DNA from: Jiangella sp. DSM 45060 | GTDB taxonomy: Bacteria; Actinomycetota; Actinomycetes; Jiangellales; Jiangellaceae | Reading direction: 5' to 3' | Assembly (NCBI RefSeq): GCF_900105175.1 | Contig: NZ_LT629771.1 | Span: 4,411,501 to 4,475,500 of the forward strand | Length of the DNA stretch: 64,000 nt | In this document: positions 1 through 64,000 of the stretch, in pieces | How positions within the stretch are numbered: the stretch's first letter is position 1 | How the letters are laid out: each line of letters opens with the position of its first letter | Translations under genes and position numbers: made by a program | Notes under the pieces: generated by a model | Database searches by the model: none | What the model saw: only the letters and a program-made list of their open reading frames with translations | Told to the model about the DNA's origin: nothing

Positions 1-442
1 CGTTGCCTTCGGGGTCGTGGAGGACGGTCCAGGCGTTGCCGGACTGCTCGACCGTGCCGCTGACCGTCGCGCCGGCGGCGACGAGTTCGGCGACCTTGGC
101 GGCGATGGCGGCCTGGACGTCGGCCTCCGGCGGCCGGCCTCCGGAAGCGTCGGTGTAGCGCCAGGCGCGGACGTCGAGGTGGACGCGGTTCTTCGAGGTC
201 TTGGGCTCGGGGACCCGCTGGAAGAAGATGCGCGGCAGGACGCCGCCCGGGTCGATGATGGCGCTGGCGGAGTCCCACTGATCCTCCGGGACGTTCCAGG
301 CGGCGAGCGCTTCGTCCCAGGTCGCGAAGCCCTCGGGCGGCGGCTCGAGCTGGTAACCGAGCGCCAGCGCCCAGAACTCGGCCAACCGGCGCGGATCGGC
401 GGCGTCGAAGGTGAGGTTGAAGATCTCGGAGGCGATCGGCAT
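1..442 (-). CDS. VOC-superfamily (glyoxalase-like) protein, 3' end outside window
   Basis: The minus strand from an ATG at 442 stays open to the window edge and gives about 147 residues beginning MPIASEIFNLTFDAADP. The opening beta strand, the FWALALGYQ segment near residue 26, the FFQRVPEPKTSKNRVHLDV block in the middle and the LHDPEGN segment at the edge are the pattern of Glyoxalase_6-type VOC proteins, small beta-alpha-beta-beta-beta folds that bind a metal or a small ligand. A purine-rich AGGATGCGAAG precedes the start. The substrate cannot be predicted. The C-terminus lies beyond position 1. Confidence 0.8.
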   Translation of the reverse strand, partial: MPIASEIFNLTFDAADPRRLAEFWALALGYQLEPPPEGFATWDEALAAWNVPEDQWDSASAIIDPGGVLPRIFFQRVPEPKTSKNRVHLDVRAWRYTDASGGRPPEADVQAAIAAKVAELVAAGATVSGTVEQSGNAWTVLHDPEGN

Positions 443-578
443 CTTCGCATCCTGCCAGCCGCCACCGACAACCTCCGGACCGACGGCCTCCGGGTCAGAC
501 AGTGGCGGGCTGACGGCCCGAGGGCGGGCGAGAAGCGACGAGCAGGGCACGGTGACGGCGCGCGTCGGCGCAGGGGCA

Positions 579-853
579 GTGCGGACGAGCCCGGCGACCC
601 AGCGGGACGGCGACGGGCGGGCGGCCGGGCGGGCCGGCGGCCGGACGGGCCGGCGGCCCACTGCGGGGCCTCAGTGCGGACGAGCCCGGCGACCCAGCGG
701 GACGGCGACGGGGCGGGCGGCCGGGCGGGCCGGCGGCCCACTGCGGGGCCTCAGTGCGGGCGAGCCCGGGGTCCGGGCGGGACGGTGACGGGGCGGGCAG
801 AGCGGGCCGGCCGGCCGGGTGGCAGCGGCGACGGGGGCGGCGGGGGCGGGTCA
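579..853. repeat. Imperfect tandem repeat (about 80-100 bp units) running into the 3' end of the DegV gene
   Basis: The 408-bp gap at 443-850 has no convincing gene. It holds about three imperfect units starting at 579, 674 and 754 (95, 80 and about 100 bp). Each opens with GTGCGGRCGAGCCCGG and is rich in GGGCGGGC strings. The TCAGTGCGG junction at 671, 751 and 851 is the same word that contains the DegV stop codon at 851-853, so the units look like slipped copies of that gene end. CACTG...CAGTG inverted repeats lie at 659-676 and 739-756 and could act as weak hairpins after the leuS-degV transcript. Confidence 0.7.
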
Positions 854-1828
854 GTGCGGGCTGATCACGGCGGCCAGCAGGCCAGGCCCGACGTGGGCGC
901 CGATGACCGCGCCGACTTCGGTGACGACGACGGAGCCGAGGGTGGGGAGGCGGTCGGCGAGGCGGGCGGCGAGTTCATCGGCGCGGGCGGCGTTGTCGAG
1001 GTGGTGGACGGCGAGGTCGACGCGGCCATCGGCGGCCAGGGCACGCTCGACGGCGAGGTCTTCGAGGCGGGCGCGGGCCCGCGCCGACGTGCGCACCTTC
1101 TCGAGGAGGTCGACCCAGCCGTCGCGGAGGTGGAGCAGCGGCTTGATCGCCAACGCCGTACCCACCACGGCCGACGCGGCGCCCACCCGCCCACCGCGAC
1201 GCAGGTACTCGAGCGTGTCGACGTAGAAGAAGGCGGACGACCGAACGGCGCGGTCGAGGGCGAGCGCCGCCACCTCGTCCGCCATCAGCCCGCGCTCCGC
1301 CGCCGACGCCGCCACCAGGACCGCGAAGCCGAGCCCCATGCCGAGCGACCGCGAATCGACGACGTGGACCGGGATCGGCGCGTCTCGGGCGGCCAGCCGG
1401 GCCGCGTCGGCCGTGCCGGAGAGGCTGCCGGAGATGTGCACGGACACGACGGCGCCGAACCCCTCGGCGGCGGCCGACTCGTAGGTGTCGAGGAACACGC
1501 GCGGGCTCGGCCGCGACGTCGTCACGGGCACGTGCGCCCGCAGCGCGTCGGCCACCTCCCGCGGGCCGAACCGGGTCTGGACGCCGACGCCGCCCGCGCG
1601 GCCGCCTCGCTCACCCAGGCGGCCGGCCCCGAGCCCAGAACCGGGCTCAGAGCCAGGCCCGAACCCAGCTCCAGGCCCGAACCCAGCACCGGCCCCAGGC
1701 GTCCATTCGTCCACCGCGACCCCGTCGACGACCACCTGGAGCGGCACCACCCGGATGCCGTGCTCGTCGACGTCGGCGGCGGCGAGGTGTGCCGTCGAGT
1801 CGGTGACGACCGCGACCCGCCCGGTCAC
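851..1828 (-). CDS. DegV family fatty-acid-binding protein with Gly/Pro-rich insertion
   Basis: 325 residues from a GTG at 1828, chosen because VAVVTDSTAHL, the first beta strand of DegV proteins, follows directly. DegV proteins bind a fatty acid; in Firmicutes the related FakB proteins present it to the kinase FakA. Visible signatures are VTDST (8-12), TTSRPSP (103-109, the usual TSQPSP loop), HISGSLSGT and VDSRSLGMG. Residues about 44-82 form a low-complexity Gly/Pro/Ala insertion built from repeated GAGFGPG-like units, which ordinary DegV proteins (about 280 residues) lack. The gene starts 5 nt after the leuS stop and has no strong ribosome-binding site, so it is probably cotranscribed with leuS. 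Confidence 0.88.
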   Translation of the reverse strand: MTGRVAVVTDSTAHLAAADVDEHGIRVVPLQVVVDGVAVDEWTPGAGAGFGPGAGFGPGSEPGSGLGAGRLGERGGRAGGVGVQTRFGPREVADALRAHVPVTTSRPSPRVFLDTYESAAAEGFGAVVSVHISGSLSGTADAARLAARDAPIPVHVVDSRSLGMGLGFAVLVAASAAERGLMADEVAALALDRAVRSSAFFYVDTLEYLRRGGRVGAASAVVGTALAIKPLLHLRDGWVDLLEKVRTSARARARLEDLAVERALAADGRVDLAVHHLDNAARADELAARLADRLPTLGSVVVTEVGAVIGAHVGPGLLAAVISPH

Positions 1829-1833
1829 GGACG

Positions 1834-4686
<2,853 letters not shown>

Positions 4687-4745
4687 CGGAATTCGTCCCT
4701 CATCTGTGGTCGGGGGCCCGGAACTAACTGGCACCTAAAAGAAGG

Positions 4746-4767
4746 GACCCCTCACGCAGGAGGGGTC
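4746..4767 (-). terminator. Terminator-type hairpin in the leuS leader (attenuator)
   Basis: Read on the minus strand, GACCCCTC and GAGGGGTC form a perfect 8-bp stem around a 6-nt loop. It is followed directly by CCTTCTTTT (plus-strand 4737-4745), the layout of an intrinsic terminator. It lies 60 nt upstream of the leuS start and downstream of the leucine-rich leader ORF, so it is a conditional terminator for leuS rather than the end of another gene. Confidence 0.75.
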
Positions 4768-4768
4768 A

Positions 4769-4819
4769 GCCGCGCCGACGTGACGCCGCTGGAGGGCGTC
4801 CGTTTCAAGTCAGCGCGGC
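4769..4819 (-). promoter_or_regulatory. leuS leader RNA: long stem with inner hairpin
   Basis: On the minus-strand RNA, GCCGCGCTGAC (4819-4809) can pair with GTCGGCGCGGC (4779-4769) over 11 bp with one G-U pair. The enclosed segment holds a second hairpin, GACGCC with GGCGTC (4800-4795 with 4787-4782). The 5' arm overlaps the last codons and stop of the leader ORF, so ribosome position can decide whether it pairs. The loop word CCCTC (4796-4792) could also pair with the GAGGG arm of the downstream terminator as a short antiterminator. The pairings are read from sequence; the switching order is inference. No T-box consensus was seen. Confidence 0.6.
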
Positions 4820-4845
4820 CCGATAAGGAGCAGCAGGCCTCGCAC
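4810..4845 (-). CDS. leuS leader peptide (11 aa, four consecutive Leu codons)
   Basis: A 12-codon ORF from GTG at 4845 to TGA at 4810 encodes MRGLLLLIGPR. The four leucine codons in a row are CTG CTG CTC CTT (4836-4825). It sits between a TATTCT -10-like box and an RNA stem plus terminator hairpin upstream of leuS, the classic layout of amino-acid attenuation. The start lies 6 nt after the -10 box, so the mRNA may begin on the GTG itself. Ribosome stalling at scarce leucyl-tRNA would change RNA folding and raise leuS transcription. The role follows from the known logic of leader-peptide attenuators; it is not demonstrated here. Confidence 0.72.
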   Translation of the reverse strand: MRGLLLLIGPR

Positions 4846-4851
4846 GTTGCC

Positions 4852-4857
4852 AGAATA
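4852..4857 (-). promoter_or_regulatory. -10 box for the leuS leader transcript
   Basis: Minus-strand TATTCT, followed by six bases (GGCAAC) and then the leader GTG. The spacing predicts a transcript starting at or next to the leader start codon. No good -35 match was found upstream. Confidence 0.5.
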
Positions 4858-4881
4858 GCGCACCGGCCGGGCAGGCGGCCC

Positions 4882-4887
4882 TAGGGT
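4882..4887 (+). promoter_or_regulatory. -10 box for the terC-like gene (leaderless)
   Basis: TAGGGT followed by seven bases and the ATG at 4895 fits the actinobacterial leaderless pattern. No Shine-Dalgarno sequence lies upstream of this ATG. Confidence 0.5.
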
Positions 4888-4894
4888 TGCGGTC

Positions 4895-6109
4895 ATGGAC
4901 GTCCCCGGCTGGGTGTGGACGCTGACGGTGGCCGGCATCGCCGGGCTGCTGGCCTTCGACTACGTCGTCCATGTCCGCAAGGCGCACGTCCCGACGCTGC
5001 GCGAGGCGGCCGTGTGGTCGGCGCTGTACGTCGGCATCGCCATCGCGTTCGGCCTGGGCGTCCTCGTGTTCGGTGGCGCGGCGATGGGCACCGAGTACTT
5101 CGCCGGCTACCTCACCGAGAAGGCGCTGTCGGTCGACAATCTGTTCGTCTTCCTCGTCATCCTGCACAGCTTCCGGGTGCCGCGGGAGTACCAGCAGAAG
5201 GCGCTGCTGTTCGGCATCACGTTCTCGCTGATCGCCCGCACCGCGCTGATCTTCGTCGGATCGGCGCTGATCAACACGTTCGCGTGGGTGTTCTACGTGT
5301 TCGGGCTGGTGCTGCTGGTGACGGCGGGCAACATGCTCAAGCCGCGTGGCGGCGAACCGGACGAGGGCGAGAACGTCGCCGTCCGCCTCGCCCGGCGGCT
5401 GTTCCACACGACCGACGACTACGAGGACGGCCGGCTGTTCACCGTCCGCGACGGCCGCCGCGCGATGACCCCGCTGGTGCTGGTGATGGTGGCGCTGGCC
5501 GGCACGGACGTGCTGTTCGCGCTGGACTCCATCCCGGCGATCTTCGGGCTGACGCAGAACGTGTACCTGGTGTTCACGGCCGTCGCGTTCTCGCTGCTCG
5601 GGCTGCGCCAGCTGTACTTCCTCATCGACGGGCTGCTGGACCGGCTGATCTATCTGGCCTTCGGGCTGGCGGTGATCCTGGGGTTCATCGGCGTGCGGCT
5701 GATCCTGCACGCGCTGCACGAGAACAACCTGCCGTTCGTCAACAACGGCGAGCCGGTCGAGGTGGTCGAGCTCAGCACCGGTCTGTCGCTCGGCGTCATC
5801 GTCGTGGTGCTGGTGGTGACGATCGTCGCGTCGCTGGTCAGCCGGACGGGGCGGGCACAGACGGCCATCGCCAACGCCCGCCGGCACGCGACCGCCTACC
5901 TCGACTCCGAGTACACCGCCGACCCGGCCGAGCGGGAGCGGATCTTCCAGTGCCTCGTCGACGAGAAGCAACAGATCATCGCGCTCGGCCCGAGGTACCG
6001 GCAGATGGCCCGCGACGCCGACGGCCTGCTGGAGTTGGCCGACCGGGCCAAGGCCAGCCACGACGCGGCGGTGTCGCGCGGCGAGGCGCCGACCGGCCCG
6101 CACCACTGA
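4895..6109 (+). CDS. TerC family integral membrane protein
   Basis: 404 residues with repeated hydrophobic segments covering about residues 5-310. The TerC hallmarks are EKALSVDNLFVFLVI near residues 75-90 and ALAGTDVLFALDSIPAIFG near 205; acidic residues in these motifs are conserved in the TerC/Alx family, which exports manganese and is tied to metal handling at secretion sites. A charged tail of about 90 residues after the last membrane segment (region starting RTGRAQTAIANARRHATAY) is longer than in minimal members. No yybP-ykoY manganese riboswitch is possible, since only about 50 bp separate the ATG from the divergent leuS leader. It converges on the VKOR gene with a 9-bp gap. Confidence 0.9.
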   Translation: MDVPGWVWTLTVAGIAGLLAFDYVVHVRKAHVPTLREAAVWSALYVGIAIAFGLGVLVFGGAAMGTEYFAGYLTEKALSVDNLFVFLVILHSFRVPREYQQKALLFGITFSLIARTALIFVGSALINTFAWVFYVFGLVLLVTAGNMLKPRGGEPDEGENVAVRLARRLFHTTDDYEDGRLFTVRDGRRAMTPLVLVMVALAGTDVLFALDSIPAIFGLTQNVYLVFTAVAFSLLGLRQLYFLIDGLLDRLIYLAFGLAVILGFIGVRLILHALHENNLPFVNNGEPVEVVELSTGLSLGVIVVVLVVTIVASLVSRTGRAQTAIANARRHATAYLDSEYTADPAERERIFQCLVDEKQQIIALGPRYRQMARDADGLLELADRAKASHDAAVSRGEAPTGPHH

Positions 6110-6118
6110 CGGCGGGGG

Positions 6119-6754
6119 TCAGAACACGAGGTACCAGCGGTCCCAGAACTCGATGGTGATGAGCATCGCGATGATCAGGAACCACACCGTGACGATGAGC
6201 CCGCGGCTCTCGACGACGGTCCTGCGCAGCCATGCGGGCGCCTTGAGGTGCCCCTCGGAGAGGTTGTAGCCGGTGGTGTAGACGAAGATCGGGATGGTGA
6301 CGACCCAGACGACCATGCAGTACGGGCACAGCGCCCCGATGTAGTACGTGGTCTGCGTGAACAGCCAGGTGACGAACACCGCGCCGCCCAGCGCGCCGGT
6401 GTTGAGGCCGAGCCAGAACCAGCGCGGCAGCTTGGCGCCCGTCAGCGCCACCACACCGGCGGTGATGACGACCGGGAACGCCGCGACACCGATGATCGGA
6501 TTGGAGAAGCCGAACAGCGACCCCTGCCAGCTCTCCATGACGGTGCCGCAGGTGACGATCGGGTTGAAGCTGCAGGAGGGCGTGTAGGCGGGGTCCTCGA
6601 GCAGGCGTATGCGCTCGATGACCAGCATCGCCGACGCGAACAGGCCGATCGCGCCGCCGACGGCCAGCAGCCAGCCGAGGACCTTGATCGAGGCACGCGT
6701 CTCGGGGAGCTCGAACTCGGCGTCCTCGAGGTGTTCCTTCTCCTGCACGGCCAT
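6119..6754 (-). CDS. Vitamin K epoxide reductase (VKOR) family protein
   Basis: 211 residues with about five membrane helices. The redox motif CPYC is at 143-146 (ALCPYCMVVW), and the loop cysteines C61 and C69 lie in PSCSFNPIVTCG, the full set expected of a bacterial VKOR. These enzymes reoxidise a DsbA-like partner using quinones and drive disulfide formation in exported proteins, which fits the many Cys-containing secreted enzymes encoded nearby. A short acidic N-terminus (EKEHLEDAEFELPE) precedes helix 1. No DsbA-type gene is adjacent. Confidence 0.93.
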   Translation of the reverse strand: MAVQEKEHLEDAEFELPETRASIKVLGWLLAVGGAIGLFASAMLVIERIRLLEDPAYTPSCSFNPIVTCGTVMESWQGSLFGFSNPIIGVAAFPVVITAGVVALTGAKLPRWFWLGLNTGALGGAVFVTWLFTQTTYYIGALCPYCMVVWVVTIPIFVYTTGYNLSEGHLKAPAWLRRTVVESRGLIVTVWFLIIAMLITIEFWDRWYLVF

Positions 6755-6863
6755 GACTCACCCGGGGTTGTTCGTAGGGATCCGACGGCTCCTCAACGTA
6801 CGCTACCCGCGTTTGGTGCCGCAGGGGCCGATGGTCCTTTGACCATATGCGAGGATTGCAGCA

Positions 6864-7589
6864 ATGCACTGGTCAGGGCGACGTTCCACCGGCGGGCCGC
6901 TGGCGGCTGCCGTCGTCGCGGTGGCGGCGCTCGTCGTCGTGCTGGCGCTGGCCGTCGGGCCGGCCGAGGTGCGCGAGCCGGGCTGGCTGAGCGGCACCGC
7001 CGATCCCGCGCGGGTCGAGCCGGTCGAGCCGCCGCCCACGTTCGACCTCGGGCAGACGGGGCAGCCGATTCCCGACGGCGGGACCGGCGGGTTCTCCGTG
7101 CCGTGGCCGGTCGTGCTGACGATCGCGGCGCTCGCCGCGGCGTACCTCGCCTATTACCTGCTGCGACGGCTGTTGCCGGAGCTGCGGGGACGGGTGGCGC
7201 GCCGGCGGACGGTGCTCGGCGGGCACGTCGAGGCGCTGGACGACCCCGGCGCCGCCGACGACCTGCGCGACGGCGCCCGTTCGGCCGCGACCGCGCTGGC
7301 CGGACCGGCGCCGGACGCCGCGGCGGCGGTGGTGGCGGCGTGGCTGGCGCTGGAGTCGGCCGCGGCCGGCACTGGGGCGGCCCGCGACCCGGCCCAGACG
7401 CCGACGGAGTTCACGGCCGCGCTGCTGCGCCGTCACCACGCCGACGAGGGTGCGGTGGCGACGCTGCTCGGGCTGTACCACCGGGCCCGGTTCGCGGCCC
7501 GGCCGGACCTCGGGCCGGACGACGTCGACGCGGCGCGGCGGGCGCTCGGCCTGGTGGTCGAGACGATCGGAACGGCGGCGGCCCGATGA
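6864..7589 (+). CDS. DUF4129 domain membrane protein
   Basis: 241 residues. A membrane segment at about 12-32, a Pro-rich outer loop and a second helix at about 80-98 are followed by an Arg-rich stretch and a cytoplasmic DUF4129 domain at about 170-235 (TPTEFTAALLRR, LLGLYHRARFA). DUF4129 proteins commonly sit with MoxR ATPases and DUF58 proteins, as here. First gene of an operon in which every junction overlaps by 4 nt. Function unknown; probably part of a membrane complex assembled with the MoxR ATPase. Confidence 0.85.
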   Translation: MHWSGRRSTGGPLAAAVVAVAALVVVLALAVGPAEVREPGWLSGTADPARVEPVEPPPTFDLGQTGQPIPDGGTGGFSVPWPVVLTIAALAAAYLAYYLLRRLLPELRGRVARRRTVLGGHVEALDDPGAADDLRDGARSAATALAGPAPDAAAAVVAAWLALESAAAGTGAARDPAQTPTEFTAALLRRHHADEGAVATLLGLYHRARFAARPDLGPDDVDAARRALGLVVETIGTAAAR

Positions 7590-8050
7590 GCCGCCGGGTG
7601 CTCGTCCGGGCCGTCCTGCTGGGCGCGGCCGCCGGGGCCGTGACCTGGCTGTTCGGCGTCCAGGGCGGGCGGCCGATCCTGATCGGCGCCTGTGTGACGG
7701 CCGGGACGCTGGCCGTGCTGGGCATCGAGCCCGGCTGGTACGGACGCTGGCCGGCCCGGCCGAAGCCGGCGTCCGGCGGCGGGTCCGGGCAGGTGTGGCG
7801 GCTGGCCAACCGGCTACGCCGCTACGAGAACGACTACGACCCCGCGTTGCACCAGCGGCTGCGCTCGCTCGCCGCCGCCAGGCTGCGACGGCTGGGGCTG
7901 GAGTGGGACGATCCGCGGGCGGCCGAGGCGCTCGGCCACGACGTGCATGCGACGCTGTCCGCCGCGGCGATGCGGCCCAGCCTGCGCGACGTCGACGCGG
8001 TGCTGAGCGCGATCGAACGACTCGACAAGCCAGAAGGAGCCGGTCCATGA
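7586..8050 (+). CDS. Hypothetical protein of the MoxR/DUF58 operon
   Basis: 154 residues from the ATG that overlaps the previous stop (ATGA). Two hydrophobic segments at about 8-25 and 30-48 suggest a membrane hairpin. The remaining 100 residues are charged and helical (RLRRYENDYDPALHQRLRSLAAARLRRLG). No named domain recognised. Position between the DUF4129 and MoxR genes with 4-nt overlaps argues for a structural or regulatory partner. Confidence 0.8.
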   Translation: MSRRVLVRAVLLGAAAGAVTWLFGVQGGRPILIGACVTAGTLAVLGIEPGWYGRWPARPKPASGGGSGQVWRLANRLRRYENDYDPALHQRLRSLAAARLRRLGLEWDDPRAAEALGHDVHATLSAAAMRPSLRDVDAVLSAIERLDKPEGAGP

Positions 8051-9024
8051 CGACCTCCAGCAGCACGGCCCTCCCGGTCGCCGAGGTGGCCCGCGTCGGG
8101 TCGGAGGTCCTCGACGGCGTCGGGACGGCGGTCGTCGGGATGCGGCGGACGCTGCGGCTGGCGCTGGCCGCGATCCTGGCCGGCGGGCACGTCCTGTTCG
8201 AGGACGTCCCGGGACTGGGCAAGACACTGGCCGCGCGCAGCCTGGCCGCGGCGCTGGGGCTGGAGTTCCGCCGGCTCCAGTGCACGCCCGACCTGCTCCC
8301 GGGCGACGTCACGGGGTCGTTCGTGTGGGATCCCGGGACGCGCGAGTTCGGGTTCCGGCCGGGACCGGTGTTCGCGGGCCTGCTGCTGGCCGACGAGATC
8401 AACCGGACGCCGCCGAAGACGCAGTCGGCGCTGCTGGAGGCGATGGCGGAGCGGCAGGTGACGGTGGAGGGCCGCACGTTCGCGCTGCCGCGGCCGTTCC
8501 ACGTCCTGGCCACGTCGAACCCGGTCGAGTACGAGGGCACCTACCCGCTGCCGGAGGCGCAGCTGGACCGCTTCATGCTGCGACTGTCGGCGGGCTACCT
8601 GGAGCCGCCGGACGAGGCGCAGGTGCTGGCCAGGCGCATCGCCCGGCGTCAGGAGGCGGCCGAGGTCGAGCCGGTCGTCGACGCCGAGACGGTGCGCGGG
8701 CTGCAGGCCGGCGTCGAGAGCGTCGACGCGGACCCGTCGATCGTCGCGTACTGCGTCGACCTCGCCGCCGCCACGCGGCGGCACCGGGCGGTCGAGGTGG
8801 GCGCGTCGCCGCGCGGGTCGCTGGCGCTGCTGCTCGCCTCACGGGCGCTCGCGGTGCTCGACGGCCGCGACTACGTGCTGCCGGAGGACGTGAAGGAGGT
8901 CGCGGTGTCCGCGCTGGCGCACCGGCTGACACTGACGCCGGAGGCGTGGACCACCCGCCTGCGCACCGCCGACATCGTCACCGAGGTGCTCGGACAGGTC
9001 CCGGGCCCGGCCTCGGGCCGATGA
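8047..9024 (+). CDS. MoxR family AAA+ ATPase
   Basis: 325 residues. Walker A is VPGLGKT at 54-60, Walker B is LLADE at 113-117 followed by INRTPPKTQSALLEAM, and the ATSNPVEYEGTYPLPEAQLDRF segment carries sensor 1 and the arginine-finger region of MoxR proteins. MoxR ATPases act as chaperones that mature or insert partners, usually through DUF58 or VWA proteins. Start ATG overlaps the upstream stop, stop overlaps the DUF58 start. It is not linked to the CoxSLM-like genes about 16 kb away, so it need not be a CoxD-type factor. Confidence 0.95.
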   Translation: MTTSSSTALPVAEVARVGSEVLDGVGTAVVGMRRTLRLALAAILAGGHVLFEDVPGLGKTLAARSLAAALGLEFRRLQCTPDLLPGDVTGSFVWDPGTREFGFRPGPVFAGLLLADEINRTPPKTQSALLEAMAERQVTVEGRTFALPRPFHVLATSNPVEYEGTYPLPEAQLDRFMLRLSAGYLEPPDEAQVLARRIARRQEAAEVEPVVDAETVRGLQAGVESVDADPSIVAYCVDLAAATRRHRAVEVGASPRGSLALLLASRALAVLDGRDYVLPEDVKEVAVSALAHRLTLTPEAWTTRLRTADIVTEVLGQVPGPASGR

Positions 9025-10352
9025 GCCGCGACCTCGTCTGGCGGGCCACGCCGGCGCTGGCCCGGTCGCTGCTGCTGCCGGCGCTGCTGGCCGCGACGGG
9101 GCTGGCGCTGGGCCGCGCGGACTTCGTCCTGCTCGGCGTCCCGCTGGTCGTGGGCACCACGCTGGCGCTGGGGACGGCGGCCGAACGGCGTGCGCGGCGG
9201 CCGCCGCCCGAGGTGCGCGCCATCGGGCCGCGGATCCTCGACGCCGGCCGGTCCGTCCCGGTCGCGGTCCGGCTCGGGCCGTCCGACGCGCAGCTGGTCG
9301 CGACGGTGCTGCCGCCGGCCGAGGCGGGCGGCGACGCCGACGCCGTCGCGGTGGCCGCGCCCGCGGACGGCGAGCGGCAGCTGGTGGTCGAGGTGACGGC
9401 GCCGCGCTGGGGTGCGCAGCAGCTGGCCCGTCCGGACCACCTCGCGGCCGCCGCCGACGGCCTGCTGGTCGCCGGGCCGGTCGCCGGCACGCCGTACACC
9501 GCGCAGGTGCTGCCCGCCGTCGCGCCCGCCCTGCCGCCCGGGCCGCTGCCGCCGCGTCCGGCCGGCATGGTCGGCGCGCACCGCACCCGCCGTCCCGGCG
9601 AGGGCACCGAACTGCACGACGTGTCGCCGTTCCAGCCCGGTGACCGGCTGCGGCGCATCGACTGGCGGGTGACGGCGCGCCAGGCCGGCCCGCGCGAGAC
9701 GCTCTATACGCGGCACACGCTGGTCGACGCCGACGCGGACGTCGTCTGCTGCCTGGACAACCGCTACGACCTCCCCGCCGACGTCGCCGCCTGGCTGGAC
9801 CTCGGCGAGCACGCCGAACGGCCCGGCCGCACCAGCATCGACGTCGCCGTCGACACCGTCGCGTCGGTCGCGGCCGCCTACATCGAGCACGGCGACCGCG
9901 TCGGCATCCTCGACCTCGCGCGCCCGCTCGACCCCGTCCACCTGGGCAGTGGCCGCCGGCACCTGCTCCGGCTGCGCACGCACCTCGCCCGGCACACGCG
10001 GCGGCCCGGATCGGGCGACGCGCTCCCCGCGCCCCGGCACGCCCCGCGGCTGCCGCCGGGCGCGATCGTCGTCGTCACCTCGGTCTTCCTGGACGACGCG
10101 CCAGGCACGCTCGCGGTGACGTGGCGGCGGCGCGGGCATCCGGTGGTCGCGGTCGACGTGCTGCCGGCGCCGCTGGTCCTCGACGCCGCCGACGCCGCGA
10201 CGACGCTGGCGGCCCGGCTGGTGCTGGCCGAGCGGCAGGAACGGATCCGGGCGCTGGAGGCGGCCGGCGTGCCCGTCAGCGCGGCCGACCCGGCGGCGCT
10301 GGGTCTCGGCCTGGCCCGGCTGCGGCTGCTCGCCCGCGGGGTGCGACGGTGA
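9021..10352 (+). CDS. DUF58 domain-containing protein
   Basis: 443 residues. Two N-terminal membrane segments (about 12-52) anchor a large domain. The DUF58 signature GTELHDVSPFQPGDRLRRID lies near 195-215, within a longer conserved stretch ending WRVTARQ. The following region resembles a von Willebrand-type fold (CCLDNRYD, IDVAVDTVASVAAAYIEHGDRVGILD). DUF58 proteins are the standard partners of MoxR ATPases. Function in the complex is unknown. Confidence 0.9.
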   Translation: MSRDLVWRATPALARSLLLPALLAATGLALGRADFVLLGVPLVVGTTLALGTAAERRARRPPPEVRAIGPRILDAGRSVPVAVRLGPSDAQLVATVLPPAEAGGDADAVAVAAPADGERQLVVEVTAPRWGAQQLARPDHLAAAADGLLVAGPVAGTPYTAQVLPAVAPALPPGPLPPRPAGMVGAHRTRRPGEGTELHDVSPFQPGDRLRRIDWRVTARQAGPRETLYTRHTLVDADADVVCCLDNRYDLPADVAAWLDLGEHAERPGRTSIDVAVDTVASVAAAYIEHGDRVGILDLARPLDPVHLGSGRRHLLRLRTHLARHTRRPGSGDALPAPRHAPRLPPGAIVVVTSVFLDDAPGTLAVTWRRRGHPVVAVDVLPAPLVLDAADAATTLAARLVLAERQERIRALEAAGVPVSAADPAALGLGLARLRLLARGVRR

Positions 10353-10795
10353 CGGCGGCGGCCGCGCCCGGCGCGCCCGGCGCGCCCGGCGCGCTGGGAC
10401 CGGCGCTGCCGGGCTGGGCGCTGCGCCCGGCGCTGGCGGCGTCCGTCGTGGTGACGGTGCTCGCGGTGGCCGGCTGGACGCCGGTGTCGCCGGTCGTGCT
10501 GGCGGTGGCGCTGCTGGCCGGCGGCTCGGCGACGGCGCTGCCGGCCTCGCACGCGACGACGGCGTTCCTGGCGGTGTGCGCGCTGTGCGGGCTGGCTGCC
10601 GACGGCGCGATCACGGGCTGGCTGAGTCTCGCGGTGCTCGGCGCGCACGCCACCCACGTGACGGCGTCGCTGGCCGCCGTCGTGCCGCCGCGGTCGACGG
10701 TGGAGTGGGCGGCGCTGCTGCCCTCGCTGCGCCGCTTCGCGGTAGCGCAGGCCGCCGGCCAGCTGTTGGTGCTGCTGGCGTGGGCGCTCTCCTGA
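10349..10795 (+). CDS. Small membrane protein, last gene of the MoxR operon
   Basis: 148 residues from a GTG overlapping the DUF58 stop (GTGA). After a short Pro/Gly/Ala repeat (APGAPGAPGALGPALPG) there are about four hydrophobic helices with few charges. No family recognised. Operon position suggests it belongs with the DUF58/DUF4129 membrane complex. It converges on the aminotransferase gene, 19 bp away. Confidence 0.75.
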   Translation: MTAAAAPGAPGAPGALGPALPGWALRPALAASVVVTVLAVAGWTPVSPVVLAVALLAGGSATALPASHATTAFLAVCALCGLAADGAITGWLSLAVLGAHATHVTASLAAVVPPRSTVEWAALLPSLRRFAVAQAAGQLLVLLAWALS

Positions 10796-10814
10796 CTGAC
10801 GCGGCCGGCCGCGG

Positions 10815-12545
10815 TCAGGGGTGGTGGGCGCAGCGGTCGTCGACAAGCACCTCGACCGCGGTGTCGCCCGCCAGCACGCACGACGGCGGCAGCGTGAACC
10901 AGCGCAGCGCCTCGAACTCGTCCGACAGCCCGGTCGGCCCGTCCTCGACGTCGTCCGGCCGGCCGGCCAGCACGTCGCGCGCGTCGGCCAGGTGCTCGGC
11001 GAGCGCGTCCTCACCAACCCGCTCGTGCCGCTCGGCGCCGACCAGTAGGCCCTGCTCGTCGTAGCGCAGCCCCGTCAGCCGGACCGGCGGGCGCGACGTC
11101 CCCTCGCGGTGCCGCCACAGCCCGGTGTGCGGGTCGAAGCCGTAGTCGGGCAGCAGGCGTTGGCCGTCGCGGGCGATCAGCGCGACCGCGTCGACCAGGT
11201 AGTCGCGGACGGTGTCGGAGATGAAGTAGTTGAAGTTCAGGCGGGTCCAGCCGGGCTTGATGCCCTCGCAGCCGACGCCGACGACGTCACGGAAGCCGCG
11301 CGACTCGTCCGGACCGACGGACAGCAGCCGGTGGCCGTACGGCCCCGCGCAGGAGCAGCCGCCGCGGGCCTGGATGCCGAACAGGTCGTTGAGCAGCGCG
11401 ACGACGAAGTTGTGGTGCAGGAAGCGGGCGCCGTGGCGGATGCGGAACGACACGATGGACAGCCGCGGGACGTCGGGGTTGCCGAGCACGTCGATCTGCG
11501 GCACGTCCCGCCAGCGGCGCAGCGCGTGGCGCCAGAGCGCCTCCTCGCGCTCTTGGATGAGGTCGGTGCCGACGGCGTCCTTGAGCCCGAACACCAGCCC
11601 GGCCCGGATCGACTCGACGATGGCCGGCGTGCCGCCCTCCTCGCGGGCGACGGGGTCGTCGAGGTAGCGGTGCTCGTCGGGGCTGACGAACTCGACGGTG
11701 CCGCCGCCGGGGACCGACGGGACCTCGTTGCGCACCAGCGCGCGGTCGACCACCAGCACGCCGGGGGTCTGCGGCCCGCCGACGAACTTGTGCGGCGACA
11801 GGAAGATGGCGTCCTTGTGGTCGCCGGCGCCGGGCGCGCTCTCGGCCATGCGGATGGGGACGTACGGCCCGGCGGCGGCGTAGTCCCAGAACGACAGCGC
11901 GCCGTGCTCGTGCAGCAGGGCCGCGATGCGGTCGGCGTTCGTCAGCACGCCGGTGACGTTGGACGCCGCCGAGAAGCTGCCGATGCGCAGCGGCCGGTCG
12001 GCGTACGCCCGCAGCAGGTCGTCGAGCTGGCGCAGGTCGATGTGGCCGTCGGCATCGGTGTCGACCGCGACGACGTCGGCGATGGTCTCGCGCCACGGCA
12101 ACTCGTTGGAGTGGTGCTCGTACGGCCCGACGAACACCACCGGCCGGTTCTGCGGGACGTCGTACAGGACGCCGTGCCGCTTGGGCGCGCCGGCCGGCAG
12201 CCGCAACTCGAGGATCGCGACCAGCTTGTTGACGGCGGACGTGGCGCCGGACCCGGTGAAGACGACCAGGTGGTCGTCGGTGCCGCCGACGGACTCGCGG
12301 ATGGTCCGGCGGGCGTCCTCGCGCAGCAGCGTCGTCTGCAGGCCGGTGCCGGAGCTCTCGGTGTGCGTGTTGGCATAGAGCGGCAGCACCTGCTCGCGGA
12401 CGAAGTCCTCGATGAAGTCCAGCGACCGTCCCGACGCGGTGTAGTCGGCGTACGTCATGCGGCGGGCGCCGTACGGCCCGTGCAGGACCTCGCCCTCGCC
12501 GATGATGCCGCGGCGTATGCGCTCGATCAGCGACGTCGTGACCAT
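10815..12545 (-). CDS. Class V PLP-dependent aminotransferase (cysteine-desulfurase-like)
   Basis: 576 residues. The PLP-binding lysine is K253 in FLSPHKFVGGPQTPG, preceded by a DYAAAGPYVPI segment. A GGCSCAGPYG loop supplies cysteines where cysteine desulfurases carry the catalytic Cys. An extra C-terminal region of about 120 residues follows the fold. Substrate unknown; no SUF or ISC partner genes are adjacent, so a role in Fe-S assembly is not supported. The ATG at 12545 is chosen over longer possibilities because GAGGGGG precedes it and the upstream sequence is a repeat array. Confidence 0.85.
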   Translation of the reverse strand: MVTTSLIERIRRGIIGEGEVLHGPYGARRMTYADYTASGRSLDFIEDFVREQVLPLYANTHTESSGTGLQTTLLREDARRTIRESVGGTDDHLVVFTGSGATSAVNKLVAILELRLPAGAPKRHGVLYDVPQNRPVVFVGPYEHHSNELPWRETIADVVAVDTDADGHIDLRQLDDLLRAYADRPLRIGSFSAASNVTGVLTNADRIAALLHEHGALSFWDYAAAGPYVPIRMAESAPGAGDHKDAIFLSPHKFVGGPQTPGVLVVDRALVRNEVPSVPGGGTVEFVSPDEHRYLDDPVAREEGGTPAIVESIRAGLVFGLKDAVGTDLIQEREEALWRHALRRWRDVPQIDVLGNPDVPRLSIVSFRIRHGARFLHHNFVVALLNDLFGIQARGGCSCAGPYGHRLLSVGPDESRGFRDVVGVGCEGIKPGWTRLNFNYFISDTVRDYLVDAVALIARDGQRLLPDYGFDPHTGLWRHREGTSRPPVRLTGLRYDEQGLLVGAERHERVGEDALAEHLADARDVLAGRPDDVEDGPTGLSDEFEALRWFTLPPSCVLAGDTAVEVLVDDRCAHHP

Positions 12546-12710
12546 GCCGGCCCCCTCTTCCGTGTTCTCCCAGGATGCACCCTCTGGGGGCCACTGGAGT
12601 GGTTCGTGGTCGCTGGTGGTGCGGCTCGGTGGTTGCCGCCGGTGCGGTCCTGGTCGCCCGATGGTGCGGCTCGGTGGTTGCCGACGGTGCGGTTCGCGGT
12701 CGGCAGGGAT

Positions 12711-12776
12711 GGGCAGCGGTGCGGTTCGCGGTGGGCAGCGGTGCGGTTCGCGGTGGGCAGCGGTGCGGTTCGCGGT
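12711..12776. repeat. 22-bp tandem repeat, three exact units
   Basis: Units start at 12711, 12733 and 12755, each composed of GGGCAGCGGTGC followed by GGTTCGCGGT. Degenerate relatives extend upstream (two copies of GTGCGGCTCGGTGGTTGCCG near 12619 and 12664). The array lies directly upstream of the aminotransferase gene. Confidence 0.85.
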
Positions 12777-12787
12777 CGGCGGTGGGG

Positions 12788-12853
12788 GTCGGGCCCCTCC
12801 CGGCCGGGAGGGCACCCACCCTACGGGCGGGCCGCGTTGACCAGGCGTGAACG
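12788..12853 (+). repeat. Dispersed 66-bp repeat, copy A
   Basis: Contains a CTCCCGGCCGGGAG palindrome and the core CACCCTACGGGCGGGC, ending at GCGTTGACCAGGCGTGAACG. Near-identical copies lie at 13111 and 13246; related inverted cores lie at 18841, 20996 and 21246. Confidence 0.85.
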
Positions 12854-12914
12854 CCGGCCGGTCCAGCAGGCATCAACCCGTGCCCGGCCAGGCGTCAACC
12901 CTCTGACCCCGCTT

Positions 12915-13060
12915 GGTCGCCTGATCATCTTCGGAGGAACGATCAGGGGACGAACACGCCGCGGACTGGGTCGGTAGGTCACCTGATCATCTCCACCAGG
13001 TGGACAAGAAACGATCAGGTGACGTACCGGCCGCCAACCGTGGCAGTACGTCACCTGATC
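12915..13060. repeat. Cluster of GTCACCTGATC inverted repeats
   Basis: GTACGTCACCTGATC at 13046-13060 is the exact reverse complement of 13013-13027. A third arm with one mismatch lies at 12974-12988, and a shorter CCTGATC/GATCAGG pair lies at 12920-12926 and 12941-12947. The arms can fold in alternative pairs. No adjacent gene explains them; they may be a mobile intergenic repeat or a protein-binding array. Confidence 0.75.
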
Positions 13061-13110
13061 ACCGCCAGGCCGGCCGGCCTGGCGGGCGGAGGCTGGAGGT
13101 CGGCGGAGGG

Positions 13111-13176
13111 GTCGGGCCCCTCCCGGCCGGGAGGGCACCCACCCTACGGGCGGGCCGCGTTAACCAGGCGTGAACC
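13111..13176 (+). repeat. Dispersed 66-bp repeat, copy B
   Basis: Nearly identical to copy A; with copy C it forms a larger direct repeat with 135-bp spacing that also includes the preceding GGCGGAGGCT segment. Confidence 0.85.
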
Positions 13177-13245
13177 GCCAGCTGGTCAACACCGGACGTG
13201 ACCTGCCGCCCGGCCGGCCGGCGGAGGCTCGAAGTCGGCGCAGGG

Positions 13246-13311
13246 GTCGGGCCCCTCCCAGCCGGGAGGGCACCCACCCTACGGGCGGGCCGCGTTAACC
13301 AAGCGTGAACG
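13246..13311 (+). repeat. Dispersed 66-bp repeat, copy C
   Basis: Same unit as copies A and B with two or three substitutions (CTCCCAGCCGGGAG palindrome). It lies about 190 bp upstream of the first PhoX start. Confidence 0.85.
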
Positions 13312-13449
13312 GCCGATCGATCCCCCGGCGTGAACCCCGGCTGGTCACCGCCGGCGAACCGCCAGCCGGCCGCCCGGGCGCGGACCACCCGGAGCCCGCG
13401 GAAACCGCCGTCACGCGTTTCGTGACTTTTTGGTAGCCAACGGGTGAAT

Positions 13450-13460
13450 GTTTACCTACG
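13450..13460 (+). promoter_or_regulatory. Possible single PHO-box half-site upstream of the first PhoX gene
   Basis: GTTTACCTACG matches the Streptomyces PhoP half-site pattern G(G/T)TCAYYYR(G/C)G at 10 of 11 positions. Flanking 11-bp frames do not match well, so only one half-site is supported. It lies 43 bp before the ATG. Confidence 0.35.
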
Positions 13461-13503
13461 CTGTGACACCACGTTCGTGCCCCCGGCAGAGGGAGTCACA
13501 CCG

Positions 13504-15627
13504 ATGCCCGACCTCGACGACGTCCCCGGCCGGCGGCGGCTGCTCCCGCTGCTCGACGGTGCTCGCGGCGGCCGCAGCGCCATGACCTGCCGCTACCGCT
13601 GCGCCGACGCCTGCGCTCACGAAGCACCCAACACCAGCGACAACGCCTACTTCGGCGACATCGTCGAGGCCGCCGTCAGCCGCCGCGGCCTGCTCCGGGG
13701 CGGGGCCGTCGCGGCCGCCGTCGTGGTCGGGGGCGGGTCCGGCACCCTGGCCGCCGTCGCATCCGGCGGCGGCCCCACCGACACAGCAGTCCCGCCCAGG
13801 CCGGACCACTCGGACGCACCCGAGTACGGCCGGCCGGTCGGTTTCCGCCCGGTCGGCGACAACACGCTGGACGCCGTCGTCGTCCCGAACGGGTACGACT
13901 GGTCGGTCACCATCGCGTGGGGCGATCCGCTGTTCCGTGGCGCGCCGGAGTTCGACTTCGAGCACCAGACGGCGGCCGCACAGCGCGAGCAGTTCGGCTA
14001 CAACTGCGACTTCGTGGCCGTCTACCCGCTGGACCGCCGCTTCGAGCGCGCGCTGCTCTGGGTGAACCACGAGTACACGAACGAGGAGCTGATGTTCCGC
14101 GGCTGGACGGGCGCGGAAGGCGCCACCGTGGAGCAGCTGCGTATCGCGATGGCGGCGCACGGCGGATCGATCGTCGAGATCGAGCGGGTCGGCGACACCG
14201 GCGAGTGGCGCCCCGTCGACGGACGCCGGCGCTACAACCGGCGCATCCACGCCGGCACCCCGTTCCGCGTCACCGGCCCGGCCGCCGGCAGCGACCTGCT
14301 GCGCACGGCGGCGGACCCGGAGGGAACGACCGTCCTGGGCATGCTGAACAACTGCGCCGGCGGCACCACGCCGTGGGGCACCGTGCTGACCGGCGAGGAG
14401 AACGTCAACCAGTACTTCGGTGCGTCCGCCGACGTCACCGACCCCGAGACGGCCGCGCGATACACCCGCTACGGCATCCGCACCACCGCCGGCACCAGCC
14501 GCGCCTGGGAGCGCGCCGACGCCCGCTTCGACGTCAGCGGCGAGCCGAACGAGCCGAACCGGTTCGGCTGGGTCTGCCAGATCGACCCGTACGACCCGCG
14601 CTCGACGCCGCACAAGCTCACCGCGCTGGGCCGGTTCAAACACGAGGGCGCGACGACGGCGCTGACGGCGGACGGCCGGGTCGCGGTCTACATGGGCGAC
14701 GACGAACGGTTCGAGTACGTGTACAAGTTCGTGTCGTCGGGCCGGTTCCGCACCGGCAGCGGCGACCGCGACCGCCGGCACAACCTGGCCCTGCTCGAGG
14801 ACGGCGACCTCTTCGTCGCCCGGTTCACCGGCGACAGCCCGGCCGCCGAGATCGACGGCTCCGGCCGGTTGCCGTCCGATGGGTTGTTCGACGGCGCCGG
14901 CGAGTGGCTGCCGCTGGTCAGCGGCGGCGAGAGCGCCGTCGACGGCATGAGCGTCGAGGAGGTGCTGGTGTTCACCCGGCTGGCCGCCGACCGCGCCGGC
15001 GCGACGAAGATGGACCGCCCCGAGGACGTCGAGCCGCACCCCGTCACCGGCACCGTCTTCATGGCGCTGACCAACAACGATCGCCGCACCCCCGCTCAGG
15101 CCGACGAGGCCAACCCACGGGCCACCAATCGGTGGGGGCACGTCATCGCGCTGGACGAGGACGGCGGCGACGCGGCCGCGACGACGTTCACCTGGTCGAT
15201 CGTGCTGGTCGCGGGTGACCCCGACGACTCGTCGACGTACTACGCGGGCTTCGACAAGTCACAGGTCAGCATGATCAGCTGCCCCGACAACGTCGCGTTC
15301 GACCCGTCCGGACGGCTCTGGCTGGCCACCGACGGCATGCCGGGGTCGGTCGGCGCCAACGACGGCATGTTCGTCATGCCCCTCGACGGTGACGACGCCG
15401 GCCACCTGCGCCGGTTCGCCTCGGTCCCGGTCGGCGCCGAGTGCTGCGGCCCGTGCATCACACCCGACGGCCGCACCGCGCTGATCGCCGTCCAGCATCC
15501 CGGTGAGGAGGACGGCGCCTCCCCCGAGGCGCCCGCGTCTACGTTCCCCTACGGCGACCAGCCGCGGCCGTCCGTCGTCACCGTCTGGCGCACCAGCCCG
15601 ACCGGCGGCCCGTTCATCGGGGACTGA
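13504..15627 (+). CDS. PhoX family (DUF839) phosphatase, Tat-exported, copy 1
   Basis: 707 residues. PhoX proteins are calcium/iron-dependent alkaline phosphatases that release phosphate from organic esters outside the cell. The Tat signal SRRGLLRGG is at 59-67, followed by a hydrophobic Ala/Val stretch. Before it lies a conserved cysteine segment, CRYRCADAC at 29-37. Family landmarks include VPNGYDWSV, WVNHEYTNEELMFRGW, MLNNCAGGTTPWGT, TGEENVNQYFG, RFKHEGA and MDRPEDVE. The ATG at 13504 has AGAGGGAG about 10 nt upstream; an in-frame GTG at 13444 would add 20 unconserved residues. The copy at 15825 is closely similar over the whole length, so the pair is a tandem duplication. Confidence 0.92.
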   Translation: MPDLDDVPGRRRLLPLLDGARGGRSAMTCRYRCADACAHEAPNTSDNAYFGDIVEAAVSRRGLLRGGAVAAAVVVGGGSGTLAAVASGGGPTDTAVPPRPDHSDAPEYGRPVGFRPVGDNTLDAVVVPNGYDWSVTIAWGDPLFRGAPEFDFEHQTAAAQREQFGYNCDFVAVYPLDRRFERALLWVNHEYTNEELMFRGWTGAEGATVEQLRIAMAAHGGSIVEIERVGDTGEWRPVDGRRRYNRRIHAGTPFRVTGPAAGSDLLRTAADPEGTTVLGMLNNCAGGTTPWGTVLTGEENVNQYFGASADVTDPETAARYTRYGIRTTAGTSRAWERADARFDVSGEPNEPNRFGWVCQIDPYDPRSTPHKLTALGRFKHEGATTALTADGRVAVYMGDDERFEYVYKFVSSGRFRTGSGDRDRRHNLALLEDGDLFVARFTGDSPAAEIDGSGRLPSDGLFDGAGEWLPLVSGGESAVDGMSVEEVLVFTRLAADRAGATKMDRPEDVEPHPVTGTVFMALTNNDRRTPAQADEANPRATNRWGHVIALDEDGGDAAATTFTWSIVLVAGDPDDSSTYYAGFDKSQVSMISCPDNVAFDPSGRLWLATDGMPGSVGANDGMFVMPLDGDDAGHLRRFASVPVGAECCGPCITPDGRTALIAVQHPGEEDGASPEAPASTFPYGDQPRPSVVTVWRTSPTGGPFIGD

Positions 15628-15718
15628 GCTCGGGGGGTGGGAAGGGCGGGCCGGCGTTCCTCGTCCGCGCGTCGGCACCGTCCCACCCCTGGTCAGAGCC
15701 TTAGCACAGGCTCTCCTA

Positions 15719-15751
15719 ACTCATTTGTCCTTTACCTGCTGTTCGTCCTGA
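15719..15751 (+). promoter_or_regulatory. Degenerate three-unit PHO-box candidate upstream of the second PhoX gene
   Basis: Three consecutive 11-bp frames, ACTCATTTGTC, CTTTACCTGCT and GTTCGTCCTGA, match the G(G/T)TCAYYYR(G/C)G half-site at 7, 8 and 8 of 11 positions. The phase is regular but each unit is weak. Confidence 0.35.
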
Positions 15752-15764
15752 CGTGGTGGTTCCC

Positions 15765-15796
15765 GTTCGCACCAGTTCCTAGGTTCTGGTGAGAAC
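15765..15796. promoter_or_regulatory. Palindromic operator-like site upstream of the second PhoX gene
   Basis: GTTCGCACCAG (15765-15775) and CTGGTGAGAAC (15786-15796) are inverted repeats with one mismatch around a 10-bp spacer TTCCTAGGTT. The site lies 28 bp before the start codon and probably overlaps the transcript start or promoter. Confidence 0.5.
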
Positions 15797-15824
15797 GTGC
15801 CGGAGCTGTGACGAAGGGACTCCC

Positions 15825-17954
15825 ATGCCCGAACCCGAAGGTGCCCAGCGCCGCCGCCTGCTGCCCGTCCTGGGCGGCGTGCACGGCGGCCGCAGCGCCA
15901 TGACGTGCAAGTACCGCTGCGCCGACGCCTGCTTCCACCCGGTGCCGAACGAGAGCGACAACGAGTACTTCGGCGACATGGTGAACAAGGCGATGTCGCG
16001 GCGCGGCCTGCTCCGCAGCGGCGCCGTGGCCGCGCTGGTCGTCGGGTCCGGTGTCGGGAGCGGCGCGCTGGCCGCCGCCGCTGCCCCGGCGAGCACGACG
16101 TCGTCCGGCCCGAAGCCGCCGAACCCGAGCTTCCCGGACGTGCCCGAGCGCGGCCGCCCGGTCGGCTTCCGCTCCGTCGGCGACAATACGCTCGACACCA
16201 TCGTCGTGCCCAACGGCTACGACTGGTCGGTGACGGTGGCCTGGGGCGACCCGATCTTGCCGGGCGCGCCCGAGTTCGACTTCGACCACCAGACCGAGGC
16301 CGCGCAGCTGCAGCAGTTCGGCTACAACTGCGACTTCGTGGCGATCCTGCCGCTGGACCGCAACTTCACCAAGGGCCTGCTCTGGGTGAACCACGAGTAC
16401 ACCAACGAGGAGCTGATGTTCCGCGGCTGGACCGGCGCCGCCGCGGCGACCGTCGACCAACTGCTCATCTCGCAGGCCGCGCACGGCGGCTCCGTCGTCG
16501 AGATCGAGCGGGTCGCCGAGACCGGCGAGTGGCTGCCCGTCACCGGCCGCCGCCGCTACAACCGGCGCATCCACACCAAGACCCAGTTCGCCGTGACGGG
16601 CCCGGTGGCCGGCAGCGACCTGCTCAAGACCAGCGCCGACCGCACCGGCACGAAGATCCTCGGCATGCTGAACAACTGCGCCGGCGGCACCACCCCGTGG
16701 GGCACCATCCTCACGGCCGAGGAGAACTTCAACCAGTATTTCGGCGCGTCGGCGGCCATCACCGACCCGGCCGTCGCGGCCCGCTACGCCAGGTACGGCA
16801 TCCGCACCGCCGCCGGCACCGAGCGCGGCTGGGAGAAGACGGACAAGCGCTTCGACCTCGCGCAGGAGCCGAACGAGCCGAACCGGTTCGGCTGGATCGT
16901 CGAGATCGACCCGTTCGACGCCGACTCAACCCCGCGCAAGCACACCGCGCTCGGCCGGTTCAAGCACGAGGGCGCGACCATCTCCATCGCCGAGGACGGC
17001 CGCGCCGTCGCCTACATGGGCGACGACGAGCGGTTCGACTACGTGTACAAGTTCATCTCGAAGAACGCGTACCGCCCCGGTAACAGCAAGCGCGACCGCG
17101 ACTCCAACCTGCGGCTGCTGGAGGAGGGCGACCTCTACGTCGCGAAGTTCACCGGCGACAGCCCGGCCGGCGAGATCGACGGCACCGGCAAGCTGCCCTC
17201 CGACGGCGAGTTCGACGGCACCGGCCAGTGGCTGCCGCTCGTCGTCGGCGGCAAGAGCAAGGTCGACGGCATGTCGGTCGAGGAGGTCCTCACCTTCACG
17301 CGCCTCGCCGGCGACAAGGTCGGCGCCACGAAGATGGACCGCCCCGAGGACGTCGAGCGCAACCCCGTCACCGGCACCGTCGTCATCGCGCTGACGAACA
17401 ACACCGCGCGCAACGCGTCCACCGGCGTCGAGGAGCCGAACCCGCGTCTGAACAACAAGTGGGGCCACATCGTCGGCATCGACGAGGACGGCAACGACGC
17501 GGCGGCGCTCACCTTCACCTGGCGGATCCTGGTGCTGGCGGGCAATCCGTCCGACCCGTCGACCTACTACGACGGCTACGACAAGTCGCAGGTCAGCCAC
17601 ATGTCCTGCCCGGACAACGTGGCCTTCGACCCAGCCGGCCGGCTCTGGATCTCCACCGACGGCATGCCCGGCGCCAGCAGCATCGCCGACGGCCTGTTCG
17701 TCATGCCGGTCGAGGGCGACGACAAGGGGCATGTCCGCCGGTTCGCGTCGGTGCCGCGCGGCGCCGAGTGCTGCGGCCCGTTCATCACGCCGGACGGCCG
17801 CACCGCCACCATCGCGGTGCAGCACCCGGGTGAGGGCAGCGGCGCCTCGCCGGACAACCCCCTCTCGACCTTCCCGTACGGCGACCAGCCGCGGCCGTCC
17901 GTGGTCACGGTGTGGCGCAAGAGCCCGACGGGTGGTCCGTTCATCGGCGACTGA
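15825..17954 (+). CDS. PhoX family (DUF839) phosphatase, Tat-exported, copy 2
   Basis: 709 residues, paralogue of the preceding gene. Tat motif SRRGLLRSG at 58-66, preceded by CKYRCADAC at 28-36. The same blocks are present: VPNGYDWSVTVAWGDP, WVNHEYTNEELMFRGW, MLNNCAGGTTPWGT, TAEENFNQYFG, RFKHEGA and MDRPEDVE. The two copies diverge mainly in the linker after the Tat segment and in Lys-for-Arg choices, with more Lys here, so they may differ in surface charge or metal preference. The start at 15825 follows GAAGGGA. A hairpin at 17968-17996 lies after the stop. Confidence 0.93.
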   Translation: MPEPEGAQRRRLLPVLGGVHGGRSAMTCKYRCADACFHPVPNESDNEYFGDMVNKAMSRRGLLRSGAVAALVVGSGVGSGALAAAAAPASTTSSGPKPPNPSFPDVPERGRPVGFRSVGDNTLDTIVVPNGYDWSVTVAWGDPILPGAPEFDFDHQTEAAQLQQFGYNCDFVAILPLDRNFTKGLLWVNHEYTNEELMFRGWTGAAAATVDQLLISQAAHGGSVVEIERVAETGEWLPVTGRRRYNRRIHTKTQFAVTGPVAGSDLLKTSADRTGTKILGMLNNCAGGTTPWGTILTAEENFNQYFGASAAITDPAVAARYARYGIRTAAGTERGWEKTDKRFDLAQEPNEPNRFGWIVEIDPFDADSTPRKHTALGRFKHEGATISIAEDGRAVAYMGDDERFDYVYKFISKNAYRPGNSKRDRDSNLRLLEEGDLYVAKFTGDSPAGEIDGTGKLPSDGEFDGTGQWLPLVVGGKSKVDGMSVEEVLTFTRLAGDKVGATKMDRPEDVERNPVTGTVVIALTNNTARNASTGVEEPNPRLNNKWGHIVGIDEDGNDAAALTFTWRILVLAGNPSDPSTYYDGYDKSQVSHMSCPDNVAFDPAGRLWISTDGMPGASSIADGLFVMPVEGDDKGHVRRFASVPRGAECCGPFITPDGRTATIAVQHPGEGSGASPDNPLSTFPYGDQPRPSVVTVWRKSPTGGPFIGD

Positions 17955-17967
17955 CGCTCGTCCCGTT

Positions 17968-17996
17968 AGGGCTCCGGCAGCCTGCCGGGGCCCTTT
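17968..17996 (+). terminator. Terminator hairpin after the second PhoX gene
   Basis: AGGGCTCCGGCAG and CTGCCGGGGCCCT form a GC-rich stem with one G-U pair, ending in TTT. It follows the PhoX stop by 13 nt. Confidence 0.6.
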
Positions 17997-18064
17997 CGCC
18001 GTTCCCGGACTCCGCGTAGGGTGGGAGAGCGCTTTCCGTCCGCGTCGCGCAGGAGGTTCGTCGT

Positions 18065-18814
18065 ATGGGTGCAGGGCGGCCGGGGTTCCCCGGCGGAACG
18101 GCGGTCAGCCATCTCACCGTCTACGACTGGCCCGGTGACGACGGACTGGCCGGCGGGTCGCCGCACCTCCACACGGCGTCGGGCGAGGGGTACGTGGTGG
18201 TCGGCGGCAGCGGCCGGCTCGAGACGCTGAGCGCCGAAGGTGTGGGCTCGCACCCGCTGACCGCCGGCACCGTGCTGTGGTTCACGCCGGGGACGGTGCA
18301 CCGGCTGGTCAACGACGGCGGCCTGCAGATCGTCGTCGTCATGCAGAACGCCGGACTGCCCGAGGCCGGCGACGCCGTCTTCACCTTCCCCGACGAGGTG
18401 CTGGCCGATCCCGTGCAGTATGCGGCGGCTGCCGCGCTGCCGTCTGGGCCTGGTTCCGGGCTCGCGGAGCATGCGATCGCCGCCGCGGCCCGGGCCCGCC
18501 GCGACCTCGCGCTGGCCGGCTTCGCCGACCTCCGTCGCCGCGTCGAGGTGGAGGGGCCGGCCGCGCTGTCGTCGCTGTACGAGCGGGCCGGTGCGCTGGT
18601 CGCGGCCAAGGTGCCCGGCTGGCAGTCGACGTGGTCGCGGTCGGTGCGCGCGGAGGTCGACGAGACCGGCCGCGTGCTGACCGCCCTCGCCGGCGCCGAC
18701 GCGAGCCACCTTCACGCCGCGTCGGTGCACGTCGGTGAGCGGCGCGAACAGCCCTACCGGTACGGCATGTGCGGCCGGCTGCGCACCTGGGACGTGGCCG
18801 CGCTCGTGGGATAA
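18065..18814 (+). CDS. Cupin-fold protein
   Basis: 249 residues. The N-terminal half has a cupin pattern: PHLHTASGEGYVVVGGSG supplies the first metal-binding His pair and Glu, and LWFTPGTVHRLVN supplies the final His. The C-terminal 120 residues are helical and end with VHVGERREQPYRYG, with no named domain. CAGGAGG lies 8 nt before the ATG. Such proteins range from sugar isomerases to small-molecule binders, so the activity cannot be assigned. Location in the phosphate block does not by itself imply a phosphate role. Confidence 0.8.
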   Translation: MGAGRPGFPGGTAVSHLTVYDWPGDDGLAGGSPHLHTASGEGYVVVGGSGRLETLSAEGVGSHPLTAGTVLWFTPGTVHRLVNDGGLQIVVVMQNAGLPEAGDAVFTFPDEVLADPVQYAAAAALPSGPGSGLAEHAIAAAARARRDLALAGFADLRRRVEVEGPAALSSLYERAGALVAAKVPGWQSTWSRSVRAEVDETGRVLTALAGADASHLHAASVHVGERREQPYRYGMCGRLRTWDVAALVG

Positions 18815-18840
18815 CGGCACATGCTCCGTCGCGGCCGAGT

Positions 18841-18890
18841 CTGTCGGTGCCCGCCCGTAGGGTGGGCCCCACCCGGGCCGGGAGGGGTCC
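18841..18890 (-). repeat. Dispersed repeat core, inverted copy D
   Basis: GTCGGTGCCCGCCCGTAGGG followed by TGGGC is the reverse complement of the core in copies A-C. Related copies occur at 20996 and 21246. Confidence 0.65.
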
Positions 18891-18979
18891 ACCTACCAGC
18901 CAACGCGACGTCGCCAAACGCACCGGCCGAGACCGCCGAGACGACCGTGTGCCGCCGGACACCGGGAGCGCCACCCGGT

Positions 18980-19012
18980 GTTCAACCGGCATTCAGCGAC
19001 GATCCGTAGCAT
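18980..19012 (+). promoter_or_regulatory. PHO box and -10 element of the secreted GDPD gene
   Basis: GTTCAACCGGC (18980-18990) and ATTCAGCGACG (18991-19001) are direct 11-bp repeats matching the PhoP half-site G(G/T)TCAYYYR(G/C)G at most positions. TAGCAT (19007-19012) follows 5 bp later as a -10 box, with the PHO box in place of a -35. The predicted transcript starts about 20 nt before the GTG. Pho control of secreted glycerophosphodiesterases is established in Streptomyces. Confidence 0.6.
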
Positions 19013-19041
19013 CCCGGACACCCCCACCCCTGGAGGACCCC

Positions 19042-20937
19042 GTGCGCCTACCCAGACCGTCCCTACTCCGGACCGCGACCCTGGCCACCGCTCTTGCCGT
19101 CGCTCTGCCGGTCACCGCCCTCAGCGCGGCGACCGTCGCGGCGCCCGCGGCAGCGGAAACGGCCGAGACAGACGAGCCCGCAGTCATCCTCAGCGAGGAC
19201 TTCGAGGGCGGTGAGATCCCGGTCGGCTGGAACCCCGTCGACGGCCAGTGGTCGGTGTCGGACGGGCGGCTGGTCGGCGTCAGCACGTCGTCGAGCCAGT
19301 TGTCGCGCATCACGTTCGGCCCGCACCTGCGCAACTTCCGGGTCGAGGTGACGGCGCGGTTCGAGCAGGTCGCCAACGCCGCCCGGTGGACCGCCGTCGG
19401 CATGGACATCGCGCCCGACGGGTCGACGCCGTGGTGGATCGCGACCATGCGCAGCGGCACCACCGCCGCCAACGGGCTCGAGTTCGCCCAGCGCACCACG
19501 TCAGACGGCTGGAACGTGACGAACACCGCCGCCGCGCCGCACGCGGCCGGCACGGGCCGGGACGTCCGCATCGCCGTCGAGGTGCACGGCAGCCGGGCCA
19601 CCTGGATCTTCGACGGCCAGGAGGTCATGCGCACCAGCGCCCTGCAACGCAGCGAGGGCGGCGTGCTCGGCCTGATCGTGAACGGCAGCACCGTATCCTT
19701 CGACGACCTCGTCGTCACGGAGCTGGAGGAGGAGCCGGTGATCCGACCGGTCGGACCCGGGTCGACGCCGGCCGTGGTGGCGCACCGCGGCTACTCGTCC
19801 GTCGCGCCCGAGAACACCCTCGCCGCGGTGGAGTCCGCGCTGCGCAGCGGCGCCGACTACGTCGAGGTCGACGTCGCGAGCAGCGCCGACGGCGTGCCGA
19901 TCATCCTGCACGACAACACGCTCGACCGGACGACCGACGGCACCGGCGCGCTGCCGTCCGTGACGTCCGACTACATCGAGGGTCTCGACGCCGGGTCGTG
20001 GTTCTCGACGGCGTTCACCGGCCAGCCGGTGCCGACGCTGCACGACGTGCTCGCGCTGATGAAGGGCCGCGCGCCGGTGCTGCTGCTGGAGGTCAAGGGC
20101 CCGGAGACGTACGCCGAGCTGGAGGTCATCGTCGGCCAGCTGCGCGAGCAGGGGCTGATCGAGCAGACCCTGCTGCAGAGCTTCGACGTCCAGGTGCTGC
20201 GCGACGTGCGGGCGATCGAGCCGGAGCTGCGGCTCGGCCTGCTGCGCTCCAGCCTCGACGCCGACCCGGTCGCGACGGCGCGCGACCTCGGCGTCGTCAG
20301 TTACAACCCGTCGTGGACGGCGCTGCAGACCAGCACCGACGTCGTCGCCGACCTGCACGAGGCCGAGATCGCCGTCATGCCGTACACCATCGACGACCCC
20401 GCCCAGTGGGCCATCCTGCGCGACCTCGGCGTCGACGGCGTCATCACGAACAAGCCGGGCGAGCTCGTCGGCTGGAACGCGCGGCACGTGCAGACGGTGC
20501 CGGACGAGCCCACGGTGGCGTTCGCGGCCCCGGCCGACGGTGCGACGCTGACCCGCGGCGACGTGCTGGTGCCGGCGGTGACGTCGGAGCGGGCCGAGTC
20601 GATCGCACTCACGCTGGACGGCGCGGAGGTCGCCGAGGGCGCCGCCATCGCCGTCGACACGCTGGCCGCGGGCGAGCACACGCTCGAGGTGACGGCCACC
20701 GGCGTCAGCGGCACCGCCACCGCGACCACCACGGTGACGGTGCAGCCGTCGGCGGCCGGGCTCGTGCGCCTCGCCACCGGACCGGACGTCGGCCGGGCGC
20801 TGCGCGACCAGCTGCTGCGCGCCATCGACCGGTCCGACTGGATCCGGGTCGCGTCGATCGCCGAGGCCGGGGTCGGCGGAGAGCACCTGCCGGCCGAACT
20901 GGCCGCGCTGATCGCCGCCGACGCACGGGCGCTCTGA
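19042..20937 (+). CDS. Secreted glycerophosphodiester phosphodiesterase, multidomain
   Basis: 631 residues. A signal peptide (VRLPRPSLLRTATLATALAV start, cleavage near AAPAAA-ET at 38-39) is followed by a concanavalin-like domain (about 48-230). A GDPD catalytic domain (about 244-490) has HRG at 248-250, PENTL, EVDV at 275-278 and LHD at 289-291. A beta-sandwich domain (about 505-580) and a C-terminal helical module (about 585-631) complete it. It would hydrolyse deacylated phospholipids or teichoic-acid-type glycerophosphodiesters outside the cell, feeding phosphomonoesters to PhoX-type phosphatases. The GTG at 19042 is supported by TGGAGGA and by the signal peptide. A PHO-box-like promoter precedes it. 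Confidence 0.9.
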   Translation: MRLPRPSLLRTATLATALAVALPVTALSAATVAAPAAAETAETDEPAVILSEDFEGGEIPVGWNPVDGQWSVSDGRLVGVSTSSSQLSRITFGPHLRNFRVEVTARFEQVANAARWTAVGMDIAPDGSTPWWIATMRSGTTAANGLEFAQRTTSDGWNVTNTAAAPHAAGTGRDVRIAVEVHGSRATWIFDGQEVMRTSALQRSEGGVLGLIVNGSTVSFDDLVVTELEEEPVIRPVGPGSTPAVVAHRGYSSVAPENTLAAVESALRSGADYVEVDVASSADGVPIILHDNTLDRTTDGTGALPSVTSDYIEGLDAGSWFSTAFTGQPVPTLHDVLALMKGRAPVLLLEVKGPETYAELEVIVGQLREQGLIEQTLLQSFDVQVLRDVRAIEPELRLGLLRSSLDADPVATARDLGVVSYNPSWTALQTSTDVVADLHEAEIAVMPYTIDDPAQWAILRDLGVDGVITNKPGELVGWNARHVQTVPDEPTVAFAAPADGATLTRGDVLVPAVTSERAESIALTLDGAEVAEGAAIAVDTLAAGEHTLEVTATGVSGTATATTTVTVQPSAAGLVRLATGPDVGRALRDQLLRAIDRSDWIRVASIAEAGVGGEHLPAELAALIAADARAL

Positions 20938-20974
20938 CCCACCGGCAGATCCGCCCGACGCCAGCACCACGGCA

Positions 20975-21414
20975 TGGCTCGGCGTCGGCGGACTCTGTCG
21001 GTGCCCGCCCGTAGGGTGGGCACCCTCCCTAGAGGGGCGGGTCATACCTACCCCGTCGAGTCGGCCGTCCGGGTGGGCCCCTCCTGCGTGGTGCGGGTCA
21101 CGCCTACCCCGTCGAGTCGCCCCTCTCGGGTGGGCGCCTCCTGAGTGGGGCCGGGTCATGCCGACTCCGTCGGGCCGCCGTCAGTCGAGCAGGTGCTTCT
21201 GCGCCCGCTCCATGACGACGGCCCGCTCGGCGTCGGCGGAGTATGTCGGTGCCCGACCGTAGGGTGGGCACCCTCCCTAGAGGGGCGGGTCATACCTACC
21301 CCATCGAGTCGGCCCTCCGGGTGGGCACCCACCCCGGAGGGTCGCCCTCCAGGGCGGGCACCCTAGCTGGACATCGCACCTGGTGGGGCTGGCGCCTACC
21401 CCACCGGGTCGTCG
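20975..21414. repeat. 57-bp tandem repeats and duplicated segment between GDPD and M14 peptidase genes
   Basis: The 477-bp gap at 20938-21414 has no gene. Units opening with GGGTGGG recur at 21014, 21071 and 21128 (57-bp period) and again at 21262 and 21319 (57 bp). A larger segment starting GCTCGGCGTCGGCGGA is repeated with 248-bp spacing (20975 onward and 21223 onward). Both large copies carry the dispersed core (copies E and F, at about 20996 and 21246). A copy of the M14 peptidase gene tail lies between them. Confidence 0.85.
21181..21231 (-). pseudogene. Duplicated 3' tail of the M14 peptidase gene
   Basis: 51 bp that match the last 51 bp of the M14 gene (21415-21465) at 48 positions, including the stop codon. 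It would encode AERAVVMERAQKHLLD followed by a stop. Only the tail is present, 234 bp downstream of the true gene end, so it is a remnant of a local duplication rather than a gene. Confidence 0.8.
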
Positions 21415-24400
21415 TCAGTCGAGCAGGTGCTTCAGCGCCCGCTCCATGACGGCGGCTCGCTCGGCCGCGTCCTCGATGCCCTCCAGGCCGAACCCGGCGT
21501 AGAGCGTGCCGGGCGTCGCCGTCACGGCCGCCTCCGGGAAGCCGCCGGCCGTGGTGCGGACGAAGTCGTTGGCGTTGGGCGCGCTCCCCTCGGGCGGGCC
21601 GGGCACCTCCCAGCCGCCGAGATCGGTCTCGAACGACGTGTCGCCGTCGCCGGTGCTGACGGTGATGTCGTCGACGAAGACGCCCAGGCCCTGGACCGCC
21701 CAGTCGCTGGCGTAGCTGATGGACAGCTCGACGTCGCCGCCGGCGTAGGCGGACAGGTCGATCGACCACTGCTGCCAGCCGCCGGAGTTGCCCGACGCGG
21801 CGTTCCACTCGCCGGTCGTGCCGGTCGGCAGGCAGGTGTCGCCGTCGACGACGGTCTGGTAGTGCTCCAGCTGGGGGTGCAGGGCGTTCCATCCGGCCGT
21901 GCAGCTGCCTTCGGCGGCGATGTCCTGTGTGGTGTGCCCGTTCAGCTCGGGCAACGTCGTCCAGTCGTCGGTGCCGGCGGGTGCAGCCTCGACGAACAGG
22001 TGGTCCCAGTCGGCCTCGGTGTCGTACGACGTCCAGAAGGACAGCGTCGCGCCGCCCGCGGGAACCGACACCGTGTTGGTCAGCCGCTTGAACGAGACGT
22101 CGCCGATCTGCGAGTAGACGTAGAAGTCGCCGGTGTGCGGCTCGAACGGGCCGCCCTCGCGGTCCCAGCGCGCCGCGACCCAGCTGTCGAACTGCGGGTA
22201 CGTCTCCGGGTCGAGGATGCCGCTGGTGACGACCTGCGAGTTGCTGTGGTCCTGGTTCCCGGCCGGGTCGAATCCCCAGCCCAGACCCTCGAACGGGCCC
22301 TCGTCGCCGCCGATGACGTCGAGCAGGCCGTCCTCGGTGGTGCCGGCGTCGTCCACCAGGAGGTAGGCGCCGAGCCAGTACTGCAGCACGTCGTTGGTGA
22401 GGTCGCCGGAGCCGGCCAGCACCCGGCAGCGCGCCGCGACCACGGGCGAGGAGGAGCACTGCGCGTTCGCCGCCGTCGGGTCGTAGGCCTGCAGCCCGAG
22501 GTTCTGGGTGTACTGGCTGCCGGCGTACTTGCCGGTGTAGAGCACCTGGCCGCCCTCGTTGAGGAAGTCGCGGACCTCCAGCAGCTCGTCCATGGCCAGC
22601 CGCGACGCGTTGCCGCCGGCCCAGCCCGGCTCGCGGGTGACGATGTCGTCGCCGGTGTACCAGACGACGGCGTCGTAGTGCGACAGCACGCCCAGGGCGT
22701 CCGGCGCCGTCCGGCCGCGGGCGTCGACGTCGTACACGTCGTACCCGACGCCGTTCGCCGTCAGCGCCTCCTCGTAGGCGGCCAGATGGTTCGGCCCGCC
22801 GGCCTGCACCGGCGAGGCGCCGGTGTAGTCCTCCGCGGCCAGCACCAGCACCTCGTCGCCGGACTCCGAGACCGCCGTGTAGGTGAACGAGTCGCTGGTC
22901 TGCCCGCCGCCCTCGAACCACACCTCGACGGTGTCGCCGGGGTCGGTGCCGGTGACGACGCCGCTCATCACCCGGTAGTAGACGTCGGTGCCGCCGCCGT
23001 AGCGGTCGCCGCCGTCCCACTCCTCGGTGGGCGCGCTCTGGACCGGGCCGCCGTCGACGCGGTACTTCACCGTGACGTCGCCGAGGTCGCGCTTGGCCAG
23101 CACCCGCACCTCCTGCGGGTCGCCGTAGGAGTAGTCGAAGGTGAAGTCCGCCTGCGGCAGCCCGGCCTTGTAGGTGTCGTCGCTGCGCAGGTAGAACGGC
23201 TTCGTCGTGAGGCCCAGGTGCGACACCGGGTCGTCCGGGTCGGCCGCGGACCTCGCGACGTCCATGGCGAACGGCAGCACCTTCTCGAACTCGGCCTGCA
23301 CCAGCGCCTCGTCGTCGGGGAAGACGAACCCGCTGCCGGGGACGCCCTCGCCCAGTTCGGGCGTCCACGCGAGGGTGCCGCGCTCGGCGTGCGCGAAGTC
23401 GGTGGTCTCGCCGTTGGTCACGTACAGGACGTCCGACGACAGGCCCGGTTCCCAGCCGGGGATCGCCGGGGTGTCCAGGTTGCCCGACAGCGCGAAGTAG
23501 ATCGGGTCGTCCGCGCTCGGGGTGCCGGTCTGCCAGCCCTCGGGGTACAGCAGCCACTCGCCGGCCGAGTGCCAGTTCACGTGGAAGGCGAAGTCGACGC
23601 GGTCGTAGAGCGCGAGCATCGCCTGCGTCTCCGGCTCGGAGGCGGCCTCCGGCCCGCGGTAGGTGTCGCTGGAGATCAGCGACGACGAACCCTCCTCGTC
23701 GTAGCGGAAGTGCTCGGGGTAGTTGCGGTTCGGGTCGACGCCGTCGAGCGCCGTGGTGGTGCCGTCGCCGTCGTTGTCGCGCAGGTTCTTCCGCCACAGC
23801 CGCTCGGCGTCGAACGTGTACTGGTAGCCGTCCGGGTTGGCCACCAGCACGAACCAGTACTCGTTGCGCCGCAGCAGGCCGCGCACCTCGCGGTCGTTGG
23901 CCCGCCAGCCGTCTACCAGGCTGGTCAGCATCCGGCGGTTGACCTCGCCGGAGATCCACTCACGGGCGTGCTGCAGCGAGCTGTACAGCACCGCCGGACG
24001 GGTGCCGTCGGCGATGCCGCGGGCACCCTGGGTCAGCTTGAGCGCGATGATCTCGCGGCCCTCGTACGTCTTGCCGAGCACGACCAGCTTGGCGATCTGC
24101 GGGTTGTCCTTCGCCAGGTCGTACAACTGGTCGCGCAGCCCGCCGTCCTCGTCCCAGGACCGCCAGACGGTGTACCCGGCGGCCGCCTGCCGGGCCGCCG
24201 CCTCGGTGGCGCTCAGCCCGTCGGCGTTGCGCTTCACCACGACGTCGACGCCGCGGCCGCGCAGCGCCCGCACCTCGTCCTCGGTGAGCACCAGGTCCAT
24301 GTGGACGCCGGACGCGGTCGGCTCGGCGGCGGTGACGTCGAGGCCGTCGGCGCTGATCTCGGCCGCCTGCTGGGCGGTGACGTCGGCGGTGTAGGCCTCG

Positions 24401-24513
24401 AGTTCGCCGCCGTCGTCGGCGCCCGCACCGCTGGTGACCAGCAGCGAGACGCCGAGCCCGAGGGTGGCGGCAGCGGCGGTGAGACGGCGGGAGCTACGAC
24501 GAGATGCGGCCAT
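21415..24513 (-). CDS. Secreted M14 zinc carboxypeptidase with C-terminal beta domains
   Basis: 1032 residues. The signal peptide ends near residue 32. A propeptide-like region (about 35-115) precedes an M14 domain (about 120-420) with zinc ligands H182 and E185 in QHAREWISGE, H315 in HVNWHSAGEW, and the catalytic Glu E386 in TPELGEG. The remaining 600 residues hold adhesin-like and immune-inhibitor-A-like beta domains (for example SFWTSYDTEADWDHLFVE and ISYASDWAVQGLGVFVDDI). It should trim peptides outside the cell. GAAGGAG lies 8 nt before the ATG. The stop lies next to a duplicated gene tail and repeats. Confidence 0.9.
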   Translation of the reverse strand: MAASRRSSRRLTAAAATLGLGVSLLVTSGAGADDGGELEAYTADVTAQQAAEISADGLDVTAAEPTASGVHMDLVLTEDEVRALRGRGVDVVVKRNADGLSATEAAARQAAAGYTVWRSWDEDGGLRDQLYDLAKDNPQIAKLVVLGKTYEGREIIALKLTQGARGIADGTRPAVLYSSLQHAREWISGEVNRRMLTSLVDGWRANDREVRGLLRRNEYWFVLVANPDGYQYTFDAERLWRKNLRDNDGDGTTTALDGVDPNRNYPEHFRYDEEGSSSLISSDTYRGPEAASEPETQAMLALYDRVDFAFHVNWHSAGEWLLYPEGWQTGTPSADDPIYFALSGNLDTPAIPGWEPGLSSDVLYVTNGETTDFAHAERGTLAWTPELGEGVPGSGFVFPDDEALVQAEFEKVLPFAMDVARSAADPDDPVSHLGLTTKPFYLRSDDTYKAGLPQADFTFDYSYGDPQEVRVLAKRDLGDVTVKYRVDGGPVQSAPTEEWDGGDRYGGGTDVYYRVMSGVVTGTDPGDTVEVWFEGGGQTSDSFTYTAVSESGDEVLVLAAEDYTGASPVQAGGPNHLAAYEEALTANGVGYDVYDVDARGRTAPDALGVLSHYDAVVWYTGDDIVTREPGWAGGNASRLAMDELLEVRDFLNEGGQVLYTGKYAGSQYTQNLGLQAYDPTAANAQCSSSPVVAARCRVLAGSGDLTNDVLQYWLGAYLLVDDAGTTEDGLLDVIGGDEGPFEGLGWGFDPAGNQDHSNSQVVTSGILDPETYPQFDSWVAARWDREGGPFEPHTGDFYVYSQIGDVSFKRLTNTVSVPAGGATLSFWTSYDTEADWDHLFVEAAPAGTDDWTTLPELNGHTTQDIAAEGSCTAGWNALHPQLEHYQTVVDGDTCLPTGTTGEWNAASGNSGGWQQWSIDLSAYAGGDVELSISYASDWAVQGLGVFVDDITVSTGDGDTSFETDLGGWEVPGPPEGSAPNANDFVRTTAGGFPEAAVTATPGTLYAGFGLEGIEDAAERAAVMERALKHLLD

Positions 24514-24607
24514 GCTGGACTCCTTCGTCCGAGGACGACCCCCCTGGCGCGCCCCGCCCGGACCGTAGCGGCCGTGGCCGATCTTGTGAAGCCGCTGGTC
24601 CGGACCG

Positions 24608-24979
24608 CTAGGAGGACGGCGGGAGGCGGCGGCGCCCGGCGAAGCCGAGATCGGCGCGGTGGTACCAGGCCAGCTCGGCGTCGCCCTCCAGCCAGCACAG
24701 CAGCACCGGCTCGTCGTCGAGGACGGACGGGAAGTCCAGCAGCACCGGCGCGATGCCCTTGACCTCGACGCCGGACGCGACGACCGCGGAGAGCAGTTCG
24801 TCGAGGCGGGCCTGCGCGGCCTTCAGCTCCGGCAGCCCGCCCAGCGCGGACGGCGCACCGCTCTGGACGGCGGAGCCCAGCTCGGCGAGGTCGGCGCGGA
24901 CCTCGATCAGAGCGTCGAGGGTCGGACGCAACCGGTCCAGCACGGCGCGTGCCTCGGCGGCGGTGTAGACGTCGCTCAT
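24608..24979 (-). CDS. DUF2203 family protein
   Basis: 123 residues from ATG at 24979 (MSDVYTAAEARAVLDRLRP). The helical N-terminus with EARAVLDRLRPTLDALIEVRADL, the VVASGVEVKGIAPVLLDFPS middle and the LCWLEGDAELAWYHRADLGFAGRR end are the DUF2203 pattern. Function unknown. A 54-aa zinc-ribbon-like gene lies 19 nt upstream on the same strand and is probably cotranscribed. Confidence 0.85.
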   Translation of the reverse strand: MSDVYTAAEARAVLDRLRPTLDALIEVRADLAELGSAVQSGAPSALGGLPELKAAQARLDELLSAVVASGVEVKGIAPVLLDFPSVLDDEPVLLCWLEGDAELAWYHRADLGFAGRRRLPPSS

Positions 24980-24998
24980 GCTCCGATTGTCCCGGAGC

Positions 24999-25163
24999 TC
25001 AGCCCCGCGGCAGCAGGACCCGCAGCGAGTCGGCCGGGCCGAGGAAGCGGTGCCCGCCCGCACAGTGCACCGCGACGTGCTCGACCGGGCCGGAGGTGCC
25101 GGACAGCCGGCCGCGCGAGGTGACGGTCGCGGGCAGCGCGCATTCGGGGCAGTCGTAGAGCAT
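24999..25163 (-). CDS. Small zinc-ribbon-like protein (54 aa)
   Basis: 54 residues starting MLYDCPECALPATVTSRGRL and ending VLLPRG. The CPEC pair and a later HCAGGH segment could form a zinc knuckle. GAGGAG lies about 8 nt before the ATG, and third codon positions are GC-rich as in neighbouring genes. Small CPEC proteins of this type are common in actinobacteria but have no assigned function. It lies immediately upstream of the DUF2203 gene. Confidence 0.7.
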   Translation of the reverse strand: MLYDCPECALPATVTSRGRLSGTSGPVEHVAVHCAGGHRFLGPADSLRVLLPRG

Positions 25164-25214
25164 CGGTCGCACTCCTCACGTGGGACGTGGTCGCGCCGTC
25201 CTCGCCGCGAGTCG

Positions 25215-25233
25215 TTAGGTAAGCCAATCCTGC
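25215..25233. promoter_or_regulatory. Weak iron-box-like sequence
   Basis: TTAGGTAAGCCAATCCTGC matches the DtxR/IdeR consensus TTAGGTTAGGCTAACCTAA at 13 of 19 positions. It lies between the zinc-ribbon gene and the CoxS-like gene and could serve either. The match is below what is usually convincing. Confidence 0.25.
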
Positions 25234-25336
25234 CCATTACCGCAGCTTGATCGCCAGATGGTCGTGAGCGGCATCACCTGTGCCCTGGGTCACACGGGTT
25301 CGGGCGAAACCCTTGCGGTGTCAGCATTCGCGGACT

Positions 25337-25352
25337 TTGCTGGAACCAGCAA
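25337..25352. promoter_or_regulatory. Perfect palindrome upstream of the molybdenum hydroxylase operon
   Basis: TTGCTGGAACCAGCAA is a perfect 7-bp inverted repeat with a 2-bp centre, 68 bp before the CoxS-like start. It is a plausible operator for the operon; no regulator gene is adjacent. Confidence 0.45.
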
Positions 25353-25420
25353 GCGCGCATCGGATTGCGCTCGGTCGGGCCGGTGAGGCTGCGCCGGTCC
25401 CTGGCGTAGGCGGGAGTCCC

Positions 25421-25942
25421 ATGACCAGAATCACCATGACGGTCGACGGCGTCCGGTACGACGACGACGTCGAGCCACGCACGCTGCTCGTCCAGCACCT
25501 GCGCGACCGGCTCGGCAAGGTCGGCACCGTGGTCGGTTGCGACACCAGCAACTGCGGCGCCTGCACCGTCCTGCTGTCCGGCACCAGCGTCAAGAGTTGC
25601 TCCGTCCTCGCCGTCCAGGCCGACGGCGCCGACGTCACCACCATCGAGGGCCTGGCCGGCGCCGACGGCGAGCTGCATCCCGTCCAGGCGGCCTTCCACG
25701 AGCAGCACGGCCTGCAGTGCGGGTTCTGCACACCGGGCATGATCATGGCCTCGGTCGACCTGCTCACCGAGAACCCCGACCCCACCGACGACGAGATCCG
25801 CGAGGGCCTCGAGGGCAACCTGTGCCGCTGCACCGGCTACCAGAACATCGTCCGGGCGGTCCACGCGGCGGCCGAGTCCATGCGCACCAGCGTGCCGTCG
25901 ACGCCGGAGAGCGCCGAGGCGGCCGAGGGGGTGACGACGTGA
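25421..25942 (+). CDS. (2Fe-2S) small subunit of molybdenum hydroxylase (CoxS-like)
   Basis: 173 residues. A plant-type 2Fe-2S cluster is bound by C40, C45, C48 and C60, and the second cluster by C100, C103, C135 and C137 (QCGFCTPG and NLCRCTGY). It carries electrons from the molybdenum site to the FAD subunit. GGGAG precedes the ATG at 25421. The last codons overlap the large-subunit start (GTGA). A short Ser/Glu/Ala tail follows the fold. Confidence 0.93.
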
Positions 25943-28353
25943 CCGTCACCGAGCAGCGCCCGTCCGGCGAGGTCGGACGCGACCGCCGCCGCAAGGAGGA
26001 CGCCCGGCTGATCACCGGGCGCACGACCTGGACCGACAACCTGTCGCTGCCGGGCATGCTGCACCTCGCCATCCTGCGCAGCCCCATGGCGCACGCACGC
26101 ATCACCGGCATCGACGTCACGGCGGCGCGGGGCGCGTCCGGCGTGGTCGACGTCTTCACCGGTCGGGACGTCGCCGACCTGCAGGGCAGCATGCCGTGCG
26201 TCTGGCCGGTCACCGAGGACACCGTCCTGCCGGCCTATCCCCCGCTGGCGCTGGACGAGGTCCGGCACGCGGGCGAACCGGTCGCCGTCGTCGCCGCGCG
26301 CAGCCGCGAGAGCGCCCTCGACGCGCTGGAGCTGATCGAGGTCGACTACGAGCCGCTGCCGGTCGTGCTCGACATGGAGGAGGCGCTGGCCGACGGCGCG
26401 CCTCTGGTGCACGAGGCCAGCGGCACCAACAAGTGCTACACGTGGATCCTCGACTCCGCCCAGGCCGGCACCGGCGGCGACGTCGCCCAGGCCGAGGCCG
26501 AGGCGGAGGTCGTCGTGCGCCGCCGGTTCATCCAGCAGCGGCTGATCCCGGCGTTCATGGAGCCGCGCAGCACCGTCGTCGACCCCACCGGTGACCAGAT
26601 CACCATGTGGTCGGCCACCCAGGTGCCGCACATCCTGCGCATCCTGCTGTCGCTCGGCACCGGCATGCCGGAGCACAAGATCCGGGTCATCGCGCCCGAC
26701 GTCGGCGGCGGCTTCGGCGGCAAGCTGGAGGTCACGCCCGAGGAGTTCATCGCGTTCGCGGCGGCCCGGCGCCTGAACAAGCCGGTGAAGTTCACCGAGT
26801 CGCGGTCCGAGGCCATGCTCTCGGCTCACCACGGCCGCGACCAGATCCAGGACATCACCGTCACCGCCCGCCGCGACGGCACCGTCACCAGCATGTCCGC
26901 GAAGCTGCTCGCCAACATGGGCGGCTACCTCGGCATCATCACGCCGGGCATCCCGATCCTGGGCGCGTTCATGTTCGGCGGCATCTACAAGTTCCCGGCC
27001 TACCGGTTCGAGTGCACCGGCGTCTTCACCAACACGACGAAGACCGACGCCTACCGCGGCGCCGGGCGGCCCGAGGCCACGTTCGCGCTGGAACGCATCA
27101 TGGACGAGCTCGCCGCCGAGCTGGGCATGGACCCACTCGAGCTGCGCCGGCGCAACTGGATCGACAGCTCCGAGTTCCCGTTCACGACGTCGGCCGGACT
27201 GACGTACGACTCCGGCGACTACGCGGCGGCCACCGCGCGGGCGACGGAGCTGTTCGAGTACGACGCGCTGCGGCAGGAGCAGGAGCGGCGGCGGGCGTCC
27301 GGCGATCCGGTGCAGCTGGGCATCGGCGTGTCCACGTACACGGAGATGTGCGGCCTGGCGCCGTCGCGGGTGCTGGGCCAGCTGCGGTACGCGGCGGGTG
27401 GGTGGGAGTCGGCGTCCGTCCGGGTGCTGCCCACCGGCAAGGTCGAGGTCGTCACCGGCACGTCGCCGCACGGCCAGGGCCACGAGACCGCGTGGAGCCA
27501 GATCGTCGCCGACCAGCTCGGCGTCGGGTTCGACGACGTCGAGGTGCTGCACGGCGACACCCGCACGTCGCACAAGGGCCTGGACACCTACGGCTCGCGC
27601 TCGCTGGCCGTCGGCGGCATCGCGCTGGTCAACGCGTGTCAGCGGGTGGTCGAGAAGGCGCTGCCGGTCGCGGCGCACCTGCTCGAGGCCGACCCCGCCG
27701 ACCTCGAGTTCAGCGAGGGCGAGTTCCGGGTGAAGGGCGCGCCGGGCGCGGCGACGAAGACCGTGGCCGACTGCGCGTTCGCGGTGTTCCAGTCGCACGA
27801 CCTCCCCGACGGCGTCGAGTCCACCCTCGACGCCGATGCCACGTTCGACCCGGAGAACTTCTCCTACCCGCACGGCACGCACCTGTGCGCCGTCGAGGTC
27901 GACACCGAGACCGGCATGGTGACGATCCGCTCGTACGTCGCGGTCGACGACATCGGCCGGGTGATCAACCCGCTGATCGTCGAGGGACAGGTGCACGGCG
28001 GCGTCGCGCAGGGCATCGCGCAGGCGCTGTTCGAGGAGGCCCGCTACGACGAGGACGGCAACCTCACCACCGGGACGTTCGTCGAGTACACCATCCCGAG
28101 CGCGGCCGACCTCCCGGACATCGTCACCGACCGCACCGAGACGCCGGCGCCGGGGCACCCGCTCGGCGCCAAGGGCGTCGGCGAGGCCGGCACCATCGCG
28201 TCGACGCCGGCGGTCGTCAACGCCGTGGTCGACGCGCTGCGGCCGATGGGCGTCAACGACGTGCGCATGCCGTGCACGCCGGAACGGGTGTGGTCGACGA
28301 TCGCGGCGGCCCGCGCCGCGTCGTCCGCCACGGACGGAGGTGAGACGCGATGA
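25939..28353 (+). CDS. Molybdopterin-binding large subunit, xanthine dehydrogenase/CoxL family (form II)
   Basis: 804 residues from a GTG overlapping the CoxS-like stop. The active-site loop is AYRGAGRPE (371-379), the form II signature; form I CO dehydrogenases carry AYXCSFR there. [11 protein letters not shown] and the late GVGEAGT with the catalytic Glu (about E749) are present. The family oxidises aldehydes, purines, N-heterocycles or possibly CO by hydroxylation at a Mo centre. Form II does not prove CO use. No CoxD/E/F/G-type accessory genes are adjacent. Confidence 0.93.
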
Positions 28354-29204
28354 TCCCCGCGGCGTTCGACTACACGAAGGCGGCGTCGGTCGAGGACGCC
28401 GTCACGGCCCTGGCCGCGGCCGGCGACGACGGAAAGGTGCTGGCCGGCGGGCAGAGCCTGCTGCCGATGCTGCGGCTGCGGCTGGCGGCGCCGGCCATGC
28501 TGGTCGATCTCGGCGGCCTGGCCGAGCTGCGCGGCGTCGACGACGACGGCGACGCGCTGCACATCGGCGCCATGACCACGCACGACGAGGTCACGCGGCA
28601 TCCGCTGGTGCGCGAGCACGCGCCGCTGATCGCACAGGCCGCCGAGACCGTCGGCGACCGCCAGATCCGCCACCTCGGCACGTTCGGCGGGTCGCTCGCG
28701 CACGCCGACCCCGCCGGCGACCTCCCCGGCGTCGCGCTGGCCATGGACGCCGTCATGACGGTGGCCGGTCCGGGCGGCATGCGCGACGTGCCGGCCGCCG
28801 ACTTCTTCGTCGACTACTTCACGACGGCGCTCGGCCCCGGCGACGTGCTGGTGTCGGTGCGGGTGCCGAAGCTGACCGGCTGGAGCACGCATTACGAGAA
28901 GTTCCACCAGCTGGCGCAGTCGTGGTCGGTCGTCGGCGTGGCGGCGGCGGTGCGGCGGTCCAACGGCAGCATCGCCGAGGCCCGGGTCGCGCTCACCAAC
29001 ATGGGCGTCACCCCGGTCCGCGCCCGCGGCGTCGAGGAGGCACTGACAGGCGCCCCGGCGACGGCGGACGCGGTGGCGGCCGCGGCCGGTCGCGCCCTCG
29101 AAGGCGCGTCGCCACTGACCGACGGCACCGCGTCGGCGGAGTACCGGACCCAGCTGGCGCCCGTCCTCACCCGGCGCGCCGTCATGGCGGCAAGCAGGCT
29201 CTGA
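28350..29204 (+). CDS. FAD-binding medium subunit of molybdenum hydroxylase (CoxM-like)
   Basis: 284 residues. FAD contacts are LAGGQSLLPM (31-40) and TFGGSLAHADPAGDLP (111-126), both diagnostic for the CoxM/CutM family. ATGA overlap with the large subunit completes an S-L-M operon. The subunit passes electrons from the iron-sulfur clusters to quinone or another acceptor. A strong hairpin lies just after the stop. Confidence 0.93.
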   Translation: MIPAAFDYTKAASVEDAVTALAAAGDDGKVLAGGQSLLPMLRLRLAAPAMLVDLGGLAELRGVDDDGDALHIGAMTTHDEVTRHPLVREHAPLIAQAAETVGDRQIRHLGTFGGSLAHADPAGDLPGVALAMDAVMTVAGPGGMRDVPAADFFVDYFTTALGPGDVLVSVRVPKLTGWSTHYEKFHQLAQSWSVVGVAAAVRRSNGSIAEARVALTNMGVTPVRARGVEEALTGAPATADAVAAAAGRALEGASPLTDGTASAEYRTQLAPVLTRRAVMAASRL

Positions 29205-29217
29205 CCTCGCCGGACAT

Positions 29218-29268
29218 GGCCTCTCCCGCTTCACCCTGAAGGGCTTGCCCGGTGGAGCGGGAGAGGCC
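29218..29268. terminator. Bidirectional terminator hairpin
   Basis: GGCCTCTCCCGCTTCACC (29218-29235) pairs with GGTGGAGCGGGAGAGGCC (29251-29268) over 18 positions with one G-U, around a 15-nt loop. It sits between the convergent CoxM-like and anti-sigma-like genes. There is no T-run. Confidence 0.7.
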
Positions 29269-29277
29269 GTGGTGCTG

Positions 29278-29883
29278 TCAGCCGACCGGCTGGATGGCCA
29301 GGTTCGGGTTCACCACCGTCCAGTCCGCCAGGAGGTCGGCGTCCAGCACGTCCCCGTCGGGCAACAGCCAGGCCCGGACCCCGCCGCCCGGACCACTCGC
29401 CGACAACGGGAGGCCGTTGTCGGCGAAGTACGCCGGTGGCGCACAGGACAACGCCGTCGTCGGCTCCTCCGCCGGCACCTGCACGACGAAGCAGACCTCA
29501 CCGTCGATGTCGACGACCGCCCAGAACCGTGCCTCCGGCGTCGCCGCGACCGCGCGGGCCGTCGACTCGACGAGGCCCGGATCGCTCAGCTCGGCAGGCA
29601 GGTGGTCGTCTGGACCCAGGGGTCCGGCCAGCAGCGCCAGCAGTTCCTCGGCCGAGCCGGGGTCGGCGACGGCGGTGTCCGTGCCCGTGGAACGGTCCTG
29701 CCAGGCGATAGCGGCGCCGAGCCCCACCGCGGCGACGACCACAACGGCCCCGGCCCGGGCCATCCGCGACCGTCGTCGCCGCGTCTCGCCGCCGCGCACC
29801 ACAGCGTCCAGATCGAAGGGCTCCGGTGGCATGGTGTGCTCACCAGCACGGCGCAGCACGCCGACGACGTCGTCCATGGTCAT
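29278..29883 (-). CDS. Membrane protein paired with a SigE-type sigma factor (possible anti-sigma)
   Basis: 201 residues from an ATG that overlaps the sigma-factor stop (TGATG). The order is a short cytoplasmic N-terminus, Arg-rich stop region (TRRRRSRMAR), one membrane helix at about 45-63 and an outer domain with two Cys. This matches the topology of anti-sigma regulators, but no ZAS zinc motif is visible, so the role is inferred from linkage. An upstream GTG at 29886 is also possible. Confidence 0.7.
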   Translation of the reverse strand: MTMDDVVGVLRRAGEHTMPPEPFDLDAVVRGGETRRRRSRMARAGAVVVVAAVGLGAAIAWQDRSTGTDTAVADPGSAEELLALLAGPLGPDDHLPAELSDPGLVESTARAVAATPEARFWAVVDIDGEVCFVVQVPAEEPTTALSCAPPAYFADNGLPLSASGPGGGVRAWLLPDGDVLDADLLADWTVVNPNLAIQPVG

Positions 29884-30401
29884 CACCGTTCTCCCTCGGT
29901 CAGGTCATCGAGCTCGTCCGCGGTCCTGAGGTGCCGGCGCAAGTGGCCGAGGGCGTCGTGGCACTGCCGTTTGACGGTCCCCTCGGCGACGCCCATGAGG
30001 TCGGCGACCTCGCGGACCGGTCTGTCCTCGATGAACCGGAGGACGACGATCGCGCGCTGCTTCACGCTCAGCCCGTCGAGAACCCGCGCCAGGTCGAGCC
30101 GGGCGGCGCCGTCGTCGACCTGCGCCGGCGCCTCCGGAAGCACGTCGGTCACCCGCTCGCGCCGCCACCATGCCCGCCGCGCCTCGGTGGCGGCCTGGCG
30201 GACGACGACGGTGCGGGCGTAGGCGCCGAGGTCGGAGACGCCGCCGAGCTTCGGCCAGGTGACGTACATCCGCTCCAGCGCGGACTGCACCAGGTCGTCG
30301 GCACGGTGCCAGTCGCCGCCGACGGCGTAGGCGAAGCGGCGCAGCCCCGGCAGCGCCGTGGTAGCCCAGGCGGCGAAGTCGTCGCGGCCGTTCGTCCCCA
30401 T
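29883..30401 (-). CDS. SigE family RNA polymerase sigma factor (ECF type)
   Basis: 172 residues. Region 2 is FAAWATTALPGLRRFAYAVGGDWHRADDLVQ..., with DDLVQSALERMYVTW as the core-binding helix. Region 4 is LSVKQRAIVVLRFIEDRPVREVADLMGVAEGTVKRQ, a helix-turn-helix for the -35 element. This pattern is the SigE (SigL-type, Streptomyces-abundant) ECF subfamily. GGAGGGG precedes the ATG. The downstream membrane gene overlaps by 1 nt. Confidence 0.93.
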   Translation of the reverse strand: MGTNGRDDFAAWATTALPGLRRFAYAVGGDWHRADDLVQSALERMYVTWPKLGGVSDLGAYARTVVVRQAATEARRAWWRRERVTDVLPEAPAQVDDGAARLDLARVLDGLSVKQRAIVVLRFIEDRPVREVADLMGVAEGTVKRQCHDALGHLRRHLRTADELDDLTEGER

Positions 30402-30544
30402 CGCCCCTCCGTCGCCGAATCGTCGCCGTCATGGTGGAGACGCGACCGGCCGCGGGCAAGGTTGTGCCTGCCCTCGGCGCGGGTCCGGCCATCTGTCCGA
30501 GCGAGCCTCTAGGATCGGCCTTCATCATCGTCTGGAGGCTCCGC

Positions 30545-31033
30545 ATGCCCGACAGCGTGTTCTTCGCTCTGACGCTCGCCTCGGCGGTCTCCGCCGGGCT
30601 GATGGCCGGCGTCTACTTCGCCTGGTCGAGCATGGTGATGCCGGGCCTGCGCCGGCTGTCGCCGGGAGACGCGATCCGGGCGATGCAGAAGATGGACGTG
30701 GCGCTGATGAACGCGTGGTTCCTCACCGCGTTCGTCGGCTCGGCGGTGCTGTCGGCCGTCTCGGTGGTCTACTCGTTCGTGCGCTGGGGCGAGGAGGAGG
30801 CCATCTACCTGCTCATCGCCGGCCTGCTGCTGATCTTCGGCTCCATCGTGATCACCGGCTCCTACCACATCCCGCGCAACAAGGCGCTGCACCTCGTCGA
30901 CCCCGACGGGCCGGAAGCGAAGCGGCGCTGGGAGACCTACGACGCCGAGTGGACGTCGTGGAACCACGTCCGCGCGGTGGCCAGCTTCGCCGCGGCCATC
31001 CTGTTCGCCGCCGGCCTGGCGGCCGTCGAGTAG
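30545..31033 (+). CDS. DUF1772 (anthrone oxygenase-like) membrane protein
   Basis: 162 residues with four hydrophobic helices. The N-terminal ALTLASAVSAGLMAGVYFAW and C-terminal RRWETYDAEWTSWNHVRAVASFAAA are DUF1772 features. TGGAGG lies 7 nt before the ATG at 30545. A MarR gene starts 38 nt downstream. Family members are small-molecule oxygenases or of unknown role. Confidence 0.85.
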   Translation: MPDSVFFALTLASAVSAGLMAGVYFAWSSMVMPGLRRLSPGDAIRAMQKMDVALMNAWFLTAFVGSAVLSAVSVVYSFVRWGEEEAIYLLIAGLLLIFGSIVITGSYHIPRNKALHLVDPDGPEAKRRWETYDAEWTSWNHVRAVASFAAAILFAAGLAAVE

Positions 31034-31058
31034 ACAGATCTTCTGCCGCACAGACGAT

Positions 31059-31064
31059 TATCAT
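31059..31064 (+). promoter_or_regulatory. -10 box of the leaderless marR-type gene
   Basis: TATCAT followed by six bases and the GTG at 31071. No Shine-Dalgarno is present, so a leaderless transcript is likely. Confidence 0.45.
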
Positions 31065-31070
31065 GGCTGG

Positions 31071-31559
31071 GTGACCACGACCCAGGGCATCGAGGACGAC
31101 CTCGGCTGGCGGCTCGGCGTGCTGTTCCGCGCCTACGTCCAGTCCGCCGACGCCGCCACGGCCGGCATCCCGGGCGACCACCGCGGGCGCCAGGTGCTCG
31201 CCGTCGCCGTCCGCGAGGAGCCGCGCACGCAGTCCGCGCTGGCGCAGCGGCTCGGCATCGACAAGACGGTGCTCACCTACCTGCTCGACGCGCTGACCGA
31301 GGCGGGCCTGGTGGAGCGGCAGCCCGACCCGGCCGACCGCCGCAGCCGCCGCGTCGTCGCCACCGAGCGCGGCCGCGAATACCTGGCCGAGGCCGACCGC
31401 CGGGTCCGGCTCACCGAGGAGCACGTCCTCGCCGGCCTCGACGACGCCGACCGGACGGCGCTGCGCGAGCTGCTCGGCCGGCTGGCGGCCCGGCTGCACG
31501 CCGCCGACCCCGTCGCCGACCCGTGCCGGATGATGCAGGAGATCGGTGACCGCGGCTAG
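31071..31559 (+). CDS. MarR family transcriptional regulator
   Basis: 162 residues from GTG. The winged helix-turn-helix spans about 50-105: RTQSALAQRLGIDKTVLTYLLDALTEAGLVERQPDPADRRSRRVVAT, with the DRRSRR wing typical of MarR. It probably controls the DUF1772 gene or itself. The MarR ligand cannot be inferred. Its C-terminus ends before a gene-poor stretch. Confidence 0.9.
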   Translation: MTTTQGIEDDLGWRLGVLFRAYVQSADAATAGIPGDHRGRQVLAVAVREEPRTQSALAQRLGIDKTVLTYLLDALTEAGLVERQPDPADRRSRRVVATERGREYLAEADRRVRLTEEHVLAGLDDADRTALRELLGRLAARLHAADPVADPCRMMQEIGDRG

Positions 31560-31830
31560 TCTCCTGGTCGGCTCGCCCTCGCGGTCGAGGCGGATCAGGT
31601 GCGCGCCCAGGCCGGTGGCGAAGGGTCTGCAGGTCGCGGCCGGAGAACCCCTCGGCGGTGCAGATCAGCTGAGGGCCCCCGGGGTGGTGGCAGGCGGCGG
31701 GGTGACACTCGTGCCAACGGTTGGCGCTGAGGTCACCGCGCGTCGGAACAGTACTCCCGGCGGGCGTCGGGCCGGCCGGGTCCAGGACGTGCCGCCGGAC
31801 CGTCTCCTGGCCACCCATGCCGTGCGCGCC
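31560..31830 (-). pseudogene. Possible degraded transposase fragment
   Basis: No intact gene is seen at 31560-31923. On the minus strand one frame reads GGPQLICTAEGFSGRDLQTL, and after removing one base it continues as FATGLGAHLIRLDREGEPTR. This resembles the DKGFAGREFE...LGATLIRPDRKDE region of IS4-type DDE transposases. The reading is from memory of family patterns and needs a frameshift, so it is tentative. No inverted repeats or target-site duplications were recognised. Confidence 0.3.
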
Positions 31831-31923
31831 TGATCCTCGACACCCGCAAGATCAATAGGGCGCACTCATCTAGAGGTCCGATCCGTACAAGCGCGGCGCC
31901 GCCCGAGGTGCGACGCTGACCTG

Positions 31924-32253
31924 GTGACCTACGCATACCAAGGCACCATGCGCACCCGGCCCGGCCGCCGCGACGAGGTCGTCGCGATCCTGCTCAGCGG
32001 GACCGACGGGCTGCGCGCGGCCGGCTGCCACCTCTACGCCGTCGGCGTCAGCGAGACCGACCCGGACCTCGTCGTCGTCAGCGAGCTGTGGTCGTCGAAG
32101 CGGCACCACGACGCGTCGCTGGAGCTGCCGGAGACGAAGGCCGCCATCGCCGCCGCCATGCCGATGCTGACCGGCGAGTTCACCGGCGCCGAGGCGCGGG
32201 TCGAGGGCGGCCTCGGCGTCGACGTGCTCACGGGTGCAGCCGCGCGCCCTTGA
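31924..32253 (+). CDS. Antibiotic biosynthesis monooxygenase (ABM) domain protein
   Basis: 109 residues from GTG. The ferredoxin-like ABM pattern is present: YQGTMRTRPGRRDEVVAILL at the start, CHLYAVGVSETDPDLVVVSELWSSKRHHDASLE in the middle. Members are cofactor-free quinol or anthrone oxygenases or heme-degrading relatives. The 3' end overlaps the convergent DUF2000 gene by 26 bp. Confidence 0.85.
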   Translation: MTYAYQGTMRTRPGRRDEVVAILLSGTDGLRAAGCHLYAVGVSETDPDLVVVSELWSSKRHHDASLELPETKAAIAAAMPMLTGEFTGAEARVEGGLGVDVLTGAAARP

Positions 32254-32650
32254 CGATCTTGTCGACGGCGTTCTTCGGGCCGTGCACCGCGAGGCCGGCG
32301 AGGTCGAGGTCGGCCCGCTTCACCGCGCGGACGGCGGCCCGGTTGTCGCGGTCGTTGCCGGTCGTGAACAGCTCGCGGGTGAAGACCGACGGACGCAGCC
32401 CGCGGTCCAGCGCCCGCCCGTGCGCGGCCGTCAGCACGGCGGCGTCGCCGGCGAACACCAGCACCGGCTGACGGAACATCGGCAGGTAGACGGTGCCGTC
32501 GGCGTCCTCGTACGGCTCGCCGATCAGCTCCGGGATCGTCCCGGCCAGGCCACTGACCAGGAACGCCGTCACGTTGAGGCGTTGCCATACGGGCAGGTCG
32601 TCGGCGAGCAGGACGGCGATCTTGGTGGCGAAGCGGATCTCGTCGGTCAC
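32228..32650 (-). CDS. DUF2000 family protein
   Basis: 140 residues from GTG at 32650. ATKIAVLLADDLPVWQRLNVTAFLVSGLAG at the start and the FRQPVLVFAGDAAVLTAAHGRAL middle are the DUF2000 pattern (a peptidyl-tRNA-hydrolase-like fold of unknown role). It is divergent from the AraC gene, with a 49-bp space, and could be its target. Confidence 0.88.
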   Translation of the reverse strand: MTDEIRFATKIAVLLADDLPVWQRLNVTAFLVSGLAGTIPELIGEPYEDADGTVYLPMFRQPVLVFAGDAAVLTAAHGRALDRGLRPSVFTRELFTTGNDRDNRAAVRAVKRADLDLAGLAVHGPKNAVDKIVKGARLHP

Positions 32651-32687
32651 CGTCCCAGCATCACGCGGCCGCGGTCGCCGGGTCTTG

Positions 32688-32693
32688 TACGGT
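32688..32693 (+). promoter_or_regulatory. -10 box of the leaderless araC-type gene
   Basis: TACGGT, then six bases (GTTAGC), then the GTG at 32700. The spacing is that of leaderless actinobacterial genes. Confidence 0.4.
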
Positions 32694-32699
32694 GTTAGC

Positions 32700-33491
32700 G
32701 TGTTCGCCCCCGCCGGCGCGACGGTCCGCGCCTGGCGCCCCGACGTGCCCGGGCTGGCCGAGGTCTTCCACGCCCGGTTCACCCACCACGCCTACCCGGC
32801 GCACACCCACACCGCGTGGACGCTGCTCATCGTCGACGACGGCGCCATCCGGTTCGACCTCGACCGCCACCACCACGGCGCCGCCGGGTCCGCCGTCACG
32901 CTGCTGCCGCCGCACGTCCCGCACGACGGCCGGGCCGCGACGCCGGCCGGGTTCGGCAAGCGGGTGCTGTACCTCGACCCCGGCCTGCTCGGCGACGACC
33001 TCATCGGCGCCGCCGTCGACCACCCCACGTTCGCCGACCGGCAGCTGCGGCTGCGCGTGCACCAGCTGCACCGGGCGCTGGAACGGCCCGGCGACGCGCT
33101 CGAGGCGGAGAGCCGGCTGGCGCTGATCGGCGCCCGCATCGCGGCGCGGCTGTCGCCCGCGGCGGCGCCAGGCCGCCAGCCGGCCGGGCTGGCCGGGCGG
33201 CTGCGCGAGCTGCTCGACGCGAACGTCGCCGACGGCGTCACGCTGCGGGATGCGGCCGCGGAGCTGCACGCCCACCCGACCCACCTGGTGCGCTCGTTCA
33301 CGGCCGCGTTCGGGCTGCCGCCGCACCGCTACCTCACCGGCCGCCGGGTCGAGCTGGCCCGCCGGCTGCTGCTGGCCGGGCAGCGTCCGGCCGACGTCGC
33401 CACCGCCGCCGGCTTCTACGACCAGGCGCACCTCACGCGGCAGTTCCGCCGCTACCTCGGTGTCAGCCCGGGCGCGTACGCCAGGGGTTGA
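32700..33491 (+). CDS. AraC family transcriptional regulator with cupin sensor
   Basis: 263 residues from GTG at 32700. The N-terminal cupin-like sensor (about 15-100) includes FTHHAYPAHTHTAWTLLIVDDGAI and LLPPHVPHDG. The C-terminal double helix-turn-helix (about 165-262) includes TLRDAAAELHAHPTHLVRSFTAAFGLPPHRYLTGRRVELAR and DVATAAGFYDQAHLTRQFRRYLGVSPGAY. Likely targets are the divergent DUF2000 gene or the aldo/keto reductase 33 nt downstream. Confidence 0.92.
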   Translation: MFAPAGATVRAWRPDVPGLAEVFHARFTHHAYPAHTHTAWTLLIVDDGAIRFDLDRHHHGAAGSAVTLLPPHVPHDGRAATPAGFGKRVLYLDPGLLGDDLIGAAVDHPTFADRQLRLRVHQLHRALERPGDALEAESRLALIGARIAARLSPAAAPGRQPAGLAGRLRELLDANVADGVTLRDAAAELHAHPTHLVRSFTAAFGLPPHRYLTGRRVELARRLLLAGQRPADVATAAGFYDQAHLTRQFRRYLGVSPGAYARG

Positions 33492-33524
33492 CCTGGAGCG
33501 CGCTCGAACTGGCAGCGTGGAGGC

Positions 33525-34538
33525 ATGACTGCGACGACACGCACACTGGGCCGCAGCGGCATCGAGGTCAGCGCCCTCGGCATGGGCTGCTGGGCCATCG
33601 GCGGGCCGTTCTGGGCCGGCGACCAGCCGTGCGGCTGGGGTGAGGTCGACGACGACGAGTCCGTGGCGACCATCCGGCGGGCGGCCGAGCTGGGGGTGAC
33701 CCTGTTCGACACGTCCGACGCGTACGGCACCGGGCACAGCGAGCTGATCCTGGGCCGCGCGCTGGCCGGGCGCCGCGACGACGTCGTCATCGCCACCAAG
33801 TGGGGCAACACCATCGACCCCGCGACGCGGCAGCTCACCGGCACCGACCCGTCGCCGGCGTACCTGCGCCGGGCGCTCGAGGGCTCGCTGACGCGGCTCG
33901 GCACCGACTACGTCGACCTCTACCAGCTGCACCTCAACGACCTCCCGATCGCCGTCGCCGCCGACCTGCTGGGGACGCTGGAGGAGCTGGTCGCCGAGGG
34001 CAAGCTGCGCTGGTACGGCTGGAGCACCGACCACGCCGACCGCGCCGCCGCCTGGGGCGAGGCCGGCCCGCACTGCACCGCCGTCCAGCACGCCTTCAAC
34101 GTCCTGCACGACGCCGCCGAGGTGCTGGCCGCGTGCGAGGCGCACCACCTCGCCAGCCTGAACCGCAGCCCGCTCGCGATGGGCCTGCTCACCGGCAAGT
34201 TCACCGCGTCGTCGACGCTCGGGCCGGACGACGTGCGCGGCATCGCGCCGGACTGGCTGCGGTACTTCCGCGACGGCCGGCCGGTGCCGCTGTGGCTGGA
34301 CCGCGTCGCGGCCGTCCGCGAGGTGCTGCGCAGCGGCGGACGGACGCTGGCGCAGGGGTCGCTGGCGTGGATCTGGGCGCGCAGCGACGCGACCATCCCG
34401 ATCCCCGGCTGCCGGACCGTCGCGCAGGCCGAGGAGAACGCCGGCGCGCTGGCGCACGGGCCGCTCGCCCCGGCCGAGCTGGCCGAGGTCGAGCGGCTGC
34501 TGGCGGACCTGCGCGCGGAGCCGGTCGCCGCGATGTGA
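33525..34538 (+). CDS. Aldo/keto reductase
   Basis: 337 residues. NADPH-dependent TIM-barrel oxidoreductase. The tetrad is visible as DTSDAYG (Asp, Tyr), ATKWGN (Lys) and LYQLHLN (His), and the C-terminal IPIPGCRTVAQAEENAGAL segment binds the cofactor. GGAGG lies only one base before the ATG, so initiation may be leaderless or weak. Substrate unknown. It lies just after the AraC regulator. Confidence 0.92.
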   Translation: MTATTRTLGRSGIEVSALGMGCWAIGGPFWAGDQPCGWGEVDDDESVATIRRAAELGVTLFDTSDAYGTGHSELILGRALAGRRDDVVIATKWGNTIDPATRQLTGTDPSPAYLRRALEGSLTRLGTDYVDLYQLHLNDLPIAVAADLLGTLEELVAEGKLRWYGWSTDHADRAAAWGEAGPHCTAVQHAFNVLHDAAEVLAACEAHHLASLNRSPLAMGLLTGKFTASSTLGPDDVRGIAPDWLRYFRDGRPVPLWLDRVAAVREVLRSGGRTLAQGSLAWIWARSDATIPIPGCRTVAQAEENAGALAHGPLAPAELAEVERLLADLRAEPVAAM

Positions 34539-34541
34539 GCG

Positions 34542-34892
34542 TCAGCCTCCGCCGATGACCTGCCGGACCTCCATGCCCCAGCGGCAGGCGTCGGGCCACT
34601 GGGCGGCGATCTCGACGGCCCGCTCCTCCGACGCGACGTCGACGGTGAGGTAGCCGGCGAACTGCTCCTTGGCCTCCAGGTACGGGCCGTCGGTGACGAC
34701 GGCCGCGCCGTCGCGCACGCGCACCGTCTTGGCCCGCGCCGCGTCAGCCAGCCCTTCGCCGGCGACCCACTCGCCGGACTCGCGCAGCTCCTTCATGATG
34801 ACGTCGACCTGCCCGAAGACGGCCGACTTCTCGTCCTCGGTCATCGCCTCGAACGCGGCGGCGCTGTTGTAGATGAGCAGCATGTACTTCAC
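34542..34892 (-). CDS. YCII-related domain protein
   Basis: 116 residues from GTG at 34892 (VKYMLLIYNS). The YCII dimeric ferredoxin-like fold pattern is complete: MLLIYNSAAAFEAM, VVTDGPYLEAKEQFAGYLTVDVASEERAVEIAAQWPDA and GMEVRQVIGGG at the end. GAAGGG lies upstream. Members often sit near SigJ/ECF factors, but none is adjacent. Biochemical role unknown. Confidence 0.92.
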   Translation of the reverse strand: MKYMLLIYNSAAAFEAMTEDEKSAVFGQVDVIMKELRESGEWVAGEGLADAARAKTVRVRDGAAVVTDGPYLEAKEQFAGYLTVDVASEERAVEIAAQWPDACRWGMEVRQVIGGG

Positions 34893-35030
34893 GGTGTGAC
34901 CCTTCGTGCTCCGGCGTCCCGGCTGGACGCCGTTCGGGAGAGACGTCGGAGCCTGCGCTCGCTTCTCGACATGGCGTCCATTGTCGGTGCCGATGGGTAC
35001 CGTCACACGTGACGAGAGAAGGGATCCGAC

Positions 35031-35402
35031 ATGTTCGAGAAGACCAAGGCCTTCAGCGGCTTCTCGGTCGACGACATCCCGGCGGCGAAGCGGTTCTACG
35101 CCGAGACGCTCGGCCTGGAGGTCAGCGAGGCCAACGGCATGCTCACACTGCACATCGCCGGCGGCAACGGCGTGCTCGTGTACCCCAAGGGCGACGCGCA
35201 CACCCCGGCGTCGTTCACCATCCTCAACTTCCCGGTCGACGACATCGACGCCGCCGTCGGCGAGCTCACCCGCCGAGGCGTCGAGTTCCTGCGCTATCCC
35301 GACATGGAACCCGACGCGACGGGCGTCCACCGCAATGCCGGCCCGCCCATCGCGTGGTTCACCGACCCCGCGGGCAACGTGCTGTCGGTGCTGCAGGAGT
35401 GA
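35031..35402 (+). CDS. VOC family protein
   Basis: 123 residues. [26 protein letters not shown] at the start and [20 protein letters not shown] at the end are typical of glyoxalase/bleomycin-resistance VOC proteins. GAAGGG precedes the ATG. Ligand unknown. A strong hairpin follows the stop. Confidence 0.92.
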
Positions 35403-35407
35403 CCCCC

Positions 35408-35448
35408 ACACGAAGGGTCCGGCTCCCCCGGAACCGGACCCTTCGTGT
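35408..35448. terminator. 15-bp perfect terminator hairpin
   Basis: ACACGAAGGGTCCGG (35408-35422) and CCGGACCCTTCGTGT (35434-35448) pair perfectly around an 11-nt loop. It follows the VOC stop by 5 nt and also lies downstream of the possible small peptide gene on the other strand. Confidence 0.75.
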
Positions 35449-35513
35449 CCTGCGCCCACCCGTCCACCCCCGTCACGGGACGAGCGGCCCCAGGACGCTG
35501 GAGCGCTGCGGCG

Positions 35514-35636
35514 TCACCTGGCGACCACCACCGCATCCGGATCGTCCCCACGCCCGCGCGAGGCGCTCTTCAACCAGCCGAGCGGCCAGCTCTTGCGCGA
35601 CCTGGTGGGACGCCGCCGCCTGTGCCTGCCCTTCAT
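35514..35636 (-). CDS. Possible 40-aa basic peptide
   Basis: An ORF of 40 codons from ATG at 35636 reads MKGRHRRRRPTRSRKSWPLG then WLKSASRGRGDDPDAVVVAR. GGGAGG lies 5 nt before the start, about 90 percent of third positions are G or C, and a promoter (TTGAAC-18-CATAGT) lies upstream on the same strand. No family recognised. The first half is strongly basic, so it may bind nucleic acid or membrane. It could also be chance. The rest of 35449-35964 holds no other gene. Confidence 0.4.
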   Translation of the reverse strand: MKGRHRRRRPTRSRKSWPLGWLKSASRGRGDDPDAVVVAR

Positions 35637-35684
35637 CGTTCCTCCCTTGTGGGTGGGAATGACCCCCGAGAAGCGGTGACACAG

Positions 35685-35723
35685 CCGCTCAGGGCCAGCG
35701 TGATGCCGGTTGTCCCTGAGCGG
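35685..35723 (-). promoter_or_regulatory. Leader hairpin upstream of the 40-aa ORF
   Basis: CCGCTCAGGG (35685-35694) and CCCTGAGCGG (35714-35723) are perfect inverted repeats with a 19-nt loop. In the minus-strand transcript this stem precedes a second hairpin, TTCC/CCC with GGG/GGAA, that would cover the GGGAGG ribosome-binding site (35641-35660 region). Confidence 0.4.
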
Positions 35724-35748
35724 GACTCCAGTGTTCTGTTGTGACTCC

Positions 35749-35778
35749 ACTATGACACTCGCTGTTACACGGGTTCAA
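35749..35778 (-). promoter_or_regulatory. Promoter for the small peptide transcript
   Basis: Minus-strand TTGAAC (35778-35773), an 18-bp spacer and CATAGT (35754-35749). This local stretch is less GC-rich than its surroundings, as expected of a vegetative promoter. Confidence 0.4.
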
Positions 35779-35964
35779 GAGAAATAGCGATTTTGTTTTC
35801 TGGCCCCCGGCTAAGCGGATCGACGCATGATGACAGGTAAATTACTGGCTGTCTTGACATAGAACAAGACTGTTGTGGCGTCGTAGTGTGCATTACCGTG
35901 AAGTCACGGCGCTGCCTGCGCCGGAGCACGGCCGACGTGCGAACTCGAGCGGGATGTGAGGCCG

Positions 35965-36768
35965 ATGTCCCCGATCGAAATGGCCCGCGTCGTGGCGGTC
36001 GTCGTGTTCCTGGCCGTGGCCGTGTATTCCGCCGCTCGATTCGCTTGGTCGGTGACACGACGAGGCCCGCGCACCGGTCTCCTCGCGGCCGACGTGCCCG
36101 ACCTCTCGCACGCGCTCATGGGCGTCGCGATGGCACTGATGGTGAGTCCGGCCGGCGCGGCGGTGCCGCCGGCCCTCGGCATCGCCGCCTTCACCGTGCT
36201 CGCCGCCTGGTTCGGCGCCCGGTTGCGTCACGACGGGCTGCTGAGCCGGGGCGCCCTGCCCGCGGCCGCGCTCGGCGCTGCGCCGTGCCCCGGCTCGGCC
36301 GGCAGCTCGGTCCCGGTCAGCCGTCTCACCGATCTCGGCCACCGAGACCACCGCGACGGTCACGAGGGCGGCCACAGCGGCTATCACCTGCACCATCTCG
36401 TCGGCTGCGCGGCGATGGTCGTCATGTACCTGACCGGCCACGGCGCGCTCGCCGCCCACGCCGTCGCCGCTGCCGCCACCACCGAGGCCGGCACCGGCGC
36501 CGCCCCGGCCGCCGTCGCACTGGACGTGCACGGGGCGCATGCCGGGCTGCCCGCACTGGCCGCGCTGTGCTGGATGTTCGGCCTGTACTTCCTGGTCGCC
36601 GCCACGTCGCTGGGGTTCCGGGTCGGCGAGCGCACACCGCCCGAACCGCCGCCCGGGCGGCCGCCCCGCCCCACGACGGCGCGGGTGCTGACGTCGCAGG
36701 CGGGGGCGTGCGCGACCGAGGTGGCCCTGAGCGCCGGCATGGCGGTGCTCTTCTTCAGCGCGCTGTGA
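35965..36768 (+). CDS. DUF5134 domain membrane protein
   Basis: 267 residues from ATG at 35965 (GTG at 35956 is an alternative). About six hydrophobic helices are seen, with DVPDLSHALMGVAMALMV near the start, a His-rich loop (GHRDHRDGHEGGHSGYHLHH, about 130-150) and CATEVALSAGMAVLFFSAL at the end. DUF5134 proteins of actinobacteria have this architecture and the His-rich cytosolic or outer loop suggests metal binding. Function unknown. Confidence 0.82.
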   Translation: MSPIEMARVVAVVVFLAVAVYSAARFAWSVTRRGPRTGLLAADVPDLSHALMGVAMALMVSPAGAAVPPALGIAAFTVLAAWFGARLRHDGLLSRGALPAAALGAAPCPGSAGSSVPVSRLTDLGHRDHRDGHEGGHSGYHLHHLVGCAAMVVMYLTGHGALAAHAVAAAATTEAGTGAAPAAVALDVHGAHAGLPALAALCWMFGLYFLVAATSLGFRVGERTPPEPPPGRPPRPTTARVLTSQAGACATEVALSAGMAVLFFSAL

Positions 36769-36848
36769 CACGTGACCGTTGACCTCTCCATGACTTGCGG
36801 TCCCGGCCGTTGTCCAGGTGAACTCCCGGAAGAGTCAATTCCGACATA

Positions 36849-36879
36849 CCTGTACATGACAGGATGATGACTGTATGTT
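36849..36879 (+). promoter_or_regulatory. Promoter and palindrome upstream of the secreted protease
   Basis: TGTACA (36851-36856), a 17-bp spacer and TATGTT (36874-36879) form a plausible promoter. A palindrome CCTGT-ACATG-ACAGG (36849-36863) overlaps the -35 and could be an operator. Confidence 0.45.
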
Positions 36880-36930
36880 GAGGCATCTCGTCGAACCCCG
36901 ACGAACTGCCTCATCAGGGAGGAATGGGCA

Positions 36931-37860
36931 ATGAGGAGACCCGTCATTCGATCTCTCCTGGCCGGTGCCGCACTCGTGGTGTCCGGCATCGCTGCCACTC
37001 CGGCGCTGGCCGGAACGGATGTCACGACGGCCACCGCCGACGGCATCCGGGCGTCCGAGGTCGTGCACCAGGAACTGGCGACGACACGGGCACAGCAGCG
37101 CGCGGCGCAGGCCTACTGGACGCCCGAGCGCATGCGGGCGGCCATCCCGGCCGACGTCATCGTCACCGGCGACGCGAGCACCGCGTCGCCGAAGAAGCGC
37201 GACTTCGCGCCGGCCGCCGTGCCGGAGAACCCGCGCTCGCAACTCGGCAAGGTCTTCTTCACCATCGGCGGCACCGACTACGTCTGCTCCGGCACCGCCA
37301 CCACCAGCTCCAACGGCGACGTCGTGACGACGGCCGGGCACTGCCTGCACGAGGGCGGCGGCGGCGCGTTCGCGTCGCAGTTCACCTTCGTGCCCGCGTA
37401 CGACAACGGCTCGGCGCCGTACGGCCAGTGGTCGGCGTCGGACCTGTTCACGTCCAGCGGCTGGGCCAACAGCGGCGACTTCAACGTCGACGTCGGCTTC
37501 GCGGTGATGAACGAGAACTCGTCCGGCCAGAGCCTCACCAGCGTGGTCGGCTCCCACCCGATCGCCTTCAACCTGGCCCGCGGCCTGAGCTACACGTCCT
37601 ACGGCTACCCGGCGGCCGCCCCGTTCAACGGGCAGCGGCTGTACTCGTGCAGCGGCACCGCCCGCAACGACCCGTCCGGCCTGCAGACGCAGGGCATCAC
37701 CTGTGACATGACGGGCGGCTCGTCCGGCGGCGGGTGGCTCACGAGCAACCGGCTGAACTCGGTCAACAGCTACAAGTACAACAACGACCCGAACACGATG
37801 TACGGGCCGTTCTTCGGCAGCACGGCGCAGTCCGTCTACAACGCGGCGGCCGCGGCCTGA
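36931..37860 (+). CDS. Secreted trypsin-like serine peptidase
   Basis: 309 residues. The signal peptide ends after ATPALA (26-27). A pro-region of about 75 residues precedes the chymotrypsin/V8-type fold. The triad is H137 in TTAGHC, D187 in NVDVGF and S265 in TGGSSGGGW. Two cysteine pairs are likely (C119-C138, C240-C258). GGGAGG precedes the ATG. It is probably secreted as an inactive precursor. A hairpin at 37881-37907 follows. Confidence 0.93.
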   Translation: MRRPVIRSLLAGAALVVSGIAATPALAGTDVTTATADGIRASEVVHQELATTRAQQRAAQAYWTPERMRAAIPADVIVTGDASTASPKKRDFAPAAVPENPRSQLGKVFFTIGGTDYVCSGTATTSSNGDVVTTAGHCLHEGGGGAFASQFTFVPAYDNGSAPYGQWSASDLFTSSGWANSGDFNVDVGFAVMNENSSGQSLTSVVGSHPIAFNLARGLSYTSYGYPAAAPFNGQRLYSCSGTARNDPSGLQTQGITCDMTGGSSGGGWLTSNRLNSVNSYKYNNDPNTMYGPFFGSTAQSVYNAAAAA

Positions 37861-37880
37861 CGGCCGGAACCAGCGTCGCT

Positions 37881-37907
37881 CCACCGGCGTCCCCGGAACG
37901 CCGGTGG
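37881..37907. terminator. Terminator hairpin between convergent genes
   Basis: CCACCGGCGT and ACGCCGGTGG form a 10-bp stem around 7 nt, between the protease and the convergent TetR gene. Confidence 0.6.
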
Positions 37908-37927
37908 GGCGGCGCTCGCACGTGCGG

Positions 37928-38485
37928 CTACGAGGCGCCGGTGAGGTAGCGCTGCAGCGTGGGGCCGACGTGGTCGACCAGCTCGTCCCGGCTCATCGCG
38001 GCGACCGGCGCGAACGCCAGCAGGTAGCGGCACAGCGCGAGCCCCAGCACCTGGCTGGCGGCGAGCCCGGCCCGCCGTCCGGCCTCGTCGGCGTCGGCGT
38101 CGGCGCTGAACCGGCGCACCATGGGCAGCAGCTGCGCACCGAAGATCTCGCGCATGCGCTCGGCCGCGTCGGGGTTGGTGACGCCGGAGCGCAGCAGGAC
38201 CATGAGGCCTTCGTCGTCCTCCCACCGGTCGAGGAAGTGCGCGACCAGCCGCCGGCCCACCTCGGCGCGCGGAGCGGCCGCGAGGTCGGGCAGGTCGAGA
38301 TCGAAGTGCGCGGCGGCCGCGAACAGCTTCTCCTTGGAGCCGTAGTAGCGCATGACCATCGACGGGTCGATGCGCGCGTCGGCGGCGATGGCCCGGATGG
38401 TGGCCCGCTCGTAGCCGTCGGCCGCGAACCGCTCGCGGGCCGCGGCCAGGATGATCGCCTTGGTCTCCTCGGAACTGCGTCTCAC
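37928..38485 (-). CDS. TetR family transcriptional regulator
   Basis: 185 residues from GTG at 38485. The TetR helix-turn-helix is ILAAARERFAADGYERATIRAIAADARIDPSMVMRYYGSKEKLF (about 10-55). The C-terminal ligand domain resembles the TetR_C_17 group. A -10 box TACGCT lies 7 nt before the GTG, so it may be leaderless. It is divergent from the FAD monooxygenase operon, whose promoter contains two palindromes it probably binds. Confidence 0.93.
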   Translation of the reverse strand: MRRSSEETKAIILAAARERFAADGYERATIRAIAADARIDPSMVMRYYGSKEKLFAAAAHFDLDLPDLAAAPRAEVGRRLVAHFLDRWEDDEGLMVLLRSGVTNPDAAERMREIFGAQLLPMVRRFSADADADEAGRRAGLAASQVLGLALCRYLLAFAPVAAMSRDELVDHVGPTLQRYLTGAS

Positions 38486-38524
38486 ACCGTCGAGCGTAGA
38501 CCAACAGACGTTTGCCTACAACTG

Positions 38525-38585
38525 TTGACTTTGCTGCGGACGCGTGCGTACGGTGATGCCAACGCTCGTTGACCAACGATTGTTG
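38525..38585 (+). promoter_or_regulatory. Promoter with tandem TetR-type operators
   Basis: TTGACT (38525-38530), an 18-bp spacer and TACGGT (38549-38554) form the promoter. CAACGCTCGTTG (38560-38571) and CAACGATTGTTG (38574-38585) are two palindromes with 14-bp period starting at the predicted transcript start. A third related word, CAACTGTTG, lies at 38519-38527 over the -35. Confidence 0.65.
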
Positions 38586-38599
38586 ACAAGGAGGGCATC

Positions 38600-39745
38600 A
38601 TGATCCCCACCACCACCGACGTCCTCGTCGTCGGCGCCGGCCCCACCGGGCTCACCCTGGCGACGGTCCTCGCCGAGCACGGGCACCAGGTCCTCATCGT
38701 GGACGGTCGCGCGGCCGCCGACACCACCTCGCGCGCAGCGGTCGTCCACGCGCACACGCTGGAGGCTCTCGAGCCGTACGGCGTGAGCGACCGGCTGACC
38801 GCACTGGGCATCCACGCACCGCGCTTCACCATCCGCGACCGCGACCGCGTCTTGGTGCCGGTGCCGTTCGACCGGCTGCCGACCGCCTACCCCTACACCC
38901 TCATGATCTCGCAGGCGGTCACCGAGCGGGTGCTGCTGGACCGGCTCACCGAACTCGGCGGCCAGGTGCTGCGGCCGCACCGGCTGACGACACTCGAGCA
39001 GACCGGCGACGGTGTCGTGGCCGGGTTCGCCGGCGGAGCGGAGGTCCGGGCCGGCTACGTCGTCGGCGCCGACGGCATGCACAGCGTCGTCCGCGAGCAG
39101 GCGGGCATCTCGTTCGACGGCGACGCCTACGCCGAGTCGTTCGCGCTGGCCGACGTCCGGCTGACGGGCGGCGCCCCGGACGACGAGGTCATCCTGTACT
39201 TCTCCCCCGCCGGCATGGTGGTCGTCGCTCCCCTGCCCGGCGGCGTCCACCGCGTCGTCGCCACCGTGGCCGACGCGCCGGAACATCCGGACGCCGCCTT
39301 CGTCCAGCAGCTCCTCGACACCAGGGGCCCGCTCGCCGAGCGGGCCGAGGTCCACGAGGTCGTCTGGGGCTCGCGGTTCCGGCTGCACCACCGCGTCGCC
39401 GGCGCCTACCGTCGCGGCCGGATCCTGCTGGCCGGAGACGCGGCACACGTGCACAGTCCGGCCGGCGGCCAGGGCATGAACGCCGGCATCACCGACGCGG
39501 TCGCGCTCGGCGTCCTCCTGCACGAGGTGCTCGACGGCGCCCCCGACGAGGTGCTGGACGCCTACGAATCGGCCCGCAGGCCGGTCGCCACCGAGGTCGT
39601 CGCCCTCGCCGACCGGCTCACCCGGCTCGCCACCGCCGGGCCGGTGGCGCGGCCGGCGCGCAATGTCGCGCTGCGCCTGCTCGGCACCGTCCCCGCTTTC
39701 CGCAACCGGCTGGCGCGCCGGCTGTCCGGCCTCGTCTACCGCTGA
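38600..39745 (+). CDS. FAD-dependent monooxygenase (PHBH-type)
   Basis: 381 residues. The Rossmann motif GAGPTG is at 12-17, the DG motif is VVGADGMHSVVREQAG, and the second FAD motif is GRILLAGDAAHVHSPAGGQGMN with D280. These are flavin hydroxylases acting on aromatic or polyketide substrates with NAD(P)H. At 381 residues it is shorter than typical 500-residue members because the C-terminal thioredoxin-like domain is absent. AAGGAGG lies before the ATG. A TetR regulator is divergent. Confidence 0.93.
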   Translation: MIPTTTDVLVVGAGPTGLTLATVLAEHGHQVLIVDGRAAADTTSRAAVVHAHTLEALEPYGVSDRLTALGIHAPRFTIRDRDRVLVPVPFDRLPTAYPYTLMISQAVTERVLLDRLTELGGQVLRPHRLTTLEQTGDGVVAGFAGGAEVRAGYVVGADGMHSVVREQAGISFDGDAYAESFALADVRLTGGAPDDEVILYFSPAGMVVVAPLPGGVHRVVATVADAPEHPDAAFVQQLLDTRGPLAERAEVHEVVWGSRFRLHHRVAGAYRRGRILLAGDAAHVHSPAGGQGMNAGITDAVALGVLLHEVLDGAPDEVLDAYESARRPVATEVVALADRLTRLATAGPVARPARNVALRLLGTVPAFRNRLARRLSGLVYR

Positions 39746-39780
39746 TCCCCCGCACGTTCCCACCCCAGGAGATGATCGCG

Positions 39781-40539
39781 ATGCGCATCGTCAACGAGCA
39801 CCTCAACCCCGCACCCGCGGAGCTCGAGCCGCCCACGTCGTCGGGCTACCTGCTGCTGGCCGCGGAGATCGACCGGCGGCCGATGGTCCTGCCGGGCAGC
39901 CGGGCCAAGTCCCGCCTGCTGGCCGAGCTCCGCGCCGCCGCGGCGCGACTGCCCGCGGCGACCGGCGACGTCGTCCGGGCGACGGTCTTCCGGGGCTTCG
40001 CCCACCTGGTCTTCGGCGAGAACCACCGGCTGCTGCGGCGCGCCGTCGCGTCGGGCCGGCTGCGCGCCCGGGCCCGCTACGACGTCGTCGTCCTGATCGA
40101 GACGGTGTCGGCGCGCGCCGCCGGGGAACTGCGCGACCACGCCGCCTACCAGCAGCTGGCCGGCCGGGTGCGCGACACAGCCCGGCGGACGTTCGAGTTC
40201 GCCGCCGCCAGCCCGCGCAGCATGGGTGACGTCGACGCCGGACGGCCCGGCGTGTTCCTGTTCAACTTCTTCTACGCCGACGACGAGCGCGACCTCGTCC
40301 CCGTCTGGGAGTACACCGCCGGCTGGTGGAACGTCGCGACCGGCCTGGACAACTCGCGGGTGCTGGCGCCGCTGGACGGCGAGCCGCGCGACTACGGCAT
40401 CGTCAACCACTGCCGGTGGGACCGGCTGCGCGACGTGGCGCCGAAGATGCTGGTGAGGTCGTCGTTCCGCCGGTTCGTCCTGGCCAACTTCGCCGCGAAC
40501 CGCATCTCCGCCCAGCCGATGCTCTACCGGCTGGCCTGA
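39781..40539 (+). CDS. Hypothetical protein, partner of the FAD monooxygenase
   Basis: 252 residues from ATG at 39781; GGAG nine bases upstream favours it over the ATG at 39772, which the GGAG abuts. A mixed alpha/beta protein with many conserved aromatic residues (PGVFLFNFFYADDERDLVPVWEYTAGWW). No signal peptide or family recognised. It lies 35 nt after the monooxygenase and shares its TetR-controlled promoter, so it likely handles the same substrate. Confidence 0.75.
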   Translation: MRIVNEHLNPAPAELEPPTSSGYLLLAAEIDRRPMVLPGSRAKSRLLAELRAAAARLPAATGDVVRATVFRGFAHLVFGENHRLLRRAVASGRLRARARYDVVVLIETVSARAAGELRDHAAYQQLAGRVRDTARRTFEFAAASPRSMGDVDAGRPGVFLFNFFYADDERDLVPVWEYTAGWWNVATGLDNSRVLAPLDGEPRDYGIVNHCRWDRLRDVAPKMLVRSSFRRFVLANFAANRISAQPMLYRLA

Positions 40540-40580
40540 CGGATCGGCGTGCGGGCACCCCCGTGGCCCGCACCGATCCG
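40540..40580. terminator. Terminator hairpin between convergent genes
   Basis: CGGATCGGCGTGCGGGC (40540-40556 region) pairs with GCCCGCACCGATCCG (40566-40580) with a 2-nt bulge, between the hypothetical gene and the convergent GH4 gene. Confidence 0.6.
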
Positions 40581-40590
40581 CACGGGGACC

Positions 40591-41934
40591 TCAGTCGCGG
40601 GTGAGGACGGCGCGCAGCTCCGGCAGCGCGGCCAGCTCGGCCTCGACCAGCCGCTCCGCCGTCGTGACGGAGTCGACCAGCGGGTGGCCGGCCACGGCCG
40701 CCACGGCCGCCCGCCGGGACCCGGACCTCGCCGCCGCGATGGCGGCGCGGTCGGTCGCCTTCACCGCCGCCACCAGGGCGGCCGCCGCGGGGTCCAGCGC
40801 GCCGGCCGCGAGCGGCTGGGCGCCGTTGCGGCCGACCAGGCAGGGCACCTCGACGACGGCGTCGGCGTCGACGCCGGCGAGGGCGGAGCGGTTGCGGACG
40901 TTCAGCACCAGCGTGGCCCGCTCGTCGGCGGCGATGGCCCGCATGAGCGCCAGCGCGACGCGGTCGTAGCCGCCGCCGTCGAGGTCGGCGGTGTCGCGGT
41001 CGCCGACGCCGGCGGCGTCGCGGCTCTCGGCCATGTAGGTGGCCTCGCGCTCGCGCCGCACCTCGTCCCAGCGCTCGGCGGCGCCGCCCGTGGCCGACCC
41101 GGCGGCCGGGCCGGCGTAGAAGCCGGCCTGCTGCCGCAGCAGGTACTCACCGCGGGTGGCCGGCGCGGCCTGCGCCGACGCGATGGCGTCGCGGGTGAAG
41201 TAGTAGTAATAGAGGTACTCGTTCGGGATGGCGCCGAGCGAGCGCAGCCACGGCGCCCCGAACAGCTTCCCCTCCTCGAACGAACCCAGCGCGTCGTCCG
41301 AACCGAGCAGGTCCGGCAGCACGTCGCGCCCGTTCACCAGCACCCGGCGCAGCCAGCCCAGGTGGTTGAGGCCCGCGTAGTCGAACCACGCGTCGCCCAT
41401 CGGGACGTCCAGCGCGCGGGCGACCCGGCGGAACAGCCCCACCGGGGAGTCGCAGATGCCGATGACGCGGTCGCCGAGCACCGAGCTCATCGCCTCGGTG
41501 ACCATGCCGGCCGGGTTGGTGAAGTTGATCACCCAGGCGTCCGGCGCCTCCGCGGCGATGGTCGACGCGATGTTCAGCGCGACCGGCACCGTCCGCAGCC
41601 CGTAGAGCACGCCGCCGGCGCCGGTGGTCTCCTGGCCCAGCACGCCCTGCCCGAGCGCGCTGCGCTCGTCGCAGGACCGCCCGGCCAGGCCGCCGACCCG
41701 GATCGCCGAGAAGACGAAGTCGGTGCCGCGCACGGCCGCCGCGAGGTCGCTCTCGACCACCAGCTTCGGCCCGCGGCCACCGGAGCGCTCCTCGAGCACC
41801 GCCCGCACGGCCCGCACCCGTTCGGCGTCGGTGTCGTGCAGGACGACGGTGTCGACGCCGGACTCCTCGCTGGCCAACGCGCGATGCACCAGCGGGACGC
41901 GGAATCCGCCGCCCCCGAGGATCGTCAATCTCAT
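40591..41934 (-). CDS. Glycoside hydrolase family 4 (6-phospho-glycosidase type)
   Basis: 447 residues. GH4 enzymes use NAD+ and a divalent metal to cleave glycosides by oxidation and elimination. GGGGFR (7-12) binds NAD; INFTNPAGMVTEAM, the metal-site Cys in GICDSPVGLF and the His in GLNHLGW are all present. Whether the substrate is phosphorylated is unclear, since the linked importer is an ABC type, but a PfkB kinase is encoded opposite. ATGA overlap with the DeoR gene makes a two-gene operon. Confidence 0.92.
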   Translation of the reverse strand: MRLTILGGGGFRVPLVHRALASEESGVDTVVLHDTDAERVRAVRAVLEERSGGRGPKLVVESDLAAAVRGTDFVFSAIRVGGLAGRSCDERSALGQGVLGQETTGAGGVLYGLRTVPVALNIASTIAAEAPDAWVINFTNPAGMVTEAMSSVLGDRVIGICDSPVGLFRRVARALDVPMGDAWFDYAGLNHLGWLRRVLVNGRDVLPDLLGSDDALGSFEEGKLFGAPWLRSLGAIPNEYLYYYYFTRDAIASAQAAPATRGEYLLRQQAGFYAGPAAGSATGGAAERWDEVRREREATYMAESRDAAGVGDRDTADLDGGGYDRVALALMRAIAADERATLVLNVRNRSALAGVDADAVVEVPCLVGRNGAQPLAAGALDPAAAALVAAVKATDRAAIAAARSGSRRAAVAAVAGHPLVDSVTTAERLVEAELAALPELRAVLTRD

Positions 41935-42683
41935 ACGAGAACCACCTTCACACCGCTCTCCCGCAGCGCGCCGAGGGCTTCGGTGCCCTCGTCCGCATCG
42001 GTCACGACGACGTCCAGGGCGTCGGGCCCGCACACGCTGGCGAACCCCGTCCCTGGGAACTTCTCCGCGTCGGCGAGCAGGATGACCTGGTCGGCCGCCG
42101 CGATCATGGCCCGGCGCACCGGCACCTCGACCACCGTGGTGTCGACGACAGCGCCGTCGGCGCGCACCCCGCTGGTCCCCATGAACAACTTGCCGGCGCG
42201 CAGCTGCCGGACGGCGTCCTCGGTGAGGAAACCGACCAGCGACTTGTAGTTGCGCCGCACCACCCCGCCGAGCAGGATCAGCTCGATGTCGGGGTCGGGC
42301 AGCAGCTCCTCGTAGACCGCCATGTTGGCGGTCATGACGGTGACCTTGCGGCCGCGCAGGTGCACGGCCAGCCGGTGCACCGTGGTGCCGATGTCGAGCA
42401 GCAGCACGTCGCCGTCCTCGACCATGCCGGCGGCCCGCCGGGCGATGGCGTCCTTCGCGCGGTGCGCCTCGGTGGCGACGGCCGCGAACGACGGCTCCAG
42501 CGACGGGCTGGCGGCCGCGCCGCCGCGCACCCGGGTGAGCAGTCCCTGCTCCTCCAGCCACGCGAGGTCGCGCCGGATGGTGGCCTGGCTGACGCCGAGA
42601 CGGGTGCCCAGCACGGTGACGGAGACCGGACCCTCGGCACGGAGGGTCTGCATGATGAGCTCATACCGGCGCTGCGCAAGCAC
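41931..42683 (-). CDS. DeoR/GlpR family transcriptional regulator
   Basis: 250 residues from GTG at 42683. The N-terminal helix-turn-helix is VSVTVLGTRLGVSQATIRRDLAWLEEQGLLTRVRGG. The C-terminal DeoR sensor contains DGDVLLLDIGTTVHRLA and VDTTVVEVPVRRAMI, and would bind a sugar phosphate. A TATGGT box at 42695-42690 lies 6 nt before the GTG, suggesting leaderless translation. It shares an operon with GH4 and is divergent from the kinase/ABC operon, which it presumably represses. Confidence 0.93.
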   Translation of the reverse strand: MLAQRRYELIMQTLRAEGPVSVTVLGTRLGVSQATIRRDLAWLEEQGLLTRVRGGAAASPSLEPSFAAVATEAHRAKDAIARRAAGMVEDGDVLLLDIGTTVHRLAVHLRGRKVTVMTANMAVYEELLPDPDIELILLGGVVRRNYKSLVGFLTEDAVRQLRAGKLFMGTSGVRADGAVVDTTVVEVPVRRAMIAAADQVILLADAEKFPGTGFASVCGPDALDVVVTDADEGTEALGALRESGVKVVLV

Positions 42684-42704
42684 GGCTGCACCATATCAGT
42701 CATC

Positions 42705-42755
42705 TTCGCTCAATCGAACAGTAGTCACGCCGAAACGTGCGCAAAGCTGAGCGAA
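42705..42755. promoter_or_regulatory. Candidate DeoR operator arms
   Basis: TTCGCTCA (42705-42712) and TGAGCGAA (42748-42755) are perfect inverted repeats 35 bp apart between the divergent promoters. A DeoR-type tetramer could bridge them. Confidence 0.4.
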
Positions 42756-42809
42756 ACACCCGGTCAGGGCGGTGCGTGACGCGAGGGATGCATCACAACC
42801 GCTCATATC

Positions 42810-42838
42810 TTGTCATTTGCGCGCACCCCCACTAGGGT
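42810..42838 (+). promoter_or_regulatory. Promoter of the sugar kinase/ABC operon
   Basis: TTGTCA (42810-42815), a 17-bp spacer and TAGGGT (42833-42838). The start of transcription would be near 42845, about 37 nt before the GTG. Confidence 0.6.
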
Positions 42839-42881
42839 TCGTCGCAACCCTGCAACTGGGGGAATGGGGAGAGGAAGCACC

Positions 42882-43979
42882 GTGTCGAACATCGCTCGTG
42901 ACCCGTACCGCGCGCCGTCGCGGCACGACCCGCTGGCCGCACAGCGCCAGGACGGCGGTCCCGAGCTGGACGTCTTCCTCACCGGCACCGTGTTCTTCGA
43001 CATCATCTTCATCGGCATGGAGGGCCCGCCGAAGCAGGGCACCGAGGTGTGGGCCGAGGGCATGGGCTCCAGCCCGGGCGGCGTCGCCAACCTCGCCGTC
43101 GCCGCCGCGCGCCTCGGGCTGCGCACCGGCCTGGCCGCCACGTTCGGCGAGGACCTCTACGGCGACTACTGCCGGCAGACGCTCGGCGTCCAGGAGGGCG
43201 TCGACCTCACCTACTCGCGCTACGTCACCGGCTGGCACTCCCCGGTCACGGTGTCGATGGTCTACCAGCGCGACCGCGCCATGGTCACCCACGGGCACCG
43301 GCCCGCGGCCCTGGACCGGCTGGTCACGCACCCGCCGCAGGCCCGGTCCTGCTTCGTCGATCTCGGCGGCGAGCGGCAGCCGTGGGTCGACTCCGTCACG
43401 GCGTCGGGCGGCCGGGTCTTCGCCGACCTCGGCTGGGACCCGGAGGACCGCTGGGACCTCGGCCGGCTGCGCGAGAGCCTGTCCGGCTGCTACGCCTTCT
43501 CCCCCAACGCCGTCGAGGCGATGAGCTACACCCGCACCGGCAGCGCCGAGGCCGCGGTCGAGAAGCTGGCCGACCTCGTGCCGCTGGCGGTCGTGACCAA
43601 CGGCGCCGACGGCGCGCTGGCGTTCGACAAGGAGACCGGCCGCCCGGTGAGGGCGGCCGCGGTCCCCGTCGAGGCGCTCGACCCCACCGGCGCCGGGGAC
43701 GTCTTCGTCGCCGGCCTCATGGTGGGTACGCTGGCGGGCTGGCCGCTGCTGCACAGCCTGCGGCTGGCCAACCTGGGTGCCGCGCTCTCGGTGCGGCACT
43801 TCGGCGGCGCGCTCGCCTCGCCCGGCTGGGGCGACATCGCGCTGTGGTACCGCGAGACGGGGTCGAAGGACCCCGCGCTCGCGGGCGACTACGAGTTCCT
43901 GAACACGATCGTCCCGGACGACGCCGTCCCGGAGGTGTCGCGTGCCATCGCGACGCTCGGCTTCCGGGCCGGCCGCTGA
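42882..43979 (+). CDS. PfkB family carbohydrate kinase
   Basis: 365 residues from GTG at 42882, chosen because GGGGAGAGGAAG precedes it. A 40-residue N-terminal extension precedes the fold. GGVANLAVAAARLG binds substrate, and DPTGAGDVFVAGL holds the PfkB signature with the catalytic Asp. It would phosphorylate a sugar or amino sugar delivered by the ABC importer, giving a substrate for GH4 or central metabolism. The solute-binding protein starts 45 nt downstream. Confidence 0.92.
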   Translation: MSNIARDPYRAPSRHDPLAAQRQDGGPELDVFLTGTVFFDIIFIGMEGPPKQGTEVWAEGMGSSPGGVANLAVAAARLGLRTGLAATFGEDLYGDYCRQTLGVQEGVDLTYSRYVTGWHSPVTVSMVYQRDRAMVTHGHRPAALDRLVTHPPQARSCFVDLGGERQPWVDSVTASGGRVFADLGWDPEDRWDLGRLRESLSGCYAFSPNAVEAMSYTRTGSAEAAVEKLADLVPLAVVTNGADGALAFDKETGRPVRAAAVPVEALDPTGAGDVFVAGLMVGTLAGWPLLHSLRLANLGAALSVRHFGGALASPGWGDIALWYRETGSKDPALAGDYEFLNTIVPDDAVPEVSRAIATLGFRAGR

Positions 43980-44023
43980 ACCGGGCACCTGGGCACACCG
44001 ACATCTCGAAAGGGCCGACTCTC

Positions 44024-45388
44024 ATGACGTTGTCGATCACGAGGACCAGCACCCGGCTGTGCGCGGCTGCCGCCGTCGCACTGCTGATCGGGGCGTGTGC
44101 TCCGGGCGACGACGGTGACGACGGCGACGCCGGCAGCGCACCCACCGCCGGCGACGTCGCCACCGATCCGTCCGAACTGGGCGACATCACGCTGACGGTG
44201 TGGGACCAGGAAGTCCGCGAGGGGCAGACCGAGCAGATCGAGGCGCTCAACGCCGCGTTCCAGGAGGCCTACCCGAACATCACCATCGAGCGGGTGTCGC
44301 GCTCCACCGACGACCTGCGCACCACCCTGCGCCTCGCGCTGTCCGGCGACGACGCGCCCGACGTCGTCCAGGCCAACAACGGCCGCCCCGAGATGGGCCA
44401 GTACGTCGCGTCCGGCCTGCTCACGCCGCTCGACGGCTACGCCGAGGGGTATGAGTGGTTCGACCGCTTCCCCGAGTCGGTGCGCGCGCTCGCGTCGTAC
44501 AGCGAGGACGGCGCCACCTACGGCGAGGGCGAGCTCTACGGCCTGCCGCAGATGGGCGAGATCGTCGGCCTCTACTACAGCAAGTCCAAGCTGGCCGCGC
44601 TCGGCATCGAGCCGCCGGAGACCACGGACGACTTCGTGGCGGCGCTGCAGGCGGCGCAGGCCGCCGGTGAGGTGCCGATCCAGTTCGGCAACTCCGAGCC
44701 GTGGGCCGGCATCCACGAGTTCGGGTTCATCCAGAACCAGTTCTCCGACGCCGACACCATCCGCAACCTCGGCTTCGGCCGGCCGGGCTCGTCCTGGACG
44801 TCCGACGACAACGTCGCGGCGGCCGAGGCGACCCGCGAGTGGGTCGACGCCGGCTACTTCGTCGAGGGCTTCAACGGCGTCAACTACGACAGCGCCTGGC
44901 AGTCGTTCGCCCAGGGCACCGGCGTGTTCTTCGTCGGCGGCACCTGGCTGGTCGCCGACCTCACCTCGGCCATGGGCGACGACGTCGGCTTCGTGCTGCC
45001 GCCGGCCGGCGCCAGCGGCTCGCACCTCGTCACCGGCGGCATCAGCATCCCGTGGGCGATCCCGGCCAACAGCGACGCCAAGGAGGCCGCGGCCGCCTAC
45101 ATCGACTTCATCACCAGCTCCGACGCCATGACGGCGGTCACCGAGGCGGGCAACCTGCCGGTCATCGAGGCCGACCAGCAGACCACCACCGGGCTGCAGT
45201 CCGAGGTGTTCGCGGCGTGGGCGCAGGCCGGTGAAGAGGACCTCGTCGTGCCGTACCTCGACTACGCGACCGAGACGTTCTACGACACCCTCACCGTCGC
45301 CGTGCAGAACCTCATGGCCGGGCAGAGCGACCCGCAGCAGTTCCTGGACACGCTCGAGGCCGAGTACAGCGCGGCCACCGGCAGCTGA
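44024..45388 (+). CDS. ABC transporter sugar-binding lipoprotein
   Basis: 454 residues. A lipobox LLIGAC places the lipidated Cys at 25, followed by an acidic linker (DDGDDGDAGS). The body is a type 1 extracellular solute-binding protein: DITLTVWDQE, AFQEAYPNITIERV, YGLPQMGEIVGLYYSKSKLAALGIEPPET, and GGISIPWAIPANSDAKEAAAAYIDF. It binds a mono- or oligosaccharide outside the membrane. The stop overlaps the first permease start by one base. Confidence 0.95.
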   Translation: MTLSITRTSTRLCAAAAVALLIGACAPGDDGDDGDAGSAPTAGDVATDPSELGDITLTVWDQEVREGQTEQIEALNAAFQEAYPNITIERVSRSTDDLRTTLRLALSGDDAPDVVQANNGRPEMGQYVASGLLTPLDGYAEGYEWFDRFPESVRALASYSEDGATYGEGELYGLPQMGEIVGLYYSKSKLAALGIEPPETTDDFVAALQAAQAAGEVPIQFGNSEPWAGIHEFGFIQNQFSDADTIRNLGFGRPGSSWTSDDNVAAAEATREWVDAGYFVEGFNGVNYDSAWQSFAQGTGVFFVGGTWLVADLTSAMGDDVGFVLPPAGASGSHLVTGGISIPWAIPANSDAKEAAAAYIDFITSSDAMTAVTEAGNLPVIEADQQTTTGLQSEVFAAWAQAGEEDLVVPYLDYATETFYDTLTVAVQNLMAGQSDPQQFLDTLEAEYSAATGS

Positions 45389-46278
45389 TGGCGGTAGCCG
45401 CGGGTAGGGGGCCCGGCGAACCACGCCGGGTCGCCTACCTCTACATCCTCCCCGCACTGCTGGTCTTCGGCCTGTTCGTCCTGGTGCCGCTGGCCCGGAC
45501 GGCGCAGTTCTCGCTCTACGAGTGGAACGGGCTGGGCGCCAGCACCTGGGCCGGGCTGTCGAACTACCAGGACGTCTTCACCGAGCCGCAGCTGCGCGGT
45601 GCGTTCGTCCACGCGCTGGTGCTGATCGTGTTCTACGCGGTCATCCCGGTGACGCTGGGGCTGCTGCTGGCCGCGGCGATGAGCCGGGCGGTGCTGCGCG
45701 GCATGGGGTTCTTCCGGGTCGTGCTGTTCCTGCCGCAGGTCATCCCGATGGTCGTCGTGGCCATCGCGTGGCGGCAGATCTACGAGCCGAACGGGCCGCT
45801 GAACGACCTGCTCCGGTTCGTCGGTCTCGACGCGCTGGCTCGGCCGTGGCTGGGCGACTACGCCTGGGCGCTGCCGTCGGTCGGCATCGTCGGCACCTGG
45901 GTCGGCACCGGCCTGTGCCTGGTGCTGTTCCTGGCCGGCATGTCGCGCATCCCGCGGGAGCTGTACGAGGCGGCGCGGCTCGACGGCGCCGGCGCGTTCC
46001 GGGAGTTCCGGGCCATCACGCTGCCGTCGCTGCGCGGTGAGATGGCCGTGGCGCTGACGCTCACCGTCATCGCCGCTCTGAAGACGTTCGACCTGGTCTA
46101 CGTCATGACCAGCGGCGGGCCGGGCACCGAGACCACCGTCCCGTCGTACCAGGTCTACAACAACGCGTTCCTGCTCGGCCGGGTCGGCATCGCGACGGCG
46201 CTGGCGGTCGTGCTGACGCTGGTCGTGTTCGTGGCGACGGTGCTGATCAACCGGGTCGGCGAACGGGGGCAGCGATGA
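45388..46278 (+). CDS. Sugar ABC transporter permease 1
   Basis: 296 residues, six membrane helices. Contains the EAA loop ELYEAARLDGAGAFREFRAITLPSLRGEM that docks with the ATPase. UgpA/MalF type. Overlaps the binding-protein gene by 1 nt and the second permease by 4 nt (ATGA). Confidence 0.95.
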   Translation: MAVAAGRGPGEPRRVAYLYILPALLVFGLFVLVPLARTAQFSLYEWNGLGASTWAGLSNYQDVFTEPQLRGAFVHALVLIVFYAVIPVTLGLLLAAAMSRAVLRGMGFFRVVLFLPQVIPMVVVAIAWRQIYEPNGPLNDLLRFVGLDALARPWLGDYAWALPSVGIVGTWVGTGLCLVLFLAGMSRIPRELYEAARLDGAGAFREFRAITLPSLRGEMAVALTLTVIAALKTFDLVYVMTSGGPGTETTVPSYQVYNNAFLLGRVGIATALAVVLTLVVFVATVLINRVGERGQR

Positions 46279-47078
46279 TCTCGCGCGGAGAACGGCTGGC
46301 GAACTACGCCGTGCTCGTGCTGTTCGCGGTGATCGCCGTGTTCCCGGTGCTGCTGATCCTGCAGACGGCGCTGTCGAACGACCAGATCGGTGGCGGCGGC
46401 TCGTTCCACTTCGAGAACTTCGCCGACGCCTGGGACCAGGGCCACTTCGGCTCCTACCTGCGCACCAGCATCATCGTCGCGATCCTCGTGGTGGGGCTGT
46501 CGACGCTGTTCTCGGTGCTGGCCGGCTACGCGTTCGGCACCATGCGCTTCCGCGGCTCGGAGGTGCTGTTCTACGTCATCCTGCTCGGCATCATGGTGCC
46601 GGCGGAGGCGCTGGTCATCGCGCTGTACTTCGACCTGCGCGAGGTGGGCCTGACGAACACGCTGGTCGCGATCGTCGCGCCGCAGGTGGCGCAGTCGACG
46701 GCGTTCGGCACGTTCTGGATGCGCGCCTACTTCCGCGGCAGCTCCCGCGAGGTCGTCGAGGCGGCCCGTCTCGACGGCGCGGGGCACTGGGCCACGCTGT
46801 GGCGCATTCTCGTCCCGATGGGCCGGCCGGCCGTCACCACGATGATCGTGCTGGTCTTCATGTGGACGTGGAACGAGTTCCTGATCCCGCTGATCATGGC
46901 CACCGACGAGAGTCTCCGCACCGCACCGCTGGGTTTGGCCTTCTTCCAGGGCCAGTACACGTCCGGAACGGCGCTGCTGGCCGCCGGCGCGACACTCGTC
47001 GCGCTGCCGGTCGTCGTGCTCTACCTGTTCCTGCAGCGCCACTTCATCCGGGGGATGGTCGAGGGCGCGGTCAAGTAG
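46275..47078 (+). CDS. Sugar ABC transporter permease 2
   Basis: 267 residues, six membrane helices, UgpE/MalG type. The EAA loop is EVVEAARLDGAGHWATLWRILVPMGRPAVTTM. No ATPase gene follows, as is common in actinobacteria that share one MsiK/UgpC-like ATPase. Thirty-nine bases separate it from the secreted deacetylase gene, so all are probably one transcript. Confidence 0.95.
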   Translation: MISRGERLANYAVLVLFAVIAVFPVLLILQTALSNDQIGGGGSFHFENFADAWDQGHFGSYLRTSIIVAILVVGLSTLFSVLAGYAFGTMRFRGSEVLFYVILLGIMVPAEALVIALYFDLREVGLTNTLVAIVAPQVAQSTAFGTFWMRAYFRGSSREVVEAARLDGAGHWATLWRILVPMGRPAVTTMIVLVFMWTWNEFLIPLIMATDESLRTAPLGLAFFQGQYTSGTALLAAGATLVALPVVVLYLFLQRHFIRGMVEGAVK

Positions 47079-47117
47079 CGCGCCCGAAGTGTTCGTCACA
47101 ACTCGAGAGGAGTCACC

Positions 47118-49811
47118 ATGCGAGCAGCCAGACCCGCTGCTGCAGCCGCCACCGCAGCTCTCCTCGCGGCGACGCTCCCCGCGGTCGCCGCACCGGCCGC
47201 AACGGGAGCGCCCGCCCCGAAGTCCGACGCCGTCGATCTCGACGTGCTGTTCGTCGGCGCGCACCCTGACGACGAGGCCGGTGCGCTGGCCGCGTTCGGC
47301 CAGTGGAACGAGGCCGCGGACCTGAAGGCCGGCGTCATCACCGTGACCCGCGGCGAGGGCGGCGGCAACGCCGTCGGCCTCGAGGAGGGTCCGGAGCTGG
47401 GCATGCTGCGCGAGGCCGAGGAGCGCAGCGCCGTCGCCAACGCCGGCATCGAGAACGTCTACAACCTCGACGAGCTGGACTTCTTCTACAACGCCAGCGC
47501 CCCGCTCACCGACGAGGTGTGGGGCGACGACGCGCTGGAGAGGGTCGTGCGCGTCGTCCGGAGCACCCGGCCCGAGGTCATCGTCACGATGAACCCGTCG
47601 CCGACGCCCGGCAACCACGGCCATCACCAGCAGGCCGCGCGGCTGGCCGTCGAGGCGTACGAGGCCGCCGCCGACCCCGACGCGTTCCCGGACCAGCTGT
47701 CCGAGGAGGGCCTGTCGACGTGGCGCGTGTCGCGCATCCTGCGCAGCGGCGCCACCGGTTCCGGCGTGGGCGGCTCGGCCTGCGAGACCACCCCGTACAC
47801 GCCGGCCGACCGCACCGACCGCGTGTTCGGCGCCTGGCAGGGCCGGACGTCGACGGAGACCGGCGAGCTGTGGGCGCTGCGCGAGCGCAAGGCGCAGTGG
47901 GAGTACGTGAGCCAGGGCTGGGCCGGCTTCCCGCCGCCGCCCACGGACCCGGAGCTGAACGGCTGCGACTGGTTCACGCTGATCGCCAGCCGCACGCCGT
48001 ACCCCATGCCGGGCACCGGCCAGACCGCCGCCCTGCAGGGCGCGCTGCTGCCGATCGACGGCGGCCTGCCCCTGGGCACCGAGGTGACGATCGACCCGGA
48101 GCCGTTCCTGGTGCTCCCGGGCCAGTCGTTCACGGCGACGGTCACCGTCAAGGCGCCGGACCGCAAGCCGCTGGTGCAGCCGGCGCTGACGGTCACCGGG
48201 CCGGACGGCTGGACGGCGGACGTGCCGGCCGGTGCGCTCCCCCGCACGCTGGCCCCCGGCCGCGAGGTGAGCGTCGACGTCACCGTCACGCCGCCGGCGA
48301 ACGCCACCGCCGGTGAGCGGGTCGCGCTGAAGGCGACCCTCGCCACCCGCACCGGCAGCGGCGCGAACGAGGCGGCCGTCGAGGTCACCACGGACGTGCG
48401 CGGCGAGCTGGCGCAGCGGCCGGAGGCCGAGGTCTTCGCCGCCTGGACCGGCGACGTCGACCTGCCGAAGCTGGAGAGCCTGATCGCGCCGATCGCCTCG
48501 GTCGGCGTCGGGCGCACCCAGCCGGTGTCGGTCACGGTCACCAACGACGGCGCCGCCGCGGCGGCCGGGTCGGTCACGCTCGACCTCGCCGACGGCTTCA
48601 CCGCGTCGCCGGCGTCGGCGCCGTTCGACGGCCTCGCGCCGGGCGCCACGACCACCGTCACCTTCGACGTCACCAACACCGACACCGCGCTGCCGACGTC
48701 GAACCGCGCACCCAACGGCGGCTACCCGTTCCAGGTCGTCACCGACTTCGGGTCCGCCTCGGACACCCAGAACGCGGTGCTCGAGCTGGTGCCGTCGACG
48801 GAGATCCCGCAGGCGGCCACCGCTCCGGTGCTGGACGGCGTCGCGAGCGAGGGCGAGTACGCGGGCGAGGTCATCGACAGCGGGACCCGCTGGGAGGGCG
48901 AGGAGGCCACGCCCGAGGACGCGTCGTCGACCACGCGGCTGACCTTCACCGACGACGCCCTGTACGTGTTCGTCGAGGTCACCGACGACACGCTGGGCAC
49001 GGTGCTGCCGCTCGAGGACTGCAAGCGGCACTGGCGCACCGACTCCGTCGAGATCACCGTCGACCCGCGGGGCACGTCGTCGAACACCTCGACGACGTTC
49101 AAGACCGGCATCTTCCCCACCACGGTGGAAGGTCAGCCGTGCTTCCAGCGCGACGCCGACAACCACCAGGGCCCGGGGGCCGAGACCGCGCCCGGCATGG
49201 AGGTCGCGTCGGTCGTGAACGAGCCGTACGACGGCTACACCGTCGAGGCCAAGATCCCGTTCGACGTCCTTCCCGACGCCGTCGACCCGGCGCGGACGGG
49301 CCTGAACGTGCTGGTCTACGACTCGGACACGCAGGACAAGACCGGCCAGACGCGGATCGGCTGGTCCACCTTCAACGGCGTGCAGGCCGACCCGTTCCGG
49401 TGGTCCATCGCGACGCTGCCGGGGCTGGCCGACGCCGGCTCGAACCCGGTCGCGCCGACGATGCCCGACACCGCGGCGCTGAGCGTCGACTCGCCGCAGA
49501 GCATCGCGCAGTCGGCCGAGGACGGCGTCGGACTCGGCGGCGGCCGGGAGCTGCCGGCCCGCACGGCGTCGATCCAGTCGGCCGAGGAGGACGACGGCGT
49601 GGTGCAGCTGCGGCTGCGCACCCGCGAGTCCGGCCGGGCGAACGTCTTCCTCTGGGACGGCGAGCGCGTGGCGGGCTCGGTGTCGGTGGAGGTCGGCTCC
49701 GGCCGCACCACCGTCGACGTGCCCGTGACCGGTGAGTCCGACGACCTCACCGCACTGGTCGCGTTCATCACCGACGACGGCACGCTGGCGCTGTCGGAGG
49801 CGGTGGACTGA
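47118..49811 (+). CDS. Secreted PIG-L family deacetylase with NEW3 and CBM9-like domains
   Basis: 897 residues. A signal peptide ends near residue 25 (AVAAPA). The PIG-L/LmbE deacetylase domain (about 40-330) has the zinc motif HPDDE at 49-53 and a second His cluster NHGHHQ at 166-171. Two beta-sandwich segments follow, one with NPCBM-associated NEW3 features (TVTNDGAAAAAGSVTLDL). The C-terminus (about 570-720) resembles a CBM9-type domain (LDGVASEGEYAGEVIDSG; DDALYVFVEVTDD). The enzyme should remove N-acetyl groups from a glycan or amino-sugar glycoside outside the cell. GAGAGGAG precedes the ATG. It is the last gene of the ABC operon. Confidence 0.9.
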   Translation: MRAARPAAAAATAALLAATLPAVAAPAATGAPAPKSDAVDLDVLFVGAHPDDEAGALAAFGQWNEAADLKAGVITVTRGEGGGNAVGLEEGPELGMLREAEERSAVANAGIENVYNLDELDFFYNASAPLTDEVWGDDALERVVRVVRSTRPEVIVTMNPSPTPGNHGHHQQAARLAVEAYEAAADPDAFPDQLSEEGLSTWRVSRILRSGATGSGVGGSACETTPYTPADRTDRVFGAWQGRTSTETGELWALRERKAQWEYVSQGWAGFPPPPTDPELNGCDWFTLIASRTPYPMPGTGQTAALQGALLPIDGGLPLGTEVTIDPEPFLVLPGQSFTATVTVKAPDRKPLVQPALTVTGPDGWTADVPAGALPRTLAPGREVSVDVTVTPPANATAGERVALKATLATRTGSGANEAAVEVTTDVRGELAQRPEAEVFAAWTGDVDLPKLESLIAPIASVGVGRTQPVSVTVTNDGAAAAAGSVTLDLADGFTASPASAPFDGLAPGATTTVTFDVTNTDTALPTSNRAPNGGYPFQVVTDFGSASDTQNAVLELVPSTEIPQAATAPVLDGVASEGEYAGEVIDSGTRWEGEEATPEDASSTTRLTFTDDALYVFVEVTDDTLGTVLPLEDCKRHWRTDSVEITVDPRGTSSNTSTTFKTGIFPTTVEGQPCFQRDADNHQGPGAETAPGMEVASVVNEPYDGYTVEAKIPFDVLPDAVDPARTGLNVLVYDSDTQDKTGQTRIGWSTFNGVQADPFRWSIATLPGLADAGSNPVAPTMPDTAALSVDSPQSIAQSAEDGVGLGGGRELPARTASIQSAEEDDGVVQLRLRTRESGRANVFLWDGERVAGSVSVEVGSGRTTVDVPVTGESDDLTALVAFITDDGTLALSEAVD

Positions 49812-49817
49812 TCGAAC

Positions 49818-49857
49818 GTCCCGCTCCGCCGGTGCTGGTCGCCCGGCGGAGCGGGAC
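49818..49857. terminator. 15-bp perfect terminator hairpin
   Basis: GTCCCGCTCCGCCGG (49818-49832) and CCGGCGGAGCGGGAC (49843-49857) pair perfectly around 10 nt, between the deacetylase and the convergent ABC permease. Confidence 0.75.
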
Positions 49858-49865
49858 TCTCCACG

Positions 49866-51074
49866 TCAGGGCGCCGTCAACGCCAGGGCCGGCGCCAGGC
49901 GGGCGGCCCGGATCGCCGGGTACAGCCCGGCCAGCGCCCCGATGACCAGCGTCGCGCCGAGCCCGCCACCCATCGCCCACACGGGTACCACCACCGGCCA
50001 GCCCTGCGCCGTCGCGTAGGCCGCCGTGACGGCGATGCCGGCCAGCACCCCGGCCAGGCCGCCGAGGGCCGACAGCAGCAGCGCCTCGCAGACGAACTGC
50101 GTGCGAATCTGGCCGCGGGTGGCGCCGAGCGAGCGGCGCAGCCCGATCTCGGCGCGCCGTTCCAGCACCGAGATCACCATGGTGTTGGCGACGCCGACGC
50201 CGCCGACCAGCAGCGCCACCGCGCCGAGGCCGAGCAGCAGGGCGTTCAGCGTGCTGTCGGCGGCGGCCTGGGCGACCAGCGCGTCGGACGGGCGGGCGAC
50301 GTCGACCTCGTTCGGCGCCTCCGGGTTCGCGGTGACCGCCAGCACCTGCTGGACGTCCTCGACGGCGCCGTCGGCGGCCCGTGCGTACACCGTCGTCGGC
50401 AGGCCGTCGAAGCCGAGCAGTGCCTCCGCGACCGGCCAGCCGACCAGCGCCGACGTGTCCAGCTCCGGCGCCAGCGGCACCGGGTCGAGGACGCCGGTGA
50501 CGGTGAACCACTGCCCGCCCAGCCACACCGTCTGCTCCGGACCGGCCGCGCCGACGCCGAGCCGCTCTGCCGCCGTCGCACCCAGCACGACCGCCGGGTA
50601 CTGCGCCGTCGCCGGGTCGAGGAACGCGCCGCTCTCGACCGTCGCGGCGACGGTGTCGAGCAGGGCGAGGTCGGCGGCGAGGACGGCGAGACTGTTCGTC
50701 TCGCCGGGCGGGACGAGGTCGTTGCGGTACACCGCGGTGTCCGGGACCACCGCGACCGCCGTCACCGACGTCACCGGCCCGATGCGCCCGATCATCCCGA
50801 CGGAATCGGCCGGCAGCTGGGCGTCCTCGCCGAACAGGTCCTGGCCGGGCCCGGCCGACAGCAGGTTGGTGCCGAGCGCGTCGAGCTGCCGGTTCAGCTC
50901 CTCGCGACTGGACGTGGAGATGCCGACGACGGCGATCATCGCGGCGATGCCGATGGCGATGCCCAGCGCCGACAGCACGACGCGGGTCGGCCGCGACCGC
51001 AGCCCCGCGCCGCCGGTGTGCACGACGTCGGCGGGCCGCAGGCGCGCCGGTCGCAGCGTCGCGGCGGCGCTCAT
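49866..51074 (-). CDS. MacB-like ABC transporter permease (FtsX family)
   Basis: 402 residues. One N-terminal helix, a large outer domain (about 65-260) and three C-terminal helices form the MacB/FtsX type VII topology. [42 protein letters not shown] is the coupling region. It transmits ATP hydrolysis to an outer complex that expels peptides or antibiotics. The start overlaps the ATPase stop (4 nt). Confidence 0.93.
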
Positions 51075-51730
51075 GACGTCACCCGCCCGTCGCGCATCTC
51101 GACCCGGCGCGGCAGCGCGGCGGCGATCTCGCGGTCATGGGTGATGATCACGACGGTGGTGCCGGCCGCGTTCAGCTCGCGCAGCAGCGCCATCACGCCG
51201 GCGCCGGACGACGAGTCGAGGTTGCCGGTGGGCTCGTCGGCCAGCAGCAGTTCCGGCGCGCCGATGACGGCGCGCGCGATGGCCACCCGCTGCCGTTCCC
51301 CGCCGGACAGCTCGTGCGGCCGGTGCCGCAGCCGGTGCCCCAGGCCGACACGGTGCAGCGCCTCCTCCGCCCGCCGCAGCCGCCGCGACCGCGACAGCCC
51401 CGTGTACAGCGCGCCGTCGGCGACGGCGTCCAGCGCGGCCACGCCGGAGGTCAGGTGGAACTGCTGGAACACGAAGCCGATGGCGCGCGCCCGCAACGCC
51501 GACAGCTGCCGGTCGCCGAGCCCGGCCACCCGGTGCCCGGCGATGCGCACCTCCCCCGACGTCGGCCGGTCCAGCGTGCCGATGAGGTTGAGCATGGTCG
51601 ACTTCCCGGACCCGGACGGGCCGACGATGCCGGTCAGCTCGCCCGCCTCGACCGTCAGCGTGACACCCCGGACGGCGTGCACCCCGCCCGGGTACGCCTT
51701 GGCCACCTCGCGCAGCTCCACGACGCTCAT
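51071..51730 (-). CDS. ABC transporter ATP-binding protein (MacB/LolD type)
   Basis: 219 residues. Walker [10 protein letters not shown] (37-45), Q-loop at Q89/Q90, signature LSGGERQR (141-148), Walker B LLLADEP (161-167) and the switch His in [11 protein letters not shown]. Start ATG at 51730 overlaps the adaptor stop. Partner of the FtsX-type permease. Confidence 0.96.
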
Positions 51731-52806
51731 GCCGGCACCCCCACGACGGTGCCGTCCTCGATCCCGGCGCCGCTGACCTCGACCAGGCCCGACGCGAACA
51801 TGCCGGTCTCGACGGGGACGAACGCGGCCTGCCCGCCGTCGACGACCTGGACCGCGTAGCCGCCCTCCGCCAGCGCGACCAGCGCGCCGACCGGGACCGC
51901 CAGCACGTCCTGGGCCTCTGCCGCGACCAGGCCGACGTCGACCGGCGCCGCGTCCAGCGCGCCGGCGACGGCGGGGTCGGCCAGCGCCACCGTCACCCCG
52001 ATGGTGGCGGTACTGGTGTCGGCGTCGTCGGTGTCGGCGGCCGTGGCCACCGGGCTGACGGCGGACACCGTCGCGGCCGTGGTGGCGCCGTCCGGCAGCA
52101 GCACGGTGGCCGCCGTGCCGGGCGCGACCAGGTGCTGTTGCGCCGGGTCCAGGGCGACGACGACCACGGGCGTCGTGCCGGTGTAGGTGACGACCGACGC
52201 GGCGCCGCCGCCCTCGGGCCCGCCGAGCGTGGCGCCGGCGGCCAGCGTCTGCTCGGCGATGCGCAGGTCGGCGGGCGCGACGACGATCTGGCCGGTGGTG
52301 ACGGTCCCGGTCTCCTCGACGCCGAGATCGTCCTGCCATCGCGCCACCGCGTCCGCCGTCGAGCCGTGGTATTCGTCGTCGACCTGGAACCCGCCGTAGC
52401 CGAGCGCGGCCAACGCCGCCTCCAGCTGCTGGACGTCCGGGCCGGCCACGCCGGGTTCGAGCGTGCGGTACGGCGGCACCGTGCCGTGCACCAGGACGAC
52501 CGGCTCGCCGTCGACGGCGTACACCGGCTGCCCCTGCCCCACGACGGCGCCCGGCGCCGCCACCCACGTGAGCGTGCCGCCGTCGGACTTCGCCGGCAGC
52601 TCGACCGGCGTGCCGTAGCCGAGAACACCCGGCACCTGCACGGTCTGCACCAGGTCGGTGGTGGAGACGGTGGCCGTGGCCGGCGGCAGGCCGTCCGGCT
52701 CGTCGCCGCCGGGCCCGGCGCCGCCGCCGATCCCCCGCGCCGCCAGCGCACCCGCGGCCAGCACCGCCGCGACACCGAGCGGCACCACGACCCGCCGCGC
52801 CCTCAT
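51727..52806 (-). CDS. Membrane-fusion-type periplasmic adaptor with peptidoglycan-binding domain
   Basis: 359 residues. One N-terminal membrane anchor (about 5-24) is followed by a lipoyl/HlyD-type half ([19 protein letters not shown]). A peptidoglycan-binding repeat is inserted ([20 protein letters not shown], about 113-160), and beta-barrel and distal domains follow. It should link the ABC permease to the cell wall in a Gram-positive version of a MacA adaptor. Overlaps both neighbours by 4 nt. Confidence 0.9.
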
Positions 52807-53333
52807 TGCCCGCCGCCCGCGGGCAGCACGTCCTGGCACGCCTCCAGCGCCGCCTGGAACCCGGGGTTCGTGCGGTCGAGGCCCTCGAACAGGCCCTGGC
52901 CGCCGGGCTGCGGGTCGGGGAAGTCCGGCAGGCCGTTGTCGCGCATGCACTCGGCGAACGCCTGGAACTGGTCCAGCTCGGCCGGATCGGGCTCGGACAG
53001 CGCGCCGCCCTCGGGCAGCAGGTCCGCGCATGCGTCCATCGCCTCCTGGTAGGCCGGGCTGTCGGGGTCGACACCGTCGCCCACCTGCGGCCGGCCGGTC
53101 GTGGGGTCGGGGTCGGCCATGTCGACGCCGTGGTCGCGCATGCACTGGGTGAACGCCAGCGGTCCCGGCTCGGCGCCGGTCGTGGCCTCCGGCTGGGCGC
53201 TGGGCGCGGCGCTGGGCGCGTCCGTCTGCGCCGTCGCGACCTCCGGTGTGTCGTCCGCTTCGCTGCAGGCGCCCAGCCCGGCCACGCCGAGCAGCAGGAA
53301 CGCCATGGTCATCGTCATCCGTCGAGTCATCAT
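52803..53333 (-). CDS. Lipoprotein with two CMRDxG repeats
   Basis: 176 residues. Lipobox GVAGLGACS gives lipid-Cys at 23. Two internal repeats follow, 61-107 and 126-171, each beginning [14 protein letters not shown] or [15 protein letters not shown] and ending near ACADLLP or ACQDVLP, with two Cys each. No named function. It is the first gene of the efflux operon and probably a surface sensor or accessory binding protein. The start could be one of several Met codons near 53333. Confidence 0.85.
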
Positions 53334-53413
53334 GACTCCAGCGAAGCGGCCGGGACATAACCTCGGCGTGACCGTTTATGCGGGCGTTACGCGGGGTGAG
53401 CGACCATGGGAGC

Positions 53414-54073
53414 ATGCGGATTCTCGTGGTCGAGGACGAACGCATCCTGGCCGACGCCGTGGCCGAGTGGCTGCGGCGCGAGTCGTTCGCCGTCGACCTC
53501 AGCTACGACGGCGACGCCGCGCTCGAGCGGCTGTCCATGCACGCCTACGACGTCGTCGTGCTCGACCGCGACCTCCCCGGCACCCACGGCGACGACGTGT
53601 GCCGGTGGATCCTGGAGTCCGGCGCCGACCCGCCGCGCATCCTCATGCTCACGGCGGCCGCCGGCATCCGCGACCGCGTCGGCGGGCTGGGCCTGGGCGC
53701 CGACGACTACCTCACCAAGCCGTTCGCGTTCGCCGAGCTGTCCGCCCGGGTGCACGCGCTGCTGCGGCGGGCCCGGCCGGCCGCGCCGCCGGTGCTGCAG
53801 CGGTCCGGCATCCGGGTCGACCCCGCCCGCCGCGAGGTCTCCCGCGACGGCCGTCCGGTCGCGCTGGCCAACAAGGAGCTGGCGGTGCTGACCGAGCTGC
53901 TGCGGGCCGACGGCGCCGTCGTCAGCGCCGAGCAGCTGCTGGAGAAGGCGTGGGACGAGAACATCGACCCGTTCACGAACGTCGTGCGGGTCACCATGAT
54001 GAAGCTGCGCCGCAAGCTCGGCGACCCACCCGTGGTCGAGACCGTCGCCGGCGCGGGATACCGGCTGCCGTGA
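53414..54073 (+). CDS. OmpR-type response regulator
   Basis: 219 residues. Receiver domain with phospho-acceptor D51 (VVVLDRDLPG), acidic pair E7-D8 and K102 in LTKPF. The C-terminal winged helix ends FTNVVRVTMMKLRRKLGDPPVVETVAGAGYRLP. Divergent from the efflux operon across 80 bp, which it most likely controls. The HK gene overlaps the stop (GTGA). Confidence 0.96.
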   Translation: MRILVVEDERILADAVAEWLRRESFAVDLSYDGDAALERLSMHAYDVVVLDRDLPGTHGDDVCRWILESGADPPRILMLTAAAGIRDRVGGLGLGADDYLTKPFAFAELSARVHALLRRARPAAPPVLQRSGIRVDPARREVSRDGRPVALANKELAVLTELLRADGAVVSAEQLLEKAWDENIDPFTNVVRVTMMKLRRKLGDPPVVETVAGAGYRLP

Positions 54074-55239
54074 CGCGCTCGACGCTGCGGGCGCGGCTCA
54101 CCACCCTGTACGGCGGGTTGTTCGTGCTGGCCGGCGCGCTGGTGCTGGCGGTCACCTACCTGCTGGTGCGGCAGAGCCTGGACGCGGTCACCGACCCCGG
54201 CCGCGAGTCGTCCGACCTCGCCGCGCTGCGCGCGTCGGCGGCCGTGAGCGGCAACGTCGACGAGGTGGTCGCGCACGTGCAGGCGCAGCAGGACGCCCTG
54301 CAGGACGCCGCGCTCGACTCCCTGCTCACGCAGGGCGCGGTGGCGCTGCTGGCCGTCGGCGCCGTGGCCGCGGGCGCCGGCTGGCTGGTCGCCGGGCGGG
54401 CATTGCGCCCGCTCGACGCCATCACCCGCACGGCGCGCCGCATCGCCCGCGGCGGCGGCGCCCGCGGCCTGCACGAACGCATCGCGCTCCACGGCCCGGA
54501 CGACGAGGTGAAGCGGCTCGCCGACACCTTCGACGACATGCTCGAGCAGCTCGATCGCTCCTTCGACGGGCAGCGCCGGTTCGTGGCCAATGCGTCCCAC
54601 GAGCTGCGCACGCCGCTGGCCCTCAACCGCGCGCTGGTCGAGCTGGCCGTCACCCAGCCCGGCGCCGCCGACGAGACCCGGCGGCTGGGCACCGCGCTGC
54701 TGGCCGTCAACCAGCGGCACGAGCGGCTCATCGACGCCCTGCTGACCCTGGCCGACAGCGAGCACGCCGTCACCGATCGGTCGCCGGTCGCGCTCGCCGA
54801 CCTCGCCGCGCAGGTGGCCGAGCAGGTCGCCGTCGAGGCCGAGCGGGCCGGCGTGGCGGTGCGGCTCGGGCCGCTGCACCCCGCCGCGACCGCCGGTGAT
54901 CCCGTCCTGCTGGAGCGGCTCACGCAGAACCTGGTCGAGAACGCCGTGCGGCACAACGTCGCGGGCGGCTGGCTGGCGGTGTCGACGACCTCCGATTCGA
55001 GCACCGTCACGCTGGTCGTCGCGAACACCGGCCCGGCCGTCCCCGGCGACGAGGTCGAGGCGCTGTTCCAGCCGTTCCGCCGGCTCGGCGACCGCCGCGC
55101 GGGGCCCGACCGCGGCTTCGGCCTCGGCCTGTCGATCGTCCGTGCGGTGGCCCGCGCCCACGGCGGCGACGCGACCGCCACCGCCCGCCCCGGCGGCGGC
55201 CTGACGATCACCGTCACGCTGCCCGCCCGGCCGGGCTGA
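54070..55239 (+). CDS. Sensor histidine kinase
   Basis: 389 residues from GTG overlapping the regulator stop. Two membrane helices (about 12-34 and 91-113) flank a short outer loop of about 55 residues. A HAMP domain, the phospho-acceptor H177 in NASHELRTPL, and an ATPase domain with N-box NLVENAVRH and GFGLGLSIVRAV follow. The short sensor suggests detection of membrane or drug stress, as in BceS/VanS-like systems, in line with the linked efflux pump. Confidence 0.95.
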   Translation: MTRSTLRARLTTLYGGLFVLAGALVLAVTYLLVRQSLDAVTDPGRESSDLAALRASAAVSGNVDEVVAHVQAQQDALQDAALDSLLTQGAVALLAVGAVAAGAGWLVAGRALRPLDAITRTARRIARGGGARGLHERIALHGPDDEVKRLADTFDDMLEQLDRSFDGQRRFVANASHELRTPLALNRALVELAVTQPGAADETRRLGTALLAVNQRHERLIDALLTLADSEHAVTDRSPVALADLAAQVAEQVAVEAERAGVAVRLGPLHPAATAGDPVLLERLTQNLVENAVRHNVAGGWLAVSTTSDSSTVTLVVANTGPAVPGDEVEALFQPFRRLGDRRAGPDRGFGLGLSIVRAVARAHGGDATATARPGGGLTITVTLPARPG

Positions 55240-55260
55240 CGCCGCACTACGCTCGCGGTT

Positions 55261-55961
55261 ATGGCGCTGGCGTACGAAGCCCACGGCGACGGGCGGCCGC
55301 TGGTCGTGCTGCCCTGGTTCGGGCTCGATCGCAGCTCGGTGGCCGCGGCGTTCGAGCCGGTGTTCGCCGGCCGCCCCGGGTGGCGGCGGGTCGACGTCGA
55401 CCTCGCCGGCACCGGTGGATCCCCCGGCGGCGAGCCGGCCTCCGACGCGGTCCGGGCGGCGGTGATCTCGCTGCTGAGCTCCGGCGAGCTGGGCAACGGC
55501 CCCGTCGCGCTGGCCGGCTACTCCTACGGCGGCTACATCGCGGCCGGGGTTGCGCGGCGGGTGCCGGAGCGGGTCGCCGGGCTGCTGCTGGTCTGCTCGG
55601 GCGTGCATATCGCGCCGGCCGAGCGCACGCTGCTGCCGGCGCCGCCCGCACCGCCGCCCGACGGCTGGCTGGACGGCGTCCGCCCCGACCTCGCCGGCCA
55701 CCTCTCGTCGGCCGCTCGGGCACCGCACCGCGGCGGTCGCGAACCGGGTGTTCGCCGTCGTCGCGGCCGCACAGACGGGCGACCACCCGTTCCTCGACCG
55801 GCTCCGCCCGGCCGGCTACCGGCTGTCCGACGAGCACGCTCGAGCACTACCCGGCCGGCGCTTTCGCCGTCGTGCCCGAGGCCGGCCACTACCTGCCGTT
55901 CGAGCAGCCCGAGACGTTCGCCGAGCTGACCCGGCAGTGGCTGGCCCGCCTGACGACGTGA
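55261..55961 (+). pseudogene. Broken alpha/beta hydrolase
   Basis: An alpha/beta hydrolase is spread across all three frames. The first frame gives LVVLPWFGLDRSSV and the nucleophile elbow GYSYGG, then the frame shifts near 55715. The second frame reads LGHRTAAVANRVFAVVAAAQ through GYRLSDEH, and a second break near 55838 enters the third frame, LEHYPAGAFAVVPEAGHYLPFEQP. The segment that should hold the acid residue (usually before the HYP stretch) is missing, so the second break is a deletion, not a simple base error. The product is unlikely to be active unless the sequence has errors. Confidence 0.75.
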
Positions 55962-56675
55962 TCAGGACCGCCCGGCGAGGCGGTCCAGCCACTGCTCCAG
56001 CAGCGCCCGCTCGGCGCCGGTGAGCGAGTCCGCACCGGCGGCGTCGGTGTGCAGCGCCTCGCGCAGCGCGACCGCCCGGCCGACCAGCGGCGACACCCCC
56101 GCGTCGGCGGGAACAGCGTCGGTGACCACGGTGCGCAGCACGGAGTCGCGGGCGAGCTCGGACAGCGAGTGGTCGCGCTCGGCCTCCGGCGTCGCGATCA
56201 GCGACAGCACCACCCCGACGCCGGTCGCGTGCATGAGCCGGGCCGCCGGCTCGACGCTCATGGTGAGGCGTCCGGCCGCGGCGACCCGGCCGAGCAGCCG
56301 GTGCAGGATGGCCGCGGCGTCGCGCCCCGCAGCCGACCCGCCGGCCCGGCCGTTGCCGTACATCAGCACGTAGAACGCCGGCCGGGACAGCCCGAACTCG
56401 ACGTGGAGGTCCCAGCCGCGGCGCAGGTCGGCCACCGGATCGTCGGTCTCGCCCATGGCCCGCTTGTCGCGCAGGTATTCCTCGAAGCCGTACGCCGCGA
56501 CCGCGTCGAGCAGCCCGTTCATGTCGCCGAACAGCCGGTACAGCGTGGGCGCCTGCACACCGGCCGCGGCGCTGACGGCGCGCGTCGACACGGCGTCGCG
56601 GCCCTCGCGCTCGAGCAGGCCGGCGGCCGCGCGCAGGATGCGGCCCCGGGTGTCCGTCGCCTCCTCCGTCGTCAT
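55962..56675 (-). CDS. TetR family transcriptional regulator
   Basis: 237 residues. Helix-turn-helix at RILRAAAGLLEREGRDAVSTRAVSAAAGVQAPTLYRLFGDMNGLL (about 11-55). TATCGT lies 7 nt before the ATG, so it may be leaderless. It is divergent from an aldo/keto reductase with a nested palindrome between them, so that gene is its probable target. It lies just downstream of the broken hydrolase on the other strand. Confidence 0.93.
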   Translation of the reverse strand: MTTEEATDTRGRILRAAAGLLEREGRDAVSTRAVSAAAGVQAPTLYRLFGDMNGLLDAVAAYGFEEYLRDKRAMGETDDPVADLRRGWDLHVEFGLSRPAFYVLMYGNGRAGGSAAGRDAAAILHRLLGRVAAAGRLTMSVEPAARLMHATGVGVVLSLIATPEAERDHSLSELARDSVLRTVVTDAVPADAGVSPLVGRAVALREALHTDAAGADSLTGAERALLEQWLDRLAGRS

Positions 56676-56684
56676 GGAATCAAC

Positions 56685-56741
56685 GATAACCGACTTGCGT
56701 TAGCATCGCTATCAGATCACTGCTAACGTCAAAGTGTTATC
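56685..56741. promoter_or_regulatory. Nested palindromic operator of the TetR/aldo-keto reductase pair
   Basis: GTTAGC (56699-56704) with GCTAAC (56722-56727), and GATAAC (56685-56690) with GTTATC (56736-56741), are inverted repeats that share exactly the same centre, 56713. They lie between the two start codons and overlap the TetR -10 box. Confidence 0.6.
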
Positions 56742-56765
56742 AGTGGAAGCCTCGAAGGAGCCGTC

Positions 56766-57761
56766 ATGCGCACCACCACCCTCGGCAGCACCGGACCCGC
56801 CGTCTCCGCCCTCGGCCTGGGCCTCATGGGCATGTCCGACCTCTACGGCCCGGCCGACCGCGACGAGTCGATCGCCACCGTCCACGCCGCCCTCGACGCC
56901 GGCGTCACCCTGCTCGACACCGGCGACTTCTACGGCATGGGCGCCAACGAACTGCTGCTGCGCGACGCCCTGCGCGGCCGCGACCGCGACGACGTCGTCG
57001 TCAGCGTGAAGTTCGGCGGCCTGCGCGGGCCGGACGGCGCCTGGCTGGGCTACGACACCCGGCCGGTCGCGGTGAAGAACTTCGCCGCCTACAGCCTGCG
57101 CCGCCTCGGCACCGACCACATCGACGTCTACCGCCCGGCCCGGCTGGACCCGGCGGTGCCGATCGAGGAGACCGTCGGCGCCATCGCCGAGCTGATCCAG
57201 GCCGGTTACGTCCGCCACGTCGGGCTGTCCGAGGTGGGCGCCGAGACGCTGCGCCGCGCCGCCGCCGTCCACCCGATCGCCGACCTGCAGATCGAGTACT
57301 CGCTGCTCTCCCGCGGCATCGAGGCCGAGGTGCTGCCCACCGCCCGCGAGCTCGGCATCGGCGTGACGGCGTACGGCGTGCTCTCGCGCGGGCTGCTCAG
57401 CGGGCACTGGCGCCCGGACCGCGAACTGCCCGCCGGCGACTTCCGCGCCACCGGCCCGCGGTTCCAGGCGGGCAACCTCGAGCACAACCTCGCGCTGGTC
57501 GAGGCGCTGCGCGGCGTCGCGGAGCAGAAGGGCGCGACGGTCGCGCAGGTCGCCATCGCCTGGGTCGCCGCCCAGGGCTCCGACATCGTGCCGCTGGTCG
57601 GCGCCCGCACCCGCGCCCGGCTGACGGAGTCGCTCGGCGCCACCGGCCTGACGCTCGACGCCGACGACCTCGCCCGCATCGAGCGGGCCGTGCCGGCCGG
57701 CGCGGCCGCCGGCAACCGGTACGCCGACTACGCCTACGCCCACCTCGACAGCGAGCGCTGA
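56766..57761 (+). CDS. Aldo/keto reductase
   Basis: 331 residues, NADPH-dependent. DTGDFYGMGANE supplies Asp and Tyr, VSVKFGG the Lys. The usual His is replaced by a VYRPARLDP segment, as in the AKR subgroup related to plant and fungal auxin-induced proteins. GAAGGAG precedes the ATG. Not closely similar to the reductase at 33525. A hairpin follows the stop. Confidence 0.93.
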   Translation: MRTTTLGSTGPAVSALGLGLMGMSDLYGPADRDESIATVHAALDAGVTLLDTGDFYGMGANELLLRDALRGRDRDDVVVSVKFGGLRGPDGAWLGYDTRPVAVKNFAAYSLRRLGTDHIDVYRPARLDPAVPIEETVGAIAELIQAGYVRHVGLSEVGAETLRRAAAVHPIADLQIEYSLLSRGIEAEVLPTARELGIGVTAYGVLSRGLLSGHWRPDRELPAGDFRATGPRFQAGNLEHNLALVEALRGVAEQKGATVAQVAIAWVAAQGSDIVPLVGARTRARLTESLGATGLTLDADDLARIERAVPAGAAAGNRYADYAYAHLDSER

Positions 57762-57766
57762 CGGCA

Positions 57767-57792
57767 CGGCCGGGTGATCATTCACCCGGCCG
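57767..57792. terminator. Terminator hairpin
   Basis: CGGCCGGGTGA and TCACCCGGCCG form a perfect 11-bp stem with a TCAT tetraloop after the aldo/keto reductase stop. Confidence 0.65.
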
Positions 57793-57841
57793 CCCGGCGG
57801 CGTTCATCGCGGCGCCGTCCGGGTCTGGCTAGCTGTCGGTG

Positions 57842-59314
57842 ATGTCCGCCGTCGCGCCGTCCGGGTCGCCGCGGGCCACGCTGGTGGCCGGTGCGGCGGC
57901 GTCGGCGACGGTCGTGGTGGCGGTCACGCTGGCCGGCCCGATCCCGGGCGTCGTCCTGCCGGACGGGCCGCTCGGGCTGTGGCGCGCCGCCGGCGACGGG
58001 CGGCCGGCGTGGGCGCTGCTGGCGGTAGCCGCCATCGCGACGCTGTCGCTGCTGTTCGTCCGGCTGTACCTGCTGGCCCGCGACTGTCTCGTCGACGTGC
58101 GGTTCGTCGCGCGGGCGGCGGCCGCGTGGACGGCGCCGGTGCTGCTGGCGCAGCCGATCCTCAGCCTGGACGCGTACTCCTACGTCGCGCAGGGCCGGCT
58201 GCTCGACCTGGGCATCGACCCGTACACGACCGGCCCGATCGTGTTCGGTGCCGGCCCGCTGCTGGACCCGGTCGCGCCGGTCTGGCGGATGACGCCGGCG
58301 CCGTACGGGCCGCTGTCGCTGACGCTGCTGGGCTGGTCCGCCGACGTCACCGGCGCGCGGCACGTGCCGTTCGTGCTGTTGCTGCGGGTGCTGGCGATCG
58401 TGGCGGTCGTCGTCGCGACGGTGGCCGCGGCGCGGCTGGCCCGGCCGGGCGCGCGGGCCGCCGCCGTCGCGCTGGTGGCGGCGAACCCGGTGGTGGTGCT
58501 GCACCTCATCGGCGGCGTGCACCTGGACGTGCTGGTCGGGGCGCTGGCGCCGGCCGTACTGCTGGCGGTGCGCAAGCGCTGGTGGTGGCTGGCGGCGCTG
58601 GCCGCGGCGGGCGCGTTCGCGCTCAAGCTGCCCGGGCTGGTCCTGGTCGGCTACGTGCTGTGGGTGCGGTTCCGGCGGCCCGAGCGGCGCTGGGCCGGAA
58701 CGGCCGCGGTGCTGACGGTGACGGCGGCGGTGACGCTGGGCGCAGCGGCCGTGGTCCCGGACGGCTGGGGGTGGATCGCGGCGCTGGACACCCCGGGCCG
58801 CGTGGAGCTGCTGTACACGGTCCCGGCGGCGGTCGCCGGCGTCGCGTACGGACTGACGATGGGTGGCGTCGGCTTCGGCGCGCTGCTGGACGGGTCGCGG
58901 GTGCTGTGCGCGGCCGCGGGCGCGGCGCTGATCGGCTGGCTGGTCGTCCGTGCCGGTCATCCGTCGACGCCGGTGCGCCGGGCCGGAGCGCTGGCCGGCG
59001 GCGCGCTCGTGGTGCTGGCGCTGGCCGCCCCCGTCGTCCACGCCTGGTACCTGGCGTGGGCGCTGCCGCTGCTCGCGGCCGGCGCCGGGGTCGTCGGGCA
59101 GCGATGGCTGATCGGGCTGAGCGTCGCGTTGTGCTTCTCCGCGCTGCCCGACCCGCTGACCCGCTGGCACCACGGTCTGCTGCCGGTGACGCTGCTGCTC
59201 CTGGCGGCGACGCTGGCGCTGACGTTCTGGTGGCTGGCCGACGCGCGCCGGCGCCCGCCCGGTGAGCGGGCGGACGCCGGTGCGGCCGATCTGACGGTCA
59301 GCGGCGCGGCTTGA
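57842..59314 (+). CDS. Polyprenol-phosphomannose-dependent alpha-1,6-mannosyltransferase (MptB-like)
   Basis: 490 residues, about 11-13 membrane helices. The first outer loop carries LSLDAYSYVAQGRLLDLGIDPY with D110, the acidic motif of GT-C enzymes in the MptA/MptB family. In Mycobacterium and Corynebacterium these build the mannan backbone of lipoglycans. A GTG three bases upstream (57839) is an alternative start. The 3' end overlaps the convergent M28 gene by 17 bp. Confidence 0.82.
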   Translation: MSAVAPSGSPRATLVAGAAASATVVVAVTLAGPIPGVVLPDGPLGLWRAAGDGRPAWALLAVAAIATLSLLFVRLYLLARDCLVDVRFVARAAAAWTAPVLLAQPILSLDAYSYVAQGRLLDLGIDPYTTGPIVFGAGPLLDPVAPVWRMTPAPYGPLSLTLLGWSADVTGARHVPFVLLLRVLAIVAVVVATVAAARLARPGARAAAVALVAANPVVVLHLIGGVHLDVLVGALAPAVLLAVRKRWWWLAALAAAGAFALKLPGLVLVGYVLWVRFRRPERRWAGTAAVLTVTAAVTLGAAAVVPDGWGWIAALDTPGRVELLYTVPAAVAGVAYGLTMGGVGFGALLDGSRVLCAAAGAALIGWLVVRAGHPSTPVRRAGALAGGALVVLALAAPVVHAWYLAWALPLLAAGAGVVGQRWLIGLSVALCFSALPDPLTRWHHGLLPVTLLLLAATLALTFWWLADARRRPPGERADAGAADLTVSGAA

Positions 59315-60851
59315 CGCCGTTGACGGTCGAGGTGTCGTACGCGAAGGTCAGCACGGCCGAGCCGATGACGTCCGCGTTGATGTCGAGCGCCTCGGTGTTG
59401 ACGTTGCCGACGAGGTCGTACTCGGCGCTCAGCGCGTCGTAGATCGCGTCGTCCTGGCCGTCGCCGGTGAGGTTGTCGCAGAACGAGTGGTAGCACGGGT
59501 CGTACGGCACGTCCGCCAGCCCGCCGTACAGCTCCGCCTGCTCCTCGGACTTCGCGCCCTCGGCGCCGGTGAACAGGCCGCCGGCCGGGATGTCCGCCGC
59601 GATGAACGCGCCGTAGTCCGAGCGCCCGGAGAACTCGCTGTCGTTGAACGGCTGGTTCCGGCGGGTGTAGATCTTCTCGAACACGTCCTCGATCTGCGCC
59701 GAGCCCTCCGGGATGAAGCCCTCGGGAGCGGTGCCGCCGGAGTTGTCGCCGTCGTAGATGCCGAACATGTAGTTGGGCGAGGCGACCATGTCGAAGTTCA
59801 GGTAGAGCGCGATCTTGTCCCGCTCTTCCTGCGTGAGGTCCGGCACGTAGAAGTTCGAGCCGAGCAGGCCCGACTCCTCGGCGCCCCACCAGGCGAAGCG
59901 GACCTGGTTCTTGAGGTTCTGCCGGTTGATCTGGATCGCGGTCTCCAGCAGCGCCGCACTGCCGCTGCCGTTGTCGTTGATGCCCGCGCCGTCGTGGACG
60001 CTGTCGAGGTGCGCGCCGGCCATGACGACGTTGTCCGGGTTGCCCTTGCGGGTCTCGGCCAGCACGTTGTACGTCGTGCGGGTGTCGGCGGTGAAGTCGA
60101 CCTCGACCCGGACGGTGGCGCCCGGCGTCTCGGCCAGGCTGGCGCCGGCGTCGAACGTCGCGAACACCGCCGGGATGGCGAGGCCGGTGGCGTCGCCGAT
60201 CATGCCGACCAGCCCGGTGCGGCCGACCTGGCCCTCGTTCATCACGACCACGCCGGCCGCGCCGGCCGCCTGCGCGTTGAGCACCTTGACGGTGAAGCCG
60301 CAGGTGCCGCGCTGGACCAGCGCGATGCTGCCCGGCGCCATGCCGGCGAAGTCGGCGGCCTCGCAGCCGCTGGTCGACGTGTTGTCCGGCAGGCCCGGGG
60401 CGTCGAGGCGGACGTCGGCGGGGAACAGCGCGCCGGTGGCCTCGCCCTGCGGGGAGCCGGTGTCGAAGTCGTTGCGGATGAACTCGCTACCCTCTTCGTA
60501 GGTGCGCGGGTCCGGGCTGATCCGCTCCAGCTCGGAGCGCTCGTCGAAGAACTCGAACTCGAACTCCTGGACCTCCGGCGTGTAGCCGGCCGCCTCCAGC
60601 TGCTCGACGACGTAGTCGACGGAGGCCGCGTAGCCCGGGAGCCCCGAGGCGCGGTTGCCGCCGTTGTCGTCGCTGATCTCCTGCAACGCCTCGAGGTGAC
60701 CCATGACCGCCTCGAGCGTGATGAGCTTGTTCATCTGCCGGATCGCGACGTTGTCGCTCGCCGCCTGAGCGGGTGCGGCGAGCAGACACGTCGCGGCGAG
60801 CACGCCGGCACTCGCCACGGCGGCCACGCGCCTGGTCGGTCGTCTCGTCAT
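59298..60851 (-). CDS. Secreted M28 zinc aminopeptidase with PA domain
   Basis: 517 residues. The signal peptide ends at APAQA-A (30-31). A PA domain is inserted at about 135-235 (GSIALVQRGTCGFTVKV). The M28 core has zinc ligands H281, D293, E326 region (WGAEESG), D354 and a late His in PCYHSFCD. It resembles Streptomyces secreted leucine aminopeptidase. AGGAGG lies before the ATG. Together with the M14 and S1-type proteases this suggests strong extracellular peptide use. Confidence 0.93.
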   Translation of the reverse strand: MTRRPTRRVAAVASAGVLAATCLLAAPAQAASDNVAIRQMNKLITLEAVMGHLEALQEISDDNGGNRASGLPGYAASVDYVVEQLEAAGYTPEVQEFEFEFFDERSELERISPDPRTYEEGSEFIRNDFDTGSPQGEATGALFPADVRLDAPGLPDNTSTSGCEAADFAGMAPGSIALVQRGTCGFTVKVLNAQAAGAAGVVVMNEGQVGRTGLVGMIGDATGLAIPAVFATFDAGASLAETPGATVRVEVDFTADTRTTYNVLAETRKGNPDNVVMAGAHLDSVHDGAGINDNGSGSAALLETAIQINRQNLKNQVRFAWWGAEESGLLGSNFYVPDLTQEERDKIALYLNFDMVASPNYMFGIYDGDNSGGTAPEGFIPEGSAQIEDVFEKIYTRRNQPFNDSEFSGRSDYGAFIAADIPAGGLFTGAEGAKSEEQAELYGGLADVPYDPCYHSFCDNLTGDGQDDAIYDALSAEYDLVGNVNTEALDINADVIGSAVLTFAYDTSTVNGVKPRR

Positions 60852-61095
60852 CGGGCAACCTCCTGCACAGGTTCCTGGATGCCGGCCTGCGGACCGGAAA
60901 ATGATGACCGTGACACTAGACGGCCCCGCGTCCTGACAGAAGACCTCGGCGGTGTCGGGTTTGTGACGGTCGGCCGGGGCCTCGGCGGGCCGCGCCGCGC
61001 GGCCGCCGCCCACGTAGGCTGGGCTGCGCGGTGCCGTGCGTGGCGCGTCCGGAGCGGGCGCGCGGCCGCCGGGCGAGAGGAGTGACGCGCACCCG

Positions 61096-62013
61096 ATGAC
61101 CAGCGTCGCCACCGGGTTCGCCGTCATCGTCTCGATCATCGCCGTGGGTTACGTGCTGGGCCGCACCGAGCTGCTCGGCCCGGCCGGTCCGACCGTCCTC
61201 ACCCGGCTGGCGTTCTGGGTGGCCAGCCCCGCCCTCATGTTCCACACCGTCGCCGAGGCCGACCTCGGTGTCATCGTGGCGACGCCGCTCATCGCGACCA
61301 CCGGCAGCGTCGTCGTCGTGCTGACGGTGTTCGCGCTGGTGGGCTGGTGGCGGCGGTGGGGCGTCTCGTACACCACGCTGGGGGTGCTGTGCTCGGGGCT
61401 GGTGAACGCGGGCAACCTCGGCCTGCCGATCGCCGCCTACGTCCTCGGCGACGCGTCGCTGGTGGCGCCGATCCTGCTGATGCAGAACATCGTCATCGTG
61501 CCGGTCGCGTTGACCGTCCTCGACCTCGCCGGCCGGGGCGCGTCGATGCCGGTGTGGCAGCGGTTCCTGACGCCGCTGCAGAGTCCCATCACCGTCGCGT
61601 CGCTCGCCGGTGTCGTGATCGCCGCCTCCGGCGTGACCGTGCCGCCGCCACTGATGGAGCCGTTCGTGCTCGTCGGGGCGATCTCGATTCCGGCGGTACT
61701 GATGGTGTTCGGCATCTCGCTGCGAGGAAGCAGCCGACCCGGCCGGGGCCCGGACCGCGGGCCGCTGGCGCTCGCCGTCGGGCTGAAGACGCTCGTGCAT
61801 CCGGCGGTGGCGTACCTGATCGGTCTGGCGCTCGGCCTCTCGTCCGCCGAGCTGCTCGCCGTGGTGGTGTTGTCGGCGCTGCCGACCGCGCAGAACGCGT
61901 TGACGTTCGCGTTTCGGTACGGGCAGGCGCAGGTGCTGGTGCGGGAGGCCATTCTCCTGACGACGGGGTTGTCGTTGCCCGTGCTGGTGGTCGTGGCCGC
62001 GCTGCTCAAGTAG
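61096..62013 (+). CDS. AEC family transporter (auxin efflux carrier fold)
   Basis: 305 residues from ATG at 61096, about ten membrane helices. LCSGLVNAGNLGLPIAAYVLGD holds the conserved crossing motif of the family, and SALPTAQNALTFAFRYG is the second. Family members move organic acids such as malonate or auxin. A GAGAGGAG lies about 14 nt upstream. Substrate cannot be assigned from context. Confidence 0.92.
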   Translation: MTSVATGFAVIVSIIAVGYVLGRTELLGPAGPTVLTRLAFWVASPALMFHTVAEADLGVIVATPLIATTGSVVVVLTVFALVGWWRRWGVSYTTLGVLCSGLVNAGNLGLPIAAYVLGDASLVAPILLMQNIVIVPVALTVLDLAGRGASMPVWQRFLTPLQSPITVASLAGVVIAASGVTVPPPLMEPFVLVGAISIPAVLMVFGISLRGSSRPGRGPDRGPLALAVGLKTLVHPAVAYLIGLALGLSSAELLAVVVLSALPTAQNALTFAFRYGQAQVLVREAILLTTGLSLPVLVVVAALLK

Positions 62014-62021
62014 GTCGTTGC

Positions 62022-63083
62022 CTACACCGCTGTGTCGAGGGTCAGCTGCACCGCGGCGTCGGCGGGCTGCAGCCCGGTGACCGTGATGCCGGCCTTCTCG
62101 ACCCGCACGCCGCCGGCCGGCAGCAGCGACCGCGCCGTCGTCGCCAGCTGCCGCGCATCGGCGGTGGGTTCGGGCAGGCGGGTGCGGCCGCGGTGCTCGA
62201 GGCGGTTGGCGTACTTCAGTGCGACGCTGACGACGGTGCAGGTGAAGCCGCCGTCGTGCAGGCGCCCGGCCAGCTCTCCCGTCAGGGTGTCGACGTCGAC
62301 GCCGCTGCCGCGCGGGACGACCCGCTGCACGCTGTAGGAGCGCCGGGGGCGTTCGGGCCGCACGGTGGCGTCGTCGGTTCCGGTGGCGATGGCGGCGAGC
62401 CGGCGGGCCATCTGCGTTCCGGCGATGTCGCGCAGGTGGTCGGGGTGCACGACGGCGATGTCGGCGACGGTGCGGATGTTGTGCTGGCGCAGCCGTTCCC
62501 GGGTGACGTCGCCGACGCCCCACAGTTCCTCGATGAGCAGGGCGGGGCGCAGGTAGCGTTCCTCGGCCGGCTGGATGACGCGCAGGCCGCGTGGTTTCAC
62601 CGACCGGGACGCGAGCTTGGCCATCAGTTTCGTCCGCCCGGCGCCGACCGTCACCGGCAGGCCGACCTCCTGCCAGACGGCACGCTGGACGGTGGCGGCC
62701 AGCTGGCCGGCCGTCGCCCAGGGGGTGGTGCGGGTGTCGAGGAACGCCTCTTCCATGGAGCCGGGCTCGACCCGTGCGGCGAACCGTCCGAACACGGCGA
62801 ACAGCGCCGTGCTGGCGGCGGCGTAGGCGTCGGAGCGCAGCGGCACGAGCCGCAGCCGCGGGCACACGGCCACCGCCTCGGCGACGGCCATGCCGGCGTG
62901 GACGCCCCACTCGCGCGCTTCGTAGCTGGCGCACGCGATGACGACGTCGCCCGCGGCCATCGGAATGCCCCTCAGTGCGGGGTCGTCGCGCTGCTCGACC
63001 GCCGCGAAGAACGCGTCGACGTCGACGTGCAGCAGCGGTCCGCCCGGAAGCGCCCGGGCGAACTGGTCTTCCCCGCTCGGCAA
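62022..63083 (-). CDS. Y-family DNA polymerase (Pol IV-like), altered motif
   Basis: 353 residues from TTG at 63083, the only start available after an in-frame stop. HVDVDAFFAAVEQRDDP holds the first metal-binding Asp residues (D21, D23). The second motif, normally SxDEA(Y/F)LD, reads SMEEAFLD (109-116), with Glu (E111) where the catalytic Asp is expected. Lesion-bypass fingers and thumb regions follow (KLMAKLASRSVKPRGL, ELWGVGDVTRERL). It likely acts in translesion synthesis with lower or altered activity, or as a structural paralogue. Confidence 0.88.
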   Translation of the reverse strand: MPSGEDQFARALPGGPLLHVDVDAFFAAVEQRDDPALRGIPMAAGDVVIACASYEAREWGVHAGMAVAEAVAVCPRLRLVPLRSDAYAAASTALFAVFGRFAARVEPGSMEEAFLDTRTTPWATAGQLAATVQRAVWQEVGLPVTVGAGRTKLMAKLASRSVKPRGLRVIQPAEERYLRPALLIEELWGVGDVTRERLRQHNIRTVADIAVVHPDHLRDIAGTQMARRLAAIATGTDDATVRPERPRRSYSVQRVVPRGSGVDVDTLTGELAGRLHDGGFTCTVVSVALKYANRLEHRGRTRLPEPTADARQLATTARSLLPAGGVRVEKAGITVTGLQPADAAVQLTLDTAV

Positions 63084-63556
63084 CGCGACGAGGGCCTCTG
63101 GTTCGGCGTCGATGGGATCAGCCTAGGCGCAGGCACTGACGAGGTCCGGTGCGCCCGGTCTGCGCTGAGATGGCCCGGAGCCGGTGATCGAGCGGCTACC
63201 CGGGCCGCTGCCGAGGTGGTGTGAACGTGGCGAAGGGCTGCCCCGGCGGGGGAAGCCCTTCGTCTGGTCAACTCTCCGCAGCCGCGTCTGGTTCCCGGAT
63301 CGGGAGCCGGATCCGCGGACTGCCGCCGACAGGCCCACCACCGGCCACGAGCCGAGCTCGAGCCGCGGCGTCGTGCGGACCCGAGGGATGAACGCCACCC
63401 CGGCACCCCGAACCGACACCGCTCAGTGCGTTGAAGGCACCAACCCGAACACGCGTCCCAGCCCGCCGCCCTACAGCCTGGCGAAACCCGACCGCGTGAC
63501 CCACGTCAGGAGGCGGCCGGGTCGCGCCCGACGGGCTCAGCGGCTCGCTGTCGGGC
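63084..63556. other. Gene-free 473-bp region
   Basis: No gene, RNA gene or clear promoter is seen. A hairpin lies at 63231-63262: CGAAGGGCT with AGCCCTTCG, extended by CCCC with GGGG. No T-run follows. Confidence 0.6.
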
Positions 63557-64000
63557 TCAGTCCTCCGGGAAGTACGGCGCGACCGCCTCGGCGATCTGCT
63601 GGGCGGTGTCACACATGTCGTCGGTGTAGGCGGACTCGACTGTCCCCAGTTCCACGCCGACCGAGTCGTCACCTCGGCCGAACTCCACCAGGCAGCCGAC
63701 ACCGGCCACCTCCAGGACACGGGCATCACGGCCGTCGATGGTGGTTCCGTCACCACTGACCTCGGTGTCGGCCGAGAACTTCACCGACGTGGTGACGTCC
63801 TCGTTGTCGGCGCGGTCGATCATGCACTGGGCCGGCGAGGGGTCGTCGAAGGGTTTCAGCTCGTCGACCGGGACGGGCAGTTCGGCGACGGGGATCGCCG
63901 CGCAGACCTGCTCAGGAGTGAGGCCGCTCTGATCGGCCGGGACCACAGTGGCCCCCGTCAACTGGCTGGCGTCGCCGGAATCGTCCTCGCCGCCACCGGC
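63557..64000 (-). CDS. Partial exported-protein-like gene, 5' end beyond window
   Basis: The frame is open from 64000 (the window edge) to a stop at 63557, giving at least 147 residues beginning AGGGEDDSGDASQLTGATVV. It contains CAAIPVAELPVPVDEL, AQCMIDRADNEDV and ARVLEVAGVGCLVEFG with three cysteines, in the style of DUF3558-like actinobacterial lipoproteins. A Gly/Asp/Ser linker at the edge fits a lipoprotein just after its lipobox. The signal peptide would lie outside the window. Confidence 0.65.
   Translation of the reverse strand, partial: AGGGEDDSGDASQLTGATVVPADQSGLTPEQVCAAIPVAELPVPVDELKPFDDPSPAQCMIDRADNEDVTTSVKFSADTEVSGDGTTIDGRDARVLEVAGVGCLVEFGRGDDSVGVELGTVESAYTDDMCDTAQQIAEAVAPYFPED

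Follow-up and report, generated by a model that had tools for sequence, protein, structure and literature searches.

In the window, that is the whole 64-kb stretch of DNA analysed here, leuS is preceded on the minus strand (4857-4737) by a promoter box, a short Leu-rich open reading frame (ORF), a hairpin placed 5 nt further on (P1) and a terminator that abuts it. We read this arrangement, with a probability of about 45%, as a leucine attenuator in which P1 would hold a waiting ribosome too close to the terminator for the terminator to fold. The parts themselves, their conservation, the 5-nt spacing, the contact between P1 and the terminator, the use of the rare codon CUU and the lack of a conserved antiterminator of trp strength are established by the sequence and by its comparison with relatives. 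The layout, which is conserved in many actinobacteria, likely raises leuS expression when leucine is short.

All the parts that the initial annotation had named were located on the minus strand, in order, ahead of leuS. A predicted -10 promoter box, TATTCT (4857-4852), lies 6 nt ahead of the GTG start codon of the leader (4845-4843), which opens an ORF of 11 codons predicted to be leaderless and kept in relatives (4845-4810; GTG CGA GGC CTG CTG CTC CTT ATC GGG CCG CGC TGA, encoding MRGLLLLIGPR and ending at the stop TGA). As annotated, it carries the four consecutive Leu codons CTG CTG CTC CTT (4836-4825), of which the last (4827-4825) is the rare CTT, and this codon is separated from the P1 core by a 5-nt spacer, hereafter the ruler (4824-4820), recognized from the codon-P1 spacing across leuS leaders. 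P1 pairs 4820-4809 with 4779-4768, both arms being supported by folding and covariation. It had been described as an 11-bp stem over the stop codon, and the overlap stood, the 5' arm holding the leader TGA (4812-4810), but its length was corrected to 12 bp, with an additional G-U pair that closes the hairpin of the window one base earlier than the 11-bp core. The 3' arm adjoins the terminator with no unpaired base between them. The inner hairpin reported within the P1 loop (4800-4795 with 4787-4782) is present in the predicted fold but is not conserved: its presence and length vary among relatives, P1 interiors ranging from 3 to 47 nt in the 149 leuS elements described below, and it was therefore rejected as a separate conserved part. 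The intrinsic terminator hairpin, GACCCCTC-ctgcgt-GAGGGGTC (4767-4760 with 4753-4746), is supported by folding and covariation, whereas the U-run annotated behind it is interrupted in the window (CCTTCTTTT, tail CCUUCUUUU; 4745-4737), longer runs being found in most relatives.

The gene downstream, leuS (1834..4686, minus strand), encodes according to Pfam a leucine--tRNA ligase (LeuRS) of the long type, with a likely start at the ATG 4686-4684 and GAGGGA upstream of it, and its closest relative among the best 80 of 587 proteins is the LeuRS of Jiangella anatolica (93% identity). A gene for a TerC-family membrane protein (4895-6109, plus strand) runs divergently from leuS and lies near the leader promoter. 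Rfam families gave no match anywhere in the 64-kb window, and a T-box, a riboswitch or another known RNA family was dropped as an explanation, none appearing at E values up to 5 within 4500-5100. The interrupted U-run counts against an attenuator, as does the folding energy of the leader, which is no better than that of shuffled sequences (z -0.47); because folding energy alone is not unusual, the case for the element rests on comparison.

Searching named genomes with the LeuRS protein gave 587 relatives; the best 80, a sample that leans to close relatives, were retained. A first locus scan, which demanded Leu codons together with a promoter box, and a second, less strict one found the element in 66 of these 80 leuS loci; it was absent from 14. 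Five of the 14 are Cellulomonas (L014, L019, L037, L044 and L061), in which leuS seems to be itself leaderless, with TAAACT, six bases and a GTG. A covariance model of sequence and structure in which the promoter is not included (R1), and whose matches lean toward the seed leaders, matched 109 of the 246 genomes of the class, from 51 of its 104 genera; in nine of the 109 (G037, G060, G075, G089, G104, G153, G171, G196 and G219) the extracted matches precede other branched-chain genes only, and G211 was left unclassed. From 82 + 94 listed matches, with 13 loci that copy others not searched, 169 elements were left after the exclusion of two copies (L102, L172), a second match in L038 and partial matches in L168, L209 and L210 (two in the last); 162 of the 169 are distinct. 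There are 149 distinct elements of the leuS type, and leuS lies directly downstream of 148, the remaining one being at a contig end. The element precedes both types of LeuRS, 110 of the 148 enzymes being nearest to the long type and 38 to the short type. Among 296 genomes drawn from the phylum, 21 had an R1 match; seven of these 21 are listed outside the class, with leuS downstream in two of the seven, ilvB in four and a gene 29% identical to citramalate synthase in one. Genome G020 has two leuS genes, one long and one short (L171, L172), each with its own Leu leader.

The Leu codons are kept among these relatives and compensatory base changes are present, both of which were looked for. In an alignment of 67 sequences, both-sided changes occur in 12 of the 19 pairs of P1 and the terminator (6/11 in P1 and 6/8 in the terminator), although the sequences are related and covariation and element counts overstate their independence. 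The cells with a both-sided change number 63, whereas shuffled alignments have 21.0, and the observed values were not matched by any of 500 shuffles. When the partners were slid by 1-3 columns, the paired cells fell from 93.4% to 40-55% and the both-sided pairs from 12 to 4-7.

The spacing between control codon and hairpin is held with little variation. In 148 of the 149 leuS leaders a Leu codon in frame stands exactly 5 nt ahead of GCC or GCT, with which P1 begins, the exception being L060. The spacing is present in 64/65 seeds and in 84/84 others; the seeds were not selected by it, whereas the 84 others came from R1, which favours it. Because R1 also scores sequence, the seeds are the fair sample for both the ruler and the synonymous codon. 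When P1 was parsed without a position constraint, the 5' gap was 5 nt in 113/149 elements, 4 nt in 26 and 1-3 nt in 10, and in those with 4 nt an extra outer pair forms, as in the window. An earlier parse had sought P1 near the terminator only, which limits its 3' gaps (0 in 112/162) by construction, and gave 5' gaps of 5 nt in 122/162, 4 nt in 26 and other values in 14, with L013 misparsed. Across leuS elements the stop codon lies anywhere from -2 to +26 nt relative to the start of P1, and because this position varies so widely the ruler is independent of the ORF. On the other flank, the gap from P1 to the terminator in the unconstrained parse is 0 nt in 101/149 and between -2 and +2 in 144/149. 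Since the spacer and the terminator gap are constant and the interior of P1 is so variable, P1 is held in place on both sides and free to vary within. From the last Leu codon to the terminator there are 24-74 nt in line but 1-9 unpaired nt by way of the folded P1 (4-7 in 134/149), and in all 149 no fewer than 16 nt separate the stop codon from the terminator. In the portions of the attenuator literature consulted, no published description of such a ruler was found.

The promoter spacing is that expected of a transcript beginning at the leader start codon. A TAnnnT box stands 6 or 7 nt ahead of a start codon in 149 of the 162 distinct R1 elements. Because the seed loci had been picked by promoter spacing and Leu content, the evidence on the promoter is limited to the elements outside the seed set, and there the same spacing was found in all 84 distinct leuS elements, with any ATG, GTG or TTG near the start of the match allowed. 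Consistently, the leuS leader of Streptomyces lividans is reported from RNA-seq to be transcribed leaderless (PMC8079986).

Leaders ahead of citramalate synthase, ilvB and a threonine ammonia-lyase-like gene were also matched by R1; NCBIfam confirmed one citramalate synthase and one ilvB, the ammonia-lyase falling below its cut-off. A second model (R2), built from the 13 non-leuS leaders, matched 172 of the 246 genomes and 82 of the 104 genera, some of its matches being leuS elements again. Among the R2 matches listed, 60 were picked for spread, and the gene that follows is at least 60% identical to citramalate synthase in 44 and is ilvB in 13; of the remaining three, one is followed by a gene of 33.7% identity, one by an ilvA-like gene, and one gave no match. 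The control codons match the gene, with Leu ahead of leuS, Ile ahead of citramalate synthase and Val, Leu or Ile ahead of ilvB. In 12 of 13 ilvB leaders the codon 4-5 nt ahead of P1 is Ile, Leu or Val, L300 being misparsed. In citramalate synthase leaders the last Ile codon is 5-6 nt from P1 in 26/40, 3-4 nt in 4 and 7-10 nt in 10, five of the 45 leaders so called being left out of these counts because no Ile codon was parsed, and the 10 leaders with the widest gaps count against the generality of the ruler. Two genomes have a leader of this kind ahead of a gene like that for threonine ammonia-lyase, ilvA (L161, L296). A Leu-rich leader, one of the five left out, also precedes the gene with 33.7% identity to citramalate synthase (L292), and a leader with Leu codons precedes the 29% gene outside the class (L305), both genes being perhaps leuA. 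On leader-peptide attenuation of citramalate synthase, our literature search turned up a single study, on a methanogen.

The control codons next to P1 are also skewed to rare ones. Of the 67 seed leaders 65 have CTT as their last Leu codon and 2 have CTC; over all 149 leuS leaders the figures are 137 for CTT and 12 for CTC, while CTT makes up 0.51% of the 4737 Leu codons counted in 66 leuS gene bodies. ATT is the final Ile codon in 34/40 citramalate synthase leaders, compared with 6.6% of 557 Ile codons in the genes, and in ilvB leaders GTA accounts for 13 of 19 Val codons, compared with 2.3% of 1626 in the genes. The bias is weaker elsewhere, the Leu codons of ilvB leaders being mostly CTC (12/17) and CTT accounting for 4.2% of the 1553 Leu codons in the genes of the second set. 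The idea that control codons may be rare ones has already been put forward for the enterobacterial leu operon (PMC1183508). We also considered a +1 slip at CUU-A, which the common A after CUU had suggested, but dropped it, as nothing supported it.

These features suggest how leucine supply might be read as a distance. With the first base of the P-site codon as +1, E. coli ribosomes in vitro are strongly impeded in binding A-site tRNA, and translocate more slowly, when a hairpin begins at +12 or +13, and the last base inside the mRNA channel of the ribosome is +11 (PMC8861025, PMC7282821). If the last Leu codon occupies the A site (+4 to +6), the spacer would fill +7 to +11 and the P1 core would begin at +12, at the mouth of the mRNA channel; from this position we infer that P1 would stay folded ahead of the waiting ribosome and slow the decoding of the last Leu codon. 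When leucine is short, the ribosome would wait with P1 folded, leaving some 4-7 unpaired nt between the A-site codon and the terminator. Full folding of a terminator is said to require at least 10-15 nt of free mRNA past the A site, and termination fell from about 90% to less than 10% when a stop codon lying 28 bp upstream was brought to within 5 bp (PMC4824070), both thresholds being E. coli values. If, as assumed here, the folded hairpin adds no distance, about 4-7 nt would be too little for the terminator to fold, and therefore polymerase would read through into leuS. When leucine is ample, the ribosome would unfold P1 and come to rest no closer than 16 nt to the terminator, so that the terminator could form and transcription would end.

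The weak point of this distance switch is the first Leu codon, which the ribosome meets first, 6-9 nt before the last; from there the distance through P1 is about 10-16 nt (for the window, 13), which falls within the limit of 10-15 nt or exceeds it. Against it there is also the finding, from the same work on hairpins at +12, that stems of greater length leave the A site unhindered (PMC8861025), and P1 plus the inner hairpin is long in many species, which counts against hindrance there.

A more familiar mechanism, of the trp type, would have the stalled ribosome free the 3' arm of P1 to pair with the terminator loop (GCGCGG with CUGYGY) as an antiterminator. The six pairs could form in 87.1% of cells, an antiterminator overlapping the terminator was proposed for Corynebacterium glutamicum ilvBNC in a mutational study (PMC11857589), and antiterminator hairpins are described for both Streptomyces leuS leaders (PMC1262725). 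However, the six pairs show no both-sided change (0), lie below shuffles in all five measures and are broken in 25/66 sequences at the most variable pair, and for lack of covariation this pairing was rejected as a candidate. Pairing was also measured in RNA truncated ahead of the 3' arm of the terminator, with the last Leu codon occupied by a ribosome. In this truncated test the 5' arm of the terminator was mostly paired in 7/67 leuS leaders (mean 0.22), and with P1 fully open in 26/149 (mean 0.34) and in 10/60 of the R2 set (mean 0.36), whereas the positive control, Streptomyces trp leaders from 8 genomes of one genus, scored at least 0.75 in 6/6. The test is coarse, because the trp leaders also reach 0.58 without a mask and 0.65 when the ribosome sits at the stop, and masked folding with the complete terminator was not used, since it did not discriminate and scored the trp terminator as folded too. 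By truncated folding, an antiterminator of trp-like strength was thus not found in most of the 67 and 149 leuS leaders or of the 60 R2 leaders. Nor was there any signal of pairing between the Leu codons or the terminator arm and the 5' region of leuS past the terminator, and for the Leu codons with the downstream Shine-Dalgarno region the mean z over 64 loci was -0.54, with 8/64 below -1.5. We therefore regard the trp-type mechanism as rather unlikely. The leader-peptide attenuator proposed in the initial annotation, with its predicted leaderless start, is well supported on sequence grounds, since relatives conserve the reading frame and its Leu codons, the distance from the promoter and the two stems, but in most leaders it comes without a classical antiterminator of comparable strength.

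P1 might instead act on polymerase. A nearly invariant U-G step lies in the terminator loop, 10-11 nt past P1 (columns 112-113 of alignment A1; 4758-4757 in the window). It resembles the pause consensus and might be a polymerase pause site, so that P1 could stabilise a pause which synchronises the leaderless ribosome, read-through being decided by another, unseen step. This timer is quite improbable, since it leaves the fixed 5-nt spacing to the last Leu codon unexplained, and the pause itself is a predicted one. That the leader is a plain upstream ORF with a terminator, lowering leuS expression without sensing leucine, we consider very unlikely. Codon changes in the S. coelicolor ilvB leader are reported to have been without effect, which speaks for such a role and against simple attenuation there (PMC1262725). 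But the control codons follow the gene in leuS, citramalate synthase and ilvB leaders, the last ones are skewed to rare codons, and in C. glutamicum ilvL the replacement of Val codons abolished the valine response, according to earlier work cited in PMC11857589.

The arrangement itself is not new. In 2005 Seliverstov predicted classical attenuators ahead of leuS for S. avermitilis and S. coelicolor (PMC1262725), and the S. lividans leader is reported to be leaderless (PMC8079986). The Streptomyces attenuators, LeuL2 included, share with the present element a short ORF with a Leu run before leuS, a hairpin and a terminator with a U-run, and the S. lividans peptide LeuL2 (MRAVRLLLSEPR; PMC8079986) is identical to leader peptides in the Streptomyces loci of our set. 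They differ in being filed as classical (PMC1262725), and the sections of these reports consulted describe them for Streptomyces only and do not mention the 5-nt ruler, the CUU bias, the two LeuRS types or the citramalate synthase leaders. A leuS leader attenuator was thus already known from Streptomyces; the present analysis adds how widely it occurs, how strict its geometry is, the rare codon and the absence of a clear classical antiterminator.

Among other branched-chain leaders, the C. glutamicum ilvBNC operon, described with leader-dependent attenuation and a three-hairpin switch, and the ilvB-II motif share with the leuS element a branched-chain-rich leader peptide near the 5' end of the transcript, a hairpin and a terminator (PMC11857589, PMC10272879). 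Effects of the Corynebacterium leaders on expression have been measured; there the upstream ORF spans most of P1 and an antiterminator is proposed to pair with the terminator stem, whereas in leuS leaders the control codons are outside P1 and no such pairing is conserved. Attenuation of ilvB1 was reported in Mycobacterium tuberculosis in 2026 (PMC13236596). The LEU element of actinobacterial leuA likewise has a leader peptide with a run of Leu codons, but involves a pseudoknot and pairing of the Leu codons with the Shine-Dalgarno box, and the regulation of leuA is reported to be other than classical attenuation, which counts against the attenuator reading (PMC1262725); leuS leaders gave no signal of pairing between Leu codons and the Shine-Dalgarno region. 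The Streptomyces trp leader, too, combines a leader peptide with control codons and an intrinsic terminator, but most folds place the Trp codons within the first hairpin, and the truncated test found an antiterminator in 6/6. E. coli pyrBI senses nucleotide supply via polymerase pausing, whereas the leuS leader would sense amino-acid supply, a folded hairpin bringing the ribosome close. What the two would share is that the closeness of the ribosome, and not an antiterminator, blocks terminator folding (cited in PMC4824070). In leuS leaders such proximity hinges on P1 being folded, given the 1-9 unpaired nt through P1 and the 24-74 in line.

Carried beyond leuS, the distance switch would make actinobacteria home to widespread leaderless, antiterminator-free attenuators of branched-chain genes, in which a hairpin set by the ruler after a rare codon holds the ribosome both at the mRNA entrance and against the terminator, hunger being read as distance and not as a choice of folds; we put this generalization forward as a doubtful one. 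LeuRS supply sets the production rate of every leucine-containing protein, and if the generalization were true, one compact design would link LeuRS with the enzymes of isoleucine, valine and leucine across actinobacteria, antibiotic producers included. It would also provide a simple attenuator logic, the ribosome-terminator distance, that could be built and tested by short insertions, and the ruler and the rare-codon bias give concrete predictions that set the distance switch apart from classical attenuation. The genome of the window contains further leaders outside the window itself, one ahead of citramalate synthase (C1:1176878-1176971) and, judged by eye, one ahead of an ilvB-like gene (C1:1132650-1132747, E 2.5e-4).
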